DNA of 64,000 nt from Aureococcus anophagefferens. Lineage: Eukaryota > Sar > Pelagophyceae > Pelagomonadales > Pelagomonadaceae. A program made the position numbers and the translations under genes. The notes under the pieces were generated by a model. That model did no database searches. It saw only the letters and a list, made by a program, of their open reading frames with translations, and was not told the DNA's origin. Location: positions 307,446-371,445 of the forward strand of contig NW_008705562.1 in the NCBI RefSeq assembly GCF_000186865.1. Direction: 5' to 3'. Shown here piece after piece: positions 1-64,000 of the stretch (position 1 is its first letter; the number at the start of each line of letters is the position of its first letter).

Positions 1-1675
1 CGCGCGCGAGGCCGTCGAGGGCGCCGAGCTCCGGCCGGGCCTCGGCGTCGGCCAGCGCCGCCGCCGCCGCGAGGAGCGCGTCGTGCCGCGTCGCGTCCCA
101 GCGCCGCGCGGTCGCCGCCATGCCCGCGACGGCCTCGTGGTGCGACTTGAGGCCGCTCGCGTGCCGCACGAGGCGCTCGCCGACCGCGCGCGCGCGGTCG
201 ACGAGATCGTTCCGGGCCTCGGCGCGGCGCGCGGGCAGCGCGGCGATGGCCTCCTGCCGGGCCCCGAGGCCCACGATGTGCGGCACCGCCGCGACCGACA
301 GCGTCTCGAATCGCGCGGCCGCTTCGTCGAGCGTCGCCGCGGCGCGCCAGTCTCGCGGCGCGGACACCGCGGCCTCCGCGTCGCGCGCCCACGCCTCGGC
401 GGCCTCCAACGACGCGGACGATGCCTCGATCGCCGCGTCGACCTCGAGCTCCTCGGCGACGCGCGCCCGCGCGGCTTCGAAGGCGCCGGCGTGCTTCTCG
501 AGAGCCGCCCAGACCGCGGCCGGCGAGTCGTCGTCTTCGTCGCGCTCGGAGAACGACGACGCCGCCGACTCGCGGCGCGAGTCCCCGGGGGCCTCGAGGA
601 TCGCGGCGACGGCACCTTCCGCGCCGGCGAGGTCCGCGCGCAGGAGGTCCATCTGCGCCGGGAGGCGGGGTTCCACCGCGCCAAACGCTTCGGCGCGCGC
701 GGCGTCGAGCCGCTCCGCGAGCGCCGCGCCGGAGACGTCCTCGTCGTCCGCGGGCCAGGCCGGCGCGACGACGCGCCGCGCCCTCGAGCACGCGGCCACG
801 AACTGCCGCAGCGAGCGCGCGTGGTCGTCGAGGAGCACGCCGTATTCGACCTCGACCGCCGCGGGGTCGTCGGCCGCGGCCACCGCCGCGCACGCGGCCC
901 GGAGCGCGGCGCGCGACGCCGCGTCCGCCTGCTCGAGAGCCCGCGCCACCGCCGCGGCCTCGTTCGCCGCGGCCTCGTTCGCCGCGGCCTCGTTCGCTGC
1001 GGCCTCGTTCGCCGCGGCCTCGTTCGCCGCGGTCTCCGCCGCCGCGGCCTCGTTCGCCGCGGCCTCGTTCGCCGCGGCCTCGTTCGCCGCGGCCTCGTTC
1101 GCCGCGGCCTCGTTCGCCGCGGCCTCGTTCGCCTCCGCCTCTTTCGCCTCCGCCGCCGCCGCGGTCTCCGCCGCCGCCCTCGCCCCGGCGATCCGCTTGG
1201 CCTGGTCCACCGCGGCCTGCTCCGCGGCGGCGGCCTCCTCCGCCGCCGCGACGACGTCCGCCGTCGCCGCCTCCGCGGCGGGCGCCGCGGCCTCGCGCGC
1301 CGGGATGTCCTCGAGGACCTCGACGAGGAGGCGCCGCCGCTTGCGCGCGTTGCCGTACTCCTCTTCGCGGTCGCGCTGCCGCTTGAGCGCCACGTAGGCC
1401 AGGTCCTGGACGATCATGCGCGGCGGCCCGTTTCGCATCTTCCGGGCGCCGTCCGCGACGACGTCCAGCAAATTCTCATCCTCGTCTACGGCGCCGAGGC
1501 CGTCGATGAACACATGGTACGACGCGGGCATCACGTCCGGGAACTTGGCCGCGAGGAGCGCTCGCGCGTCGCGCACGGTCGACGGCGCGGCGACCTTGAT
1601 GTAGCCGACGAGATGCTCTGCGCGGTTCAGCGCCACTGCGACTCGCTCGGTCATGGCTTCGGACGGGGCAGCCAT
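1..1675 (-). CDS. Ala-rich coiled-coil protein, 3' end outside window
   Basis: An open frame runs from an ATG at 1675 leftward off the window edge, giving at least 558 residues without a stop. The first ~110 residues look globular and begin MAAPSEAMTERVAVALNRAE. They are followed by a basic patch with KRQRDREEEYGNARKRRR. A long Ala/Glu-rich stretch then includes about a dozen copies of NEAAA, encoded by a 15-bp tandem repeat, and after it come long helical segments rich in Ala, Arg and Glu. This suggests an extended coiled coil. I recognise no catalytic family. The plus-strand frames here are GC-rich shadows. The start lies 142 bp from the divergent gene at 1818. The gene is real with fair confidence; its function is unknown. 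Confidence 0.6.
   Translation of the reverse strand, partial: MAAPSEAMTERVAVALNRAEHLVGYIKVAAPSTVRDARALLAAKFPDVMPASYHVFIDGLGAVDEDENLLDVVADGARKMRNGPPRMIVQDLAYVALKRQRDREEEYGNARKRRRLLVEVLEDIPAREAAAPAAEAATADVVAAAEEAAAAEQAAVDQAKRIAGARAAAETAAAAEAKEAEANEAAANEAAANEAAANEAAANEAAANEAAAAETAANEAAANEAAANEAAANEAAANEAAAVARALEQADAASRAALRAACAAVAAADDPAAVEVEYGVLLDDHARSLRQFVAACSRARRVVAPAWPADDEDVSGAALAERLDAARAEAFGAVEPRLPAQMDLLRADLAGAEGAVAAILEAPGDSRRESAASSFSERDEDDDSPAAVWAALEKHAGAFEAARARVAEELEVDAAIEASSASLEAAEAWARDAEAAVSAPRDWRAAATLDEAAARFETLSVAAVPHIVGLGARQEAIAALPARRAEARNDLVDRARAVGERLVRHASGLKSHHEAVAGMAATARRWDATRHDALLAAAAALADAEARPELGALDGLAR
951..1145. repeat. 15-bp tandem repeat coding for NEAAA
   Basis: About twelve near-perfect copies of GCCGCGGCCTCGTTC lie in tandem, with one diverged unit near 1050. 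On the minus strand they read as the pentapeptide NEAAA within the Ala-rich protein. Multiples of 15 bp keep frame, so copy number can vary without breaking the gene. Confidence 0.9.
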
Positions 1676-1817
1676 AATCCGAATCAAATTACCAACGGAT
1701 TGAAGTCGTTCTTTCCGTACTGTTGTACGCAGAGCATGAGCCAGCCCAGTGTCGTAATTCGGAGCCAGCGCGTCGAGCGGCGGCAACCCCATTGAGTGCT
1801 CAAGGAGCCCAGCGACG

Positions 1818-1928
1818 ATGGACCAGCCCGCGGCGCGCGACGCTCGAGCGGCGGCGACGATGGAGCAGCCCGCGGCGCGCGACGCTCGAGCGGCGGCGAC
1901 GATGGAGCAGCCCGCGGCGCGCGACGCT
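1818..1928 (+). repeat. 42-bp tandem repeat, 2.6 copies
   Basis: Units start at 1818, 1860 and 1902, each opening with ATGGASCAGCCCGCGGCGCG. They encode M(D/E)QPAARDARAAAT in frame with the downstream membrane protein. A second, 24-bp duplication (LTQRSSAT) lies at about 1991-2043. Confidence 0.85.
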
Positions 1929-4069
1929 CTCGGCGGCGACGGCGACGCGCCGTCGAGCGCCTCGCCGATGGACGTCGAGGCCGAGGCGTGCCTGACCCAG
2001 CGCTCGAGCGCGACGCACCTGACCCAGCGCTCGAGCGCGACGCTGCGCGTCCTGTCGCGCCGGCGCCGGCGGATCGCGTCGTCGACGTCGTGAGACCTGG
2101 TCGTGTGCGCCGTCATCGTCGTCGGCGCGCTGCTGAGCTACGGCCTCCGCGTCTGGACCGACGCCGGCAACCCCGTCGGCGGCCGCGACGCCTGCGCGCG
2201 GGAGGCCGCGGAGCTCTCGGGCGACGTGCTCGACACGGGCGTGTCCGCGTGCCACCTCCGCGACGAGATCCTCGTGCGGAAGCGCTGGTACGACGGCGCC
2301 GTCACGTGGTTCGACATGCAGGTCTCGGCCGCCGCGCTGCGGCCGGCCCGGGGCCAGGCCGCGGCGATCTACGCCACGCAGCGCGTCGTCTTCGGCTTCG
2401 TCTCCGTGCTGGCGAACTGCCGCGTGCTCTTCTTCCACTACTCCGCGGGCCCCAGCGTCCTGTGGCCGTGACGACTTTCGAGAGATTTCGGCCGGGGAAA
2501 CGACGAAACATCGTTACCGTCGTGCTCGGTAGGTGGACCCGCACCCGAAGTTCACGGTCGACGCGCGGAGCCGCGCCGTGATCCGCGCGCACGTCGCCGC
2601 GGGCAGCGTCGAGGTCGCGCTGCCCCTCGTGGCCTTCCTGACGTCCGACGAGGCGCTCGGGCGCGGCGCGATGTGGGCCACGCTCGCCGCCGAGGTCGTC
2701 CACGCGTCGACGGCCGCGGCGCTCACGCCGGACGTCTTCGGCACGAAGACGATCATGGTGCCCGCCTACGCCGTCGTCGTGGCCATCAAGGTCCTCCTCG
2801 CGTAGACCCGGCGTTCGTCTTCGCGCGCGCGCGACTCGCGCGGCGCTCGTAGGTGCGGCCTCCTCGCGGCGCTCGTGCACGACCGGGCCGCCGTGTCCGG
2901 CCGCGCGGCCTACAAGGACGAGGTCGAGTGGCTCTCGGCGTCCTGTGGCGGTGACGATTTTCGAGAGATTTTGACCGGAAAAACGAAGAGACATCGTGAC
3001 CGGCATGCTTGGGAGGTGGCTCTGGGCCCTGTGGAGCGCGCACAACACCTACGCGTACGTGCGGCTCTGGTACGCGTTCCTCGCGCGCATCGACAGCCTC
3101 CAGAGCCACCTCTACAGCGTCGCGATCCTGCTCGCGGGCGCGACGGCCGGCGGCCAGGCCGTCGGCTTCGTCTTCGTGCCGCTGCTCGTGGCCGCGTGCT
3201 ACGTCTACCAGGCGTGGCTCCACCGGTCGGCCAAGGGGCTTTTGGACCGCCTCGAGGCCATCGAGGCCAAGGCGAAGCGCCGGGGCTTCGCGACCGCCGC
3301 GGAGCTCGAGGCCGAGGCCGCGGACCTGCGCCTCGCGCTCCTCGACCGCGCGCTGTCCTTCGAGGAGAACTCGCGCCTCTTCCTCATCCAGAGCGGCGAC
3401 CAGATATCCTACGTGCGCGAGCTCCTCGAGCGCCGGGGCCTCGACGCCGACGACGCGGCGCTCCGCGCCGCGGACGTGGCCCCGCGGACGCGCGCGGACG
3501 TCGTCTACGAGCTCGCGGCGTCCCAGAGCTACCTCGAGTGCGACCGCGACGTCAACGGCGCGGAGCTCCTGCTCTTCTTCGCGCACTTCGGCATGCGCGT
3601 GCCGCAGGTCGCGGCGATCCTGCGGACGAAGATCACGAGGCACCCGGACGGGAGCGAGACCGTGTCGCGCGACGTCTTCTTCGACGCCTTCGAGGTCTTC
3701 TGGACCTACGTCTTCGCCCAGCTCCTCGAGCTCTACCGCGCGGCGACGCTGTCGACGCGGCACACGCTCAACGAGCTCCTCGCGCGCCACGACCGGCGCT
3801 CGGACGGCTGCCCCTTCAAGGCGGCACCGAGCCCGCGCGACGCCGACGCCGCGGTCGCGCGCCTCGCGGCGTCGCCGCCGGCGGGCGCCGCGTCCGCGGT
3901 CTGGGCGTCGAAGCGGTCCCTCCTCTCCGCGCGCGCCGCGTCGCCCGCGAGTAGCGCCGCGGCGCCGTCGTTCGTCGACCCCCGCGCCGCGCTCCGCGTC
4001 GCGAACGTGCAGATCCACATGGACTCCTGGGTCTCCGCGCGCCACCTCGACCTCGAAGCGCGCGCGTAA
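1818..4069 (+). CDS. multi-pass membrane protein of unknown function
   Basis: The best model is join(1818..2444, 2533..2801, 2853..2927, 3016..4069), 675 codons counting one internal TGA at 2091-2093. The N-terminus carries 14-residue repeats (MEQPAARDARAAAT) and two LTQRSSAT units. A hydrophobic segment (VVCAVIVVGALLSYGLRVW) follows, then further membrane segments in exons 2 and 3 and one near LLVAACYVYQAWLHRS. The C-terminal half is soluble and helical. Two of the three introns (2445-2532, 2928-3015) are short introners; the third (2802-2852, 51 nt, GT-AG) looks ordinary. Splicing at all three keeps frame. The in-frame TGA may be a sequence error, an unrecognised intron, or a sign that the repeats are not translated with the rest. 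No family recognised. Confidence 0.55.
2453..2532 (+). mobile_element. introner C1 (short family), intron 2445-2532
   Basis: This 80-bp element is about 75% identical to C2 at 2936. The flanking 8-mers are GCGGGCCC (2445-2452) and GTGGACCC (2533-2540), 6/8 alike, as expected of an ageing target-site duplication. The intron is the first 8-mer plus the element: a GC donor from the duplication and the element's terminal TAG as acceptor. Removing 88 nt joins two exons in phase 0. Confidence 0.75.
2936..3015 (+). mobile_element. introner C2 (short family), intron 2928-3015
   Basis: This 80-bp element is flanked by a perfect 8-bp duplication, GTGGCTCT, at 2928-2935 and 3016-3023. The intron has a GT donor supplied by the duplication and a GAG end supplied by the element. 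Removal of 88 nt shifts from frame 1 to frame 2 and joins DEVE to WLWALW in an open frame. Confidence 0.85.
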
Positions 4070-4133
4070 CCGCGTCGTCCGCGCTACGACTCGGCGCGGC
4101 CCGCGTGGACCCCGGGGTCTCCGCGCGCCCGTG

Positions 4134-5306
4134 TTACGACTCGGCGCGGCGGACGAGCGCGCGGACGGCGTCCGGGTCCGCCGAGGCCGCGACGCACGCG
4201 GCGACGATGAGCGCGCCGCCCGCGGCGTCGAGGGGCGAGAGGGGCTCGGCGATGAGGAGCGCGGCGAAGAGCGCGGCCCAGAGGGGCTCCGTCGCGAGGA
4301 GGACGGACGCCTCGGCGGAGGAGACGCGGCCGAGGGCCGTCGTCTCCGCGACGCGATTCGCGGCCGTCGTCGCGAGGCCCGTCCACGCGGCCGCGAGCGC
4401 GACGGTCCGCAGGGCCGGGTCGAGGAAGAGGCCCGGCAGGGCGAAGGACGCGCTCCGGCCGTCGAGGAGCCAGCCGGAGCCCGCGAGGCCGTCCCACGCG
4501 GCCCAGAGAGCGGACGCCGCGGCGACGACGGAGACCTGGCACGCCGTGATGGGCAGCGCCTGCGTCGGCTCCTCGGCCATCATCTTCTCCGTGAGGAAGA
4601 AGGACGTGCCGAAGCCCACGGCCTGGAGCATGGCGAGCCCGTCGCCGACGGAGAGCAGGCCCGTCGCCGCGCCGCCGCCGGCCGCGAACGCGCCGGGCAG
4701 CTCGAGGAGGCCGACGCCGAGGAGGCAGAGCGCGCCCGCGAGCCAGACCTGGGGCGCGTCGCGCGGCCCTAAATCCCGGCGCCCGTCGACGACGTAGCCC
4801 AGCGCCGGGCAGACGACGACGGTGAGCGCGCCGAGGAACGCCACCGTCGACGCCTGCTCCGTGACGAGCGCCGCGCTCTGCGTGACGTAGCCCAGCGTCG
4901 TGAACGCGCCGCAGACCAGGGCCGGTGTCGCCAGTTTCGGCTCGAGGCGCAGGAGCCAGGGGCTCAGGGCCGCGGCGGCGAGCACGAAGCGCGCGGACGT
5001 CGACGCGGACGCGGGCAGCGCGTCGTTCATGAGCCGGCCGAGCGCAAAGTTCGTGCCGTAGAGCACGGACGACCCGAGGAGCAGCGCCTTCGGCCAGAGC
5101 ACGACGGCCTCCTCCTCCTCCGGCTCCTCGACGACGCAGATGCCCCGCGCGCAGACGACGTCGGGCACCGGCGACAGGTCGATGAGCGTCGCCTCCTCCA
5201 GCGCCTCGTCGACGACCAAACGTCGGAGCCGCGCGGTCGCCGGGGCCGCCGGCGCGACGAATCCACGCGCGACGCCGAGGAGCACGAGAAACACCGCCGG
5301 GCGCAT
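4134..5306 (-). CDS. EamA/DMT-family transporter, probably plastid-envelope targeted
   Basis: This 390-residue single-exon gene encodes about ten hydrophobic segments arranged as two EamA-like halves. The first half includes LLLGSSVLYGTNFALGRLMN, and the second includes ATEPLWAALFAALLIAEPLS near the C-terminus. This is the drug/metabolite transporter superfamily layout that includes plastid phosphate translocators, but I cannot name a substrate. The N-terminus MRPAVFLVLLGVARG|FVAPAAP is a signal peptide followed by Phe at the predicted cleavage site. That matches the ASAFAP-type bipartite presequence used for import into red-derived complex plastids. An acidic stretch (EEPEEEEA) precedes the first transporter helix. 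It diverges from the next gene across a 107-bp spacer. Confidence 0.8.
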   Translation of the reverse strand: MRPAVFLVLLGVARGFVAPAAPATARLRRLVVDEALEEATLIDLSPVPDVVCARGICVVEEPEEEEAVVLWPKALLLGSSVLYGTNFALGRLMNDALPASASTSARFVLAAAALSPWLLRLEPKLATPALVCGAFTTLGYVTQSAALVTEQASTVAFLGALTVVVCPALGYVVDGRRDLGPRDAPQVWLAGALCLLGVGLLELPGAFAAGGGAATGLLSVGDGLAMLQAVGFGTSFFLTEKMMAEEPTQALPITACQVSVVAAASALWAAWDGLAGSGWLLDGRSASFALPGLFLDPALRTVALAAAWTGLATTAANRVAETTALGRVSSAEASVLLATEPLWAALFAALLIAEPLSPLDAAGGALIVAACVAASADPDAVRALVRRAES

Positions 5307-5413
5307 CCTCGTGCTTGCAACAGGCCTTGCCTCAGGCCTTGCCGCGATCTATTCAGCGCGTGGCGCTTGTTGAAGTCTGCCGGTTCTTAGCAACGCTTGC
5401 AAGGCTGCCCCCG

Positions 5414-6279
5414 ATGGACTTCATCAGCACGCTCGTGTGCGCCGCCGCGGCGCCGGCCCCGGTCGACGAGGGCTGGTACGTCGTCGACGCCCGCGCGCCG
5501 GTCGTCGCGCGGCCCGGCGGCGACGCGACGGGCGCGTTTCTCGCCGCCGGCGAGCGCGTCTTCGTCGTCGAGTCCGAGGTCGCCGGCGCCGGCGCCTACG
5601 CGCGCCTCTTCCGGGGCGGCTGGGTCGACGCGTCGGGCCTGCGGGCCGCGCCGGCGCCGGGGTCGTCGTCGTCGGCCAAGGGGCGGCCCAACGCCGAGGC
5701 CTTCGCGACGGATTTGGACGACGAGGTCTCGCCGGACATGGCCGCGCTCGTGCGGACGTGCAGCATCGGCTCGCCCCCGGGCTTCCTCGACGGCTACGAC
5801 GGGCCGTCGGGCGCCGGCTGGTACGCCGCGCGCGAGGCGACGCCGGTNNNNNNNNNNNNNNNNNNNNNNNNNNNNNNNNNNNNNNNNNNNNNNNNNNGAC
5901 CGCGTCTTCTCGTCCTCGCCAGGAGGTCGCCTCGGGCCGCCGCGCGCGGCTCCTGGGGGGCGGCTGGTGCGACCAGGGCGCGCTGGCGCGCCTCGACGAC
6001 GACCCGCCGGAGGCGCGCGCGTGGCCCGAGGGCGTGGCGACGCCGCGCTGCTCGCTCGAGGACGACGGCGCGTCGGCCGTGGGCTGGTTCGCCGACGGCG
6101 ACGGCCGCGCCGTCTTCGTCGCCGAGCGCCTCGACGGCGGCCGGCTCAAGCTCATCGACGGCTCCGAGGTCGACGCCGCGGCGCTCGCGCCCGTGGCCGC
6201 GCTCCGGAGGACGGCCTCCATCAAGGCCTTCGACGCCGTGCGCTGCGTCGCGCCGGGCGAGCGGACCGGGAGGGCGTAA
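5414..6279 (+). CDS. protein with two SH3b-like repeats, interrupted by assembly gap
   Basis: The frame opens at MDFISTLVCAAAAP and carries an SH3b-like module (GWYVVDARAPVVARPGG ... RGGWVDASGL). After a linker a second module begins (GWYAAREATPV) and runs into 50 N. After the gap the frame is different but continues that module (ASGRRARLLGGGWCDQGALARL), followed by a third similar segment (ASAVGWFADGDGRAVFVAERL), and stops at 6279. The frame change is explained if the 50-N gap is a placeholder rather than a true length. Repeated small beta-barrel modules suggest binding rather than catalysis. It lies 134 bp upstream of VPS53 on the same strand. Confidence 0.6.
5848..5897. other. assembly gap (50 N)
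   Basis: Fifty consecutive N interrupt the SH3b-like gene. The round length and the frame change across it suggest a scaffold gap of unknown true size. A separate single N sits at 30700 inside an introner. Confidence 0.98.
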
Positions 6280-6413
6280 CCGTCTTCACGTCCGGGGCCT
6301 CGGCGGCGGCGTCCGGCAAGTCCGGCGGAGGCCTCGGAGCCTCGGCGGCGTCGCGACCCCCGGACCGCGGTCGGCGGCGCGGCCCGGCTCACAGCTCCGC
6401 GCCGCGCCCAAGC

Positions 6414-8891
6414 ATGGCGCCCGCGAGCGTGGTCGTGCCGCCGCTCGGCGACGACGTCGAGGCGACGATGAGCGAGGTGCTGCCGAGCGCCGACCCGCTC
6501 GACGCGACGGACTTTGACGTCGTCGACTATTTGAACGCCCAGTTCCCGAGCGAGCGGTCCATCCCGCGCCTCGACCCCTTCATCAAGGACGTGACGCTGC
6601 AGATCGCGAGCCTCGACGACGAGATCTCGCGGGCCGTCCACGCGCAGGCCGAGGCCGGCGCGCGCGCGGCGCGCGACATCGCGGACGCGCGCGCGGCGAT
6701 GGCCGAGCTCGAGGGCAAGGTCGGCCTCATCCGGAGCAAGGCCGAGGAGTCCGAGGCCATCGTCGCCGACATCTGCAAGGACATCAAGCGCCTCGACCGC
6801 GCGAAGCGGAACCTGCAGTCGACGATCACGGCGCTGAAGCGCATGCACATGCTCACGTCCGCGGTCGACCAGTTGAGATTAGCAGCGGGCGACGGCCGCT
6901 ACGGCGAGTCGGCGACGCTCCTCGAGGCCGTCGGCCATTTGCTCGAGTACTTCGCGCCCTACGGCGACGTGCCGCGCATCGCCGATTTGAACGGCGAGGT
7001 CGCGGCGATCCGGGCGTCGCTCGAGACGGAGGTCCGCGGCGCGTTCGAGAAAGCTTCCCTCCTCTCGGAGACGAGCACGCTCGGCGACGCCGGCGAGCTC
7101 GACACGATCCGCGAGGCGTGCCTCGTGGTGGACGCCCTTGGCGGCGCCGCGCGCGACGACCAGGTCAAGGCGTTCGTCGACCGGCAACTGGCGCCCTACG
7201 GCGACCTGTTTCCCCGGGGCGGCGACGCGAGCCGCCTCGACGACGCGGAGCGGCGCTTCGCGTGGATCCGGCGGGTCCTGCGGTCCCTGGAGCAGACCTA
7301 CGGCGCGTCGCTGCCGCGGCACTGGCAGGTCGAGCGGCGGCTCGTGCTCGGCTTCGTCGCGGCGACGCGGGAGATGTTCCTCGAGATTCTGTCGTCGGGC
7401 GGCGAGGAGACGCGCGCCGTCGCCGTCGTGCTCAAGGCGCTCCAGAAGTCCCTCGTGTTTGAGAAGGAGGCCCAGGCGCGCTTCGACGAGCGCGGCCGCG
7501 CGGTCGACGAACACGCGTACGAGTCCTGGCCCGCGGGGAAGGCCGTCGCGGAGACGGCCGTCGCGGGCGCGCTGAGCGGCGTCTTCGACCCCTTCATGGA
7601 CCCCTACGTCCAGCTCGAAAAGTCGAACATGGACGACATGATGGCCAAGGTCACGGCCGAGGAGGCCGTGGACCGCGACGGCGCGCTGCCCGTGCTCTCG
7701 TCGTCGGTCCACATGTTCGCGTACGTGAAGACGTCCGTGCGGCGCTGCACGGCGCTGACGACGGGCCAGACCTTCTTCAAGCTCTACGGGGCCTTCTGCG
7801 AGTGCCTGCGGGGCTACGCCGCGCGGCTCTCCGGTCTGGTGGAGATCGAGGACGCGGGGAAGTCGCCGACGGCGGCCAAGGCGGAGACCAAGGGCGCGCG
7901 CTTGATGCGCGAGTTTCGGGGCGCGCGCGGCTCGAGCCCGGAGCCCGGCGCGGAGACCGACGGGGCGGCGTCGGGCATCATCCGGGACTGCGAGGCCGCG
8001 TGCTACGCGCTGAACACGGCCGAGTACTGCGCGGAGACCGTCGGCCAGCTCGGCGACATCGTCCGGGGCAAGATCGACGCGCCCTACGCGGACCGCGTCG
8101 ACCTGGAGCCCGTCGCCGACGCGTTCCACGACGTCATCGCCAAGGCCGTGACGCGGCTCGTGGCGTCGCTGGAGCGCGCGTTGGAGCCCGCGCTCCGCGG
8201 CTTCTCGGCGATCGCCTGGGGCGCCGTCGAGGAGGTCGACGAGGAGTCGCCCTACGTGCGGCTCCTCGCGAACGGCGTGCGGAGCGTCGTGCCGCTCGTG
8301 CGCGGCCTGCTCGGCCGCCTCTACTTCCGCAACTTCTGCGACAAGTTCGTCGCGTCGTTCCTGCCGACGTTCCACGACCGCGTGCGCGGCGCGAAGAAGA
8401 TCTCGGAGATGGGCACGCACCAGCTGCTGCTCGACCTGCACTCCGTCAAGCCCGCGCTCCTCCAGCTGCCGAACGCGCGGAAGCTGCCCGAGGACGGCGG
8501 CGACGACAAGGCCGGCGGCGACGACGGCGGCGCGCCGCCGCCGCCGGCCTACGTCAAGTTCGTCACGGCGCGGCTCGGCGACGTCGAGCGGCTGCTGAAG
8601 CTCGTGGGCACGCCCGACGACATGCTCGTGGAGCGCTTCAAGATCATGTGGCCCGACGGCACCGCCGACGACCTCGCGGCGGTCATGGCGCTCAAGGACG
8701 TCAAGAAGGCGGACCGGGACCACCTCATGGGCACCTTCGGCGCCGCGCCGGGCGCCGAGGCGGCGAAGCGCGCGAAGACGCCGCCGCCGGCCAAGGCGGC
8801 CGCGTCGTCGAGCCCGCCGCCGACCGCGGGCACGACCATGGACCGCCTCGGCACGAAGATGCGCGAGGGGTTCTCGAAGGGGCTGTTCTAA
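6414..8891 (+). CDS. VPS53: VPS53, GARP/EARP tethering complex subunit
   Basis: This intronless gene encodes 825 residues, close to the usual VPS53 length. The N-terminal third has the Vps53 signature: DFDVVDYLNAQFPSERSI at residues ~32-49, an LDPFI segment, then a long coiled coil with SKAEESEAIVADICKDIKRL and AKRNLQSTITALKRMHML. The rest is the helical rod typical of CATCHR-family tethers, with a low-complexity Asp/Gly/Pro insert near residue 700 and a short disordered tail. In other eukaryotes VPS53 works with VPS51, VPS52 and VPS54 at the trans-Golgi to capture endosome-derived vesicles. The ATG at 6414 was chosen because the conserved N-terminal block begins soon after it; the frame is open further upstream. 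Confidence 0.9.
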   Translation: MAPASVVVPPLGDDVEATMSEVLPSADPLDATDFDVVDYLNAQFPSERSIPRLDPFIKDVTLQIASLDDEISRAVHAQAEAGARAARDIADARAAMAELEGKVGLIRSKAEESEAIVADICKDIKRLDRAKRNLQSTITALKRMHMLTSAVDQLRLAAGDGRYGESATLLEAVGHLLEYFAPYGDVPRIADLNGEVAAIRASLETEVRGAFEKASLLSETSTLGDAGELDTIREACLVVDALGGAARDDQVKAFVDRQLAPYGDLFPRGGDASRLDDAERRFAWIRRVLRSLEQTYGASLPRHWQVERRLVLGFVAATREMFLEILSSGGEETRAVAVVLKALQKSLVFEKEAQARFDERGRAVDEHAYESWPAGKAVAETAVAGALSGVFDPFMDPYVQLEKSNMDDMMAKVTAEEAVDRDGALPVLSSSVHMFAYVKTSVRRCTALTTGQTFFKLYGAFCECLRGYAARLSGLVEIEDAGKSPTAAKAETKGARLMREFRGARGSSPEPGAETDGAASGIIRDCEAACYALNTAEYCAETVGQLGDIVRGKIDAPYADRVDLEPVADAFHDVIAKAVTRLVASLERALEPALRGFSAIAWGAVEEVDEESPYVRLLANGVRSVVPLVRGLLGRLYFRNFCDKFVASFLPTFHDRVRGAKKISEMGTHQLLLDLHSVKPALLQLPNARKLPEDGGDDKAGGDDGGAPPPPAYVKFVTARLGDVERLLKLVGTPDDMLVERFKIMWPDGTADDLAAVMALKDVKKADRDHLMGTFGAAPGAEAAKRAKTPPPAKAAASSSPPPTAGTTMDRLGTKMREGFSKGLF

Positions 8892-8986
8892 CGAGGGCGG
8901 CGCGAAGAGCGGGGGCGGGGGGGCGCGGACGTGCGGGGGACTTGGGTGGACTTTGGGGGCCGCGGGGGCGGTCGCCGGCGAGCGCC

Positions 8987-9760
8987 TTAGCCGAAGCTGA
9001 CGCTCGAGAAGCCGCCCGGCGGCGCGAGGACGCGGCTGCTGTTGCGGTCGCCGATGTGGTTGCCCACGTTCTGGGAGCCGTTGCCGTTGGCGCCGCCGTA
9101 GGACGACCCGCCGCCGCGGGGGCCGTTCTGGCCGCCGCCGCGGGCCTGGTTCGCGCGGACCGCGTAGGCGCGCTGGGCCGCGCCGAGGCCCTGGGCGGCG
9201 TCGGGCATGTCGTAGGCCATGGGCGGCGCCCGGGGCTCCTGCTGGTGGAGCTCGACGCGGCGCTCGCCGTTGATGACGTCGTAGCCCCCGTCGCGCGCGG
9301 GCGGGCCCCGCTTGCCGCGCGGCGTCGGCTCTTCGGGCTCGCTGCCGCCGGAGAAGAAGTTGGGGCGGCAGCGGCCCTGGTTGCGCATCGCGTTCATCTG
9401 GGCCATCTTCTGCGGCGACGGGCCCGGCGCGGGCGGATCCTCCGCGGGCGCGTAGCCGCCGTCCGCCGTCCGGCGGACGACGCCGGAGGTCTTGCCGCGG
9501 TGCTGGACGTAGGCCGCCAGCGCGCTGTCGCCGTCGGGCGGGGCGTGGTCCGCGAAGGGCGCCGCGCGGCTCGCGGGCGCCATCTGGCGCTTGCCCGTCT
9601 TCGGCGTCGCCGCGGGCGACGGGCCCGCGGACTCGTCGCCGCCCCAGATGTTGTTCACGGCGCGGGGCGCCGCGGCCGGCGGCAGGTTCTCCATCTCGAA
9701 GCGCCGCGCCGCCGCGCGCTCGCGCTGCTCGAGCATCTTGCGTTCGCGCAGAGTCGACAT
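8987..9760 (-). CDS. disordered protein with Jupiter/HN1-type C-terminal motif
   Basis: This 257-residue single-exon gene starts MSTLRERKMLEQRERAAARR with a short charged helix. The rest is Pro/Gly/Asn-rich and probably disordered. The C-terminus GDRNSSRVLAPPGGFSSVSFG matches the repeated motif of the Jupiter microtubule-associated / HN1 (JPT) family, of form RNSSRVLxPPGG followed by FG. That suggests microtubule association, but the motif occurs once here and the remainder does not resemble metazoan members, so function is inferred weakly. It is divergent from the Cwc2-like gene across a 191-bp AT-richer spacer. Confidence 0.7.
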   Translation of the reverse strand: MSTLRERKMLEQRERAAARRFEMENLPPAAAPRAVNNIWGGDESAGPSPAATPKTGKRQMAPASRAAPFADHAPPDGDSALAAYVQHRGKTSGVVRRTADGGYAPAEDPPAPGPSPQKMAQMNAMRNQGRCRPNFFSGGSEPEEPTPRGKRGPPARDGGYDVINGERRVELHQQEPRAPPMAYDMPDAAQGLGAAQRAYAVRANQARGGGQNGPRGGGSSYGGANGNGSQNVGNHIGDRNSSRVLAPPGGFSSVSFG

Positions 9761-9951
9761 GGCGCGCGAATTAGCCTTCGACTGTCGGCAGCCGCGGGCA
9801 AGCCAACCGCTTCCCATGGGGCTGCAGGATCGGCTTCGATGTGGAGCAGCGCAAACTTCTTGGCGAGTGGCGAGCTGTGGCAATACAGGTCGGTAGCTCT
9901 AGATGGGCTGATTAAAGCTGGGCTTCGTGGTCTAGGCTTGGCGCGAACATC

Positions 9952-10738
9952 ATGGGCCGCCGCGACAAGCAGACCGGCGGCGGAGAGCCGCTCGCCCGCG
10001 TCCAGTGCGAGGCGCCGGCGGCGGCGCCGGAGCGCGACGCGGACTACAACCTGTGGTGGGGCGAGTCGCGCCAAACAAAGAAGCGCAAGCGCGAGGAGCG
10101 GCGCAACGCGCCGAGCGCGACGCGCTGCGACCCGGCGCGCGACTCGGGGCGGACCAAGGGCGGCGCGGGCGCCGACGCGTGCCTCTTCTTCGCCCGGGGC
10201 TGCTGCCACCTCGGCTGGCGCTGCGACCGCCGGCACCGCGCGCCCGCCGCGTCCGACCCCGAGCCGTCGAACGAGCTCGACGTCTTCGGCCGGCCGCGCG
10301 ACGGCGACGACGGCGACGGCACGCGGTCCTTCGGGCAGCGGAACAGCGTGACGCGCGCGTGCCGCACGCTCTGGCTCGGCCACTGCTCCGCGCCCGAGGC
10401 CGCCGTCCGCGCGGCGTTCGCGGCCTTCGGCGCCGTGGAGCGCGCGCGCGCCGTGCCGGCGAAGACCTGCGTCTTCGCCGGCCGTCCTCGCCGCGGACCC
10501 CCGCGTCGTCCCGGACGCGGCCCCGGACGCTCCGCCGCCGCCGCTCGCGGACGGCTGGAGCCCGGCCTTCGACGCGGCTTCGGGCCAGACCTACTACTAC
10601 CGCGCCGACGGCGCCGTCACCTGGGACCGCGCCGTCGCGACGTCCGTCGCCGCCGCGGTCGCCGCGACCGCCGCCGCGCCGCCGCCGGCCGTCGCGTCGC
10701 TCGTCGCCGCCTACAGCAGCTCCGACGACGAGTCGTAA
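9952..10738 (+). CDS. Cwc2-like spliceosomal protein with WW domain; frame broken in RRM
   Basis: The N-terminal ~170 residues match the Cwc2 family of NineTeen-complex splicing factors: DYNLWWGESR, a CCCH zinc finger (CLFFARGCCHLGWRCDRRH), the DVFGR motif and an RRM beginning TLWLGHCSAPEAAVRAAFA. The RRM stops abruptly after KTCVFA near 10478. The frame then shifts by one, and the plus-2 frame reads ADGWSPAFDAASGQTYYYRA followed by VTWDRAV, a WW domain, ending SSSDDES at the TAA of 10736-10738. About half of the RRM is missing at the switch. An indel, a collapsed repeat or an unrecognised intron would explain it. Cwc2 contacts U6 snRNA in the catalytic spliceosome of yeast. Confidence 0.6.
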
Positions 10739-10748
10739 CGGCACTGAG

Positions 10749-11444
10749 CTACGCGGCTTTCTTCAGGGCGCGGATGTTCGGCATTCGCGAGGTGCGCAGG
10801 GCGCGGCTGAAGCGGAGCGGCTCCTCGAGCCCGAGCAGGATCTCCGCGTGCGCGGGCCAGAGAATTTCGCCGGCGACCTCGTCATTCGCCAAATACCGGG
10901 CCTCCTTCTTCGCCTCGCTTTCGGCGAAGAGGCGCATGCACCGGACCTCGCTCAGGATCCCGGCCTCGAACTCGGCGCGCGCGCGGCTCTTCGGAGGGAA
11001 CGCGCTCGCCTCCGCGAAGCGCTCCTTGGCGAAGCGGTAGACGCGCTCCGCGGCCTCGCCGAACGCGTGGTAGCCCGCGATGGAGAGGTGGCCGGACAGG
11101 AGGAGCGCCTCGTCGTAGTCCGCGAACTCGTGCAGCTGGGCGGCGACCTCACGCCCCACGCTCTCCGGGATCGGGCGCGCGTTGCTGGGATCCATGGTCT
11201 CGCAGATCACCAAGATGGCCTCGTCGAGGGAGCAGCGGTCGTAGGACAGCATGCGGTCGACCATGCCTCCTTTGCTGAGCCGCAGGAGCGCCGCGACATC
11301 CTCCACAGACATGCCCTGCGGTTCGTCGTCGGAATCGTAGAGCGACGGGCGGCGCAGCCCCGGACCATCAGAGCCCAGCGCGCCGACCGCCGCCGTGATC
11401 TTATCCGAGAGAGAGAGGCGTTTGCGGGCCGCGCGCTTCCCCAT
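10749..11444 (-). CDS. unknown 231-residue protein
   Basis: A single open frame begins MGKRAARKRLSLSDKITAAV and ends RALKKAA. It is helical and mixed-charge, with a basic N-terminus, an acidic patch (YDSDDEPQG) and no membrane segment or cysteine cluster. No family is recognised. Its stop lies only 10 bp from the stop of the convergent Cwc2-like gene, and its start is 215 bp from the divergent myosin. Codon use matches its neighbours, which supports it as a real gene. Confidence 0.65.
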   Translation of the reverse strand: MGKRAARKRLSLSDKITAAVGALGSDGPGLRRPSLYDSDDEPQGMSVEDVAALLRLSKGGMVDRMLSYDRCSLDEAILVICETMDPSNARPIPESVGREVAAQLHEFADYDEALLLSGHLSIAGYHAFGEAAERVYRFAKERFAEASAFPPKSRARAEFEAGILSEVRCMRLFAESEAKKEARYLANDEVAGEILWPAHAEILLGLEEPLRFSRALRTSRMPNIRALKKAA

Positions 11445-11659
11445 TCGCAGCTCGGCACGAGGGGCCTGGACGAGGCGCGCTTCGAGCTCGAGTCTCGGAT
11501 CTACGATCGGCAGGCCACTTCAATAATGCATGATTGATTTGTTGACCAATTCATTGAAGGGACGCGCATTAGTTGCCTTTTTTTATTGGCTCTCGCGGGC
11601 AGCCCGAACACCGCCGCACGCTCCGGTGCTCCGCGGCCATCCCCGAACACCGTCTCACG
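11445..11659. promoter_or_regulatory. divergent intergenic region between unknown gene and myosin
   Basis: This 215-bp spacer separates two divergent start codons and is clearly less GC-rich than the flanking coding sequence. It has a T-rich run near 11576-11586 and a CCAAT pentamer at 11546-11550. It must hold both promoters. No TATA box is evident. Confidence 0.35.
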
Positions 11660-14600
11660 ATGGCCGACTTCAGCAAGGAGGACCTCATGATGCTCCACTT
11701 CTACTGGCAGAGCGAGGACGGCTCGCAGCAGGGGCCCAGCGACGTCGCGGAGCTGAAGCGCGCCTGGAAATCCAAGCAGCTCCACAAGGACTGCCACGTC
11801 TACGGCGACGACGGCTTCGACGACTGGATGACCATCGCCGACCTGCCGATCCTCAAGAAACTGATCGCGCCGCCGCCGCCGCCGCCGCGGCGGAAGAAGG
11901 CGCCGGCGGCCCCCGCGCCGCCGCCGCCGCCGCCCGAGAAAGACTCCGGGCTGCCCGCCGCGAAGCCCGGGCCCAGGGCGAAGCGGCGGCCGTCGTCGAC
12001 GTCGACGCGGACGCTGTCCGGGAGCAGCTGGATGAAGAAGCTGACCTGCGACCTCGTGCCCTACTACTTCAACCGGGCGACGGGCGAAGTGACGTGGAAC
12101 ACGCCCGACGAGCTGCGGTCGTCCGCGGACCGGGGCGACGGCGCGACGTGGGCCTGGCTCCCCGACGCCGCCGAGGGCTGGGTCGCCTGCCGGTCCCTGG
12201 GCGGCGGCGCCTACGAGACGGCGGAGGGCGCCGCGAGGACCCTGAAGCGAAACGAGAAGGCGCTGCCCCTCGACAAGCCGTCGCTCTCGCGCGTCCACGG
12301 CGACCTCGTGCTCCTCGACTCCCTCGACGAGGGCCTCATGCTGCACAATCTGCGCGTGCGCTTCCTGCGGGACGAGATCTACACGGGCGTCGGCGACATC
12401 GTCGTCGCGCTGAACCCCTTCAAGCGGCTGCCCCTCTACGGCTCCGAGGTCATCGACGCGTACAACAGGGCGGGCAACAAGCCCATGCCCGCGCACCCCT
12501 ACAAGCTCGCCAAGGCCGCCGTCGGCGCGCTCGTCGAGGACGCGACGCGGAACCAGTCCATCCTCGTGAGCGGCGAGAGCGGCGCGGGCAAGACGGAGGC
12601 GACGAAGCAGTGCCTGTCGTTTTTAGCCGAGGTCGCGGGCTCGTCCGGCGACATCGAGCAGCGCGTCCTCGGCGCGAACCCGATCTTGGAGGCCTTCGGC
12701 AACGCAAAGACGACGCGCAACGACAACTCGAGCCGCTTCGGGCGCTTCTCCGAGCTGCAGCTCGACGCGCGGCTCCGCATCGCGGGAGCCAAGGTCACGA
12801 ACTACCTCCTCGAGAAGTCGCGCGTCAAGGGCCAGTCCGACGACGAGCGCAACTACCACGCCTTCTACCAGCTCTGCGCGGCGCCCGTCGGCGCGCGGGA
12901 CTACGGCGTCGGCGACGCGGGCTCCTACGGCTACCTGCGCAAGTGCCTCGAGGTCCGGGGCATCGACGACGGCGCGGACTTCGACGACGTCGCCGACGCC
13001 ACGGCGAGCCTCGGCTTCGACGACGCGCAGCGGTCGACGGTCTGGGGCCTCGTCGCGGGCATCCTGAAGCTCGGCCAGGTGGGCTTCGCGGCGCTCGGCG
13101 GCATGTCCGACGGGTCCGCGGTCGACGGCGGCTCCGCGGCCGTCCTCGCCGAGGTCGCGGCGCACCTCGGCGTCGACGGCGCGGTCTTGGGCGACGCGCT
13201 GACGCACCGCACGCTGTCGATCCGGGGCCAGGACGACATGGCCGTGCCCCTGCGCGAGGCGCAGGCCCTCGAGAACCGCGACGCGCTGTCCAAGTACGCG
13301 TACGACCACCTCTTCGACTGGCTCGTGGGCCGCGTGAACGCGGCGCTCCGCGCGGCGGACGCGGGCGTCGCGTGCTTCATCGGCATCCTGGACATCTTCG
13401 GCTTCGAGATCTTCACCCTCAACTCCTTCGAGCAGCTCTGCATCAACTTCACGAACGAGAAGCTCCAGCAGCTCTTCAACGAGCACACGTTCAAGACGGA
13501 GGCCGCGACGTACGAGCGCGAGGGCGTGCCGTTCCCGCCGATCGACTTCGTCGACAACCAGCCCATCTGCGATTTGATCGAAAAGCGCGGGGGCATCCTC
13601 ACGCTGCTCGACGACACGGTCAAGGGCCCGGGCAAGCCGGAGCAGAAGGACGCGAAATTCTCGCAGAACCTGGACCAGGCCTGCCGCGCGAACGCGTTCT
13701 TCGTGCCCGCGAACGACCACCGCGGCGTGCGGGGCGCCGTCTTCTCCGTGAGGCACTACGCGGGCACGGTCTGCTACAGCTGCGACGGCTTCGTGGAGAA
13801 GAACGCGGACACGCTCTACAAGGACTTGTACGACTGCCTCTCCGCGAGCGGCAACGGCCTCATCGCGGCCATGTTCCCGCCGCTCCCGAAGGAGGTCACG
13901 AAGCGCGCGACCCTGGGCGGCGCGTTCCGCAAGCAGCTCTCGGCGCTCATGGAGACGCTGCGGTCGACGGACCCGCACTACATCCGCTGCGTGAAGCCGA
14001 ACCAGCCCAAGCGCGCGCGGCTCTTCGAGGGCGCCGCGGTGCTCGAGCAGCTGCGGTGCGCGGGCGTCTTCGAGGCGACGGCGATCCGCAAGCAGGGCTA
14101 CCCGTTCCGCTTCGAGTACGCGCGCTTCGTCGTGCGCTACAAGAGCATCATGTCCACAGGCGCGGGCTGGGTCCCCTTTGCATCGACGGACGACCGGCAA
14201 CGGTGCGAGGAGATTTTAGCGGCGACGAAGCAAAAGTTCCCGGGGTTGCAGCGGGGCAAGACCATGCTGCTCTTCCGCGCGGACGAGTACCGCGTGCTCG
14301 AGCTCTGCCGCGCGCTCGCCGCGGACCGCGTGTCCGCGAAGATCCAGGCCAAGGCGCGCGGCGCTTTGACGCGGCGCTACGTCGAGAAGGTCAAGGTCGT
14401 GCGGCCGACGCTGCGGCGCGCGCTCGCCGCCGGGGACCTCGAGAGCCTCGAGGCCGCGCTGCGGGCCACGGACGAGGCGCTGGGCGTCTTCGCGCAGTTC
14501 GAGGTCTCAGTGCCCATCGCCGAGTGGGCCGCGTGCAAGGAGAAGGTGCTGATCATCAAGGAGGCCGCGCGGCTCGCGCTCCTGCTGGAGCACGCCTGCG

Positions 14601-15825
14601 AGCCCGACGACGAGACCCTGCTCGAGGACGACGCGGCGCTGTCCGCGCTCATGCGCGTCTTGGACGTCGACTGCGCCGAGCTCGCCGCGAAGGGCCCGTG
14701 CGTCGAGCCGACGTTCGACCAGTGGCACACCTACGCGACGCAGCGCTTCCACGAGCGCCGCGAGGCGAAGCTCGGGCCCAAGTTCGCCACGGTGTTACAG
14801 ACCCTCGAGCGCGACGACATGGCGGAGCTCTACGCGTCGGCGAAGCAGTTCGGCTACGAGCACGCGGGCTTGGCGGAGATCGAAAGTTTGCTCGGCGCGT
14901 CCGAGGAGCAACTACTCAAACGCCAGTACGCGCGCGCGCACCAGAACGGCGACGCGGGCCGCGCCATGGGCAAGGAGATCGCTTTAAAAGAGCTCTATCT
15001 GGACAACTACGCGGCGCTCTTCACCTTCGAGAAGTTCGCTCTACTCCGCGATCCCGACGAGTACGCGGCCGCGGGCGGGTTCCTCGCGGGCCACCGCAAG
15101 GAGAAGGCGGACACGATGCTGACCTACTCGACGCACAAGCTGCTGACATCGCTCACGGCGCTGGACCCGAAGCTCAAGAAGGACGCGCTCCGCGCGAATC
15201 GCAACATCATGGGCTTCATGGGCGAGAAGCAGGGCAGGACAAGGGTGATTCAACGTCGCTTCAACGTGAGTGTTCAGCGCGCGCGCGTTCTGGAAAAAGC
15301 ATCCACGCTTCGAGACCGTTCCGAGAGATGATCGCTCGTCCAAAAATCAGCCGAAACGAGTGGAAACCGGCCGAGAAATGAGCCTTTGAAGTTGGGAATT
15401 TCGCACTCTTGTCCTGCCCAGGCGAGAAGCGGTCCTACGCGTCCGCGGACCTGTGCGTCGACGTCGTCGCCGCGGGTCTGGCGTCGCCGGAGCTGCGCAT
15501 GGAGATTCTCTGCCAGCTCATGAAGCAGCTCAACGGCAACGGTAATTCGGAGTCGGCGCACAAGGGCTGGACGCTCGCGTTGATGTGCGTCCTGTACTGG
15601 CCCGCGGAGCCCCAGCTCGAGAACTACCTCCACATCTTCGTGCGCGACCACGCGCCGGACGACCTCAAGGCCATCCTCACGCGGCAGATCCACGCCATCG
15701 CCTACGCGGACGCGCTCGCGCCGGAGCCCCCGACGCTCGACGAGCTCCAGGCCAAGTACGAGGCCGCGGTCCACTGCCGGGACTCGCGCCGCCGCTCCTT
15801 CCGGACCAACTCCATGAACCGCTAG
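11660..15825 (+). CDS. unconventional myosin with GYF and WW domains and MyTH4 tail
   Basis: The model join(11660..15221, 15422..15825) gives 1321 residues. Domains in order: a GYF-like domain at ~9-60 (FYWQSEDGSQQGPSD), a Pro-rich linker, a WW domain at ~133-152 (YYFNRATGEVTW), then the myosin motor at ~210-885. The motor has P-loop GESGAGKT (~305-312), switch I NDNSSRFGR (~354-362) and switch II DIFGFE (~578-583), all intact. One IQ-like motif follows (~891-911), then a tail ending in a MyTH4 domain (MGFMG|EKRSYASADL ... RMEILCQLMKQLNGN). The introner at 15230 splits the MyTH4 exactly at this join. N-terminal GYF and WW domains suggest recruitment by proline-rich partners. The motor should be active; the class is unassigned. 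Confidence 0.9.
15230..15421 (+). mobile_element. introner A1, intron 15222-15421 in the myosin gene
   Basis: This 192-bp family A element has ends CAGGGCAGGACAAG and CTTGTCCTGCCCAG. A perfect 8-bp duplication GCGAGAAG lies at 15222-15229 and 15422-15429. The intron is duplication plus element, 200 nt, GC-AG. Its interior is inverted relative to A2 and A3. Splicing restores the MyTH4 frame. Confidence 0.93.
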
Positions 15826-15838
15826 GTGGGGAATTCCG

Positions 15839-16558
15839 TTAATCGACGGGCTCAAACTCCGAGTCCACGGCGTAGGATTTCGCGGCGGCCGCGAAGGCCG
15901 GCGACGTCGGGGTCGCGCGATGCGCCGCGAGCCGCTCGTGCGCGTCCGCCGCGGACCGGGCCGCGATGAGCTCGTCGAGCTGCTGCTTGTAGATCTGCAT
16001 GGGCGACAGCCGCATGTACGCGGGATCTTTCGCCTTCGCGACGTCCGCCGGGTCGGGATCCGGCGGGAAAGCGGGTTGGCCGAAGTGAAAAATACCAAAA
16101 GCACCGGGCATGTTGACCTCGCCCTCGCCCGGGTCCGCCTCGATGCCGTCGACCTTGGTGAACTCGCCCGTCTCCGAGAGGCCGAACATCTTCAGGATGT
16201 CGCGCGAGTCCCGGGCGCCGTAGATGCCGGCGACGCGCGCCCGCTCCTGCTCGCGGAACTTGGCCGATTCCTCGAGGGTGTGGTTGTTCACGATGGCGTT
16301 GTTGAAGCTCTTGCTGACGAGGCGCAGGCCGAGGAGCTCCTCCGTCTGCTTCAGGCGGCCCACCTCCTCGTGCGGCAGGTAGCCGCCGGGCCGCTCGAAG
16401 AGCTTCGCCGTCTCCGGGGGAATGGGGCAGCAGTGCACGGATTTCTCGTAGTGGTCCCTGACCATGGCGAGCTCGGGCTCCGGCTCGGGCTCCACGGCGT
16501 CGCGGCGCAGCGCGCGCAGCATCGCGCCCGCACCGCCATCATCATCCATGGTGCTCAT
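15839..16558 (-). CDS. unknown 239-residue protein
   Basis: A single exon opens MSTMDDDGGAGAMLRALRRD and ends YAVDSEFEPVD. It has mixed helical and acidic segments, two adjacent cysteines (SVHCCPIPPETAKL) and a central block KMFGLSETGEFTKVDGIEAD. There is no signal peptide or membrane segment, and no family is recognised. Its stop lies 13 bp from that of the convergent myosin gene, and its start is 110 bp from the divergent glycosyltransferase. Coding composition supports a real gene. Confidence 0.65.
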   Translation of the reverse strand: MSTMDDDGGAGAMLRALRRDAVEPEPEPELAMVRDHYEKSVHCCPIPPETAKLFERPGGYLPHEEVGRLKQTEELLGLRLVSKSFNNAIVNNHTLEESAKFREQERARVAGIYGARDSRDILKMFGLSETGEFTKVDGIEADPGEGEVNMPGAFGIFHFGQPAFPPDPDPADVAKAKDPAYMRLSPMQIYKQQLDELIAARSAADAHERLAAHRATPTSPAFAAAAKSYAVDSEFEPVD

Positions 16559-16668
16559 CGGGCTGCCCTAGTTCAATAACTGATGTTTACCCTCGTGGAG
16601 AGACGATGGAGAGAATCTGATGATGATGCCTCGCTCTGTGCTCGGTGAAAAGTTTCGCTGGTGACCAG

Positions 16669-19346
16669 ATGCCTCGCTACGTGCTGCGCTATGATGCGCG
16701 CGAGTTCCACGCGCGCCTGCCGCGCCGCGCGGCGCCGAGATTCCTCGTGCGACTCCTCGCGGAGCGGCTGCGACGGAGCGTGTCGTCGCTGGCGTGGGAG
16801 GACGCCGCGCCCGGCGCCGACGACGACACGCTCGTCGTCGCCGTGCGCGACGCCGTGCGCCTCGAGCTGCCGGAGGGCTCGCCGCTCGCGCCGGGCACCG
16901 CGAAGCACGGGTCCTTCTTTTTGCCGTACGAGAACGCGGCGGCCGCCGCCGAGGTCGTCGCGGAGGTCGGCGAAGCGGGCGCGCGCGTGCCAAGGCCAGC
17001 GCCCGCGGCGGCGCAGAAGGCGTCGCCGGCGCAAGCGCACACGCCAGCGCCAGCGCAAAAAGTAGCGCCCGCGGCGACGCGGAAGGCGTCGCCGGCGCCG
17101 GCGCGAAAGCCAGCGCCGTCCCCAGCGCCGCCGCCAGCGCCGCCGCCAGCGCACACGCCGGCGCCGTCCCCGGCGCCGTCCCCGGCGGCGCCGCCGCGAG
17201 CGCCGCGGCGGAAGCACACCTCGGAGCTCGCCCGGCGCGCGGGCGTGCCGTCGTCGCCGCGGGACCTCTGGCTCCCGCCGCCGCTCCGGGGCCTCGAGGT
17301 CGCCGGCGCGGCGCCGCCGCCGGCGCGGCCGCGCGTCGTCGAGGCCGACTTCTTCGACCGGGCGTCGGCGGAGCGCGAGGCCCGGGGCGCGTCGACGTGC
17401 CTCTGCGAAGCGGACGGCGGCTTCGTCGACTGCAGGGGCTTCCGCGACAACGTGCCGACCTTCGAGGACCTGCTGCGCGGTGACGTCGGCGGCGGCCCGC
17501 ACTACTGGTGGCAGCGCGTCTGCGGCAACTGCGGCCGCGCCTACGGGTGCCACGTGCGCGAGGTGCCCCTGTGCGCGACCGCGGCCGCGCCGCGGGGCCC
17601 CCGGGTCCTCGCGATCTTCCACGAGTCCTGCGCGGCGCGCGCGTGGGTCGACCTCGACGACGAGGGCGACGCGGCGGCCGGCGCCTTCGCGGGCGACTGC
17701 AACGGCGCGCACCTCGCGTCCTGGGCCCTCCTCCGGCACCTCGCGTCGACGGCGCGGCTGACCCTGCTCTGCCTCGGCGGCGACCGCGCGGGCGGCGGCG
17801 CCCCCTGCGAGCCCCGCGTCGCGCTCGTCGACGCGGCCGAGCGCGGCGGCGCGCGGCGCGTGCTCCGCGCGCTCCGCTGCTCGCCCGCCGCGGCCGCGCG
17901 CGCCGTCGGCGCCTGGGCCGGCGCCTTCGACGCGGCCCTGGCGCTGGACTGCTCGCGCGACGTCGCGACGGTCGCGGCGGGCTGCGACTGCCGCGCCTTC
18001 GCGGCGCTCCACACGTACTCGGAGTGGCCCTCAGGGCAGGACAAGAGAGCGAAATTCCTAACTTCAAAGCCTCATATCTCGGCCGTTTTCCACTCGTTTT
18101 GGCTGATTTTTGGACGAGCGATCATCTCTTGGAACGGTCTCGAAGCGTGGATGCTTTTTCCGGGACGCGCGCGCGCGGAACACTCACGTTGAAGCGACGT
18201 TGAATCACCCTTGTCCTGCCCAGGTGGCCCTACGGCCCCTTCTACGCCGCGTTCGACCGCCCGAAGCACCGCGACGCGCTCGAGGCCCTCGACGGCGTGC
18301 TCTGCCCGAGCGAGGCGCTCGCGGCCTACGTCGCCGAGACGTCCGGCGTCGCGGGCGTCTTCGCGCCCGACGCGTCCTACGGCTACTTCGAGTCCGCGCC
18401 GCCGCCGCCGCCGCCGCGGCCGCGGCGGCCGCCCTTCGACGTGCTCTGCGTGAGCCCCGCGGGGCCCAAGGGCCTGGCCCTGCTCCTCGCCGTCGCCGAG
18501 GCGCTCCCGGACGTGTCCTTTGCCTGCGTGTCCACGCGCTGGACGTCCGCGTCCGCGGCGTTCGCCGTCGCGGCGCTCGACAACGCGCGGCTCCTCGACG
18601 CGACGCGGGACCGCGGCGCGCTCTACGGCCTCGCGCGCGTGCTCTTCGTGCCGAGCCTGTGGCCCGAGGCCTTTGGGATCGTCGCCGCGGAGGCGGGGCT
18701 CCACGGCGTGCCCTGCGTGTCGACGGCGTCCGGCGGGCTGCCCGAGGCGAACCCCTGCGCGAGCTTGTGCGTCGAGGCGGACCTCGTCTACGACTGCCTG
18801 CGCTCGGAGCTGCGCCACGGCGCGACGCTCGCCACGGAGCGCGCGGCCTGGCGCCACGTCGAGGCGGACTGGGCCGACGTCAACGACGTCGAGCCCTCGA
18901 AGCCGCCGCCGGGCTGGGTCTGGCGCGACAACCCGGCGCGGCCCGGCACGCCCCACGACTACGACGTCGGGGCGACGCTCTTCGCCGCGGCGACGGCGGG
19001 CACGGTCAGGGACGGCAAGGTCGCGGGCGCCATGCTCGGGCTCGCGCACGCGCGGCGCACGCGCGGCGAGCTCTCTCCGGACGAGGCCGCCGTCGAGGCG
19101 CGGCTCGCCGCGTACCTCGACCCCTGCTTCCTCGACGCCCTCGGCCTCGGCGTCGCCGACGCGTCGAAGCTCTTCGCCAAGGCGACGCCGGACGAGGCCG
19201 CGCCCTTCGCGCGGAAGATCGGCCGGCTCCTCGACGACGCGGCGTTCTACGACGCCGCCGCCGCCGAGGCCGCGGCGACCGCGCGCGCGCGCGTCGACGC
19301 CCACGCGGGCACGCTCCTCGAGCGGATCCTGCCCGATTCGAAGTGA
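16669..19346 (+). CDS. GT4-type glycosyltransferase with Pro/Ala-rich linker
   Basis: The model join(16669..18023, 18224..19346) gives 825 residues. Residues 1-95 form a small N-terminal domain (MPRYVLRYDAREFHARLPRR). Residues ~105-185 are a low-complexity Ala/Pro/Lys linker. A region with clustered cysteines follows (CLCEADGGFVDC, VCGNCGRAYGC). The C-terminal third resembles group-1 (GT4) glycosyltransferases: VLCPSEALAAYVAETSGV, then FVPSLWPEAFGIVAAEAGLH followed by GVPCVSTASGGLPE, the family's conserved E-x7-E-type donor-binding region. The intron is introner A2, and splicing gives HTYSEWPYGPFYAAF across the junction. Donor and acceptor sugars cannot be told from sequence. No signal peptide is seen, so cytosolic action is likely. 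Confidence 0.75.
18032..18223 (+). mobile_element. introner A2, intron 18024-18223
   Basis: This 192-bp family A element has a perfect duplication GTGGCCCT at 18024-18031 and 18224-18231. The 200-nt intron is GT-AG. The frame is restored across the glycosyltransferase junction SEW|PYG. Confidence 0.94.
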
Positions 19347-19357
19347 CATTTAGCTCG

Positions 19358-20361
19358 CTAGACGACCCAGTCGAGGGCGCTGAGGATCTCTGCTGTGAGC
19401 TCGATTGGTTTGGTGTCCTCGGTGTCAGTAAAATCGAGGTAATAGGTGCCATTGGTATCGTCTTCGACCTCACATAAGTCAAAGCCGGTGTAAGAATGGC
19501 TTTCAAAGACAAGCATCAGGTCGCCCGGGTGATAGTCTGCTAGATTACCCACGTGAAATTCACCTGCTGGGTGGCCTCGTCTTGCCACCAGCTCGTCCGA
19601 CCATCTCACCGATACCCTGAAATTCAGTTCTTCGAATTTATTCCCAGCGTATGCTCTTTGCGGAAAGGTGAAATCGCCACCGTTGCCGAGTCCTCGAACA
19701 GCTTCATAAGCCTGCCGTCGTGCAAACGATCTTTCAGCATGGCGTGGCAAGGCAATTCCAGCCCAATTGATTGGGTATAATTCATCGTCGGGACTATCTG
19801 CACTCCAAGCAGATAGCTCGATGCGGACCACAGCACCGTCACGCACGCGCACGAGCGTCAAGAATATACGGCTGTCGGCTCCAAAGTTCGTGTCGCAATC
19901 GACGCCGGTGGCGTACACCAGCTGGTCGCGTTTAATTCGTAACTCATCAAGAGGTAATTCCAAACTGCCATCGTGGAGGTCATCAAGCCGCACGGTACCC
20001 GAGCACAAGATGTCATCCGAGTCGGTCCCGCTGCCGCCGCGCTTGAGTTCCACATGTACCAAGACGTCCGCCGGGGTAGTCGGCCGCCAAGCAGGCATAT
20101 GCGCGAGGCGCGCGTAGAGCGCGCGCGGTCCGACGACCGGCTCCAACGCCGCGACGATGCCTGGCCACCGCCGCTGGAGCAACACCCGCCAAAGTACGGG
20201 CGCGCGCGCCGCCTCGTCTCGCCGGCCACACAGAGCCTGCGGAAGTCGAGAAAGCCACAGCATGAGACCAGAACGGCGTCCGGAAGGGCGCGCTCGGTGC
20301 GTCGGTGGGTTCGTGGCGCCTCGCCCGGCAGGGTCCGCCGAGGGCTGCTCTGCGCCTCCAT
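19358..20361 (-). CDS. F-box protein, frame broken near 20205
   Basis: The gene reads from an ATG at 20361 (MEAQSSPRRTLPGEAPRTHR) into an F-box: LPDAVLVSCCGFLDFRRL, then cysteine and basic residues. The expected continuation, APVLWRVLLQRRWPG, is in the next frame. The shift lies within a CGCGCGCG run near 20205 and is cured by one additional base. Downstream is an open ~270-residue substrate-binding part, beta-rich, ending ILSALDWVV. F-box proteins are adaptors of SCF ubiquitin ligases. The gene is visibly less GC-rich than its neighbours, which may indicate different ancestry or weaker codon selection. Whether the frameshift is real or an assembly error cannot be decided here. Confidence 0.6.
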
Positions 20362-20449
20362 GCTTTGTTTTTGAACTACTGCATCGTCGTTTCTTTCCTT
20401 CGTCTTGAAGCTCTCCAAAAACAGAGCAGTCTGGGGAGCCCATTTGCCA

Positions 20450-22167
20450 ATGGCATCCAGCGTGGTCCTCATCACCTACGACGGACCGCCGGCGGTCACG
20501 CTCAAGCTCACGGTCAAGGGCAAGTGGCTCGAGCGGCCGCGCGCGCCGGCGTCCGCGCTGGAACGGACGCCCACAGCGCCAAAACCTCCAGGTGCGAGCG
20601 CAGCCTCTACGAGCCCTTCGAGAGCCACCTCGCGAAGCAGAAGGGCCTGCGGCTCCGCGGCGTGCTGCACGGGTCCCAGGGCGCCGTGCCCCGCGACGCG
20701 GCGACGGGGCCCTGGGTCGGCGGCGGCGCGAGGGTCGTCGTCCTCGAGTTCCGTCCCGAGCCGCGGAGCCCCCGGAGCCCGCGGAGCCCGCGGAGCCCGC
20801 GGAGCCCGCGGCCGACCCAGGAGACGCTGCGCGCCGCGCTCGCCGCGGCGCGGACCGCGCCGGCGGACTCGTACGACGCCGCGGGCGAGGCCGCGCGGCG
20901 CGAGGCGGCCGCCGTGCTCTGGGCGCCGCCGCCGGCGGCCGCGCGCGTCGACGGGTCGCTGCTCCAGCGCGCGCCCCGCGGCGCCTGGCCGCCGAAGTCG
21001 ACGGCCCCGCCCGCCGACGACGCCGCGGCCTGGACGACGCCCGCCTTCGACGCGTCCGGGGGCGTCGCCGCGCTCGCGGCGGGCCCGCTCCGCGGCGCGC
21101 TCGGGCGGCGCGAGGCCGCGGTGTTGCGGGGCGCCGCCGTCGTCGACGCGAAACTGCCGTGGTCGTCGAGCTTCCTGGCGGACACGGTCGGCCCGTCGCC
21201 CGTCGTCGTGCTCCAGGCGACGGCCGAGGACCGCTACCTGCATTACGTCGAGCGCTTCGCGGACCGCGACGCCGCGGCCTTCGACACGCGCGACCGCGCC
21301 ACCGTCGAGCACCGCATGCCCTTCCTCGACTACGCGCGCGTGCGCCACGGGGCGGCGAACTGCTACCTGCAGACGCCGCTCGTCGTCGCGACGGACGAGA
21401 CCGACGCTTCCGTCGCCAGCGTCGAATTCGGCCGCGGCATGTGGTGGCACCCGGGCATCACGAAAAAACTCAAAGACGCCGTCGCCGGGGCCCGGGGCGC
21501 GCTCGAAGCGCTGGCGGCGCCGGCGCAGTTCGGGCGGCTCACGCGGTCGCAGCTCTTCGTGTCCGACCGAGGCGCGCGGTCGCCGCTCCACTTCGACCAG
21601 TACGACAACGTCTTCTGCCAGCTCAGGGGGCGCAAGCGGCTCTGGCTCGCGCCGCCGCGCCTCGCGAGGACGGCGCGGACCTACCCCGTGCACCACCCGC
21701 TCGACGCGTACGCGCGGAACGACGGCGACGCGGACCTCGCGAAGGTCCACGCCGTCGTCCTCGGGCCCGGCGACGCGCTCGTCATCCCGAGCCACTGGTG
21801 GCACGCGGTCCAGACCCTCGACGACGACTGCGTGTCGCTGAACTACTGGTTCTCCATCGCCGCGTGGATGCTGCCGCCGCCGGTGGCGCCGCTCTCCGGG
21901 GACCACCTCCTCTGCGAGCTGTCGCGGCAGGTCGAGTACCTCGCCGCGGACGTCCTCGGCGCCGACGCCGTCGGCGGCTTCCTGGCGCGCCTCGCCGCCG
22001 ACCTCGCCGGCGGCGGGAGCGACGGCGGCGACCTCCCCGTGCGGAACTACGCGCTCCACCAGCTCGCCGCGCTGCTGGGCGCGGACCGCGTCGCCGACTT
22101 CTGCGCCACGTTCCTCCACCCGGACCGCGGCGCCGGGCTGCCGCTCCTCGAGACTCGTAAAAATTAG
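20450..22167 (+). CDS. JmjC/cupin-8 Fe(II)-2-oxoglutarate oxygenase-like protein
   Basis: The model join(20450..20550, 20592..22167) gives 558 residues after removing a 41-nt GT-AG intron. The short exon 1 (MASSVVLITYDGPPAVTLKL) has a ubiquitin-like-fold flavour. A Pro/Arg/Ser linker (RSPRSPRSPRSPRSP) comes next, then a JmjC/cupin_8 domain. Metal ligands are visible as HFD in SPLHFDQYDNVFCQL and the distal His in IPSHWWHAVQTL. FIH-like members hydroxylate proteins and JMJD members demethylate or hydroxylate; the substrate is not predictable here. Its TAG stop overlaps the stop of the convergent TPGS2 gene. Confidence 0.75.
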
Positions 22168-23101
22168 CGCGCGGCGGGCGCGTCGTCGCCCGCGTCCGCC
22201 TCGAGGTCGAGCGCGTCGTCCGCGGCGAGGCGCTCGGGGCAGTAGAGCCGCATCCACTGGCGCGTGACGTTGTCGAGGCCGATGTCCGTGTACGCGTACT
22301 GCCAGCCGATGATGCCGAGGTGGACGACCATGAGGCGGAAGTAGTGCGTGAACGACGGCGAGACGTAGTGCCACTTGCACGCGAGGTCCTGGAACCAGAC
22401 CGACGCCTTCGGGGACGCGCCGCTCGCGTTGGGCTCGCCGCGGAAGAGCAGCGCGACCTGGGGGTAGGGGCGTCGCGCGCGGCGCGGCGCGACGATCGCT
22501 CTCCGCGCGAAATTCGCGTGCGTCCTCGGCGCCGGGCCGAAAAAACGGCCGGCGGGTAACGTGGCTCTCGTCACCGTGCCCGCGGCGGACCGGGGCACCT
22601 CGAGAAGGGGAATCCAGAGGGTGTCGTCATCGGACGGCGCGCGCGAATCGTAAGAACGACGCCGGAACGCGCCCGCCCGACGCGCGGGTAGTGCTCGATG
22701 CCGAAGGCCGCGAGGACCTGGCCCTCGCCCGGCCGCCCGTCGCCGTCGTCGTCGTCGCATTTCCGCAGCCCGCCCCGCAGCCCGTCGTCGTCGTCCGCGT
22801 CGAGGGGCAGCTGCAGCACGTCTCTGAGCCGGTGCAGCCGCATCGAGCCGACGGTGATGTTGCCGCGGTTCGTCATGTCGACGCGCCAGCTGAAGCGCAA
22901 CCCATCAAAAGCCGCGAGGAAGGCCTTGAGGTCGCCGGGCAGCTTGTAGGGCGCGTTCGTCCGCTCCCAGGCGAAGACGTCCTCGGGCGTGCACCCCGTG
23001 CGGTTCTCGAAGGCGAGCTCGGAGACGCCGGCCTGCTCCTCGAGGTAGGACAGCAGGTGGAAGCTGAGCTCGTTGAAGAGCTCCGCCGTGCCCTCGGCCA
23101 T
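22164..23101 (-). CDS. TPGS2: tubulin polyglutamylase complex subunit 2 (TPGS2)-like
   Basis: The model complement(join(22164..22457, 22682..23101)) gives 237 residues. The N-terminal half has W-x-APYKLPGDLKAFLAAFDGL and VGSMRLHRLRDVLQLPLD. After the intron come VALLFRGEP, SVWFQDLACKWHYVSPSFTH, then YFRLMVVHLGIIGWQYAYT and TRQWMRLYCPERL, a pattern shared with TPGS2. TPGS2 is a non-catalytic subunit of the TTLL1 complex that glutamylates axonemal tubulin. The 224-nt intron begins GTCGGGCG and ends CCCAG. The next exon starts GTCGCGCT, 6/8 like the donor octamer, so it might be an old introner, but its interior matches no family here. Confidence 0.75.
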
Positions 23102-23292
23102 GGCGGCCGGCCGCGCGGCGGCCGGCAATCGATTGCCTCTCGAAAGCCCTCATCAACATTGGTGGTTGACGCGCGAGTTGAACCGATGTTGCACCACCAG
23201 AACCTGATCCTCTATCTTCTCTTGTCTCGCGCTGGCCCATGCCAACACAGCCAACAACCCCAGACGCAGGACACAAGGCGCACTACGCTGAC

Positions 23293-23604
23293 TCACGCGT
23301 GCGCGAGCGCTGCGTCTCGGCGGCGCGGCCGCGGCGCCGAGGAGGTGAGGTTCCGCCTCAGGTGCGGCCGCTGTTGCGCGTCGCGGGCGGCTTCGGTCCG
23401 CGACCCGCGCGCGCGCGCGCCGCCGGCCTTGGCCATCTCTTCGATCTCCCGTTTCCGGACGTCGCGCGCGGCCCGGAGGCGCGCGCGGCCGCGCGCGGCC
23501 CGCTTCGTCTCGTTCTGCGCGCGCGCGAGGCCCGTGCCGAAGAGCGACCCGCCGCCGACGAGGCCGATGAAGGCCGCGACGAGGAGCCAGGGGTTGCGCG
23601 CCAT
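23293..23604 (-). CDS. small membrane-anchored protein, unknown
   Basis: This 103-residue frame begins MARNPWLLVAAFIGLVGGGS, a hydrophobic N-terminal segment that could be a signal anchor. It continues with basic, helical sequence (AQNETKRAARGRARL, ARDVRKREIEEMAKAGG). The last third is low complexity. Support is modest: a plausible start, a membrane segment and a charged heptad-like stretch, but no family. The alternative is non-coding spacer between TPGS2 and the GDAP1-like gene. Confidence 0.35.
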   Translation of the reverse strand: MARNPWLLVAAFIGLVGGGSLFGTGLARAQNETKRAARGRARLRAARDVRKREIEEMAKAGGARARGSRTEAARDAQQRPHLRRNLTSSAPRPRRRDAALAHA

Positions 23605-23934
23605 GAGCCGCGGCGGCGGCGCGGTCGGCGGCGGCGCCGGGCGACGGCCGCGGCGGCGGCGGCGCGGTCGGCGGCGGCGCCGGGCGACGGCCGCGGCGGC
23701 GGCGGCGGCGCGCGCCGACGCTGCGGCGCGGCGCGCGGAAGCGCTGGAGACCGCGGGCCGCGCGACGAGGCCTTGCGATGGCGCGCGCGCGCGGACTGCT
23801 GGTGGCGTCGATTGGAGAGCCGACAGTGGCGAAAATCACGGCGCGCCGATGTTTACCTCGATGTTTACCTCGACAGACGCCGTCTCTTGAGTCGGGGCGG
23901 CGTGGAGGAGGCAGCTTTAAGCTTTTCCGACGGT
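23605..23934. other. 330-bp spacer with 43-bp tandem duplication
   Basis: No gene is seen. A 43-bp GC-rich unit containing GCGCGGTCGGCGGCGGCG is duplicated in tandem at about 23610-23705. The rest must contain the promoter of the GDAP1-like gene. A 12-bp direct repeat GATGTTTACCTC occurs twice near 23849-23872. Confidence 0.6.
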
Positions 23935-25980
23935 ATGGAGAAGCTGTCCCTCGACGAGTTCGAGGAGATCGCCGCCGCGGCGCACGTCACGGCGAGCAAG
24001 ACCGTCGTCTGCCCGCCGGATATCCACCGCTTCGAGGTCTACGGCTCGTCGGGCTGCCTCGAGACGGAGAAGGCGCGTCCCCGACCCTGCGCGGGGGCAG
24101 CCCCGCCGGGGGGGACCCGACCGCGCGCCGTGCCCCCCCCGCCGCGCGTCCCCGCGCGACGAAGACACCGACCCCCGGTCGACGCAGGTGCGCGCGGCCT
24201 TCTTCGCCAAGGGGCTGCCGTTCGTCGCCCGGGAGCTCGACGTGCCAGGCGGCGCGAACTTCGAGCCCGCGTACGTGCGCCTGCGGCTGCTGGGTGTCGG
24301 GCTGCGCACGCCCTACGACGCGCCGGGCTGGGACGGCTGCAAGTGGGACCCCTTCGGGGTGACGACGCTCGTGGACCGGGAGAAGCGGGTGGTGGTGGTC
24401 AACGGGGCAGGACAAGAGAGCGAAATTCCCAACTTCAAAGGCTCATATCTCGGCCGTTTTCCGCTCGTTTCGGCTGATCTTTGGACGAGCGATCATCTCT
24501 CGGAACGGTCTCGACGCGTGGATGCTTTTTCCGGAACGCGCGCGCGCGGAACACTCACGTTGAAGCGACGTTGAATCACCCTTGTGCTGCCCAGGTCGTC
24601 AACGCGGCGGACATCGTCGAGTACATGGACGCGGAGTCGTGCAACGCGAGCGGCATGTACGTCGACGAGTACATGCTCAACGCGGGGAAGATGTCGCTCA
24701 TCAGCGGCGCGCGGAGCGTCTGGGGCTGGCCCATCACGTGGCCCTTCGAGCGGCGGCATCTCGTGAAGAAGGCCGCGCGGCTCGTCGACGAGATGCCGCT
24801 GGAGGACCTCTGGTTCAGCGGCGACCGGCGGCCGGCCTACGCGAAGCGCTTCTTCCGGGCGGAGGCGTCCGGGGCGGCCCAGCTGGCGTTCCTGAGGAAC
24901 CATCTGGACGGCGGCGCGCTGCCGGATTTGCTGAAACCGCACTACGAGCGCAAGCTCGAGCGGACGGCGGCCTACTGGGCCGACCGGAAGCACGACGGCC
25001 CGGCCTTCGCGCGCGCCGTCGAGGCGACGCGGCGCCTCATCCGCGACCTCGACGAGGACCTCGTCAAGTTCAAGGTCGGCAAGAAGTCCGACGACGGCGG
25101 CGACGCCGACGCGCCGCAGGGCGTCGGCGAGTGGCTCGGCGGCGACAAGCTGAGCGTCGGCGACTGCTACTGGCACGTCGCCGCCGCGCGGCTCGTGGGG
25201 CTCGGCCTCGGCCACATGCTCGACCGCTACCCGCGCGCGGGCGCGTACGCGAACCGCGTGCTCCGCCACCCCGAGCTCCGCAAGGCGACCTACCTCTGGG
25301 CCGGCGCCGACGACTTCCCGCTGCCGCTGCTCGGGCCCGTCGTCCGCGAGGTCGGGGGCCGCGTCGCCCACGAGCGCCACGCGGTCCGCGTGCTCCGCGC
25401 GGCGCCGGCGCGGGACCGCGGGGGTGGATTCGACGTCGCGTCCGCGCGCGCGCGTCTCTGGGACGCGCGTCCGCGCGTCGAGAGCGCGACGGTCGCTCGT
25501 CGAACCATCGGCCGAAGCGACGACGGCCGAGCGCGGCGCCTCCGGGACGTTCGCGCCCGCGCGTCCCGCCCAGGCGCGACGTACCGCCGCGCGTCGCGCG
25601 CGGACGCGGCGCGCGCCGCGGCGTCCTACGCGGCGCGGGGGTCCGCCGGCACGGCGCTCCTCGGGTTCCTGCTCCTGTTCCTCTACGTGCTCGCCGCCCA
25701 GGTCGGCCGTTTTTTAGATTTCGGGTCCGGGGGCCTCACCAGCGCCCCGGGTGAAGGCCCGACCCCGGTGGGCGACGCCGCGGGCGCGCCGGCGGAGCGG
25801 CCCGCGGTCTGCGACGACCCGGACCGGGCCGTCGCCTCGAACCAGTGCGCCAACGTCCACGCCGTCGACGCGCGGAAGAAGAACGCGACCGCGCCGAAGC
25901 CGCCCGAGGCCGCGGCGGCCGCGCCCAACGCGAGCCTCGCGCCGGCGACGGCGTCCGTCCTCCTCGGCAAGGCGCCCTAG
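23935..25980 (+). CDS. GDAP1-like glutathione S-transferase with C-terminal membrane anchor
   Basis: The model join(23935..24072, 24188..24394, 24595..25396, 25574..25980) gives 517 residues. The thioredoxin-like half contains VYGSSGCLETEK|VRAAFFAKGLPF and, across introner A3, VVNAADIVEYMDAE. The helical half has a long inter-helix extension and GEWLGGDKLSVGDCYWHVAA, the pattern of GDAP1-type GSTs, which have a long alpha-loop. Near the C-terminus GTALLGFLLLFLYVLAAQVG is a single membrane helix, as in GDAP1, an outer-mitochondrial-membrane protein; here ~90 residues follow it. Intron 1 (115 nt) is GC-AG. Introner A4 keeps the frame open, so the last intron could be retained, adding 59 residues. 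Catalytic Cys/Ser identity is uncertain. Confidence 0.7.
24403..24594 (+). mobile_element. introner A3, intron 24395-24594
   Basis: This 192-bp family A element has flanking octamers GTGGTCAA and GTCGTCAA (7/8). The 200-nt intron is GT-AG. The donor-side terminus has mutated to CGGGGC; the acceptor-side CCCAG is intact. Splicing joins REKRVV to VVNAADIVEYM. Confidence 0.92.
25405..25573 (+). mobile_element. introner A4, an old GC-ameliorated family A copy
   Basis: This 169-bp stretch aligns to inverted family A. GGGTGGATTCGACGTCGC corresponds to GGGTGATTCAACGTCGC, and TCGCTCGTCGAACC followed by GGCCGAAGCGA corresponds to the conserved core. It ends CCCGCCCAG. Flanking octamers are GCGCGGCG (25397-25404) and GCGCGACG (25574-25581), 7/8. 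The inferred intron 25397-25573 is GC-AG and 177 nt, a multiple of three with no stop. Confidence 0.72.
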
Positions 25981-26169
25981 GGGGCCGCGCCGACGGGCGC
26001 CCCGCGGGCCGGGGGCGCCGGCGGGCGGCGGGCCTAAGCCCCTCGCCCTTGTCGCGAAGGCCGACAGCGCGCGCTAGCTACCCCCGAGTCGACGCACGAG
26101 CGACGGTTTCGAAGTGCACGATGCAGTGCTCCGCGCGCGCAGAAATCGTCCTACCCTGGGCTGCCTCCG

Positions 26170-27207
26170 ATGGGCGTCCTTCGGCCCGCCGCCGTGGGCG
26201 CGGCGCTCTGCGGCGTGCTCTACGGGGGGCTCGAGCGGGCGGGCTGGGCCCAGGTCGTGCGCATCCCCTTCACGACGCCGAGCACGGCGACGATGCTCCA
26301 CTTCTTCGACCGCCAGGTCAACATCGACAACGACGCCTTCATCGAGCGCTGGCGGGGCGCCGAGCGACCCGTGAACGCGCCGGGGCTGCTCATCACCGTC
26401 GACGCGGACCACGCGCTGCCTGCGGACGCGACCTGCTTCGCGAAGCGCGACTGCGTCGTGCTCTGGAAGGGCTTCGTGCCTCCGGAGATCGTCGAGAACC
26501 TCACGCGGATCGAGCCGCGCATGTTCAAGGACTCGAACTACTCCTTCATGCGCATCGGCGGCGCCGAGGTCAAGGGCGACCGGGTCTTCCGCAGCTTCGC
26601 GACCCACGGCATGCGCGAGGGCATGCGGCGGATGATCGCGGGCGAGAACATCCAGCTCGGCTTCGACGTGAAGATGGCCGACGAGAACCCCTGGCTCAAG
26701 AACATCGGCCTCGAGCTCCTGGCCAAGGTCAACGCCTTCGACTCGTCCGTCATGTACCTGGCCCAGAGCTTCCTCTACCACGGGAACCAGCAGCAGGCGA
26801 ACCTGCACAACGACCCGCTCTCGGGGTTCAGCATCCAGCTCGCGAACTCGAAGCTCTGGCGCTTCGTGAACCCGCGCCACACGCCGCGCGTGCGGCCCTT
26901 CCGCGGCGACAACCCGGGCGTCTTCTACAGCGACCTCTGCTTCCTCGAGAACGGCACGATCCCGTTCCTCGAGGTGCTCGTGGAGCCGGGCGACATGATC
27001 TTCTTCCCCGAGCACTGGTGGCACGAGGTCCACCCCGTCGAACGGACGGGCTTCGGCATGACCGTCGCCTACCGCGAGCTCGGCTTCTCGAAGCTCCTCG
27101 GGCCCTCGGCCTTCCTCTCGTCCCTCCCCATCTTCCTCCACAAGGTCGCCGCGCTCACGGACATGATCGTCAACAAGCGCGCCGCCGACGCGCCCGAGAA
27201 CCTCTGA
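26170..27207 (+). CDS. cupin/JmjC-like oxygenase-fold protein with N-terminal anchor
   Basis: This single exon encodes 345 residues. The N-terminus MGVLRPAAVGAALCGVLYGG is a short hydrophobic signal or anchor. The C-terminal half has a double-stranded beta-helix pattern: QANLHNDPLSGFSIQLANSK with an HND metal-binding-like motif, and GDMIFFPEHWWHEVHPV with the distal His. It resembles the JmjC/cupin_8 domain at 20450-22167, but overall similarity looks low, so a recent tandem duplicate is unlikely. Substrate unknown. An Fe(II)/2-oxoglutarate mechanism is inferred from the ligand pattern only. Confidence 0.7.
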   Translation: MGVLRPAAVGAALCGVLYGGLERAGWAQVVRIPFTTPSTATMLHFFDRQVNIDNDAFIERWRGAERPVNAPGLLITVDADHALPADATCFAKRDCVVLWKGFVPPEIVENLTRIEPRMFKDSNYSFMRIGGAEVKGDRVFRSFATHGMREGMRRMIAGENIQLGFDVKMADENPWLKNIGLELLAKVNAFDSSVMYLAQSFLYHGNQQQANLHNDPLSGFSIQLANSKLWRFVNPRHTPRVRPFRGDNPGVFYSDLCFLENGTIPFLEVLVEPGDMIFFPEHWWHEVHPVERTGFGMTVAYRELGFSKLLGPSAFLSSLPIFLHKVAALTDMIVNKRAADAPENL

Positions 27208-27278
27208 ATAGAATGTCGCCCGCGCCTTTACTTCGGGCCCGGCGGCGGCGCGCGCGCGCGCGCGCCGCCGCCGCGCCG

Positions 27279-27659
27279 TCACGCGCGCGGGCGGGTCACG
27301 GCGACCGCGGCCGTGAAGGTCACGTGGTCCTTCAAATTCTCCCGGCCGGCGACGGGCTCCGGGTAGCACCACGCGGCGTCTTTGACGCCGCCGACGTGAT
27401 ACCACACCTGCTCGCCGCGCGCTCACCGCCACCTTTTCCGCGATGGTTCGAAGGCGTCGAGGTCCAGCGCGTCGAGCGGAAAATAACAGCGGTTGTTGGC
27501 CACCTCGCACCGCGCAGCGCGCGCGACGACGAGCCCGCCGACGCGCGCCTCGAAGGCGCCGGCCGACGGCGGGCCGCTGGGGCAGCTCGCCGCCTTGCGG
27601 AGCGCCACGGGGTCCGGCGCGTGCGCGGCCTTCCGTCGCTGCCACTCCGCGACGGACAT
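27279..27659 (-). pseudogene. DUF427-domain gene interrupted by an in-frame stop
   Basis: From ATG 27659 the frame reads MSVAEWQRRKAAHAPDPVAL, then ARVGGLVVARAARCEVANNR and CYFPLDALDLDAFEPS, the N-terminal half of a DUF427 domain. The middle of the domain, normally a Cys-Pro-containing strand, is missing; an in-frame TGA falls at about 27423. The same frame resumes with EQVWYHVGGVKDAAWCYPEP and KDHVTFTAAVAV, the C-terminal half. Total length is 127 codons. Either this is a decayed gene or a short exon or intron boundary is missed: GTGGCGGTGA and AGCAG flank a 25-nt candidate that would be unusually short. DUF427 function is not established. Confidence 0.55.
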
Positions 27660-28508
27660 AGTATACTTGTACTGCGGAACGGGCTCCGGCCTCGGCCGGA
27701 GCATCACGCCTCAGTCGTGGCAGCCCGCTTTCTACATCATGAGTACTCTCTCTAGCGCATTAGGCGACACACCCCGCCTACGCGCCTACCTTGGGCAGGC
27801 GCGGGCACTGGGGGGCCCACTAAAGCCGCACCGGAGTACTAGTAAGTTGCACATGTGCTCCGCGGCGACGGCGCCAACTTCGACCGCCTCTTCGTCTAGC
27901 GGGGGGGTAAGGTGTTAAGGGGCGTGCGCGTGCAGGACTGCGCTGCCACTTGCCGAGGCCTTGCCTCAGAGGCTTGGCGTTCCCTCGGCTGCGTGATTTG
28001 TGAACGGTCACGTCATGGTCGAGGCAGCGGCGCTCGGGGGTCTAGCCGGCGTTCACGACGAACAGTTTGTGAAGCATCACGCACACACGCACACCTCCCT
28101 CCACCCCAGGCGGCCGGCGGAGCGCGCGTCGCGCGAGGCGCCCGCAGTAGGCACCTTCGAGACCGAGTCACCGCAACCCGCGCTCGACCTCGACCCCCCC
28201 ACCCCGCCCCCCCCACCGCTCGCAGTTAGAGCCCGTGCGAATGTTGAGGCACCGCGCCGAGTCGCTCGGGTACGGTGTCGTAAGCACGCACGAGAGGCTG
28301 TGTCGCGAGGAACAGCTTTATGCTCGAGCTGCCTGCTTCAACTCGGCGGCTCCTCAGCAGCTCCTTGGCGGCAGCCTTCGACGCCAGACCCGCGCGGCGA
28401 CGAGTACCGACGGCGGCGGCGCCGCGCGCCCGCCTCGCGTCCGTCTGGGCCGCACCCTCGTCGGCGTCCCGTCTTTTTACATGCCCCGACTCTGGTTCGT
28501 AGCCGAGC
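27660..28508. other. 849-bp region without a convincing gene
   Basis: Base composition is more balanced than in the coding regions. It contains a CA-rich microsatellite-like run near 28080-28110 and C-rich runs near 28190-28215. Short frames show no membrane, domain or codon-use support. It separates the start of the DUF427 gene from the stop of the dynein gene. Confidence 0.5.
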
Positions 28509-31500
28509 TTAAAGGTCGACCTCGCCGCAGACGAAGGCGCAGCCGCGCAGGACCCAGTGGTCCGCGGGCCCGTTGGAGAGCACGCGGAGCGTCGCGACGA
28601 AGTCGTCGCGGACGCGCGTGCGGTAGACGGGCGCGTCGAAGTGGGGCCGCGCCTCGAAGTTCGGCGGCGGGCCGCTGGGCGCGCCCGGGCTCGTCGACTC
28701 GCCGACGCTCGCGGGCACGCGGCTCGGCGCCTCGCGGCTGCTCGCGTCCGCGACCGGCGGGGCCTTGCCGCCGCCCAGGACGTTGTAGACGCGCTCGTCC
28801 GTCGCGCTCAGCCGCACGGCGCCGCCGTAGGAGTTCGGCGGCTTCTCCGCGGTCGACTCGTCGCCGGACCCGTCGCCGTCGCTCGGCGGCTCGCGGTCGT
28901 CGGACGGCGCGAGCGCGTCCGCGAAGTCGTCGTCGTCGTCCGTCGCGGGCCGCACCTGGGCAGGACAAGAGAGATTCAACGTCGCTTCAACGTGAGTGTT
29001 CCGCGCGCGCGCGTCACGAGAAAAACATCCACGCTTCGAAACCGTTCCGAGAGATGATCGCTCGTCCAAAAATCAGCCGAAACGAGTGGAAACCGGCCGA
29101 GAAAGGAGCCTTTGAAGTTGGGAATGTCGCTCTCTTGTCCTGCCCTGGGCCGCACCCACAGGCACGCGTGGACGTGGCGCCCGCCGTCGCGGCCGCCCGC
29201 GTAGGGGTTCGCGTCGTCGTCCAGATAACCGCCGTCGTCGAAGCGCCCGCCCTCGACGCGGAGCCCGTGGACGTAGGCGCCGCGGTCCGGCGGCGCGCGC
29301 ACCGCGGACGCCGGGAACGGCAGCACGGAGCACGCGAAGGGCTCCGTCGACGGCGGGCCGTCGACGCGCGCGCGCCGCAGCGCCGCGAAGAACGCGCCCG
29401 GGCGGAACAGGCCCGGGAGCCAGACGGACGGCGGCAGGCCCCCCGGCGGCCAGTGCTTGAGCTGGCCGTGGCGCCGCGCGACGTGGCCGAGCCTGGGCGG
29501 CACGAGCGTGATTCAACGTCGCTTCAACGTGGGTGTTCCGCGCGCGCGCGTTACGAAGAAAACATCCACGCTTCGAGACCGTTCCGAGAGATGATCGCTC
29601 GTCCAAGAATCAGCCGAAACGAGTGGAAAGTGGCCGAAATCGGAGCCTTTGAAGTTGGGAATGTCGCTCTCTTGTGCTGCCCTGGGCCGAGCCACGGCGC
29701 GAGCCGCGGCGGCTTCGCCGCGTCGAGGCGCGCGAGCTCGTCGAAGACGGAGTGGGCGTCGCGCGCGCCGGCCGGGGGCGCGACGAGGCCCGTGAGCTCG
29801 GCCCACGCCGCGGGCACGTCGCCCCGCTCCAGGCTCCGGAGCGACGCGCCGACGGGGTCCAACGTGTCGCGGATCTTCGACGCGTCGGTCCGCGCGGCGT
29901 CGAGCGCGTCGGCCATGGCCTCGGCGAGCTTGGCGAAGCAGGCCATCTCCCGCGTGCGCACGGCGTCCCAGCCCCGCCAGTGCCGCGCGTCCGCGTGCGC
30001 CTCGACGGCCGCGGCCCACCGCCTCTCGAGCGCCTGTGTGGAAATCAAATCTTCAACCCGACTTCAATGTGCGCGTAATCGAACCATTTGGACCATACTC
30101 TTCGGCGTTGCTTCGAGAACTCGACGAGAGCAATCGATTCGTCCAAAAATCAGCCGAATCGACTTCGATGTGACCGAGCTAGAGAATTTCAAAGTTTGGT
30201 CGGGACGTCCCAAACCAGTGGTTGGTTTCCACACAGTCGAGCGCGTGGTCGCCGACGTCGCGGAGCGTCGCCGCGACGGCCGCGAGCGCGTCGTCCAGGG
30301 CGCCCGACGTCGCCGACGGCGCCGCCACGGCGGCCTGGGCCTCGAAGCGCACGACGCGGCCCAGCAGCGCGTCGCACTCGGCCGCGCGCGCGGACGCGGC
30401 GACGTGGGGAGACACGCCCACGAGCTCCGCGTCCTCGCCCTCCGGCAGATTGTGGATCCAGTCCCGCACGTCCGCGCGTCGGGCGACCGGCCCCAGACGC
30501 CCGCGATGGCCAGGTGCAGCCCGTTCGGCGACGTCGTGAGCAGCGACCTGGGCAGGACAAGAGTGCGAAATTCCCGACTTCAAAGGCTCCTCTCTCGGCC
30601 GTTTTCCACTCGTTTCGGCTGATTCTTGGACGAGCGATCATCTCTCGGAACGGTCTCGAAGCGTGGATGCTTTTTCCGGAACGCGCGCGCGCGGAACGCN
30701 TCACGTTGAAGCGACGTTGGATCACCCTTGTCCTGCCCCGGCAGCGACACGTCCTCGCAGTCGCTGTCGTCCTCGTCGGACTGCCACTCCGACGCGTGGG
30801 ACGCGGCGGACGCCTTGGCCGTCCCCGCGGTCCTGCCGTCCTCCTCGTCGCCCTCGCTGTCCGTGGGCTCGTACTGGGGGAAGGGGTTCGCGCGCTCCTT
30901 CTTCTTCTTGATCGCCGCCGCGCGGTCGTACGTCTCCTCGTCGAGCACGTCCGGGTCGCTCAGCGCGCTCTTCTTCTCGCCGGGCCCGAACTGCAGGTCC
31001 GGGTCAGGCAGCTCCTCGATGAGGCCCACGCCGCCGCGCCGCTTCCGCAGCTTCCGCGCCTTCCGGTCCGCGACCAACAGCGCGCGCTTCGCGAGCACCT
31101 CGAGCGTCCGCGCGTCCGCGAGCTCCGCCGCGAGCTCCGGCGCGGCGATGCTGTCGTAGGACTTGACGGCGTAGAGCGGGAAGCCCGGCTCCGCGAGGCG
31201 CGCGCGCGTCTGGGGCGTCTGCGGCAGCCGCAGGCCCACGCCCAGGCTCCAGGCCATCGCGTTGAGCCGCCGGTCCACGGCCGCGCGGCCCTCGGGCGTG
31301 CCGTCGCCGGCCATGCAGGACGCGCCGGGCTGGGGCCTCACCGAAAACGTCGCCCAGTGGCACCAGGCCGCGCTGCCGGGCGTCGTCCGCCCGACGACGC
31401 CCAGAGCTCCGAAGTCGCGCCGCGTCCTCACGAGCGCGTGGAGCAGCACCTGGGCGTAGTAGAGCCGCTGGTGCTCGTCGCTGAGCCGCGCGTAGAGGCG

Positions 31501-34500
31501 CGCGGAAGACTGGGAGCCGCCGCCGTCCCATAACGCGGCGACGAGGCGCGCCTTGACGCCCCGGGGAGGCTCGAAGGCGACGCGCGCGCCGCAGCGCCGC
31601 GCGAGGTCCCTCGGGCAGGGGAACGCGGGCGCGAGACCGCCGGCCCCGCGGCCGCTCCAGTCCGGGGGCACGACGACCTCGATCAGCACGCGGTGGTGGT
31701 CGTGGGGCGCCGGGCTGCTGTCGTCCTTCTTGCCCTCGTGCTGCGCCTCCGCGGCCTCCGCGGCTTCCCTCTTCCCCTTGCCCGCGGCGCGCTGCTCCGC
31801 GACGCGCTCCTCCTTGCGCACCTCCCGGTCCCGTCTCTGGATGTCGCAGGCGTCGAGCTGGGCTAGGAGCACGGGGAGCCAGCCGCCCGCGAGCTCGCCG
31901 TGGCGCACCAGGACCCACCGGCCCCACTGGCGCCCCTCGCTCACGGCCGTCGCCGCGGCGTCGTTCGCGTCGGCGGACCCCAGGCCCACCTCGGCGATGC
32001 GCGGCGGCGCCGACGCCTTGTAGGCGCCCTTGTTCTTCTCCGCCATGAACGTCTTCGCGGCCGCGGCGACGACGGGAAAGAGGCTGAAGACGTCGTCCTC
32101 CGCGTCCGCGGCCACGGTGACGAGCACGGGCTCCAGAGGCGCCGCCAGGAGGCACGCGGCCCCCAGCGCCACGGCCGCCGACGCCGCCGTGCCCGCCTGG
32201 CGGTCCGCGACCCAGGGCGCGCGGAGCAGCGACGGCGGGTCCTCCGGCGGCCACGCGCCCGGCGCCGAGAGCCTCGCCGGCTCCCCGTCCTCCGCGAGCA
32301 CGCTAGCCGCGACGAGCTCCGCGCCCTTCTGGACGAGGTCCGGCCGGAAGGCGCGCAGGACCAGGAGCTTCGCGAACTGCGACGGCTCCTTGAGGTCGCC
32401 GAACTCGTCCTCGTCGTCGCCCGACGCGTCGTAGTCGCCGGCCTCGTACCTGCGCCGCTCCTCCTTGAGGCGCGCCTCCTCGGCCTCCTGCTCGATCATC
32501 TGGTCCAGGAACGACTTGCGCCGCTCGCCCTCCTCGACGCGCCGCTCGTGGCAGCTTAGAAGGCGCTTCGCGAAGAACTTGGGGTCGAGGCCCTCCGGCG
32601 GGCCCGAGTTCGACGGCACGAAGAAGAGCTGGGGCGCCTGGCCGCCCTCGAGGGCGTCGCGCCAGGCGGCGGGCTCGTCGCGCACGGCCGCGCAGAGGCC
32701 GCCGAGCTCCTCGGGCAGCGACGCCTCGAGCGCCGCCTGGGCAGGAAAAGGGTGCGAAATTCCCAACTACAAAGGCTCCTATCTCGGTCGGTTTCCGCTC
32801 GTTTCGGCTGATTTTTGGACGAGCGATCATCTCTCGGAGCGCTCTCGAAGCGTGGGTGCTGTTTTTGAAACGCGCGCGCGCGGAACACTCACGTTGAAGC
32901 GACGTTGAATCACCCTTTTCCTGCCCTGAGCGCCGCGAGCTCGTAGCGCGTCCGCCGCCGCGGCCACGGCCGCGCGCGGCCCGGGGGCAGCCGCGCGACG
33001 GTGGACTCGCCCGTGACGTCCAGCGAGATCTGCGACATCATGGCCATCCAGGGCTGGCTGTCCAGCGACGCGTCGTCGGGCGGCTCGAGGGACCCGTCGT
33101 CGCGGAGGATCGCGGGCAGCGCCGCCTCGAGGGCCTCGTCGTCGGCCCGCAGGGCCTCGTCGTCGGCCGGCGGCGCGGCGGCGACGTCCGGAACGGCGGG
33201 CGCCGCGGCCGGCGGCGCGGCGGCGACGTCCGACGCGGCGGGCGCCGCGGCCGGCGGCGCGGCGACGGGCGCGGGCGCCTCGTGGAGCGCGTAGGTCGCG
33301 GGGCAGGGCGCCTCGGCCGCGGCCGGCGCGGGGCCCGGCGCGGCCGAGTGCGCGGGCGCGGGCGCGGCCGCCGGCGCGGGCCCCGGCGCCGGCGCCGGCG
33401 CGCACGAGTCGTAGACGTCGCCCTCGTCGTAGTCGTCGTCGTCGTCCTCGTCGACGGCCTCCGGGTGGAGCAGTGGTCGCCGTCGCCGTCGTCGTCGCGC
33501 GCCGCGTCCTCGTAGAAGCGGAGGCGCCGGTCGTAGTGCCACGTCGACGGCCGGTCGGCGAAGAGCGCCGTCGCGCGCGGGTCGAGGCGGTCGTCGCGCG
33601 CGTCCGCGCGCGCGGCGACCGCGAGCGCGCACGGGAGCACGTCGTTCGCCAAGACGTTGGGCCGCTCCAGCGCCCAGGCGCCGGCGACGGCCTCGCGCGC
33701 GGCCTCGTCGCGCGTCACGAGCTTGCCCGCTCGGCCGCTGTGGACGACGGCCGCGAAGCGCGACACGTGCTCGGCGAGCGCGGCCGTCGCGCGCGTCGCG
33801 TGGTTCGACTTCCGCGCGTTGCCGCTGTAGACGCCGTCGCCGAGGAGCGCGTCGACGGCGAAGATGACGTCCGCGTAGGCCGTCGCGAGCGTCAGCAAGC
33901 TCCGCTCCGCCGTGACCTGGCGCTGGTGCGACTTGAGCGACTCCGTGAGCGCCTGGATCGCGCGGCGCTCGAAGCCCCGCCTCCGACGCGCCGCCGCCAC
34001 GACGAGAGGCGTGTTCTCCTCGCCCGTGGACTTGTTCGGCACGGACGACAGCGCGAGCGGGTCCAGATCCTCGGCGATGGCCAGCAGGCCGTCGTCGTCG
34101 TCGCGCGCGGCGATCGCCGCCATGAACGACGCCTCCTTCTGGATCCGCGCGACCTTGGTGACGTCCGCGAAGGGCCCGTGCGTCGCCGCGGCGACGGCGC
34201 CCGCCGCGAGCCGCTTGGCGACGTCCGTGATGTCCGGCGCGAGGTCGACGACGGAGATCAAATGCCGCGCGGTGTTGGCCGACGTGCACAGCGCGTCCGC
34301 GACGTCCACCGTCGCGACGGCGCACCGCAGGATCAGCCGCGAGCCGCCGTGCCTCACCACGGGCTGGCGCGTGATCTGCGTCGACCGCGCGTCGGCCTTG
34401 GACGCCATGGAGTAGCCCACGAGCAGCGCGCGCGCGACGGGCGCCTCCGCGCAGCCGAGGTAGACGCGGTCGAAGCGCGCTCGGAGCAGGGGCTCCAGCG

Positions 34501-37500
34501 GTTCCAAGAGCGCGTGGAGCGACGGCACGGCGCCCCGCGCGAAGCAGCGGTCCGGCAGATCGACGAGCACGACGGGCGGGTGCTGCTTGAGCGCGACCTG
34601 GATCGCGGACACGAGCGCGGGTTGGTCCTCGTTGCCCGGCAGGAACTTCGGGTCCTCGCGCCGCGTCTCCGGCGCGCCCCGCGGCGGCGTCGGCGCCACG
34701 ACGGTCGCGCCGCCCGTCGCGTCCAGAAACACGCGCGTGAGCGTCCGCGCGTTCGCCCGGGGCCGCGCGCGCGCGAACGCGCCGCAGAGCCACCGCGCGC
34801 CGTCGCCGCAGGGGTCGATGAGCAGCGGCACGCGCTGGAGCTCCGTCGCGACGGCCGCGACGCCCAGCGCGAAGTTGCCCGTCGAGCCGCCGGGGAGCAG
34901 GCCCTTGCCCTCCCAGCGCCGCAACGGCACGCCGCCGTCGCCCGAGCCCCCAAAGTCGCACGCGTCCTCGTCGCTCAGCGGCGCGCAGAGCGCCGGCGCG
35001 GCCGCGGGCAGCTCGACGTGGACCGCGGAGACGCGGGAGGTCTTCGGTTCCAGCCCCAGGGGCCCGTCGCCGCCGGCCTTCGGGAGGCGGCAGAGCTTGC
35101 GCACGGTTCCCACAAAGTCGGAGCGGCGGCTCCCGCCGAGCGGCAGCGCGCACGCGAACGACACGGCCGCGGCGGCGCCGCACGCGGCCGCGGGCAGCGC
35201 CGCGTGCTGCGCGGCGAGCGCCGCCGCGCGGCCGTCCCAGCGCATGAGCGTCGACTCGATCTCCTTGAAGCGGCCGAGCGCCGTGCGATGCTTCCGGCCC
35301 AGCTCGTGCGCGAGCTCGTCCGTCTCCGCGCCGAAGCGCCGCGCGTCGACCTGCGTGGAATTCAAATCTTCAACCCGACTTCAAATGTGAGCATATGTGA
35401 CAGTCTTGACGCAAGCTCTTTGGCTGTGCTTCGAGAACTCGACGAGAGCAATCGATTCGTCCACAAATCAGCCGAATCGACTTCGATGTGACCGAGCTAG
35501 AGAATTCTCAAGTTTGGTCAGGACCACCCAAACCAGTGGTTGAATTCGGCACAGGCGTCGACGACGGCGACCTTGGCGGCCTTCTCCGCGACCTGGGCCG
35601 CCTCGAAGGCGTCGAGCTCGAGCGCGTGCTTCTCGGACGCCGCGGCGTCGGCTTTCCTCGCGTCCTGGGCCGACGCCCAGGCCGCGAGCGTCTGGGGCAC
35701 GCAGAGCGCCTTCCAGACGGCGCAGCAGCACCGGACCCAGACGCTGACGGGCACGCCGACGGCCAGGCCCGCCTGGCCCATGCGCCTCACGGAGGACGCG
35801 ACGGTCGACGGGTCCGCGAGCGCGCGCTCCGCCTGGGCGACGCCGTGGGCCCACGCGTGGCGCTTCTCCGCGTGCGTGTCGCCCGGCGTGTCGTCGTTGT
35901 CGTCCTCGAAGTCGCGCGCCGCGGCCTTGCAGGCCCGGCCGTACCACTCGCCGACGAGCTTGGGAAAGTCCGTCCGTATGAAGAGCTCCCAGCCCTCTTC
36001 CGGCGACGGCGCCTGGATGAGCAGCAGGGACGACAGGGCTTCCAAAATCTTCTTCACGGGCTTCGCCGCCGGGAGGTCGCCGATGCCGCCGCCGCCCGCG
36101 GCCGCGGCCGTCAGCGTCTCCGTCGACGCCTCGTAGTCGCCGACGCTCGTCCCCAGGGACTGCTTGTGCACCGCCGACAGCCGGTTGTAGGCGCTCTCCG
36201 TGCGGTTCTTGATGGCCCGCGCGCGCTCCTTGCGCGCGACGACCTCGTCGAAGACGTCCGCGCACGATCTTAGCAGCCCCGACGAGTTCTGCGTGAACTG
36301 GAACGCCGCGTTCGCCTTGAGCTTCGCCTGCTCCGCCTCCGTCGCCAGATTCTCCGTCGCCGCGCGCGCCTCCGAGAACTTGCGGAGCCCGAAGGTCACG
36401 GACCGCGACGCCGTCGACAGCGCGAGGCCCCGCCAGACCGCGGCCTTGACCGCGGCGACGACCAGGGTCCGGAGCGCGACGGGCGTCGGCGCCGCGAGGC
36501 GCCGCGCGGGGCCGTCGCACGCGGCCGCGGCGCGCTTCGCCGCGAAGTACGCCGCCACGCACAGCCGCGCGGTGTCGCGCCGCTGCGCGAAGGGCAAAGC
36601 CTTGTCGATGAGCGCGCCCGCGTTCGCGGCCCGTTCGTACAAGTTCGCCTGCTTCGCGCCGCGGCCGCTCCGGTCGTCGTCGCTGAGCCGCGCGACGAAC
36701 GCGACGAGGGGCGTCCGCCCCTTGAGCCGCTCGTCGTAGTCCTTCCGTCGTTCCACGCCGAGCCAGCGCCGCGCGGCCGCCTCGCAGCCCGCCTCGTCCG
36801 GGTCGTCGAAGCGGTCCACGGCCGCGTAGGGCAGCACCGCCGCGAGCGCGCGCCGCGCGGCCGGGTGCGCGCAGTTGGAGTCGCCCGCGATGGGCGCCAG
36901 GTCGCTCTCGCAGCAGCAGACGACGACCCGTAGGTGCGTGCGCACGCGCGCGGCGTACTCCGCGAGCGCGACCTCGACGTGGTTCCCGCCGGCCTGCGCG
37001 CCGCCCCGCGCGCCCGCGGCCGCGAGCGCGTTGCCGCCCTGCGCGCCGATCTGGGCGTCGAGGTAGTCCGACACGACCCGCGCCTCGTCGTCGGGCCGGA
37101 AGACCCGCGAATCCGCCACCGTGCCCGTGTGCACCGCGGAGAAGAGGTCGTCGAGGCGCCGCGCGGTCACGCCCGAGTGCGCCCACTGACTGTCCGCGAT
37201 GACGACGATGGTCGGTTCCCCCCCGCCCGCGGCGAACAAGGCCCGCCGGATGACCTCGTTCCACGTCGTGTCCGGGTCGCGGCCGGCGCGCACGCCGTTC
37301 TTCTCGCGGCTCGCGGCGACGACCGCGCCGCACCCGCGGCCGTCGACTTGGTACGTCGCCGCGTCCGCCGAACTGAAGACGGGCGGCGGCGGCGAGTGGA
37401 ACACGTTCTCGTAGCGGCAGAGGTGCGCCGCGACGTCGACGACGGACCGCCGCCCGACGCCCCGCTCGCCGACCTGCACGAGGACCGTGCCCGCGCTGAG

Positions 37501-40500
37501 CGCGCGCGCGGCGCGCGCGACGTTCCGCGCGTGGCCCGTCGCCTGGGCAGCAAAAGCGTGATTCAACGTCGCTTCAACGTGAGTGTTCCGCGCGCGCGCG
37601 TTTCGAAAAAGTATCCACGCTTGGAGGCCGTTCCGAGAGATGATCGCTCGTCCAAAAATCAGCCAAAACGAGTGGAAAACGGCCGAGATCGGAGCCTTTG
37701 AAGTTGGGAATTTCGCTCTCTTTTGCTGCCCTGCCCGTCGCGGCGTCGCGGACCGCGAGCGCGGACGGCGGCCGCCCCGCGTCGTCGGCGGCGGCGTCGA
37801 AGAGCCGCTGCGCGAAGGCGCAGCGGTTGCAGAGCGTGGGCTCCTCGTCGTCGGAGACGTCGGCCTCGCCGTCGAGGTCGTCGTTGTAGCGGTCGTTCGC
37901 GCCGTGGCCGCTCACGTGGCCCGCGTCCTCGCGCATGGCCCGGGTGAACTTGCGGTCGCGCTCGACGAGGCTGTAGTGCTTCACGGGCGCGTTCGGCGCG
38001 CCGTAGACCGCCGGGTCCGCGTCGTCGACGAGCAGATCGTCCGTCGGCACGAGGCCCTCGAGCTCCACGGCGGCGTCGAACGCGGGCCGCGCGGCCGCGA
38101 CGAGGCCGTCCCGGAGCTCGCGGCAGAGCTCGTGGGCGATGCCCCGCCGCAGGCTCAGCGTCGTGTGGCACGACGGCAATAACCGCAAACCCTTGGCCAC
38201 GCGGACCCAGACGCAGAGCGGCGCGGGCGGGTGCGCCGCGCGGCGGTCCCGCGAGAAGCGCGCCATGCGCACGTAGACCCGCAGCGCCTGCCCCGCGGCG
38301 GCCTCCAGGTCCTTGTCCAGACCCCGCCGCGTGCGGTCCACGAGCGACGCCTTGACGACGCCGCAGAAGACGGCGCCGAGCTCCGCGCGGTTCGGCGGCG
38401 CGACGGCGACCGGCGGCAGGTGGCGCCGGCCCCGCGCGTCCACCGCCTGGTGGCCGTGCTGCGACGCCACGGCCAAGACGAGAACGCCGTGGAGCCGCCG
38501 CCGGTTCGGCGACACGAGGCCGTTGGACTCGATGTCCGCGACGGCGGGCTCCTCGAGCGCGGAGTCGTGCCAGTGGCCTGGGCAGGAAAAGGGTGATTCA
38601 AGTTCTCTTCAACATGAGTGTTCCGCGCGCGCGCGTTCCGGAAAAAGCGTCCATGCTTCGAGACCGTTCCGAGAGATGATCGCTCGTCCAAAAATCAGCC
38701 GAAACGAGTGGAAAACGGCCGAGATCGGAGCCTTTGAAGTTGGGAATTTCGCTCTCTTTTCCTGCCCTGCCAGTGGCCGTGGTCCAGCAGGGACCGCACG
38801 GACTCGTCGACCGTGCCGTGGCGCGCCCGCAGGTAGTCTGGGCAGTCCCGCGTGCTCAGCGGCACGGAGACGTCGTCGACGACGACGAGCAGGCGCCGCC
38901 CCGCGGACGCGCCCGCCTTCTCGGGGGCCACGAGGAGCGACCGCTCCAGGTCGTCGCTCGCCGCGGCCTCGGCGTGCCGCCGCCGGTGGCCGACGAGGCG
39001 CTTCGCGAGCACGTTGCGGAGCAGCGTGCCCGTGGACGTCGACGCGACCCTCGCGCCGACGTGGCCCGCGCCGCCCGCCGTCGCCAACTCGCGCGCGGCG
39101 AACGCGGCCGCGACGGCCGACGCGCCCGCGCCGCGCTCGTAGGCCTCGATCAACGCGACGCCGCGCGCCCGCTGGGACCCGTCGGGGTCGTCGTCGTCGG
39201 GCGCCCAGCTCGCGGGCTCCGCGTCGACGCCGCCCCGGAGCAGGCTCCGGAGGACGAAGAGCACGCGCTCGTCGCGCGGCGTGGGCACGTGGAGCGCCTC
39301 GAGATCCTTGGGCGACCGCGGCGCCGCGGGGCTCGCCACCTCGAAGGCCTCCATGCGCAGCGCCGCCAACGTTTCCCACTTGGCGAACGCGAAGAGGTCC
39401 GGCCGCGGCGCGCGCCCCGCGCACGCGCCCCACAGGGGCGCGTCCTTCTCCAACGCGTCCCCCCCGAAGGCCTTGCGCAGCCAGCGCGCCGCGTCGCCCG
39501 CGAGGTGGCGCGCCAGACCCGGCTCGGACTCGCCGAGCGCGAGCGTCGTGCCGAGCACGCCCCAGGCCAGACCCCAGGCCAACGCGCACTTCGCGATCTT
39601 CGCCGCGCCCGCGGCCACGGCCGCGTCGTCGCCGATGATCTCCAGATCCGACCCCGCCGACGGCAGCAGTAACGCCGCCACGAGCACGAGGCACGCGTGG
39701 AGACGCCGCGCGTCGTCGTCCGCCGCGCCCCAGCGCGCGGACGAGTGCTGCGGCAGCTCCGGCGCGTCGTCGTCGAACTTCGCCTCCAGCGCGTACTCGA
39801 AGCCGAAATAGCGCCGCTCGTCGAGGCGCCGCGCGAGGCCGATGGCGTCGTCCAATGGACAGTCCTCCAGCAGGTCGTCGAGCGCGTCCGCGACGGCGAC
39901 CAACGTCGCCGTGCCGGACAACTTGGGCCTTAAATTCCGCGCGACCCACGCGGCCGCGCGCTTCGCGCAGGGCTTGTCGCACCCTTCGTAGGGTAATGAA
40001 AAACCGCACAGGTGGACGACGCCGACGCGGCTCACCATGGACGGCGACGAGTCCGCGAGCGCGTCCGTCTCGAGCAAGACGCGGCACCTGCGTGGAAATC
40101 AACCAGTGAGCTGGTTATCCCAACCAAATTTCAGAGCTCTCTAGCTCGGCCAAATCGACGTCCTTTTGGCTGATTTTTGGACGAATCGATCGCTCTCGTC
40201 GAGTTCTCGAAGCACGGTTGAAACGTCTGGTCCGATGTTCAATTTCGCTAAAATTGAAGTCGGGTTGAAGATTTGATTCCCACGCGGCGCGGCGCGGCGA
40301 CGCGCCGTGGTCCGCGCGGTCCGCGATGCGGTCGAGCTGCACCGTCAAGTCCTCCGTCCAGTGGCGTTCGACGTTGCCGTCTAGAACGACCCAGGCGTCG
40401 CCGCCGCCCGCGGCCGCGCGCGCGTCCGCTAACTGGGAGAACCGCGACACGAGGCAGCCGCTGCTCCCGCTGGACCCGCCGAAGCAGTCCTCGAGGTTGA

Positions 40501-43500
40501 GCGCGCCCGGCGCCACGTAGAGCACGCGCGTCGGCACGTCCCGCCGCAGCGCCGCCGCGCGGAGCGCCGTCGACTTGCCGCAGCCCGCGGGGCCGACGAC
40601 GGCGACGCCCGTCGCGACGGCCGCGGCGTCGCCGACGGCGAGCGCGGCCGCGAGCTGCGGCGGCGACGGCGGCCCGCCCGCGAGCTCGTGGAACCGGTCC
40701 TCGACGGCTCGGGCCGCGGCGTCCTCGCGGTCCTGGAGCGCGATCTGCTCGCCGTCGCCGATGGCCTCGTCGTCGCGCGGGAGCATCGTCCGGATCAGCT
40801 CCGTCATCGTCGCCTCGTCGTCGCCCGAGTTCCGCAGGGACCGCAGCAGCATGCGCTTCGCGGCCATGGCCAGCGCCGCGCGCTCCTGGCGCTCGTCCTC
40901 GGCCTCCGTCTCCTGGTTGGACTGGAAGGGCCGCCGCATGGACACGAGGTCACCCGTCCGCAGGATCGCGTCCGCCTCCTTGACGACGGACATGGCCGTC
41001 CGGAGGCCCCAGCGCGCCTGGAGCTGCGCGCCCTTGGCGCCGTCGCTCCGCTCGCCGAGCTCCGTGTCCTGGGCCAAGCGTAGGAGCGTCGCCAGCGACG
41101 CCGCGTAGGCCTTGGCCGCGGCCATGCGGAAGCCGCGCGAGACGAGCGTGCCCGCGACGACGGACGCGACGTCCGGCGCGGCGAGGACCACGGGCCGTAG
41201 GATCATGGCGATGGAGTGGTTCAGGGGCGACACGCCCCGCGGCGGCGACACGGTCACGGCGATGAGCGGCATGCCGCTGTAGGACACGTAGTCCTCGTCC
41301 GTCTCGCCCTTCTCGGACCCGGACCTCACGAACGACTTGAGCGGCACGTCCTTGCCCGCGAACTTGACCGTGTTCGCGCGCATGGCCACGGCGCCCATGA
41401 GCAGCTGGAGGTGCGCCGCGACGGCGCCCAGGATGCGCGACACGTAGCGGTGGCCCCCCTCCTTGTGGCCCAGACCGCCGAGGCCGAGCACGAGCCACGC
41501 GCCCGTCGCGGCCGTCCCCGCGAACATGTGGTTGATGGCCTTGACCGCGTTCTCGTGCTGCGTGCCAAAGTCCGAGGGCGCCCGCGACACGCAGCGGCTC
41601 ATGAGCGTGTTCGCCAGGTCCTTGCAGATCTCCGCCTTGCCGACGCCGTGGGGCCCGACGACCGCGACGCCCCGCAAGGCCTGGATCGCCGTCGTGAGGC
41701 CCAGGACGCAGCGCGCGCCCAGCGGCGTGACGACCGTGCGCGGCGCCGACCCGACGTACTCGACGCCCACGGGCAGCACCGCGTTCATCTGCCGCGCGAC
41801 GACGCCGAGGTCCGAGCCTGTGTGGAATTCAACCACTGGTTTGGGTGGTCCTGGCCAAACTTGAGAATTCTCTAGCTCGGTCAAATCGAAGTCGATTCGG
41901 CTGATTTTTAGACGAATCGATTGCTCTTGTCGAGTTCTCGAAGCACAGCGAAAGAATCTGGTCCAAATCGTTCGATTGCGCGCACATTGAAGTCGGGTTG
42001 AAGATTTGAATTCCACACAGGTCCGAGCCGCTCTTCGTCGCGGAGCCGGACGCGGCCGTGGGCACGATCATCTCCGACGTGCGCCGGCCGATGTGGCCGC
42101 CGATCTTCGACATGCGGCTCCGGGCCTCCAGCGTGCCCGCGGGGTAGAAGCGGAGCTTGGACTGCCAGGCGTAGTCGTCGAGGCCCCTCATGTGCGGCGC
42201 GGCCCTCGCGACGTCGTCGGCGACGTCGCGATGCTGGAGCGCGAGGAGCACGAGCGCCTCGTCGCCGGAGCGCCGCGCGCGCTCGTCGTCGCGAAACTCC
42301 GGCGGCTCCTCGCCGGGCGCGAGGCGCACGGCGCCCTCGCGGATCGCGCGCGCCTTCCGCTCGGCCTCGTCGCGGTACTTGGCGAAGCACTCGTCGCAGG
42401 GCTCGCAGGACCCCCGCCGGAAGCTCGTCGATAAAGCATCGCCGACGTCTTCCGTCCAGCGCATGCGCTCGCACAATAACGTGATCTGGCAGGGCGCGAC
42501 GGCCTCCGGGCTCCGCGACGTCCGCCGCTTCGACCGCTTTTTTTCTTGCCGCTGGCGCCGGACGACGGCGGCGAAGGACGCGCGGAGCGCCTCGCGCATC
42601 TCGCGCTCGAGCTCGCGCAGCCAGACCTCGACGCCGCCGTAGACCTCGACGGGGTTCGGCAGGATCAGGCGCTCGCCGTGGGCGTCGACGAGCGCGCCGA
42701 TTTTTTGGGGTTTTTGGCGCCGCCGGCCCGTCGCGGACTTGCGGCCGCTCCGTCTTTTGGAAGCCTTGCGCTCGCTCCGCTTCCGCCGCTTCTCCGCGTC
42801 GCTCAGGCTCGGCCGCGCCTCCTTCAAATTGCCCAACAACATGGACATGGCGCCCTTGGGCGCGGAAGAGCTTTCCGACGAGCCCGGCCGGCCGCCCTTT
42901 TCCGACGAGTTCGCGGAGTTGGCGTCGCCGTCGGACTCGGGCTCCAGGGACCGGTCCAGCGTGACGACGGCGTCGAAGAGGGCCGGTAATGCGAGGACGA
43001 CGTGGCTCAAGGTCTGGGACCCCTGGTTCCGCAGGTTGCCCAGCGCGGAGATGAGGTCGAGGTCCGAGAGGTAGTAGAACCGCGGGAACGCCACCCTTTT
43101 CATCTCGAGGTGGTCCTTGAGCTCGGCCTTGATTTCGTCCAACACTTCCACGTCGAGCTTCCACTGCTTGAGCTTGAGGTCGCTCGGCGGCTCGGGCATG
43201 TTCAAAAAGCCCGCGAGCGCCGCGGAGTCGCGGCGCCGTCGCGCGTCCTCGGGCGTCTCTCCCGGCGCGTCGCCCCCTTTGCTCCCGCGGTGCGCGTCGA
43301 GCTCCGGGGGCCGGCCGCCCCGCGCGCGGTGCTTCGGCGCCTTGTGGGACCGGCGCTTCTCCTTTTGCTTCGGGTCCTCCGGCGCCTCGGCGGGCGGCGA
43401 GATCAAACGCATGGGCCGCGGGTCGCCGTGGATCTCTTTCAGTAATTCGTGCCAGCGGTTGTGGACGTTGTTGAAGCGCGCCCAGGCGTGGGCGAGGGCG

Positions 43501-46500
43501 CCCTCGCGCTCGCCGGCGAGCATGGGCTTGAGCGCGCGCTGCTTCCGGTCGAGGTCGTCCGCCGCGCGGAGCGCGTCCGTGAGCCGGTCGAGGCGCTGGC
43601 GCCAGACGGTGATGAGCGGCTTCAGCGCCATGCCGTGCTCGCCCATGGCGATGGCCCGGAAGGCCGCGCGGTGGTCGTTGGCCAGGTTCGCGACGTCGTC
43701 GAGCGGGCCGAGCTCGTAGATCGTGTCCGGCGCCGCGGGCTCTCCGTTGGTCCCGGCCGGCGGCGGCTCGTCGCTCGACGTCGACGCGTCGTCGCTCGAC
43801 GACGAGTTGTGCTCGTTGAGGTCGATCTTTAACACCGGCAACACCGTGGCCTCCCAGGCCGCGTCGAGCGCGTGGATGGACAGCTCGATCTGCGCCTCGG
43901 CCGTCGCGTCCGTCGCGACTTTCGTGATGATGTCGCGGTGCTTCGAGATGCCGCAGTCGAAGAGGTCGCCGAGCGACGTCTTGTCCGGGTCGAAGACCAG
44001 GGGCGCCGCCGTGCCCGGCACGACCTCCATGGCGATGCGCGCCCAGTGGCGCTTCCGTAAATTCGGGTTCTTGAGCTCGAGCACGATCGGCGCCTGTGCC
44101 GAAACCAAATCTTCAACCCGACTTCAATGTGAGCGTATTCGAACGATTTGGACCAGACTCTTTCACTGTGCTTCGAGAACTCGACGAGAGCGATCGATCC
44201 GTCCAAAAATCAGCCGAATCGACTTCGATTTGACCGAGCTAGAGAATTCTCAAGTTTGGTCAGACCACCCAAACCAGTGGTTGGTTTCGGCACAGATCGG
44301 CGCGAGCGCGCGGAACGCGTGCGTCTCCGCGACCAGGCGCCGCGCGGCGCCGCCGGCCCGCGGCAGGATCGCCGCCCCGGGCGTGCGCTCCTCGTCCTCG
44401 TCGCCGGCGGCGTGGTGGATGACGCCCTTGTAGTCCGCGTCGTCGCTCGGCTCCGCGTGGAGCCGCATCTCGAGGGCGGTGGACTCGCGCGCGAACAAGC
44501 GGCTCTCCGCGTCGAGCTCCTCGGCGTCGAAGCTCGACAGGGGCTGGGACACCCAGGAGTCGTGGATGTCCTGCCAGCGCGTGATCATGGTCCACAGGAG
44601 CTGGGACCGGCCGAAGAAGACGCGCGCGGCGCGCGCGTCCGCCGTCAGCACCAAGTCGACGCGCCGCGCGTGCTCGTTCTTCGACTTGATGGCGTCCGGC
44701 GCCGCCTCGCGCGACCCGTTGGACGAATCGTCGCTGCCCTTGAGCAGGCCCTCGCTCACGCCCCGGGGCAGCATCTTCTTCATCTGCTCGTTCGACGAGT
44801 TCTGCAATTCGTGGATCGCCTCCTCCAGGTTCTCGCCGCTCGACAGGATGAGCAGCTTCTGGCCCGTCGTGAGCTCGCACTCCTGGGCGATGAAGTCGAG
44901 CAGGGCCCGCAGATCCACGAGCTTCTGCCGCCACTCCTCGACGTTCTGGAGCTTGCGCCGCTGGCCGTCCATGTCGTCGAGCACGCGCACGGGCTCGCCG
45001 TAGCGGTCGTCCTCGGCAGCCGCGAAGCGCGGCCCGGACAGCGCGCGCGCGAGGGACGCGGCCTGGTTGCCGCACTTGTGGACCTCGGAGTCGACCTCCT
45101 GGTGGGCGCTGCGGAGCCGCCCCGTGCGCCAGGAGATGTGCGCGAGCTCCGCGCGTTTTTGGGATTTCTCCTCGTCCCGCAACTCCGTCAAGTACAGCTT
45201 CGTCTCGAAGGAGAGCTTCTGCGCGTCGTCGCCCAACAACAGGGCCAGCTGCTTCTGCTCCGCCTCCTTCTCCTCGAGGCCCATCATGTCCTCGCCCGCG
45301 ACCGTCGGGTCGAACGCGTCGCTCGCGATGGCCTCCGACGCCGTCAGCTCCGCGACGCGCTTCGCGGCCTTGGCGATGGCGTGGAGCGCGCTCCACCCAA
45401 AGGCGCGCGTGCTGACCACCGTGGCCGCGTGCTTGGCGTAGGCCCGCAGGACCTGGGGCTGCTCGTCGAGGAGGCCCCGCGCGGTCCGGAACGCGGAGAT
45501 GGCCACGAGCGCGTGGAACCGCGCGCACCGCCGCGCGGCGGAGCGGATCGCCGCGCGTCGCGCGCGCGCCATCTGGGCGAGGCGCTGGCGCAGCTTGCGC
45601 GTGACGCACTCGATGGAGCCGCACGCGCCCCGGGGCTGCGCGCGCGACAGCTCGAGGCGCCAGCGGCAGAGCCGGGCCGCGTCTCTCGCGACGGCCCGCG
45701 CGTCCGTCGCGGCCGTCACGGCCAGATAGCGCCAGGAGTGGGGCTTGCGCGCGTGGCGCTTGAGCAGGACGCCGAATTCCTCCGAGTCCTCCGCGGGCGC
45801 GGGGCTCCGGACCTCGACCGAGTCGAAGACGGACCGCAGCGCGTCGAGCGACCGCGCGTACGTCGTCCCCTCGTGGAACGACTCGCGGATCTCGCGGTCG
45901 ATGGCCTTGAGGTCGCGCTGGAAGGCTTTTTTGGTCCGCATGATGCGCGCGACGGCGCCGTTGGACTGGCGCGAGTTCGGGCGGAACGAGTCCTCGAGCG
46001 ACTGCATATAAATATCACCGTCGCCGTCGCCGCCGTGGAGCGTCGTGTCGGCGACGCCCGCGGACCCCGGCGGCGTGCCGGGCGTCGGGGGCGTCCCCGC
46101 GCCGCGCGGCGGCTCCCGGCCCGCGACGAGCTCGCCGGCGTCCGTCTGCGTGAGGAAGCTTTCCTCGTCGGGCGCGCCCGGCCCCCTCGCGGGCGACTCG
46201 GCGAAGGAGACGGTCGGCGGCGTCGCGCCGTCGTCGCCGCGGCTCGCCGCCGTCTCCGGCCGCGACTCCGCGCCCTCGAGGCCGCCGCCGCCGGAGCCGC
46301 GGCTGTCGCCGCCGCCGGACGCGCCGTCGTCGAGCGCGGGCGCGGCGACGCCCTCCTTCTGGAGCCGCTCGCGCGCCCGCCGCCGCGCGTCGCGCCGCTT
46401 GATGCGCTCCGCGTTCTCGCGCTCCACGGCCTCGGCGGCCTCGAGCCACGCCTTGTGGATCCGCCGCTCGGAGTCGCCGCGCGCGCGCGCCGCCATGGCC

Positions 46501-48731
46501 GCGGCGTCGCCGGCCTTGGACGCCCGCAAATCGTCGCAGAAGGGCCACATGGACTTGATGGAGACGATGTTGTCGACGACCTCGACGGCGCCGTGGACGA
46601 CGAAGGACGCCGTCTCGCGGACCTCCGTGCAGTTCGGCGTGAACACGGTGCCGCCCGTGTCGCGGCGCTCCTCGGCCAACCGCGCGTCCTCGCGCGCGTC
46701 CGCGGACGCGTCCGCGGACGCGCAGGCCGGGTCCATGGTCTCGACGGCCTTGGCGACCATGTCCGCGCTGATGCCGCCCGCGTTCGCCGTCCAGTCCTCG
46801 TCCGTCCAGTCGGGGCTCGCCTCCTTCTCGCCGGGCTCGGACTGCGCGTGCTTCTCGTGGAGCCCGCCCTTGAACTTGGGGTCGCTCAGGCCCCGCGGTG
46901 CGACGGACGCCTCCTCGACGCCCAAAGCCGGCGGCGCGAAGCTGAGCTGGACCTCGAACATGCCCTGGTTCGTCTCGCGCGACCGCTCGAGGCGCTCGCG
47001 GAACGTCGTGCCCATGGACGCGCAGGCGATGGCCAGCGACTCCGTCACCACGACGTCCGCGAGCATGACCAGGGAGCCCACCAGGACCTTCTCGTCGCGC
47101 TCCTGGTCCCGCAACTTCGCCCGTTCCTCCTTCTCGCGCTTCTCCTCGGAGATGGACTGGTCCTTGCGGTGCGCGGCGCCGCCGGACGCGCCGATGCCGC
47201 CGCCGCGGGCGATGGCCAGCTCCTCCTCGCGCTTCGCGCGCGCCTCGTCGTCGCGGCGGACCAGGGTCCACGCGGCGTCGCGCGCGCGCTGCACGGCGTT
47301 CGCCGCGCGGTCGACGCACTGCTCCAGGAACTGCGCGGCCCGGTCGTTCTGGAGCACCTGCTTCTTCTCGAAGACGCCGATGTCGATGGCCCGCATCAGG
47401 CCCTGGGACTTTTTCTTCTCCTCCGTGACGCGCCGCGCGCGCGCCGTGAGCTTCTTCGGTTGCTCGATGAGCGGCCGCCCCGCGGCGGGCTCCGAGACCT
47501 TGAGCGCCTTGGACTTGGCCGCGTCCCGCGCGGCGCCCATGGCCCGCAGGGCCTTCTTGCGCGTCCGCGCGGCCGGGCAGAGGTACATGTAGTCGCGGCG
47601 CACGCCCGCCTCGAAGAGCGAGTCCGCGTCGTTCTCGTTGAGCGGGTCCTGCTCGAAGTTGCGCTCCGCGGCGTAGTCGCCGCGCGTCCGCTCGTCGTCG
47701 TCGTCGTCGGAGAGCGCCGCGCCCTCGCTCGCGTCGTCGTCGTCGTCCTCCTTGGGCCCGCCGGGGCTCAGGTCCAGGAGCTCGGCCGTCCGCATGTGGT
47801 GCGCCGCGCTCAACAGATCCATCGTCGGCCCGCAGAAGGACTCGCGCGCGAGGAGGAAGCGGCTCCGGAAGGACGCCTTGAGGCGCTCGAAGCAGGCCAC
47901 GCGGCTGTAGTTGCGCCAGCGAAAGAAGCACCGAAGCTCGCGCGCGTAGCGAAAGAACTTGAACGACGACCGCAGCGTCCGGAAGCACGTGGCCTCCCAG
48001 CGCCAGTCCACGAGGGACGTGACCTCCGCCGGGCCCGGCACGAGCTGGACCAAGGCCTGGGGCGTCATGGAGAAGACCGTGTTCGCCTTGCGCCGCGTCG
48101 CGACGGCCGCCTGCTCGTAGGACACGCGGCGCAAGCTGTAGGGCGCGAAGTCGTGGACGACGCGGTCCCGCACGGGCAGCTTCGCCACGGACTCCGGCAA
48201 CGGCGCGAGGGACCGCTTGACGACGGCGGGGCTCGGCGGGGCCTCCCGGGTCGCGGGGCGGGACGTCGTGGACGGGCGGCTCGCGAGTTCGGAGCCCGAC
48301 GTCCCGAGGCCGTCCTTGGACCGGTGGCGGCTCTCGTTCCAGAGCTCGCGCCGCCGCTTTTCTTCCCGCAGACCCGCCTCGCCGACGAGGGGCACGAACT
48401 TGATCATGCCCTCGCTGCCGTGCGTCGCGAAGTAGCGGACGACGTCTTCGCCGGACGGCGCCGCGAGCGCGGCCGCCGCCGTCGCGGTGGGCCGGAACTT
48501 CTTGCGGTCCTTGAGCTTCTTCGCGCCGCGCGGCGTGCCCTTGGGCGTCTCGTCGAGGACGGCGCTCCGTTTCAGCGTCGGGAAGGTGTGGAGGAGCGTG
48601 TCCGCGACGCCGTAGAGGGGCTGCAGCGGCTGGGGCGCCGTCTCGCTGCGCTTCAGCGACCGCCCCTGGGACGAGGTCGCCGCCCGGCGCGCCTTGTCGA
48701 GCACGTCGCTCGCCGACCCGTTGCGCTGCAT
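28509..48731 (-). CDS. dynein heavy chain, degenerate AAA1/AAA3/AAA4 ATPase sites
   Basis: Twelve exons (minus): 48731-44304, 44093-42029, 41817-40296, 40087-38778, 38577-37742, 37542-35563, 35350-32937, 32736-30749, 30547-30245, 30033-29693, 29492-29156, 28955-28509; about 5990 residues, longer than the usual 4000-4700. The order is that of a dynein: tail (~1-2150) with acidic and Lys-rich inserts; AAA1 (GPHGVGKAE, ~2216); AAA2 (GPAGCGKST, ~2573, then LADSSPSMVSRVGVVHL); AAA3 (ERGAGAS, ~2987); AAA4 (GERGVGRRS, ~3411); stalk (~3600-4040); AAA5 (VPLLIDPCGDGARWL); AAA6 (LVLRAFRPDLVQ, LLHALVRTRRDFGALG); C-terminal domain (NLPEGEDAELVGVSPH, PSVWLPGLFRPGAFF, GAYVHGLRVEGGRFD) ending WVLRGCAFVCGEVDL. 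AAA1 lacks the Walker A Thr and the Walker B DE. Single-base frameshifts lie near 33478 and 30480. Axonemal type is inferred. Confidence 0.88.
28956..29147 (-). mobile_element. introner A5, dynein intron 28956-29155
   Basis: This 192-bp family A element lies in the dynein gene. A perfect duplication GGCCGCAC (GTGCGGCC in gene sense) is at 28948-28955 and 29148-29155. The intron is GT-AG, 200 nt. Splicing enters the last exon in phase 0. Confidence 0.94.
29493..29684 (-). mobile_element. introner A6, dynein intron 29493-29692
   Basis: This 192-bp family A element has a perfect duplication GGCCGAGC at 29485-29492 and 29685-29692. The donor is GC in gene sense. Termini are diverged (GGGCGGCACGAG versus CTTGTGCTGCCC). 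The frame is preserved between LAPW and LGHVARRHGQL. Confidence 0.92.
30034..30236 (-). mobile_element. introner B1, dynein intron 30034-30244
   Basis: This 203-bp family B element has ends CTGTGTGGAAA and TTTCCACACAG. A perfect duplication TCGAGCGC is at 30026-30033 and 30237-30244. The donor is GC in gene sense. It separates the LPEGEDAE exon from the next helical exon. Confidence 0.93.
30548..30740 (-). mobile_element. introner A7, dynein intron 30548-30748
   Basis: This 193-bp family A element contains one ambiguous base at 30700. A perfect duplication GCAGCGAC is at 30540-30547 and 30741-30748. The donor is GT in gene sense. The donor-side end is mutated (CCCCG), the acceptor-side end intact. 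The interior is inverted relative to A5 and A6 with respect to the gene. Confidence 0.92.
32737..32928 (-). mobile_element. introner A8, dynein intron 32737-32936
   Basis: This 192-bp family A element has the variant termini GGCAGGAAAAG and CTTTTCCTGCC, changed in step at both ends. A perfect duplication AGCGCCGC is at 32729-32736 and 32929-32936. The donor is GC in gene sense. Exons join in phase 0. Confidence 0.93.
35351..35554 (-). mobile_element. introner B2, dynein intron 35351-35562
   Basis: This 204-bp family B element has a perfect duplication GCGTCGAC at 35343-35350 and 35555-35562. The donor is GT in gene sense. Ends are CTGCGTGGAATTC and GAATTCGGCACAG, so the two termini belong to different sub-variants. 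Confidence 0.93.
37543..37733 (-). mobile_element. introner A9, dynein intron 37543-37741
   Basis: This 191-bp family A element has a third matched terminus variant, GGCAGCAAAAG and CTTTTGCTGCC. A perfect duplication CCCGTCGC is at 37535-37542 and 37734-37741. The donor is GC in gene sense. It lies just upstream of the AAA4 P-loop exon. Confidence 0.93.
38578..38769 (-). mobile_element. introner A10, dynein intron 38578-38777
   Basis: This 192-bp family A element has GGCAGGAAAAG and CTTTTCCTGCC ends. A perfect duplication CCAGTGGC is at 38570-38577 and 38770-38777. The donor is GC in gene sense. It splits AAA3 after SLLDHGHW. Confidence 0.93.
40088..40287 (-). mobile_element. introner B3, dynein intron 40088-40295
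   Basis: This 200-bp family B element, interior inverted relative to B1, has octamers CGCGGCAC (40080-40087) and CGCGGCGC (40288-40295), 7/8. The donor is GC in gene sense. The donor-side end is mutated to CGCGG. Splicing gives the AAA2 motif LADSSPSMVSRVG downstream in frame. Confidence 0.9.
41818..42020 (-). mobile_element. introner B4, dynein intron 41818-42028
   Basis: This 203-bp family B element has perfectly matched ends CTGTGTGGAATTC and GAATTCCACACAG. A perfect duplication GTCCGAGC is at 41810-41817 and 42021-42028. The donor is GC in gene sense. It lies just upstream of AAA1. Confidence 0.94.
44094..44295 (-). mobile_element. introner B5, dynein intron 44094-44303
   Basis: This 202-bp family B element has a matched terminus variant CTGTGCCGAAACC and GGTTTCGGCACAG. 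A perfect duplication ATCGGCGC is at 44086-44093 and 44296-44303. The donor is GC in gene sense. It is the first intron of the dynein gene. Confidence 0.94.
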
Positions 48732-48741
48732 GGTGGGAGAC

Positions 48742-48781
48742 GCTGGGCTGGCAACGACGCCCGGAGTCGAACCAGCCCAGC
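48742..48781. other. 10-bp inverted repeat in the dynein 5' leader
   Basis: The arms GCTGGGCTGG and CCAGCCCAGC are separated by 20 bp, just 11 bp upstream of the dynein ATG at 48731. The arms resemble the family A introner terminus CTGGGCAGG, but no core sequence lies between them. It sits in the 107-bp divergent spacer shared with the bL36 gene, so it could be a leader hairpin or an element footprint. Confidence 0.5.
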
Positions 48782-48838
48782 GCGCTAGCCGCGGCCGCAC
48801 ACTTCACCGTCGAGGGCACGATGCAGTAACCGTCCGCT

Positions 48839-49252
48839 ATGTTGCCTCGTCTGCCTGAGCTCAGCCTCGACGGCGTCCTCGATTCACCGCGAGGTGTCTG
48901 GGGCCAACCCGTCCTCGATTCGCCGCGCCGCCCCCGCCCGCCCCTCCCCCGCGCCGCGATGAAGATCAAGTCCGCCGTGAAGCTCATGTGCGAGCACTGC
49001 TACATGGTCCGCCGCAAGGGGCGGCTCTACGTGCGCTGCAAGAAGTCGCCGCGGCACAAGCAGCGCCAGGGCTTCGCGACGCTCGCCGCGGCGCCCGGCG
49101 GCTGGGCCGCCGCCCCCCCGGGCCCGGGCGCCTGGCCCGCGCCCTGGGCGGCGCCCGGCGCCTGGGCGTCGCCCGTCGTCGCGGCCGCCGCGCCGCGGCC
49201 GTCGCTCGCGACGCCGGGGACCTGGTGGGCGCGCGTCGTCGCTCGGCAATAA
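48839..49252 (+). CDS. organellar ribosomal protein bL36 with long C-terminal extension
   Basis: This gene encodes 137 residues. The bL36 core is [20 protein letters not shown] continuing [19 protein letters not shown], with the zinc ligand pattern C-x2-C ... C-x4-H. About 40 residues precede it ([19 protein letters not shown]), probably a mitochondrial targeting presequence. A further ~60-residue Ala/Pro/Trp-rich tail follows, which bacterial bL36 (about 38 residues) lacks. The internal Met at 48959 could also start translation. In bacteria and organelles bL36 is a small zinc protein of the large ribosomal subunit. It is divergent from dynein and convergent with the propeller gene, with stops 11 bp apart. 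Confidence 0.85.
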
Positions 49253-49263
49253 AACGGTACTCC

Positions 49264-50847
49264 CTAGAGCTTGAGGAGGGTGTAGAGCGCGGTCTGGAGC
49301 CGGGCCCGGGACCGCTCCTCGTCGTCGAGCGTCGCGCGGACGGACGCGGCGGCCGCGGTCGAGTCGTCGTCGCGGAGGAGCAGCGCGGCGGCCATGGACG
49401 GCGGCGCCTTCCAGATGCGGCCGAGCCACTCGCCGATGAGCAGCTCGCCGTCGGCCGGGTCGAGCGCGAGGGCCCGCGGGAAGCGGAGCGGGTCCGGCGG
49501 CGTCGGCAAATAGCCCGGCCGCGTGCCCGCCGCCGTCGCGGCCCGCACGCCGGGCTTGTTCGCGTCGAGCCAGAGGAGCCGCAGGGACCGGTCGCCGCGG
49601 CTCGACGTCTTCCCCGGCGCGAGGGGCAGGACGAGGACGCCGTCGGGCGCGCTGTGCGACATGCCGGAGTGGACGACGTCAAACGAATCCGTTTCCGACG
49701 CGTCGAGGCGCACGACCCTCGTGTTCGCCGTCGCGTAGAGCGTGCGGGCGTCGCCGGCCTTCTCGACGTGGGGGTCCAACGCCAGGCCCCGGGGCTCCGA
49801 TAGCCCCGACGCGAGCACGCGCTCGTGCGCGTCGCCGGGCGCGCCGTAGCTCGCGGGGCACGCGGGCCGCCGCGCGATCAACGACCGCGACGCGTCGGCG
49901 TAGTAGAGCCAGCCGCCGCCGCAGGCGTCGGCGTCGGCCTCGAAGGCGAGGCCGTGGACGCGCGGCGCGCCTTCGAGCGCGACCGCGAGCGCGCCGTCCT
50001 CGTAGACGAGCACGCCGCCGTAGACGTCGCCGTCGTCGCTCCCTAAAGACGAGAAGAAGACGCGCGGGCCGCCGTCGTCGACGGCGACCGCGCGCGCGCG
50101 GAGCGCGAAGCCGCCGCCGTTTAACACTTCGACGTCGAAGACCGCGGGCCCCGCGGCCGCGCCGTACTCGGCCCTGCGGTACTCGGCGGTCGTGCGCGAC
50201 TCCGAAGACCCGGCGCCGCCGGATTTCGTCGTCACGGTGACGCAGGACGGCCGGAGCTCGGACGCGCGCGGCCCGGCCAAGGACGGGTCGGAGACGACGC
50301 AGCGGACCTCGAACTCGGAGACCCAGGTCAGGGCGGCGCGGGGGCAGTCCAAACCCCGGAGCGCGACGTTGCGCAGGTCGTCGGCGTCTTTCCCAAAATT
50401 CTGGCCCCGGACGACGACGACGCCGAGCGCCGCGGCGACCTCGGAGTCGCCCGGCGCGTCGAGGCCGAGCTTGCGCAGCGCGCCGCCCGTCGTGTAGTAG
50501 GCCTCGCGCCGCGGGTGGTCGACGGCGATGCCGCCGATGTGCGCCTCGCCGCAGTCGCTCACGGGCAGGCTCCGGGGGGCCGTGCGCGTGCCGTTGGGAT
50601 GCGATCCGCAGATCTCGAGGACGGCGCCGGTCAGCGGGTCCGGCCTCAGGAAGCGCGCCGTGCCGGGGCAGGACTCGCGCAGGGCGCCGGACTCCGACGC
50701 GGCGATCATGACGCTGCTCCGCAGGCCGCCGGCGCAGTCCAGGGACGTCGGCGCGGGGCAGGCCTCGTCGGTCGTCGGTTGTAACGTCGGGGTGCTCGGC
50801 GTCGTGCGGGGGAGCAGGGCGCAGAGGAGCAGCGCCCGGAGCGCCAT
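49264..50847 (-). CDS. secreted IPT/TIG plus beta-propeller protein
   Basis: This single exon encodes 527 residues. A signal peptide (MALRALLLCALLPRTTPS) begins it. A Cys-containing region follows, then an IPT/TIG-like segment at ~145-200 (GVVVVRGQNFGKDADDLRNV and SEFEVRCVV). The C-terminal ~300 residues have propeller-type repeats of form aromatic-Asp with Arg-Gly-Leu-Ala-Leu-Asp: GLAFEADADACGGGWLYYAD, EPRGLALDPH and FPRALALDPADGELLIGEW, like YWTD/NHL blades. It is likely extracellular or in the secretory pathway, binding protein or glycan; no enzyme motif is seen. Confidence 0.65.
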   Translation of the reverse strand: MALRALLLCALLPRTTPSTPTLQPTTDEACPAPTSLDCAGGLRSSVMIAASESGALRESCPGTARFLRPDPLTGAVLEICGSHPNGTRTAPRSLPVSDCGEAHIGGIAVDHPRREAYYTTGGALRKLGLDAPGDSEVAAALGVVVVRGQNFGKDADDLRNVALRGLDCPRAALTWVSEFEVRCVVSDPSLAGPRASELRPSCVTVTTKSGGAGSSESRTTAEYRRAEYGAAAGPAVFDVEVLNGGGFALRARAVAVDDGGPRVFFSSLGSDDGDVYGGVLVYEDGALAVALEGAPRVHGLAFEADADACGGGWLYYADASRSLIARRPACPASYGAPGDAHERVLASGLSEPRGLALDPHVEKAGDARTLYATANTRVVRLDASETDSFDVVHSGMSHSAPDGVLVLPLAPGKTSSRGDRSLRLLWLDANKPGVRAATAAGTRPGYLPTPPDPLRFPRALALDPADGELLIGEWLGRIWKAPPSMAAALLLRDDDSTAAAASVRATLDDEERSRARLQTALYTLLKL

Positions 50848-51215
50848 GGTCGGCGGAGGGGGGGGAGGGGCGAGCCCAGAACTAGGAGCACATGCTGCCC
50901 ATGTCCCGCCAGAGCCGCTGGATGGTGCGTGTGGATATGATGTCGACATTAACCCACCGCGTCTGTCGACTCATCGACGTCTTTTGCTGCGACAGCGTTT
51001 CCGAGTCGTCTCAGGCAAAGCGAGCGGCAGCGTCCGACGCCGGGGGCGCGCGCGTCGCGTCGCTTCCGCCGCGCGCCCGGGCCCGCCGACGCCTCCCGCG
51101 CGCCGCGCCGGACCGCGCCGCCCGCGCCGCGCGCCGCGGGAGAGCACTCCGCCGCATCGAAAACGCGCGTCGAAACGCCCCGACAAACAAGAAACGCCGC
51201 GTCCCCCAGGCAGCC
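50848..51215. other. 368-bp divergent spacer
   Basis: No gene is seen. It separates the start codons of the propeller gene (50847, minus) and the small gene at 51216 (plus), and so holds both promoters. A less GC-rich stretch lies at about 50885-51010. Confidence 0.5.
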
Positions 51216-51596
51216 ATGCCGGTCGTCGACGATCCCAGCGCCGTGCTCGAGAAGCAGGTGCCCATGTACCACCTCGACGACGACAACCGCTACATCATGG
51301 TCATGGGCGTCGGCCCGGAGGGCAGCGACGGCAACTACACGTCGTTCGCGCCCTTCCAGATCCCCATCGAGTACGACTACGACGTCCTCGACCTCAAGCA
51401 CATCATCCAGGCCCAGCTCGGCTTCGACCCCGACGACATCAACCTCCGCTGCGCGGGCGACTTCCGCCCCGACGAGTCGAAGATGGGGCCCATCTTCGGC
51501 CGCTGGTTCAAGGAGGGCTGGCACATGCAGGCCTCCGTCTACCCCAAGGGCTGGAAGTCGGCCCTCGAGAAGTGGCGCGAGGAGAACTCCAAGTAG
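51216..51596 (+). CDS. small conserved-looking protein, possible ubiquitin-like fold
   Basis: This frame encodes 126 residues from MPVVDDPSAVLEKQVPMYHL to EENSK. The middle, DVLDLKHIIQAQLGFDPDDI followed by NLRCAGDFRPDESKMG, has the helix-turn-strand pattern of a ubiquitin-like fold. The C-terminus is aromatic (GRWFKEGWHMQASVYPKGW). The frame is open upstream, but an ATG preceded by GCAGCC is the natural start. I do not recognise the family. Codon use and hydrophobic patterning support a real cytosolic protein. Confidence 0.6.
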   Translation: MPVVDDPSAVLEKQVPMYHLDDDNRYIMVMGVGPEGSDGNYTSFAPFQIPIEYDYDVLDLKHIIQAQLGFDPDDINLRCAGDFRPDESKMGPIFGRWFKEGWHMQASVYPKGWKSALEKWREENSK

Positions 51597-51718
51597 GCGG
51601 CGCTTTTTGGCCGCGCGCGCGGGCGCTCCCCGCGAAGCCCCCGCTCGCGCGCGCGAGGTTGTAAACTCCGCTTCTGGACCTTGCGTTTCTTGGGTGTGTG
51701 TGGGGGGTGGTCGCTTAG

Positions 51719-51910
51719 TTACTTTTCTTCTTCTACAGCGCGGCCGGCTTCCTCGATATGGTCGAGGGTGGCTTGAGCGTGCTCGTGGCCCTTGGCGGCT
51801 GCGCGCGCGAGATAGCCTTCGCCTCGCGCCGCACGCGGGCGGCTTCGTGTTCCGCCGCGATGCGCGCGCGGACCTCGTCGGCGTGCGACCGCGGCGCGGG
51901 GCCGTAGAGA
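51719..51910 (-). pseudogene. decayed partial copy of the MYND/Sel1 gene
   Basis: Immediately downstream of the MYND gene lies a fragment whose first ~94 bp (51817-51910) is about 90% identical to 52628-52721 inside that gene, encoding YGPAPRSHADEVRARIAAEH. It then joins, with a frame change, to a Sel1-like tail (GYLARAAAKGHEHAQATLDH) ending at a TAA. The central RING and most Sel1 repeats are missing, consistent with a tandem duplicate that suffered an internal deletion. Confidence 0.7.
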
Positions 51911-51916
51911 CTTAGG

Positions 51917-53011
51917 CTACACTCGCGCGTCGAGGCGCGCGAGGCACCTTGTAGCTCTCTCGTGGCCCTTGGCAGCGGCGCGCTCGAACCAGTATCTGGC
52001 TTTGCCGAAGTCGACTTCCGTGCCTTCTCCGTCCATGTAACAGCAGCCAAGGCAAAACTCCCCAGCGATATGGCCTTGATCCGCCGCGAGCGCGTAGTAC
52101 CGGAACGCTTCTTCAGATTTTTCCTGAGTTTCAAGCAAAAACGCAGTTTTCATTTGCGCGGCCGCGTCGCCCCGATCTGCGGCCGCGCGATGCAGCTCCT
52201 CCGCCTTCTTCTTGTCCAGCTTGACGCCCGACCCGCCCTCGTACAATTCCCCAAGGTAACCCATCGCGTCAACGTCACCAAGCTCCACGGCGCGCTTCCA
52301 AATTTTCGCGGCTTTCTTATCGGATTTCACGAGGCCCAACCGTCCGAGGTGGTACGCACTTCCCAAAGACGCAATCGCTTCCGGCACCTCGTTCTCCACG
52401 TGGCGGCGAAGACGCGCGAGCTGCTCCGCATTGGTTTTTGGGGCCGGTAATCGACAGAGGGGACACGCGCCGGTGCCGACCTTGTCCTGGCACGATCGGC
52501 AGATCTTTCGGCAGCAACAGACGCGAAGCACGCCCTTCCCCGCCCCCCCCTGAGTATTCACGTCCCACTCCTCGAGGCAGATCGGGCACCGCGACCCAAA
52601 CCGCGCCGACGCCGGCTCGGGCTCCGGGTTCGCCTCGCGCCGCACGCGCGCCGCCTCGTGCTCCGCGGCGATGCGCGCGCGGACCTCGTCGGCGTGCGAC
52701 CGCGGCGCGGGGCCGTAGAAGACCTCCGGCGGGGGCGTCGGCGGGGGCGGAGGCGCCTCCGCCCGCGCCGCCTCCGCCGCGCGCTCGTTGCGGATCTTTT
52801 TGCACGCCGCGCGGTGGCCGCGGTCGCGCCAGTCGATGCGTTGGCATTCAGTCGAGCAATACTGCGTAGTCCCACACGGGCAATTCAGCAAGGTCTTCGG
52901 TCTGGCGCCGCAAATCGTGCAGGTGAGCCGGAGCCGGAGCGCTTTCGCCCGAGCCTTCTTTTCCTCGTACTCGATCTGTTTTTTGCGCCAGGGCGCGTCG
53001 TCTTCTGGCAT
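51917..53011 (-). CDS. MYND zinc finger, RING-like and Sel1-repeat protein
   Basis: This single exon encodes 364 residues. A MYND finger occupies ~31-69 (CTICGARPKTLLNCPCGTTQ, YCSTECQRIDWRDRGHRAAC). A Pro-rich linker follows, then a RING-like cluster at ~142-190 (CPICLEEWD, VCCCRKICRSCQ, ACPLC), then about four Sel1-like repeats at ~215-355 (AIASLGSAYHLGRLGLVKSD, AMGYLGELYEGGSGVKLDKK, GEFCLGCCYMDGEGTEVDFG). MYND and Sel1 modules both bind proteins; a RING would suggest ubiquitin-ligase activity, but this cluster is atypical with three adjacent cysteines. The gene is less GC-rich than most neighbours. Confidence 0.85.
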   Translation of the reverse strand: MPEDDAPWRKKQIEYEEKKARAKALRLRLTCTICGARPKTLLNCPCGTTQYCSTECQRIDWRDRGHRAACKKIRNERAAEAARAEAPPPPPTPPPEVFYGPAPRSHADEVRARIAAEHEAARVRREANPEPEPASARFGSRCPICLEEWDVNTQGGAGKGVLRVCCCRKICRSCQDKVGTGACPLCRLPAPKTNAEQLARLRRHVENEVPEAIASLGSAYHLGRLGLVKSDKKAAKIWKRAVELGDVDAMGYLGELYEGGSGVKLDKKKAEELHRAAADRGDAAAQMKTAFLLETQEKSEEAFRYYALAADQGHIAGEFCLGCCYMDGEGTEVDFGKARYWFERAAAKGHERATRCLARLDARV

Positions 53012-53284
53012 GGTCGCGATCTGTTACAGCTCTGATATACGCTATTGAACCAGCGGGGGGCAGGGGATGCGGCGCGAGAGACCGGGCGCGCACACGCCAA
53101 ACAGGAGCCGGGGGAGCGGGTGACTCGCCAAACCGAGGCAAAAATCTCACCTGTTGCACGACGGGCGCGACGGTGCCCTGAGGCCAGACGCGAGCTCTCC
53201 TCGACCACCACGCGCGAGAGCGGCGGCGTCGACCTCGAGTCCGGCGCGCCGACCCGGCGCGAACATCCCCCGGCGAACACCACC

Positions 53285-56200
53285 ATGCGAGAGAACGGCG
53301 GCGACGACGTCGACGTCGAGTCCGGCACGCCGAGCCGGCGCGCCCGCCCGAATCCCCTGGCGACGCTCGTCCAGGGCAACGCGACGCCGTCGAAGGTCGT
53401 GCGCGCGACGCGGAGGCTCGCGTCGACGACGGTCGAGAGAACGGCCGGCGCGCTCAACAAGGGCGTCGACCTCGTCGGCGACGCCGTCGTCGAGGGCGCG
53501 GTCGGCGCGACGGCGACGCTCGGCGGGAAGGAGCTCATCTGGAAATACCTCGACCTCATCTTCGAGGACCTGGATAAGAAGACGGTCAGCGTCTCGGACG
53601 CGGGCGTCACGATCGCCGGCCCGAGCCGCGTCGAGCGCCGCGTGGAACTCAAATCTTCGACCCGACTTCAATGTGCGCGTATGCGACAGTTTTGACGCAA
53701 GATCTTTAGCTCTGCTTCGAGAACTCGACGAGAGCGATCGATTCGTCCAGCCGAATCGACGTCGATGTGGCCGAGCGAGAGAATGTCAAAGTTTGGTCGG
53801 GACGTCCCAGCTCACCGGTTGAGTTCCACGCAGGTCAAGCAGCGCACGCTCTGCGCGCTCCTGGGCGGGTCGAGCCCGCTGCGGCGCGTCGAGCTCGGCC
53901 CGCTCGAGGTCTCGGTGCCCCTGGACGAGATCGCGACGGGCAAGGGCGACACGCCCGCGCGCCTCGCGCTGACGACGGCGTCCTGCGAGTGGCTGCCCTT
54001 CCCCGACCTGTTGCCCTACGACGAGGTCTACGAGGTGCTCTCGGCGCTCATGGACCCGCACGCCGCGGAGCTGAACCTCGTCGACGAGGCCGACGCGTCG
54101 CGCGGCGCGCGGCGGCGCTTCGACCGCGACCGGCGGGATCGGCGCGACGTCGTCGTCGAGGCCGAGCTCCGGGCCGCGCGGCCCCGGAGCGCCTACGTGC
54201 TCGACCGCCTCGAGGGCCGCGCGTTCGTCTTCCTGCTCATGGGGTTCATCGTCGTCTCTTTGACGTCGGAGCTCATCTGGCGGCGCGCGCACATCGACGA
54301 GCTCGCGCGCCTGACGATCTCGGCCTTCTTCGTCGGCGAGATCGCGGCGCGGTTGGCGCTCTACGGCGCGCTGAAGCCGCGGGGCGCGCGCCAGTTCTTC
54401 GAGGGGTGGCTGAACCGGATCGACTTTTCGGCGACGGTCCTCGACGTCGTCATCTGGTCGATCAATTTCGAGGAGCGGGCGACGGGCGCGTCGCAGTCCG
54501 CGCGCGGCGCGCGGCTCGTGCGGTTCCTGCGCGTGGGCCGCGCGATCACGCGCGTCGGCCGCGTCGCGTCGGCGTCCGCGCGCGTCGCCAAGAACGTGCT
54601 CCTCAAAAAGCGCGAGGACGAGCTGCGGCGGCTCGACGGCGTGTTGCTGACGGCGGACGAGGTGACGATCACGGCGCCGGCGCCGTCGGAGGCGCTCGTC
54701 GCGGACTGGTTCCGGTCGCTGAAGCGGAACCTCGACGGCGGCGCGCGGACGGCGGCGGCCGCGGCGGCCGGCGACGCGTCCGTCTACGTGATCCGCGACC
54801 TCAGGCTGGCGAACGCGCGGGCCGACGGCGAGCCCGCGCGCGACCTCGCGGACTGCGGCGCCGTCGTCGACCGCGACGACGTCGGCGGCGCCGTCGCGAA
54901 GTGCCTCGTGACCCGCAAGACGCTGACCGCGGGCGCCGTCGCGCTCATGGAGACCCGGGCGCCCTTCGCGGCGCTCGGCGACGCGGCCATGGCCTTCCCC
55001 GTGGACGTCGACGTCGTCCTGCACCGGCGCACGGTCGACGGCGTCCTCGCGCGCGTCGAGCTCGACGTTCGCGCGACGCGGGCCTTCGTGAAGACGCTCG
55101 CCAGCGGCGCGGCGCTCCGCGTCGCCGTCTACGGGCCCGAGCACTCGGAGCGCGAGGCATTCGCGGCGTCGTGGCTCGCCCGGTCCCTCGGCGGCGAAGC
55201 GCCGGCGGCGGGCGAGACGGCGGACGCGTGGCTGCGCCGCGCGCGGTCGCGGTCGTCCGCGGCGCTGCTCTGGGCCGTGCTCGGCGACTGGCTGCGGACC
55301 GAGGCCGCGGTCCGGTTCTTCGCGGAGCGCGACGACCGCCGCGCGGAGCAGCCCCTGCGCGAGGACGACTTCCTCAAAGCGACGTCGGACGCTGTGCCGA
55401 AATCAACCACTGTCTCAGGGGGTCCTGACCACACTTCAAACCTCTCTAGCTCGGTCAATTCGAAGTCGATTCGGCTGATTTTTGGACGAATCGATTGCTC
55501 TCATCGAGTTCTCCACGGAGATCAGAACAAGTTGCGTCCAGACTGTCGCATACGCTCACATTGAAGTCGGGTTGAATATTTGATTTGCACACAGGTCGGA
55601 CGCGGGCCTCAGGCTCGACGCGTCGGAGTACGAGGCGCTCCGGGCCGTCGCGTTCGACGGCGGCCGGCCGTCCGCGGCCAAGTTCGCCGCGGTCTGCGCG
55701 CGGGGCGACGCGTGGGTCCCGGCGGCCGCCGCGACGGCCGCGCCGCCGCGGCGGAGCGCGTTCCTCTCGACCTTCCTCGCGGGGAAGCTCCGGGCGACGA
55801 TCGCGCCGTCGGTCGACGCGGCGCTCCGATGCCTCGCGAAAAACTGGGAACCGGGCCTCTGGGCCTTCCGCGGCGCCGACGGCCTCGTAATCGAGCCCCT
55901 CGAGCTCGACGACGACGTCGTCTGCGCGCTCGTGGGCGGCGCGTCGTGCGTCCGGAACGCGAGGGTCTGTGTGCAAATCAAATCTTCAACCCGACTTCAA
56001 TGTGCGCGTATTCGAATGTTTTGACACGAGCACTTCCGCCGTGCTTCGAGAACTCACTGAGAGCAATCGATTCGTCCAAAAATCAGCCGAATCGACTTCG
56101 ATTTGACCGAGCTAGAGAATTCTGAAGTTTGGCCCCGACGTCCCAGCTCACTGGTTGATTTGCACACAGGCGAGGGTCGGCGAGATCCGCGTGGTCCTGC

Positions 56201-57189
56201 CGTCGCTCCGGGGGCTGGTCGCCGCGGACGCGCCCGTCGTCGTCGAGGTGGCGAGCCTCGCCTACGACCTCGAGCCCTTCCCGAACTTCCTCGCCGACGC
56301 GGACGCCGAGAAGCTGCTCGCGCCGCTCTTCGGCGGCGGCGGCGGCGACCGCGCGCCCTACGGGTCCAGCGATCGCCTCATCGACGGGCTCGAGGTCCAC
56401 GTCGAGCGCGTCTCGCTGCGCCAGCTGAATCCGACGGAGGCGCTGCTCCGCGCGAAGCTCGACCGGCCCGACTTCGTCGGCGGCGGCGCGCGCGCGAAGC
56501 CGAGGCACTTCCTCGCCGCGGTCTTCGAGCCGCTCGCGAAGCTGCTCAAGCGGGCGCCGGCCGACGAGGGGCCGCGGCGGCCCGCGCTCGGCGTCTCCCT
56601 GAGCGAGGTGTCGAACCGGCAGCTGTCCGACGTCGGCGCGGGCGGCTGGCGGTCGCTGTCGGCGCAGCGCGTGTCCGCGACGAACGCCGCGCGCGATTTT
56701 TCGCGGCCCGCGCGGTCGCTCCGCGAGTCGATCGAACACGGCGGCGACGCCGTCCGCGTCCACAAGCGCGTGTCCATCGCGGGCCTTGCCGTCGTCGACG
56801 TCGACGCGGCGGACAACGCCGTGCCCGTGCTCCGGTCCGCGGACCTCGAGCTCCGGCTCGTCCTGGACCGCGGCGCCGGCGACGGCGCGCTCCGCGCCGT
56901 CGACGTCGACGTCTTCGCGCCGCCGCTCCACGCGCTCAGCGCCGCGCTGCCCGTGTCGCTGTCGCTCGCGGCGAGGGTCGCGGTGGGCGGCGGCGCGCCG
57001 GCCGACGAGGCGGCCTGGCGCGAGCGCGACGCGGCGGACCGCGCGGTCGTCGCGGCCGCGCGGGAACGCTTCGCGGCCTGCGGCGCTGACGCGGGCGCCT
57101 GGGCGGCGCTCCTCGCCGACGCGAAGGCGGGCCGCGGCGACGTCTCCGCGGAGGACGCCGCGCGCTTCGAGGGCCTCGGCCTGCTGTGA
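53285..57189 (+). CDS. chorein-like lipid-transfer protein containing a voltage-sensor domain
   Basis: The model join(53285..53629, 53834..55383, 55595..55958, 56170..57189) gives 1092 residues; all three introns are family B introners. Residues ~80-200 resemble a chorein-type N-terminus (ELIWKYLDLIFEDLDKKTVS, RRVELGPLEVSVPLDEI) of the VPS13/BLTP kind. Residues ~245-360 then form four helices: S1 (AFVFLLMGFIVVSLTSELIW), S2 (FFVGEIAARLALYG), S3 (WLNRIDFSATVLDVVIW) and S4 with arginines every third residue (RGARLVRFLRVGRAITRVGR). No pore helices follow. The beta-rich scaffold resumes (DEVTI, DVDVVLHRRTVDGVLARVEL). Exons 3-4 hold a second chorein-like unit (FLSTFLAGKLRATIAPSVDA, RVGEIRVVLPSLRGLV) and DGLEVHVERVSLRQL, reminiscent of BLTP3/UHRF1BP1. 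VSD confidence is high; the scaffold assignment is moderate. Confidence 0.75.
53638..53833 (+). mobile_element. introner B6, intron 53630-53833
   Basis: This 196-bp family B element has lost part of the shared core near 53747. Octamers GTCGAGCG and GTCAAGCA (6/8) flank it. The intron is GT-AG, 204 nt. The donor-side end is mutated to CCGCG; the acceptor-side CGCAG is intact. Exons join in phase 0. Confidence 0.88.
55392..55594 (+). mobile_element. introner B7, intron 55384-55594
   Basis: This 203-bp family B element has an inverted interior. A perfect duplication GTCGGACG is at 55384-55391 and 55595-55602. The intron is GT-AG, 211 nt. Splicing opens frame 3 for exon 3 (TSDAGLRLDASEYEALRAV), which has no start codon of its own. 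Confidence 0.94.
55967..56169 (+). mobile_element. introner B8, intron 55959-56169
   Basis: This 203-bp family B element has matched ends CTGTGTGCAAATC and GATTTGCACACAG. A perfect duplication GCGAGGGT is at 55959-55966 and 56170-56177. The intron is GC-AG, 211 nt. Splicing gives CVRN|ARVGEIRVVLPSL. Confidence 0.94.
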
Positions 57190-57317
57190 TTCTTACTAGG
57201 CTTCCTTTCAAGAGCGAGAAAGCGCCCACAGCGGAGCGAGGGCGCGTCGCGGCTCCCGCGCTACCTCGCCCTAGGACTTCGCCCGCCGACGGGATACCAG
57301 CGCGCCGCCTTAGGGGC

Positions 57318-58184
57318 CTAGGACGACGCCTGGGCCTTGCTCGAGAGGTCGGACGCGGTGGCCTTGGCCGAGGACACGAAGTCGGAGAAGCCCGTGGCCT
57401 TGGGCGCGCCCGCGGCCGCGTTGATCGCCGCGGCGCCGTCGACGACGGACCCCTCGGCGCCGAGGGCGAGGTTGACGCAGGCCTGGGCGACGGCGTCGAC
57501 GGAGACCGGCGGGCGGAGCGCGACCTTGAGGAGGCCCGGCAAGACGTCGCCGATTTTCGTGATAATACCGTTCGAGAGGATCTCCTCGATGGCCGAGCCG
57601 TAGCCGCCGCTGACGCGCGGCGGCCAGAGGCCGAAGGACTCGCCGCCGTAGATGAACGACGGCTTGACGAAGGCGTAGCTCTCGGGCGCGGCCGCCTTGA
57701 TCGCGGCCTCGGCGTCGCGCTTGCCGTCGAAGTAGAATTTGAAGTAGCCGGGCAGCCAGCCCTTGGCGTCGGCGACCTCCTGCGCGACGGACACGTAGAC
57801 GTAGCGGTCCACGGGCCGCGGCAGCTTCGCGACGGCCTCGGCCGCGCGCTCGTTCGCGACGCCGTTTCCCAGCTCGAGGTAGCGGCCGTCGAAGCCGATG
57901 CTCCCGACGCAGGAGACGACGACCTCCGGCGCGCCGATGGCCGCCTCGAGGGCCTCGCGCGAGCCGCGCGTCAGGTCGTTGGCGACCCACTCGACCTCCG
58001 ACGTCCACGGGTCGCTGTTGGGGGGCGTGCCGCTCTTGCTGACGGAGCGCACGGCGAGGCCGCCCTGCTTCACGAGCAGCTCCGCCACGCGGCTGCCGAC
58101 GTAGCCGTTGCCGCCGAGCACGGTCACGGGACGCAGCGCCGAGACGGACGCGAGGCACAGGATCGCCGCAGCACGGACTTGCAT
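57318..58184 (-). CDS. NAD(P)-binding SDR/NmrA-type epimerase-like protein, probably targeted
   Basis: This gene encodes 288 residues from the ATG at 58184; further in-frame ATGs exist upstream (58193, 58199, 58244). The N-terminus MQVRAAAILCLASVSALRP looks like a signal or transit segment. It runs straight into a Rossmann fold with VTVLGGNGYVGSRVAELL (GxxGxxG), an acidic strand VEWVANDLTRGSREALEAAI, VVVSCVGSIGFDG and a YxxxK-like region (FKFYFDGKRDAEAAI) with KPSFIYGG. This is the extended or atypical SDR layout, often NADP-dependent. The substrate is unknown. It lies tail-to-head with the GH27 gene and convergent with the lipid-transfer gene. Confidence 0.8.
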   Translation of the reverse strand: MQVRAAAILCLASVSALRPVTVLGGNGYVGSRVAELLVKQGGLAVRSVSKSGTPPNSDPWTSEVEWVANDLTRGSREALEAAIGAPEVVVSCVGSIGFDGRYLELGNGVANERAAEAVAKLPRPVDRYVYVSVAQEVADAKGWLPGYFKFYFDGKRDAEAAIKAAAPESYAFVKPSFIYGGESFGLWPPRVSGGYGSAIEEILSNGIITKIGDVLPGLLKVALRPPVSVDAVAQACVNLALGAEGSVVDGAAAINAAAGAPKATGFSDFVSSAKATASDLSSKAQASS

Positions 58185-58320
58185 GATCGTCATCGTCATG
58201 ATCAAGCTCGTGGCTTCAACTTGCAGTGCACGGAACTTCAACATGGCTCGTCCTCGGGCGCGCGTCCCTTCAATAGCTAGTCCAACAAAGGTCACAAAGT
58301 TTGGTCCGCGGAGTACGGTG

Positions 58321-60623
58321 CTAGTGGCGTGGCGCGAGCACGAGGAGCGCGACGCCCTTGCCCGGGACGGTCGCGGCGTAGGATCCCGCGAAGTCGCCCG
58401 CGTCGCGGCCCGCCCAGACGTCGCGGACGGCGTACGTGCCCCGGAGGCCGAGCGCGCGCCACGTCGCCGTGAGCTCCTCCGCCGCGGGCGACCGGTTGAG
58501 GAGCGCGACGGCGTAGCGGCCGCCGGCGAGGGGCGCGACCCACGTCTCGAGGTTCCCCGAGGACAGGACGGCCTCGGCGCAGTAGTCGGCCGCGGGCGTC
58601 GCGCGGACGGTGCCGACGTGGTCGTCGTCCAGGATGGCGCCGCCGTCGCGCGCGGCCCACGCGCGCGACGACGGCTTGAGGGTCCCGCCGGCGCCCCAGT
58701 ACCAGACGTCCGTCGCCGAGACGACGTCCGCGCCGTCGACGTCGTTGCCCATGGGGTTCGCGCCGACGTAGCGGCCGCGCGGGTAGGGCCCGGACGAGCC
58801 TACGGCGCCTCGCGTTTCCCCCGGTCTCTCGAGACTCGCGACGGCGGCCGACGCGCCTCTCGAGACGCCGGAACCGCGCCGGGCACGTTGTCCCAGGCGA
58901 GCTGGGGGTCGAAGGAGAAGCGGTCGCCGTCGAAGCTGCCCGGCGCGCGCGCGCCGGATGGTGCGCAGCCGACGGCGGCGACGGCGAGCCGCTTGTGGAC
59001 GCCGCGGCACGGGTCCGGGACGCGGCGCTTGATCGCGTCCGTCGAGATCCGGCACTCCCGCCGGCCCACGCAGAGCGCGCGGACGAACGCGAGCGTCGCC
59101 TCCGCGGACGAGCACGTCGCGTTCGACGAGAAGGCGCAGGCTTCCAGGCTCGCGACGGCCGGCGTGCCCCAGTCCGCGAAGTCGACGGCTTCGATGACGC
59201 CGCCGTCGCCGCAGGACAGCGTGAGGTCGCAGCCGAGGGAGCGGTTGCCCTCGCCGACGACGCCGCCCGGCCGCGCCGCGCACGTCTCCGGCGTCGCGTA
59301 GCCGGCGAGGCACGCGGGCGTCGGCGCCGTTTTAAATGTGTCGACGTCGTGGCAGCAGCCCTCGTAGACGTCGCAGCCGCAGGCGCCGGCGTCGGGCGCC
59401 TTGCCGCAGGGCAGGACCTCCGCGGGCCGCGCCCACTGGCCGGCGCCGACGCACCAGGCCGCGCCCGCCTCGTCCGTCGTCGCGAGCGTCCCGTCGCTGC
59501 GGAGCTCCCACCGCTGGCGCGGGTTGCCGGGCTCGCAGGGCATGACGGCGAAGAGCGCGTAGTCGGAAGCGTTGCCGAAGACCGCGCGGGGCCGCGCGGG
59601 CGGCTCCGACGCGGCGCGCCGCGCGGCGGCGCCGAGCGGGTCCTGGTGCACGGCGAGCAGCTCGCGGTTCGTCAGCAGCGCGACGACGCCGTCGCTCAGC
59701 CGGTCGACCTCCGTCGACACGAGGAGCGTCGACTTGAGCATCGCGTGCATCGTCACGTGGCTCCGGATCTCCTCGACGCGATTATTGCCGAACTCGCCCT
59801 GGCCGACCTGGAGCATGTCGCAGTCGAGGAAGAAGCCGCCGCGGCCGCTGTCGTTGTGCGCGAGGCGCGCGAGGCCGGACGCGATGTCGTACTGGCTGAG
59901 CACGGAGCCCCAGGTCGGGATCGCGTCGTGGCCGCTCCGCCACGTGTTGCCGTAGAGGTCCGGCCGCTCCGACATGCGCGTGACGTTCGGCGCGCTCTCC
60001 GTGGAGAAGAAGACGGGCGTTTCGCGGCCCGCGGCCGCCGCGGCGCCGCGGAGCGCGGCCTGCATGCGCCGGTAGCTCTCCAAAGCCCAGTCGGCCGCGT
60101 CGTAGTCGTGGCAGGAGCCGCAGCCGTCGTCCTTGACCTAGGACGCGCGTCGGTGATGACCATCTCTCGGGACTCGTCGCGGCCGCGGGACGCCGCCTGC
60201 GACGTAGTCCACGCCCCAGGCCACGTAGGCCGCGCCGTCGCGGGCCTCGCGGCCGCAGCTGCCCGCGGACTTGCCGCCGCAGGTCTCCGGCGAGAGCGAC
60301 GTGTAGATGCCGAGCTCGAGGTCCCTGGCGTGGAGCGCGTCGGCGACGGGCCGCACGCCGCCGGGGAAGCGGTCCTCGTTCGCGACCTGGTTGCCGTCGC
60401 CGTCGCGCGCGAGGTCGGCCCAGCCCTCGTCGAGGTTCACGCTCGTGTAGCCCGCCGCCGCGAAGCCGCGGGCGACGAGGACGTCCGCGGCGCGCAGCAG
60501 CCAGGCGGCGTTGGGGAACGTCGCGTTGCCGCAGCCGACGTTGCACGTGTTGAACCCGAGCATGGGCGTGTCGAACTCGCCGCGGGCGACGGCGACGAGG
60601 CAGAGGAGGCGCGGGACGTGCAT
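58321..60623 (-). CDS. GH27 alpha-galactosidase with ricin-type and SUEL-type lectin inserts
   Basis: The model complement(join(58321..58799, 58880..60137, 60204..60623)) gives 718 residues. A signal peptide (MHVPRLLCLVAVARG) is followed by the GH27 barrel: TPMLGFNTCNVGCG, YTSVNLDEGW, and across intron 1 WGVDY|VKDDGCGSCHDYD, with the expected Asp nucleophile near residue 143. The acid/base Asp lies in TWRSGHDAIPTWGSVL (~204). Before the C-terminal beta domain come two inserts: a ricin-B-like segment (NPRQRWELRSDGTL) and a SUEL/rhamnose-binding-like lectin with paired cysteines (CDLTLSCGDGGVIEAVDFAD ... CVGRRECRI ... DPCRGVHKRL). It should be secreted and hydrolyse alpha-galactosides while anchored to glycans. 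Both introns are diverged C-family introners. Confidence 0.85.
58800..58871 (-). mobile_element. introner C4 (diverged), intron 58800-58879
   Basis: This 80-nt GC-AG intron in the alpha-galactosidase gene carries, in gene sense, GGCCG, then TCTCGAGAGACC and GGGGGAAACG, which align to TTTCGAGAGATT and CGGGGAAACG of C1. The donor octamer GCGCGGTT and exon octamer GCTCGTCC match only 4/8, so the duplication has decayed. Confidence 0.55.
60138..60195 (-). mobile_element. introner C3 (diverged, shortened), intron 60138-60203
   Basis: In gene sense the element begins CGGCGTCCCGCGGCCGCGAC and continues GAGTCCCGAGAGAT. It matches C2 at about 27 of the first 34 positions, most changes being T to C. 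The intron is 66 nt, GT-AG. Octamers GTCGCAGG and GTCAAGGA match 4/8. Splicing restores the catalytic motif WGVDYVKDD. Confidence 0.65.
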
Positions 60624-60925
60624 CGTATGATGTGCGTGCGTGCACTCGAGACGGGCGTGGGCGATGCTTGTACAGATGGGCACTCGAGACGGGCGTCCTC
60701 TTCGTGGACGATGCAATCGCTTCGGCTGCGAGGTGCGGAGGCGATGGGCGCGTCCTCTTCGTATGCGGTCGCCGGCTGCGAGAGGCGATGGGCAGCCTCA
60801 GATCCTCGTGGAGAAGCCAGCTTCGAGCGGCTTAGCCGGCCTCAATGTATCTCGCCCCCCGGCCGGCGTCGAGGTCGATCCGCAGCTCCGCGAGAGTCAA
60901 GCTGTCCGCGTTTTGCGCCCGTAAG
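60624..60925. promoter_or_regulatory. divergent spacer between GH27 and LHC genes, with direct repeats
   Basis: This 302-bp region holds the promoters of both genes. CACTCGAGACGGGCGT occurs twice (60643-60658 and 60681-60696), and GAGGCGATGGGC also occurs twice near 60745 and 60783. Such paired repeats upstream of an antenna gene are candidate regulatory sites, but no known factor site is recognised. Confidence 0.4.
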
Positions 60926-61549
60926 ATGCTCCGATACGCGCTGCTCATCTCCGGCGCGGCCGCGCTCGTCGCCCCGGCCCTGCCGAAGGTGTCGACGAAG
61001 CTGCACTCGACGGACTACGCGAAGACGCTCTACGGCGTCGGCCCGGAAACGTCCTACTGGGATCCCCTGGGCCTCGCCGACCTCGGCACGGAGGCGACGG
61101 TGGACTTCTTCCGCGCGGCGGAGGTGAAGCACGGGCGCATCGCGATGATGGCGTGCCTCGGCTACTGGCACCACAACCTCGGCATCCAGCTGCCGGGCTA
61201 CCTGTCGACGACGGACAAGATCACGTTCGCGGACCTCGGCGCGGTCAAGGGCGCGGCGGCCTGGGCCATGATCCCGAAGAACGGGCTGCTGCAGATCTTC
61301 GGCGCCATCGCCGCCGTCGAGGTCTACGAGCTCACGCACAAGGACGGCGTCTTCGTCGGAGGCGACGCGTGGTTCAAGGGCTTCTCGTCGAACCTCGAGT
61401 TCGACCCGCTCGGCTTCGGCAAGAGCGACCCGGCGCTCGTCAAGACCTACAAGGAGCGCGAGCTCAAGAACGGCCGCCTCGCCATGATCGGCATCATGGG
61501 CTTCGTCGCGTCGGACCAGATCGCGGGCTCCGTGCCCATGCTCGCCTAG
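60926..61549 (+). CDS. chlorophyll a/c-binding light-harvesting protein (FCP/LHC family)
   Basis: This single exon encodes 207 residues. The N-terminus MLRYALLISGAAALVAPALP is a signal peptide running into a VAPA plastid-entry motif. Helix 1 carries the chlorophyll-binding signature RAAEVKHGRIAMMACLGYW (~60-78) and helix 3 the matching ERELKNGRLAMIGIMGFVAS (~180-199). A hydrophobic helix 2 lies between (NGLLQIFGAIAAVEVYELTH). Length and the two ExxxxGR(I/L)AM motifs are typical of fucoxanthin or related stramenopile antenna proteins in the thylakoid. Being intronless and high in GC3 fits strong expression. Confidence 0.93.
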   Translation: MLRYALLISGAAALVAPALPKVSTKLHSTDYAKTLYGVGPETSYWDPLGLADLGTEATVDFFRAAEVKHGRIAMMACLGYWHHNLGIQLPGYLSTTDKITFADLGAVKGAAAWAMIPKNGLLQIFGAIAAVEVYELTHKDGVFVGGDAWFKGFSSNLEFDPLGFGKSDPALVKTYKERELKNGRLAMIGIMGFVASDQIAGSVPMLA

Positions 61550-61955
61550 GCGGGCGAAGCTCCGGCCCTCGGGGGGGCGCCTAAGGCCGGAGTCGTGGGA
61601 AGAGTTCCGTTGAGTGGGCGGGGGGCGCCGTCGCCGGCGGGTCCGCCCGACGGCGTCCGGAGCCGCCGAACTTGCCGTCGACGGCGCGGACGAGCTCGCG
61701 CCAGAGGCGGAGACCGCCGGCAGACGCACGAGCGCGGACGCGCATCGCGATATATCCCGGCGCGCCGACGAACGCGGAGGCACAACCCTCGCGCCCGAGG
61801 GGAGGAGCATAGGTACTACATTACGCGGCCCGCCGGCCGCGCCCCCCCCGGACGCCCGCCCGGCGCCGGGGTCGGCTTCGTCGCCGCGTCGTCGCCCCTC
61901 GACGCGGCCGGGCTGTTTTTGGAGTGCGAGCGAGATCGAAGGCGGCTTCGGCCGC
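61550..61955. other. 406-bp convergent intergenic region
   Basis: It lies between the stops of the LHC gene (plus) and RPL7 (minus), and so holds two 3' ends. No gene is seen. A short AT-rich patch (GCGATATATCCC) is at about 61746-61757 and C/G runs occur near 61840-61870. No canonical AATAAA is present. Confidence 0.5.
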
Positions 61956-62672
61956 CTAGAGCATCTTCTTGACGAGCTCGTGGATCTTCTCGCCCCGGTA
62001 GCCCGCGTCGCCGCCCTCGTTGTAGTGGAGGAGCTTGGCCTTGAAGCCGCCCGTGGGCGAGGACAGCTTGACGGGCCAGAGGAAGTTGGCGGCCTCGCGG
62101 AAGTGGGGGCCCACCGTGTAGATCTCGTGGATGAGGTCCTCGACGCAGATGATGTCGTACTTGCCGAGCACGTCCTCGACGACGGCGTTGTTGTCGATGG
62201 GCACGCGCTTCTTGTTGACCTTGCCGTAGCCGCGCTTGTAGATGCACTCGCGCACGGACTTGAGGTTGGGCTCGCCGTAGGCGATGTAGGGCTCGACGAG
62301 GCGGAGCATCTTCGTCGTGGCGCCCGTGAGCTTGACGAAGACGCCGGAGTGGAGCTGGCGCAGGCGGAGGAGCTGGAGGATCTTCTTCACCTTGGGCGAC
62401 ATGCCGATGATGCCGCGGATGCGGATGACGAAGGCGAGCTTGCCCTCGGGGGGCACGTAGATGGAGTTGGCCGCCTTGGCCTCGCGGCGGAGGCGGATCG
62501 CGTCGTTCTCCGCGGCCTTGTACTCGGCCATGTACTTCTCCGCGCGCTTGAAGGTCACCTCCTTCTTCGCCGCGGCGGCGGCCTTGGCCTTGGTGGCCGC
62601 GGCCTCCTGCTCGGTCGCGATCGCCGCCTGGGTGCGGCGCTTCTTGAGCACGGACTCGGGGACGAAAGACAT
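61956..62672 (-). CDS. RPL7: 60S ribosomal protein L7 (uL30)
   Basis: This gene encodes 238 residues, the standard eukaryotic L7 length. The basic, Ala/Lys-rich N-terminal extension starts [20 protein letters not shown]. The uL30 core is clear: [38 protein letters not shown], then [20 protein letters not shown] and a C-terminal [20 protein letters not shown] with [11 protein letters not shown]. It is a structural protein of the cytosolic large ribosomal subunit. No intron is present. It is divergent from the GH20 gene. Confidence 0.97.
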
Positions 62673-63214
62673 GGCCTACGATTCGGGGCGCGGTCCCGCG
62701 GCTGCGTCGACGGCGGGGGGGTGGGTGGCGGGAGGGTCGCGGGGTCGGGGCCGGCGCGGGGGGGACCACGGCGGCGGCGGAGACGCTCTCGGGGCGGCGG
62801 CGGACGACGGCCGCGGGGAGACGGCGCCGAGCTTCGAGCCTCGAGCCCGCCCCCGCCGCCGGCCGTCGTCCGCCGTCGTCCGCCGCGTCTCGCCGCGCGC
62901 CGCGGCCCCGTCCCGTCCCGACCGCCGACCGCGTCCGGGGGGCGGCGACCGAGCGGCTTCGGCCACAGCGTGAGCGTCGCCGAATAGCACTTCCGCGCGA
63001 CTCCGAGTTCGTCGAAGCGCGGCAGCGCCGTCCGATCGTCGCGATCGCGTGTCCGAAGCCGTCGGCCGTCGTATGGGCGGTGGCGATCGCGCTGCGCACC
63101 TCGTGTGCTGCTCAAGCTGTGGGCGACGATGTCCTCTCAATCGCCGAGCGCGGCAACTTTACCCCGGCGAGATGTGCTAGGGTAACTTCTAAACTAGGAT
63201 AAGGAGCACGAAGG
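62673..63214. other. 542-bp divergent spacer between RPL7 and GH20 genes
   Basis: The proximal half next to RPL7 is extremely GC-rich with imperfect CGGCGG-type repeats. The half next to GH20 is more balanced and includes AT-rich steps near 63160-63200. No open frame has domain support. It holds two divergent promoters. Confidence 0.5.
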
Positions 63215-64000
63215 ATGATGTTCGCGTGGGCTGCCCTCGTCCTCGCGATGCCTATAGCTGGCGCCGCCAACACCCCGCTTGCCAGCGGATCCTCCATCAG
63301 CGGCCTCTGGCCGAAGCACGGCGCGTCGGCCGCGGGCGCGATGGCCCTTGAGGTTGTCGAGGGCTTCCGCTTCGTCGCCGCCGCCCCCTCGCCGCGGCTG
63401 CGACGCGCCCTGGACCGCTACGCGGGCTACGTCGCGAACCAAAAGACGCTCTGGACCCACCAGACCCCGGGCGAGACGCTGCCGCTCGAACAGATCGTCG
63501 TCCGCGCCCCCGACGACGGCGCGCCGCCCGCCTACGGCGACGACGAGACGTTCGAGCTCGTGATAGCGCCCGGCGCGGGCTCGCTGCGCGCGGCGTCGTT
63601 CGCCGGCGCGCTGCGGGGCCTCGAGGCCTTCGCCCAGTGCACCGTGCGCCTCGGCGCCAAGGTCGTCGTCAACTCCACGCGGACGAACGTCACGGGCGCC
63701 GCGGCGAAGTTCGCGTACCGGGGCGTCATGGTCGACTCGTCGCGCCACTTCCTGCCCGTGCCGACGCTCGAGGCGATCCTGGACGGCATGGCGGCGTCGG
63801 CGCTGAACGTGCTCCACTGGCACCTCGTGGACGCGCAGTCGTTCCCGTGGAACGCGTCGTTCGAACCGGCGCTCGTCCGGGGCGCGTACCGGCCGGACCT
63901 GGCGTACCAGCGGGCGGACCTCGAGCGCGTCGTCGCCTACGCGGGCGACCGGGCCATCCGCGTCATCCCGGAGATCGACGTGCCGGGCCACAGCGCCGCG
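63215..64000 (+). CDS. GH20 beta-N-acetylhexosaminidase, truncated by window end
   Basis: The frame opens MMFAWAALVLAMPIAGAANT, a signal peptide, and stays open to the window edge (262 residues seen). An N-terminal GH20b-like domain (FELVIAPGAGSLRAASFAGA, LRGLEAFAQ) precedes the catalytic barrel with RGVMVDSSRHFLPVPTLEAI, then NVLHWHLVDAQSFPW and IPEIDVPGHSAA. These are hallmark GH20 motifs; the catalytic Asp-Glu pair lies beyond the window. Eukaryotic members remove terminal GlcNAc or GalNAc in lysosomes, vacuoles or outside the cell. Confidence 0.92.
   Translation, partial: MMFAWAALVLAMPIAGAANTPLASGSSISGLWPKHGASAAGAMALEVVEGFRFVAAAPSPRLRRALDRYAGYVANQKTLWTHQTPGETLPLEQIVVRAPDDGAPPAYGDDETFELVIAPGAGSLRAASFAGALRGLEAFAQCTVRLGAKVVVNSTRTNVTGAAAKFAYRGVMVDSSRHFLPVPTLEAILDGMAASALNVLHWHLVDAQSFPWNASFEPALVRGAYRPDLAYQRADLERVVAYAGDRAIRVIPEIDVPGHSAA

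Follow-up and report, generated by a model that had tools for sequence, protein, structure and literature searches.

What kind of protein does the four-exon gene at 53285–57189 on the plus strand encode, and what would a voltage-sensor domain (VSD) in its middle act on? The gene lies in a 64,000-nucleotide stretch of Aureococcus anophagefferens DNA (the window). Our best explanation, to which we assign a probability of about 0.38, is that a poreless VSD, following closely on the first member of a pair of homologous units, couples voltage to a cytosolic module that may, with less certainty, be a divergent chorein/RBG-type module acting on lipid. The features of the locus are as follows (positions in the window; residues of the model protein).

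53285..53641, + strand: exon 1; ATG at 53285; N-terminal 115 aa
53522..54103, + strand: repeat unit 1 (residues 80–205), an internal repeat with intron 1 inside; possibly chorein-like
53642..53833, + strand: intron 1, introner in + orientation; target-site copies 53630–53637 / 53834–53841, 6/8 matching
53834..55383, + strand: exon 2; in a single frame, the last part of repeat unit 1, the VSD, and a further 260 aa
54221..54280, + strand: predicted VSD S1 (245–264); Pfam Ion_trans; hydropathy 19-residue mean 2.25
54308..54364, + strand: predicted VSD S2 (274–292); F281-x-x-E284-x-x-x-R288
54407..54466, + strand: predicted VSD S3 (307–326); N309-R-I-D312
54503..54574, + strand: predicted VSD S4 (339–362); R339, R342, R345, R348 and R351 at strict i+3, then R355 and R358
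55384..55594, + strand: intron 2, introner in reverse orientation; target-site copies 55384–55391 / 55595–55602, 8/8 matching
55595..55970, + strand: exon 3; holds the start of repeat unit 2
55806..56355, + strand: repeat unit 2 (residues 703–815), an internal repeat with intron 3 inside; possibly chorein-like
55971..56169, + strand: intron 3, introner in + orientation; target-site copies 55959–55966 / 56170–56177, 8/8 matching
56170..57189, + strand: exon 4; remainder of unit 2 and C-terminal region (816–1030); stop 57187–57189

Judged by its sequence, this is a real and single gene. When the four exons are joined with the target-site copies collapsed, the model protein has exactly 1092 aa (range 1092–1104 aa, ∼1,100 residues). 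An initial sequence-only reading had given the same 1092-residue model with an uninterrupted exon at 53834–55383, and its coordinates, single open frame, and length are correct. Third-codon GC is 0.96–0.99 in every coding piece, and the introns have an overall GC of 0.49–0.54; the VSD piece and the piece after it were counted one base out of frame, so for these the middle of the three values was taken as the third position. All three introns are introners; a search of the genome with intron 1 gave 40 scored matches among 1695 candidate places. The last 12 nt of exon 1 (53630–53641, the target-site copy plus 4 nt) come from the intron-1 introner and encode VERR, which is missing in the relative P0001. 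The length differences between models are accounted for by the 12-nt/4-aa rule for Aureococcus introners that is given in the excerpt of PMC9860276. Candidate donors of intron 2 are 55384 (GT) and 55396 (GC). For intron 3, the 12-nt rule places the donor at 55971, and 55959 and 55965 likewise keep the frame.

P0001, a protein from another source (ENA, 1092 aa, cluster of 12 sequences), aligns over the full length; 1036 of 1092 residues are identical, and there are 0 gaps. This argues against a chance open frame, a point of weight in DNA of 72% GC that has long open frames in all six frames. P0001 is the sole relative, and a close one, among the 8000 scored candidates of each protein search; since the searches saturated at that number, distant relatives may have been missed. 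None of 40 pattern matches in viral contigs is a relative, and among 53 fetched loci tblastn with the model picked up L014 and L046 (E 0.18) alone. L014, the single hit among 117 from prokaryote genome contigs, was rejected: its similarity to the C-terminal tail is due to chance, and from its sequence it looks like an arginine succinyltransferase. The gene is single-copy, with no paralogue found in its own genome, where exon 2 and exon 4 retrieved the gene itself only. Exon 3 gave six weak rows there and unit 1 gave one (E 0.005–2.8), and the six of these seven that were inspected were judged compositional. Searching with the VSD alone added two weak rows (E 0.014 and 0.107), apparently from other voltage sensors.

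Exon 2 is predicted to encode a canonical VSD without a pore. Pfam Ion_trans matches with E 2.7e-6 (27.2 bits against a curated cut-off of 25; 27.1 bits in P0001), and the ordered signature, consisting of a hydrophobic S1, F..[ED]...[RK] in S2, [NR]..D in S3, and the S4 arginines, is seen at one place in the six-frame window and arises in 1 of 20000 exon shuffles. The five-arginine motif was rejected as evidence of its own, since the six frames contain it 180 times and 233 of 20000 shuffles produce it as well. The Ion_trans match ends at position 119 of the 241-position profile, so the pore half is lacking; indeed, no S5–P–S6 pore domain was found, and all 19-residue windows after S4 have a mean hydropathy of ≤1.56. 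The sequence-only reading is thus borne out in placing S1–S4 within one exon, in the acidic residue of S2 (E284 in FFVGEIAAR) and the Asp of S3 (D312), in the five S4 arginines at three-residue spacing (R339–R351) with two more beyond (R355 and R358), and in the absence of a pore.

AlphaFold2 modeled the VSD alone as four helices (2–31, 36–59, 64–99, and 103–148) at a low pLDDT of 50.2. Structure comparison of this model returned weak rows; the top one, SLC9C1, lies under the noise level for helical bundles and was rejected. The best matches among solved sequences (PDB) are non-significant and belong to TPTE2 (E 0.072 and 0.51) and 4g7v (E 0.32 and 0.15), which we take to be Ci-VSP, with chance rows to KIF18A (E 1.1–1.2) just behind. 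The voltage-sensing phosphatase, proposed earlier as the closest analogy, does therefore come nearest among solved sequences (TPTE2 at E 0.072, voltage-sensor phosphatase at E 0.32), weak as these matches are.

On both sides of the VSD, units 1 and 2 are, by sequence comparison, true internal repeats and homologous to each other. Their alignment score is 75 compared with 28.6 ± 5.1 for shuffles, none of 1000 of which scored as high, and hhalign gives P 1.5e-5 at a probability of 79.6%. The region after the VSD and the C-terminal region show no similarity to each other (44 versus 41.7 ± 7.6, with 163 of 500 shuffles as high). One control comparison (u2 versus post2) scored high because the two stretches overlap by ten residues. 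Of the earlier proposal that chorein-like units precede and follow the VSD, the repeat has held up (0/1000 shuffles), whereas the chorein label has weak support: Pfam gives no match, and unit 1 is equalled by 53 of 600 decoys.

Chorein homology of the units is suggested by profile and motif. When scored against the VPS13/ATG2 profile, unit 2 is equalled by 2 of 600 decoys and the joint profile by 6 of 600; both exceed most decoys and align in the expected register. A β3–β4-like motif that fits seven of seven references is found in P0001 at exactly two places, one per unit (in the window, 53894–53971 for unit 1 and 56176–56250 for unit 2), and 0 times in 343,708 background residues, a result that is partly post hoc, as the loop lengths were widened after the units had been seen. 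The decoys of all these profile tests and the motif background were stop-to-stop frames taken from either strand of the window and the fetched loci; most of them are non-coding, overlapping loci enter repeatedly, and one locus (L014) is bacterial. The units were also compared pairwise with the three genes of this genome that carry VPS13_N: the two top-ranking of the six pairs had 28 and 16 of 1000 shuffles as high (scores 41 and 46), and the other four were not significant (404 to 852 of 1000). The C-terminal region (816–1030) has a weak 13-column match to the VPS13 stretch that follows Chorein_N, with 22 of 500 decoys as good.

These results have to be weighed against a second reading, in which the poreless VSD drives or tethers duplicated cytosolic units of an undescribed domain outside the chorein/RBG families. 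Searches of Pfam, NCBIfam, and PDB sequences gave nothing significant for the units. With E values allowed up to 10, Pfam found no chorein, VPS13_N, or ATG2 match in the full protein or in four cut pieces, the sole row for the pieces being TubZ_C_3 (E 0.17, under its cut-off); in the same library VPS13_N scored 130.7 bits at L010, above its cut-off of 80, and 35.6 and 21.6 bits at L011 and L012, both below. The hhalign probability to the chorein profile is 0.3–3.6% (at most 1.3% when the full profile is used, 3.6% with the N-terminal part). Neither unit 1 nor the region after the VSD can be clearly told from decoys; for the latter no VPS13 match was found, 234 of 500 decoys scoring equally well. 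The full-length AlphaFold2 model (mean pLDDT 30.5, pTM 0.22) is unusable for a β-groove. Its secondary structure runs helix–strand–helix–strand in both units, which is the order in Chorein_N, and was given no weight because the pLDDT is about 20–35 there. A hydrophobic-moment analysis for strands was uninformative, as VPS13 controls were barely detected too. With the decoy ranks of unit 2 and the joint profile, and with the motif present in both units and absent from the background, speaking against it, an undescribed domain seems to us quite conceivable, at less than even odds.

The four helices might also be a mere anchor, a voltage-insensitive ion-channel relic that fixes the repeat module in the membrane. 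Compared with P0001, the VSD is no more conserved than the rest of the protein (8 of 133 residues differ, or 6.0%), and unit 1 has no substitution in 126 residues; the longest identical run, 183 residues, points to constraint on unit 1 (p = 0.00095 under uniform placement). The genome would, moreover, offer many domains for recruitment, with 152 Ion_trans matches; the 12 of these that were inspected, all partial, proved unrelated to this protein. However, all charges expected in a working sensor are kept in both versions: the S2 acid is exchanged for another acid only (E284 to D in P0001), and the S3 Asp and all seven S4 arginines are retained, and we consider a mere anchor unlikely.

We consider it highly improbable that this is an Hv1-like channel, in which protons or a gating-pore current would pass through the VSD and the long cytosolic parts would be regulatory. 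Hv1 is likewise a lone VSD (excerpt of PMC13095418), but S1 of P0001 is without an acidic residue (position 261 is A, and E in the window), S4 lacks the RxWRxxR motif described in the excerpt of PMC10377628, and the same excerpt lists Aureococcus among algae without Hv genes. An artefact of the gene model, with the VSD exon stemming from a separate transcript, is scarcely credible: P0001 may itself be a predicted protein, but a single unbroken exon holds both the VSD and part of unit 1 in one frame, P0001 has the identical order without a gap, and the introner rule explains the differences in length.

For the preferred reading, a poreless VSD coupled to the repeat module, we propose the following mechanism. 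From the topology of a VSD, the N- and C-terminal parts would both be cytosolic. Membrane potential would move S4, and the segment that follows S4 would relay this movement to the repeat module in the cytosol, as in voltage-sensing phosphatases, so that the module would meet the membrane differently. Less certainly, this module may be a divergent duplicated chorein/RBG-type β domain, binding or extracting lipid at the membrane in which the VSD sits. Bridging of two membranes is unnecessary for such a mechanism and looks unlikely for a single chain of this size, because there is room for only a few β-groove domains, compared with 12 in VPS13A, and because the second Chorein_N-like copy sits inside the chain, whereas the Chorein_N unit is an N-terminal cap in known RBG proteins (both from the excerpt of PMC7613979). 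Voltage-gated lipid transfer between membranes, the function originally suggested, is possible. The more specific claim that a VSD between two chorein-type domains lets membrane potential directly control lipid extraction or transfer would, in our view, be unlikely.

As the sequence-only reading had supposed, no description of a protein combining a VSD with a chorein/RBG domain was found in the literature searched. Few non-channel proteins are known to bear a VSD; the excerpt of PMC13095418 names the phosphatases, the exchanger of sperm, and TMEM266, whose function is unknown. To these, a sensor with canonical charges, joined to a duplicated cytosolic module of no recognised family, would be an addition, its effector being neither phosphatase, exchanger, nor pore. 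Should the module be of the RBG type, lipid movement in a marine alga would be under direct electrical control; if the lipid reading is true, VSD effectors would gain a new class and RBG-type domains, judging from the literature searched, their first direct electrical switch.

Compared with the bridge-like lipid transfer proteins of the RBG group, which carry Chorein_N (VPS13, ATG2, SHIP164, Hobbit, and Tweek), the protein has repeated units in common, and its resemblance to Chorein_N lies in the motif and a weak profile similarity that is better for unit 2. It differs in having no Pfam match, in the internal position of a Chorein_N-like copy, and in being too short for a many-domain bridge. 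Hobbit and Tweek possess transmembrane helices too, at their N termini, according to the excerpt of PMC7613979, in which the word "voltage" has 0 occurrences. With Hv1 and TMEM266 the protein shares a lone VSD, whereas its flanks are far longer and contain an internal repeat; from Hv1 it further differs by lacking the S1 selectivity acid (a conserved Asp) and RxWRxxR (excerpts of PMC13095418 and PMC10377628). The sperm Na+/H+ exchanger SLC9C1 is a VSD-regulated transporter, and no transporter or cyclic-nucleotide domain was found here by Pfam. Similar to the voltage-sensing phosphatases (TPTE2 and 4g7v), the protein appears to combine a single poreless S1–S4 sensor with a cytosolic part. It differs in lacking a PTEN-like phosphatase domain (Pfam at E up to 10 found Ion_trans alone in P0001) and in having a large unit before S1 and homologous units on either side of the sensor.

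The protein encoded at 53285-57189 (forward strand) places a known domain in a new architecture: a voltage-sensor domain (VSD) without a pore is set between two related units. A literature search found no published protein combining a VSD with a chorein/RBG-type segment. The four exons, joined with duplicated target sites collapsed, encode 1092 amino acids without a stop (1092-1104 after splicing, varying with the donors used). GC content is 0.96-0.99 at third positions of all coding pieces versus 0.49-0.54 overall in the introns, in agreement with the gene model. A database protein (P0001; ENA, 1092 amino acids, cluster of 12 members) aligns end to end with no gaps and 1036/1092 identities, and we take the gene as real and conserved as a single unit. 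A 42-nt imperfect duplication (53220-53342, 81-nt spacing, 88%) flanks the start codon on both sides, and its upstream copy shares the gene's reading frame (TRESGGVDLESGAPTRR / MRENGGDDVDVESGTPSRR).

One introner family supplies all three introns, with introns 1 and 3 in the same orientation and intron 2 in the opposite one. The family is dispersed across the 49-Mb genome (40 matches scored among 1695 candidate places), and the target-site copies match at 6/8 positions for intron 1 and at 8/8 for introns 2 and 3. Sections of an earlier study describe introners of Aureococcus sp. that add 12 bp (8 of target site, 4 of element), or four residues, relative to the introner-free orthologue (PMC9860276). 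Intron 1 fits this rule, VERR being additional relative to P0001, and the same interpretation is possible for introns 2 and 3.

Introner-added stretches, each apparently able to give four residues more than P0001
53630-53641, forward strand, introner-added stretch
55384-55395, forward strand, putative introner-added stretch
55959-55970, forward strand, putative introner-added stretch

From this rule and the extra residues, P0001 looks like an introner-free version of the gene, and the source of the window is probably a pelagophyte resembling Aureococcus.

The VSD gives a Pfam Ion_trans match over the cut-off (E 2.7e-6) that is confined to the sensor half of the profile, and neither profile extent nor hydropathy shows any sign of S5-S6 in the protein. 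S2 contains F281xxE284xxxR288, S3 contains N309xxD312, and S4 carries R339, R342, R345, R348, and R351, with R355 and R358 beyond them; P0001 has an aspartate as its S2 acid and keeps the remaining named residues. The five-arginine motif by itself is frequent (180 in six frames of the window); the ordered signature occurs once in those frames and in 1/20000 exon shuffles. The closest solved sequences are voltage-sensing phosphatases, at a weak E of 0.07-0.5. Modeled alone, the VSD forms four helices at pLDDT 50, too low for structural comparison of the model to carry weight.

The genome has a large channel repertoire, with at least 152 Ion_trans matches in 49 Mb, and certain open frames longer than 2000 amino acids carry four each. 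One locus (L047, G000:C27:181500-188500) holds a 761-amino acid open frame in which a VSD-only match (profile 7-116) precedes what look by eye like ankyrin repeats, and is perhaps another poreless VSD fusion.

C27:184555-184926, reverse strand, Ion_trans match of the L047 VSD

Around C40:33619-33900, a second locus (L069, G000:C40:32000-35500) encodes a VSD weakly matching that of the window (E 0.107, 31% identity), in an open frame that by eye appears to run from EF-hands through S1-S4 into introner sequence. Searches of the genome yielded no paralogue, with two weak rows for the VSD alone, and the database candidates scored included no relative beyond P0001.

The sequence-only reading had placed a further unit like the first after the VSD, and the alignment of unit 1 (residues 80-205) with unit 2 (about 690-815) bears this out (score 75 versus 28.6 +/- 5.1, 0/1000 shuffles as high; hhalign P 1.5e-5). 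Unit 1, which ends 40 residues before the start of S1, has 0/126 residues changed in P0001. It lies in an identical run of 183 residues (residues 53-235; 53441-54193, spanning intron 1; probability 0.00095 under uniform placement), which may stem from strong constraint or from a recent exchange between lineages. Outside this run divergence is ∼6% (56/909), the last 62 residues being identical.

That the units are homologous to chorein has, in our estimate, a probability of about 0.5. The repeat pair itself stands; as for the label "chorein-like", Pfam gave no chorein-type match up to E 10 in the full length or four cut pieces, and the hhalign probability is at most 3.6%. One piece gave a sub-threshold row to the unrelated TubZ_C_3 (E 0.17). 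The same library scores VPS13_N in three genes of the genome (L010 above the cut-off, L011 and L012 under it). In tests with a VPS13/ATG2-type profile built from seven sequences, decoys scored as well in 2/600 cases for unit 2, 6/600 for the joint profile, and 53/600 for unit 1; for the C-terminal region against the stretch after Chorein_N, 22/500 did as well, over only 13 aligned columns. A third/fourth-strand motif fits 7/7 references, P0001 at just two places (one per unit), and 0 places in 343,708 background residues, and it turns up at least once in 6/3000 shuffled P0001 sequences, but it is not an independent test because its loop lengths were widened once the units had been seen. The AlphaFold2 model (pLDDT 30.5) is too low in confidence to decide the fold. 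Whether the protein contains a new kind of effector hinges on these units, its putative half.

Both flanks of the VSD are presumably cytosolic, given VSD topology. By analogy with voltage-sensing phosphatases, our model for S4-to-cytosol coupling, S4 movement would pass through the segment after S4 to the cytosolic part. If chorein-type, this part might bind or extract lipid at the sensor's own membrane, which would be a simpler reading than a bridge. VPS13A bridges membranes with 12 RBG domains, according to sections of PMC7613979, and a chorein-type window protein would be too short for such a bridge. Unlike the RBG proteins covered in those sections, it would have two cap-like units in a single chain.
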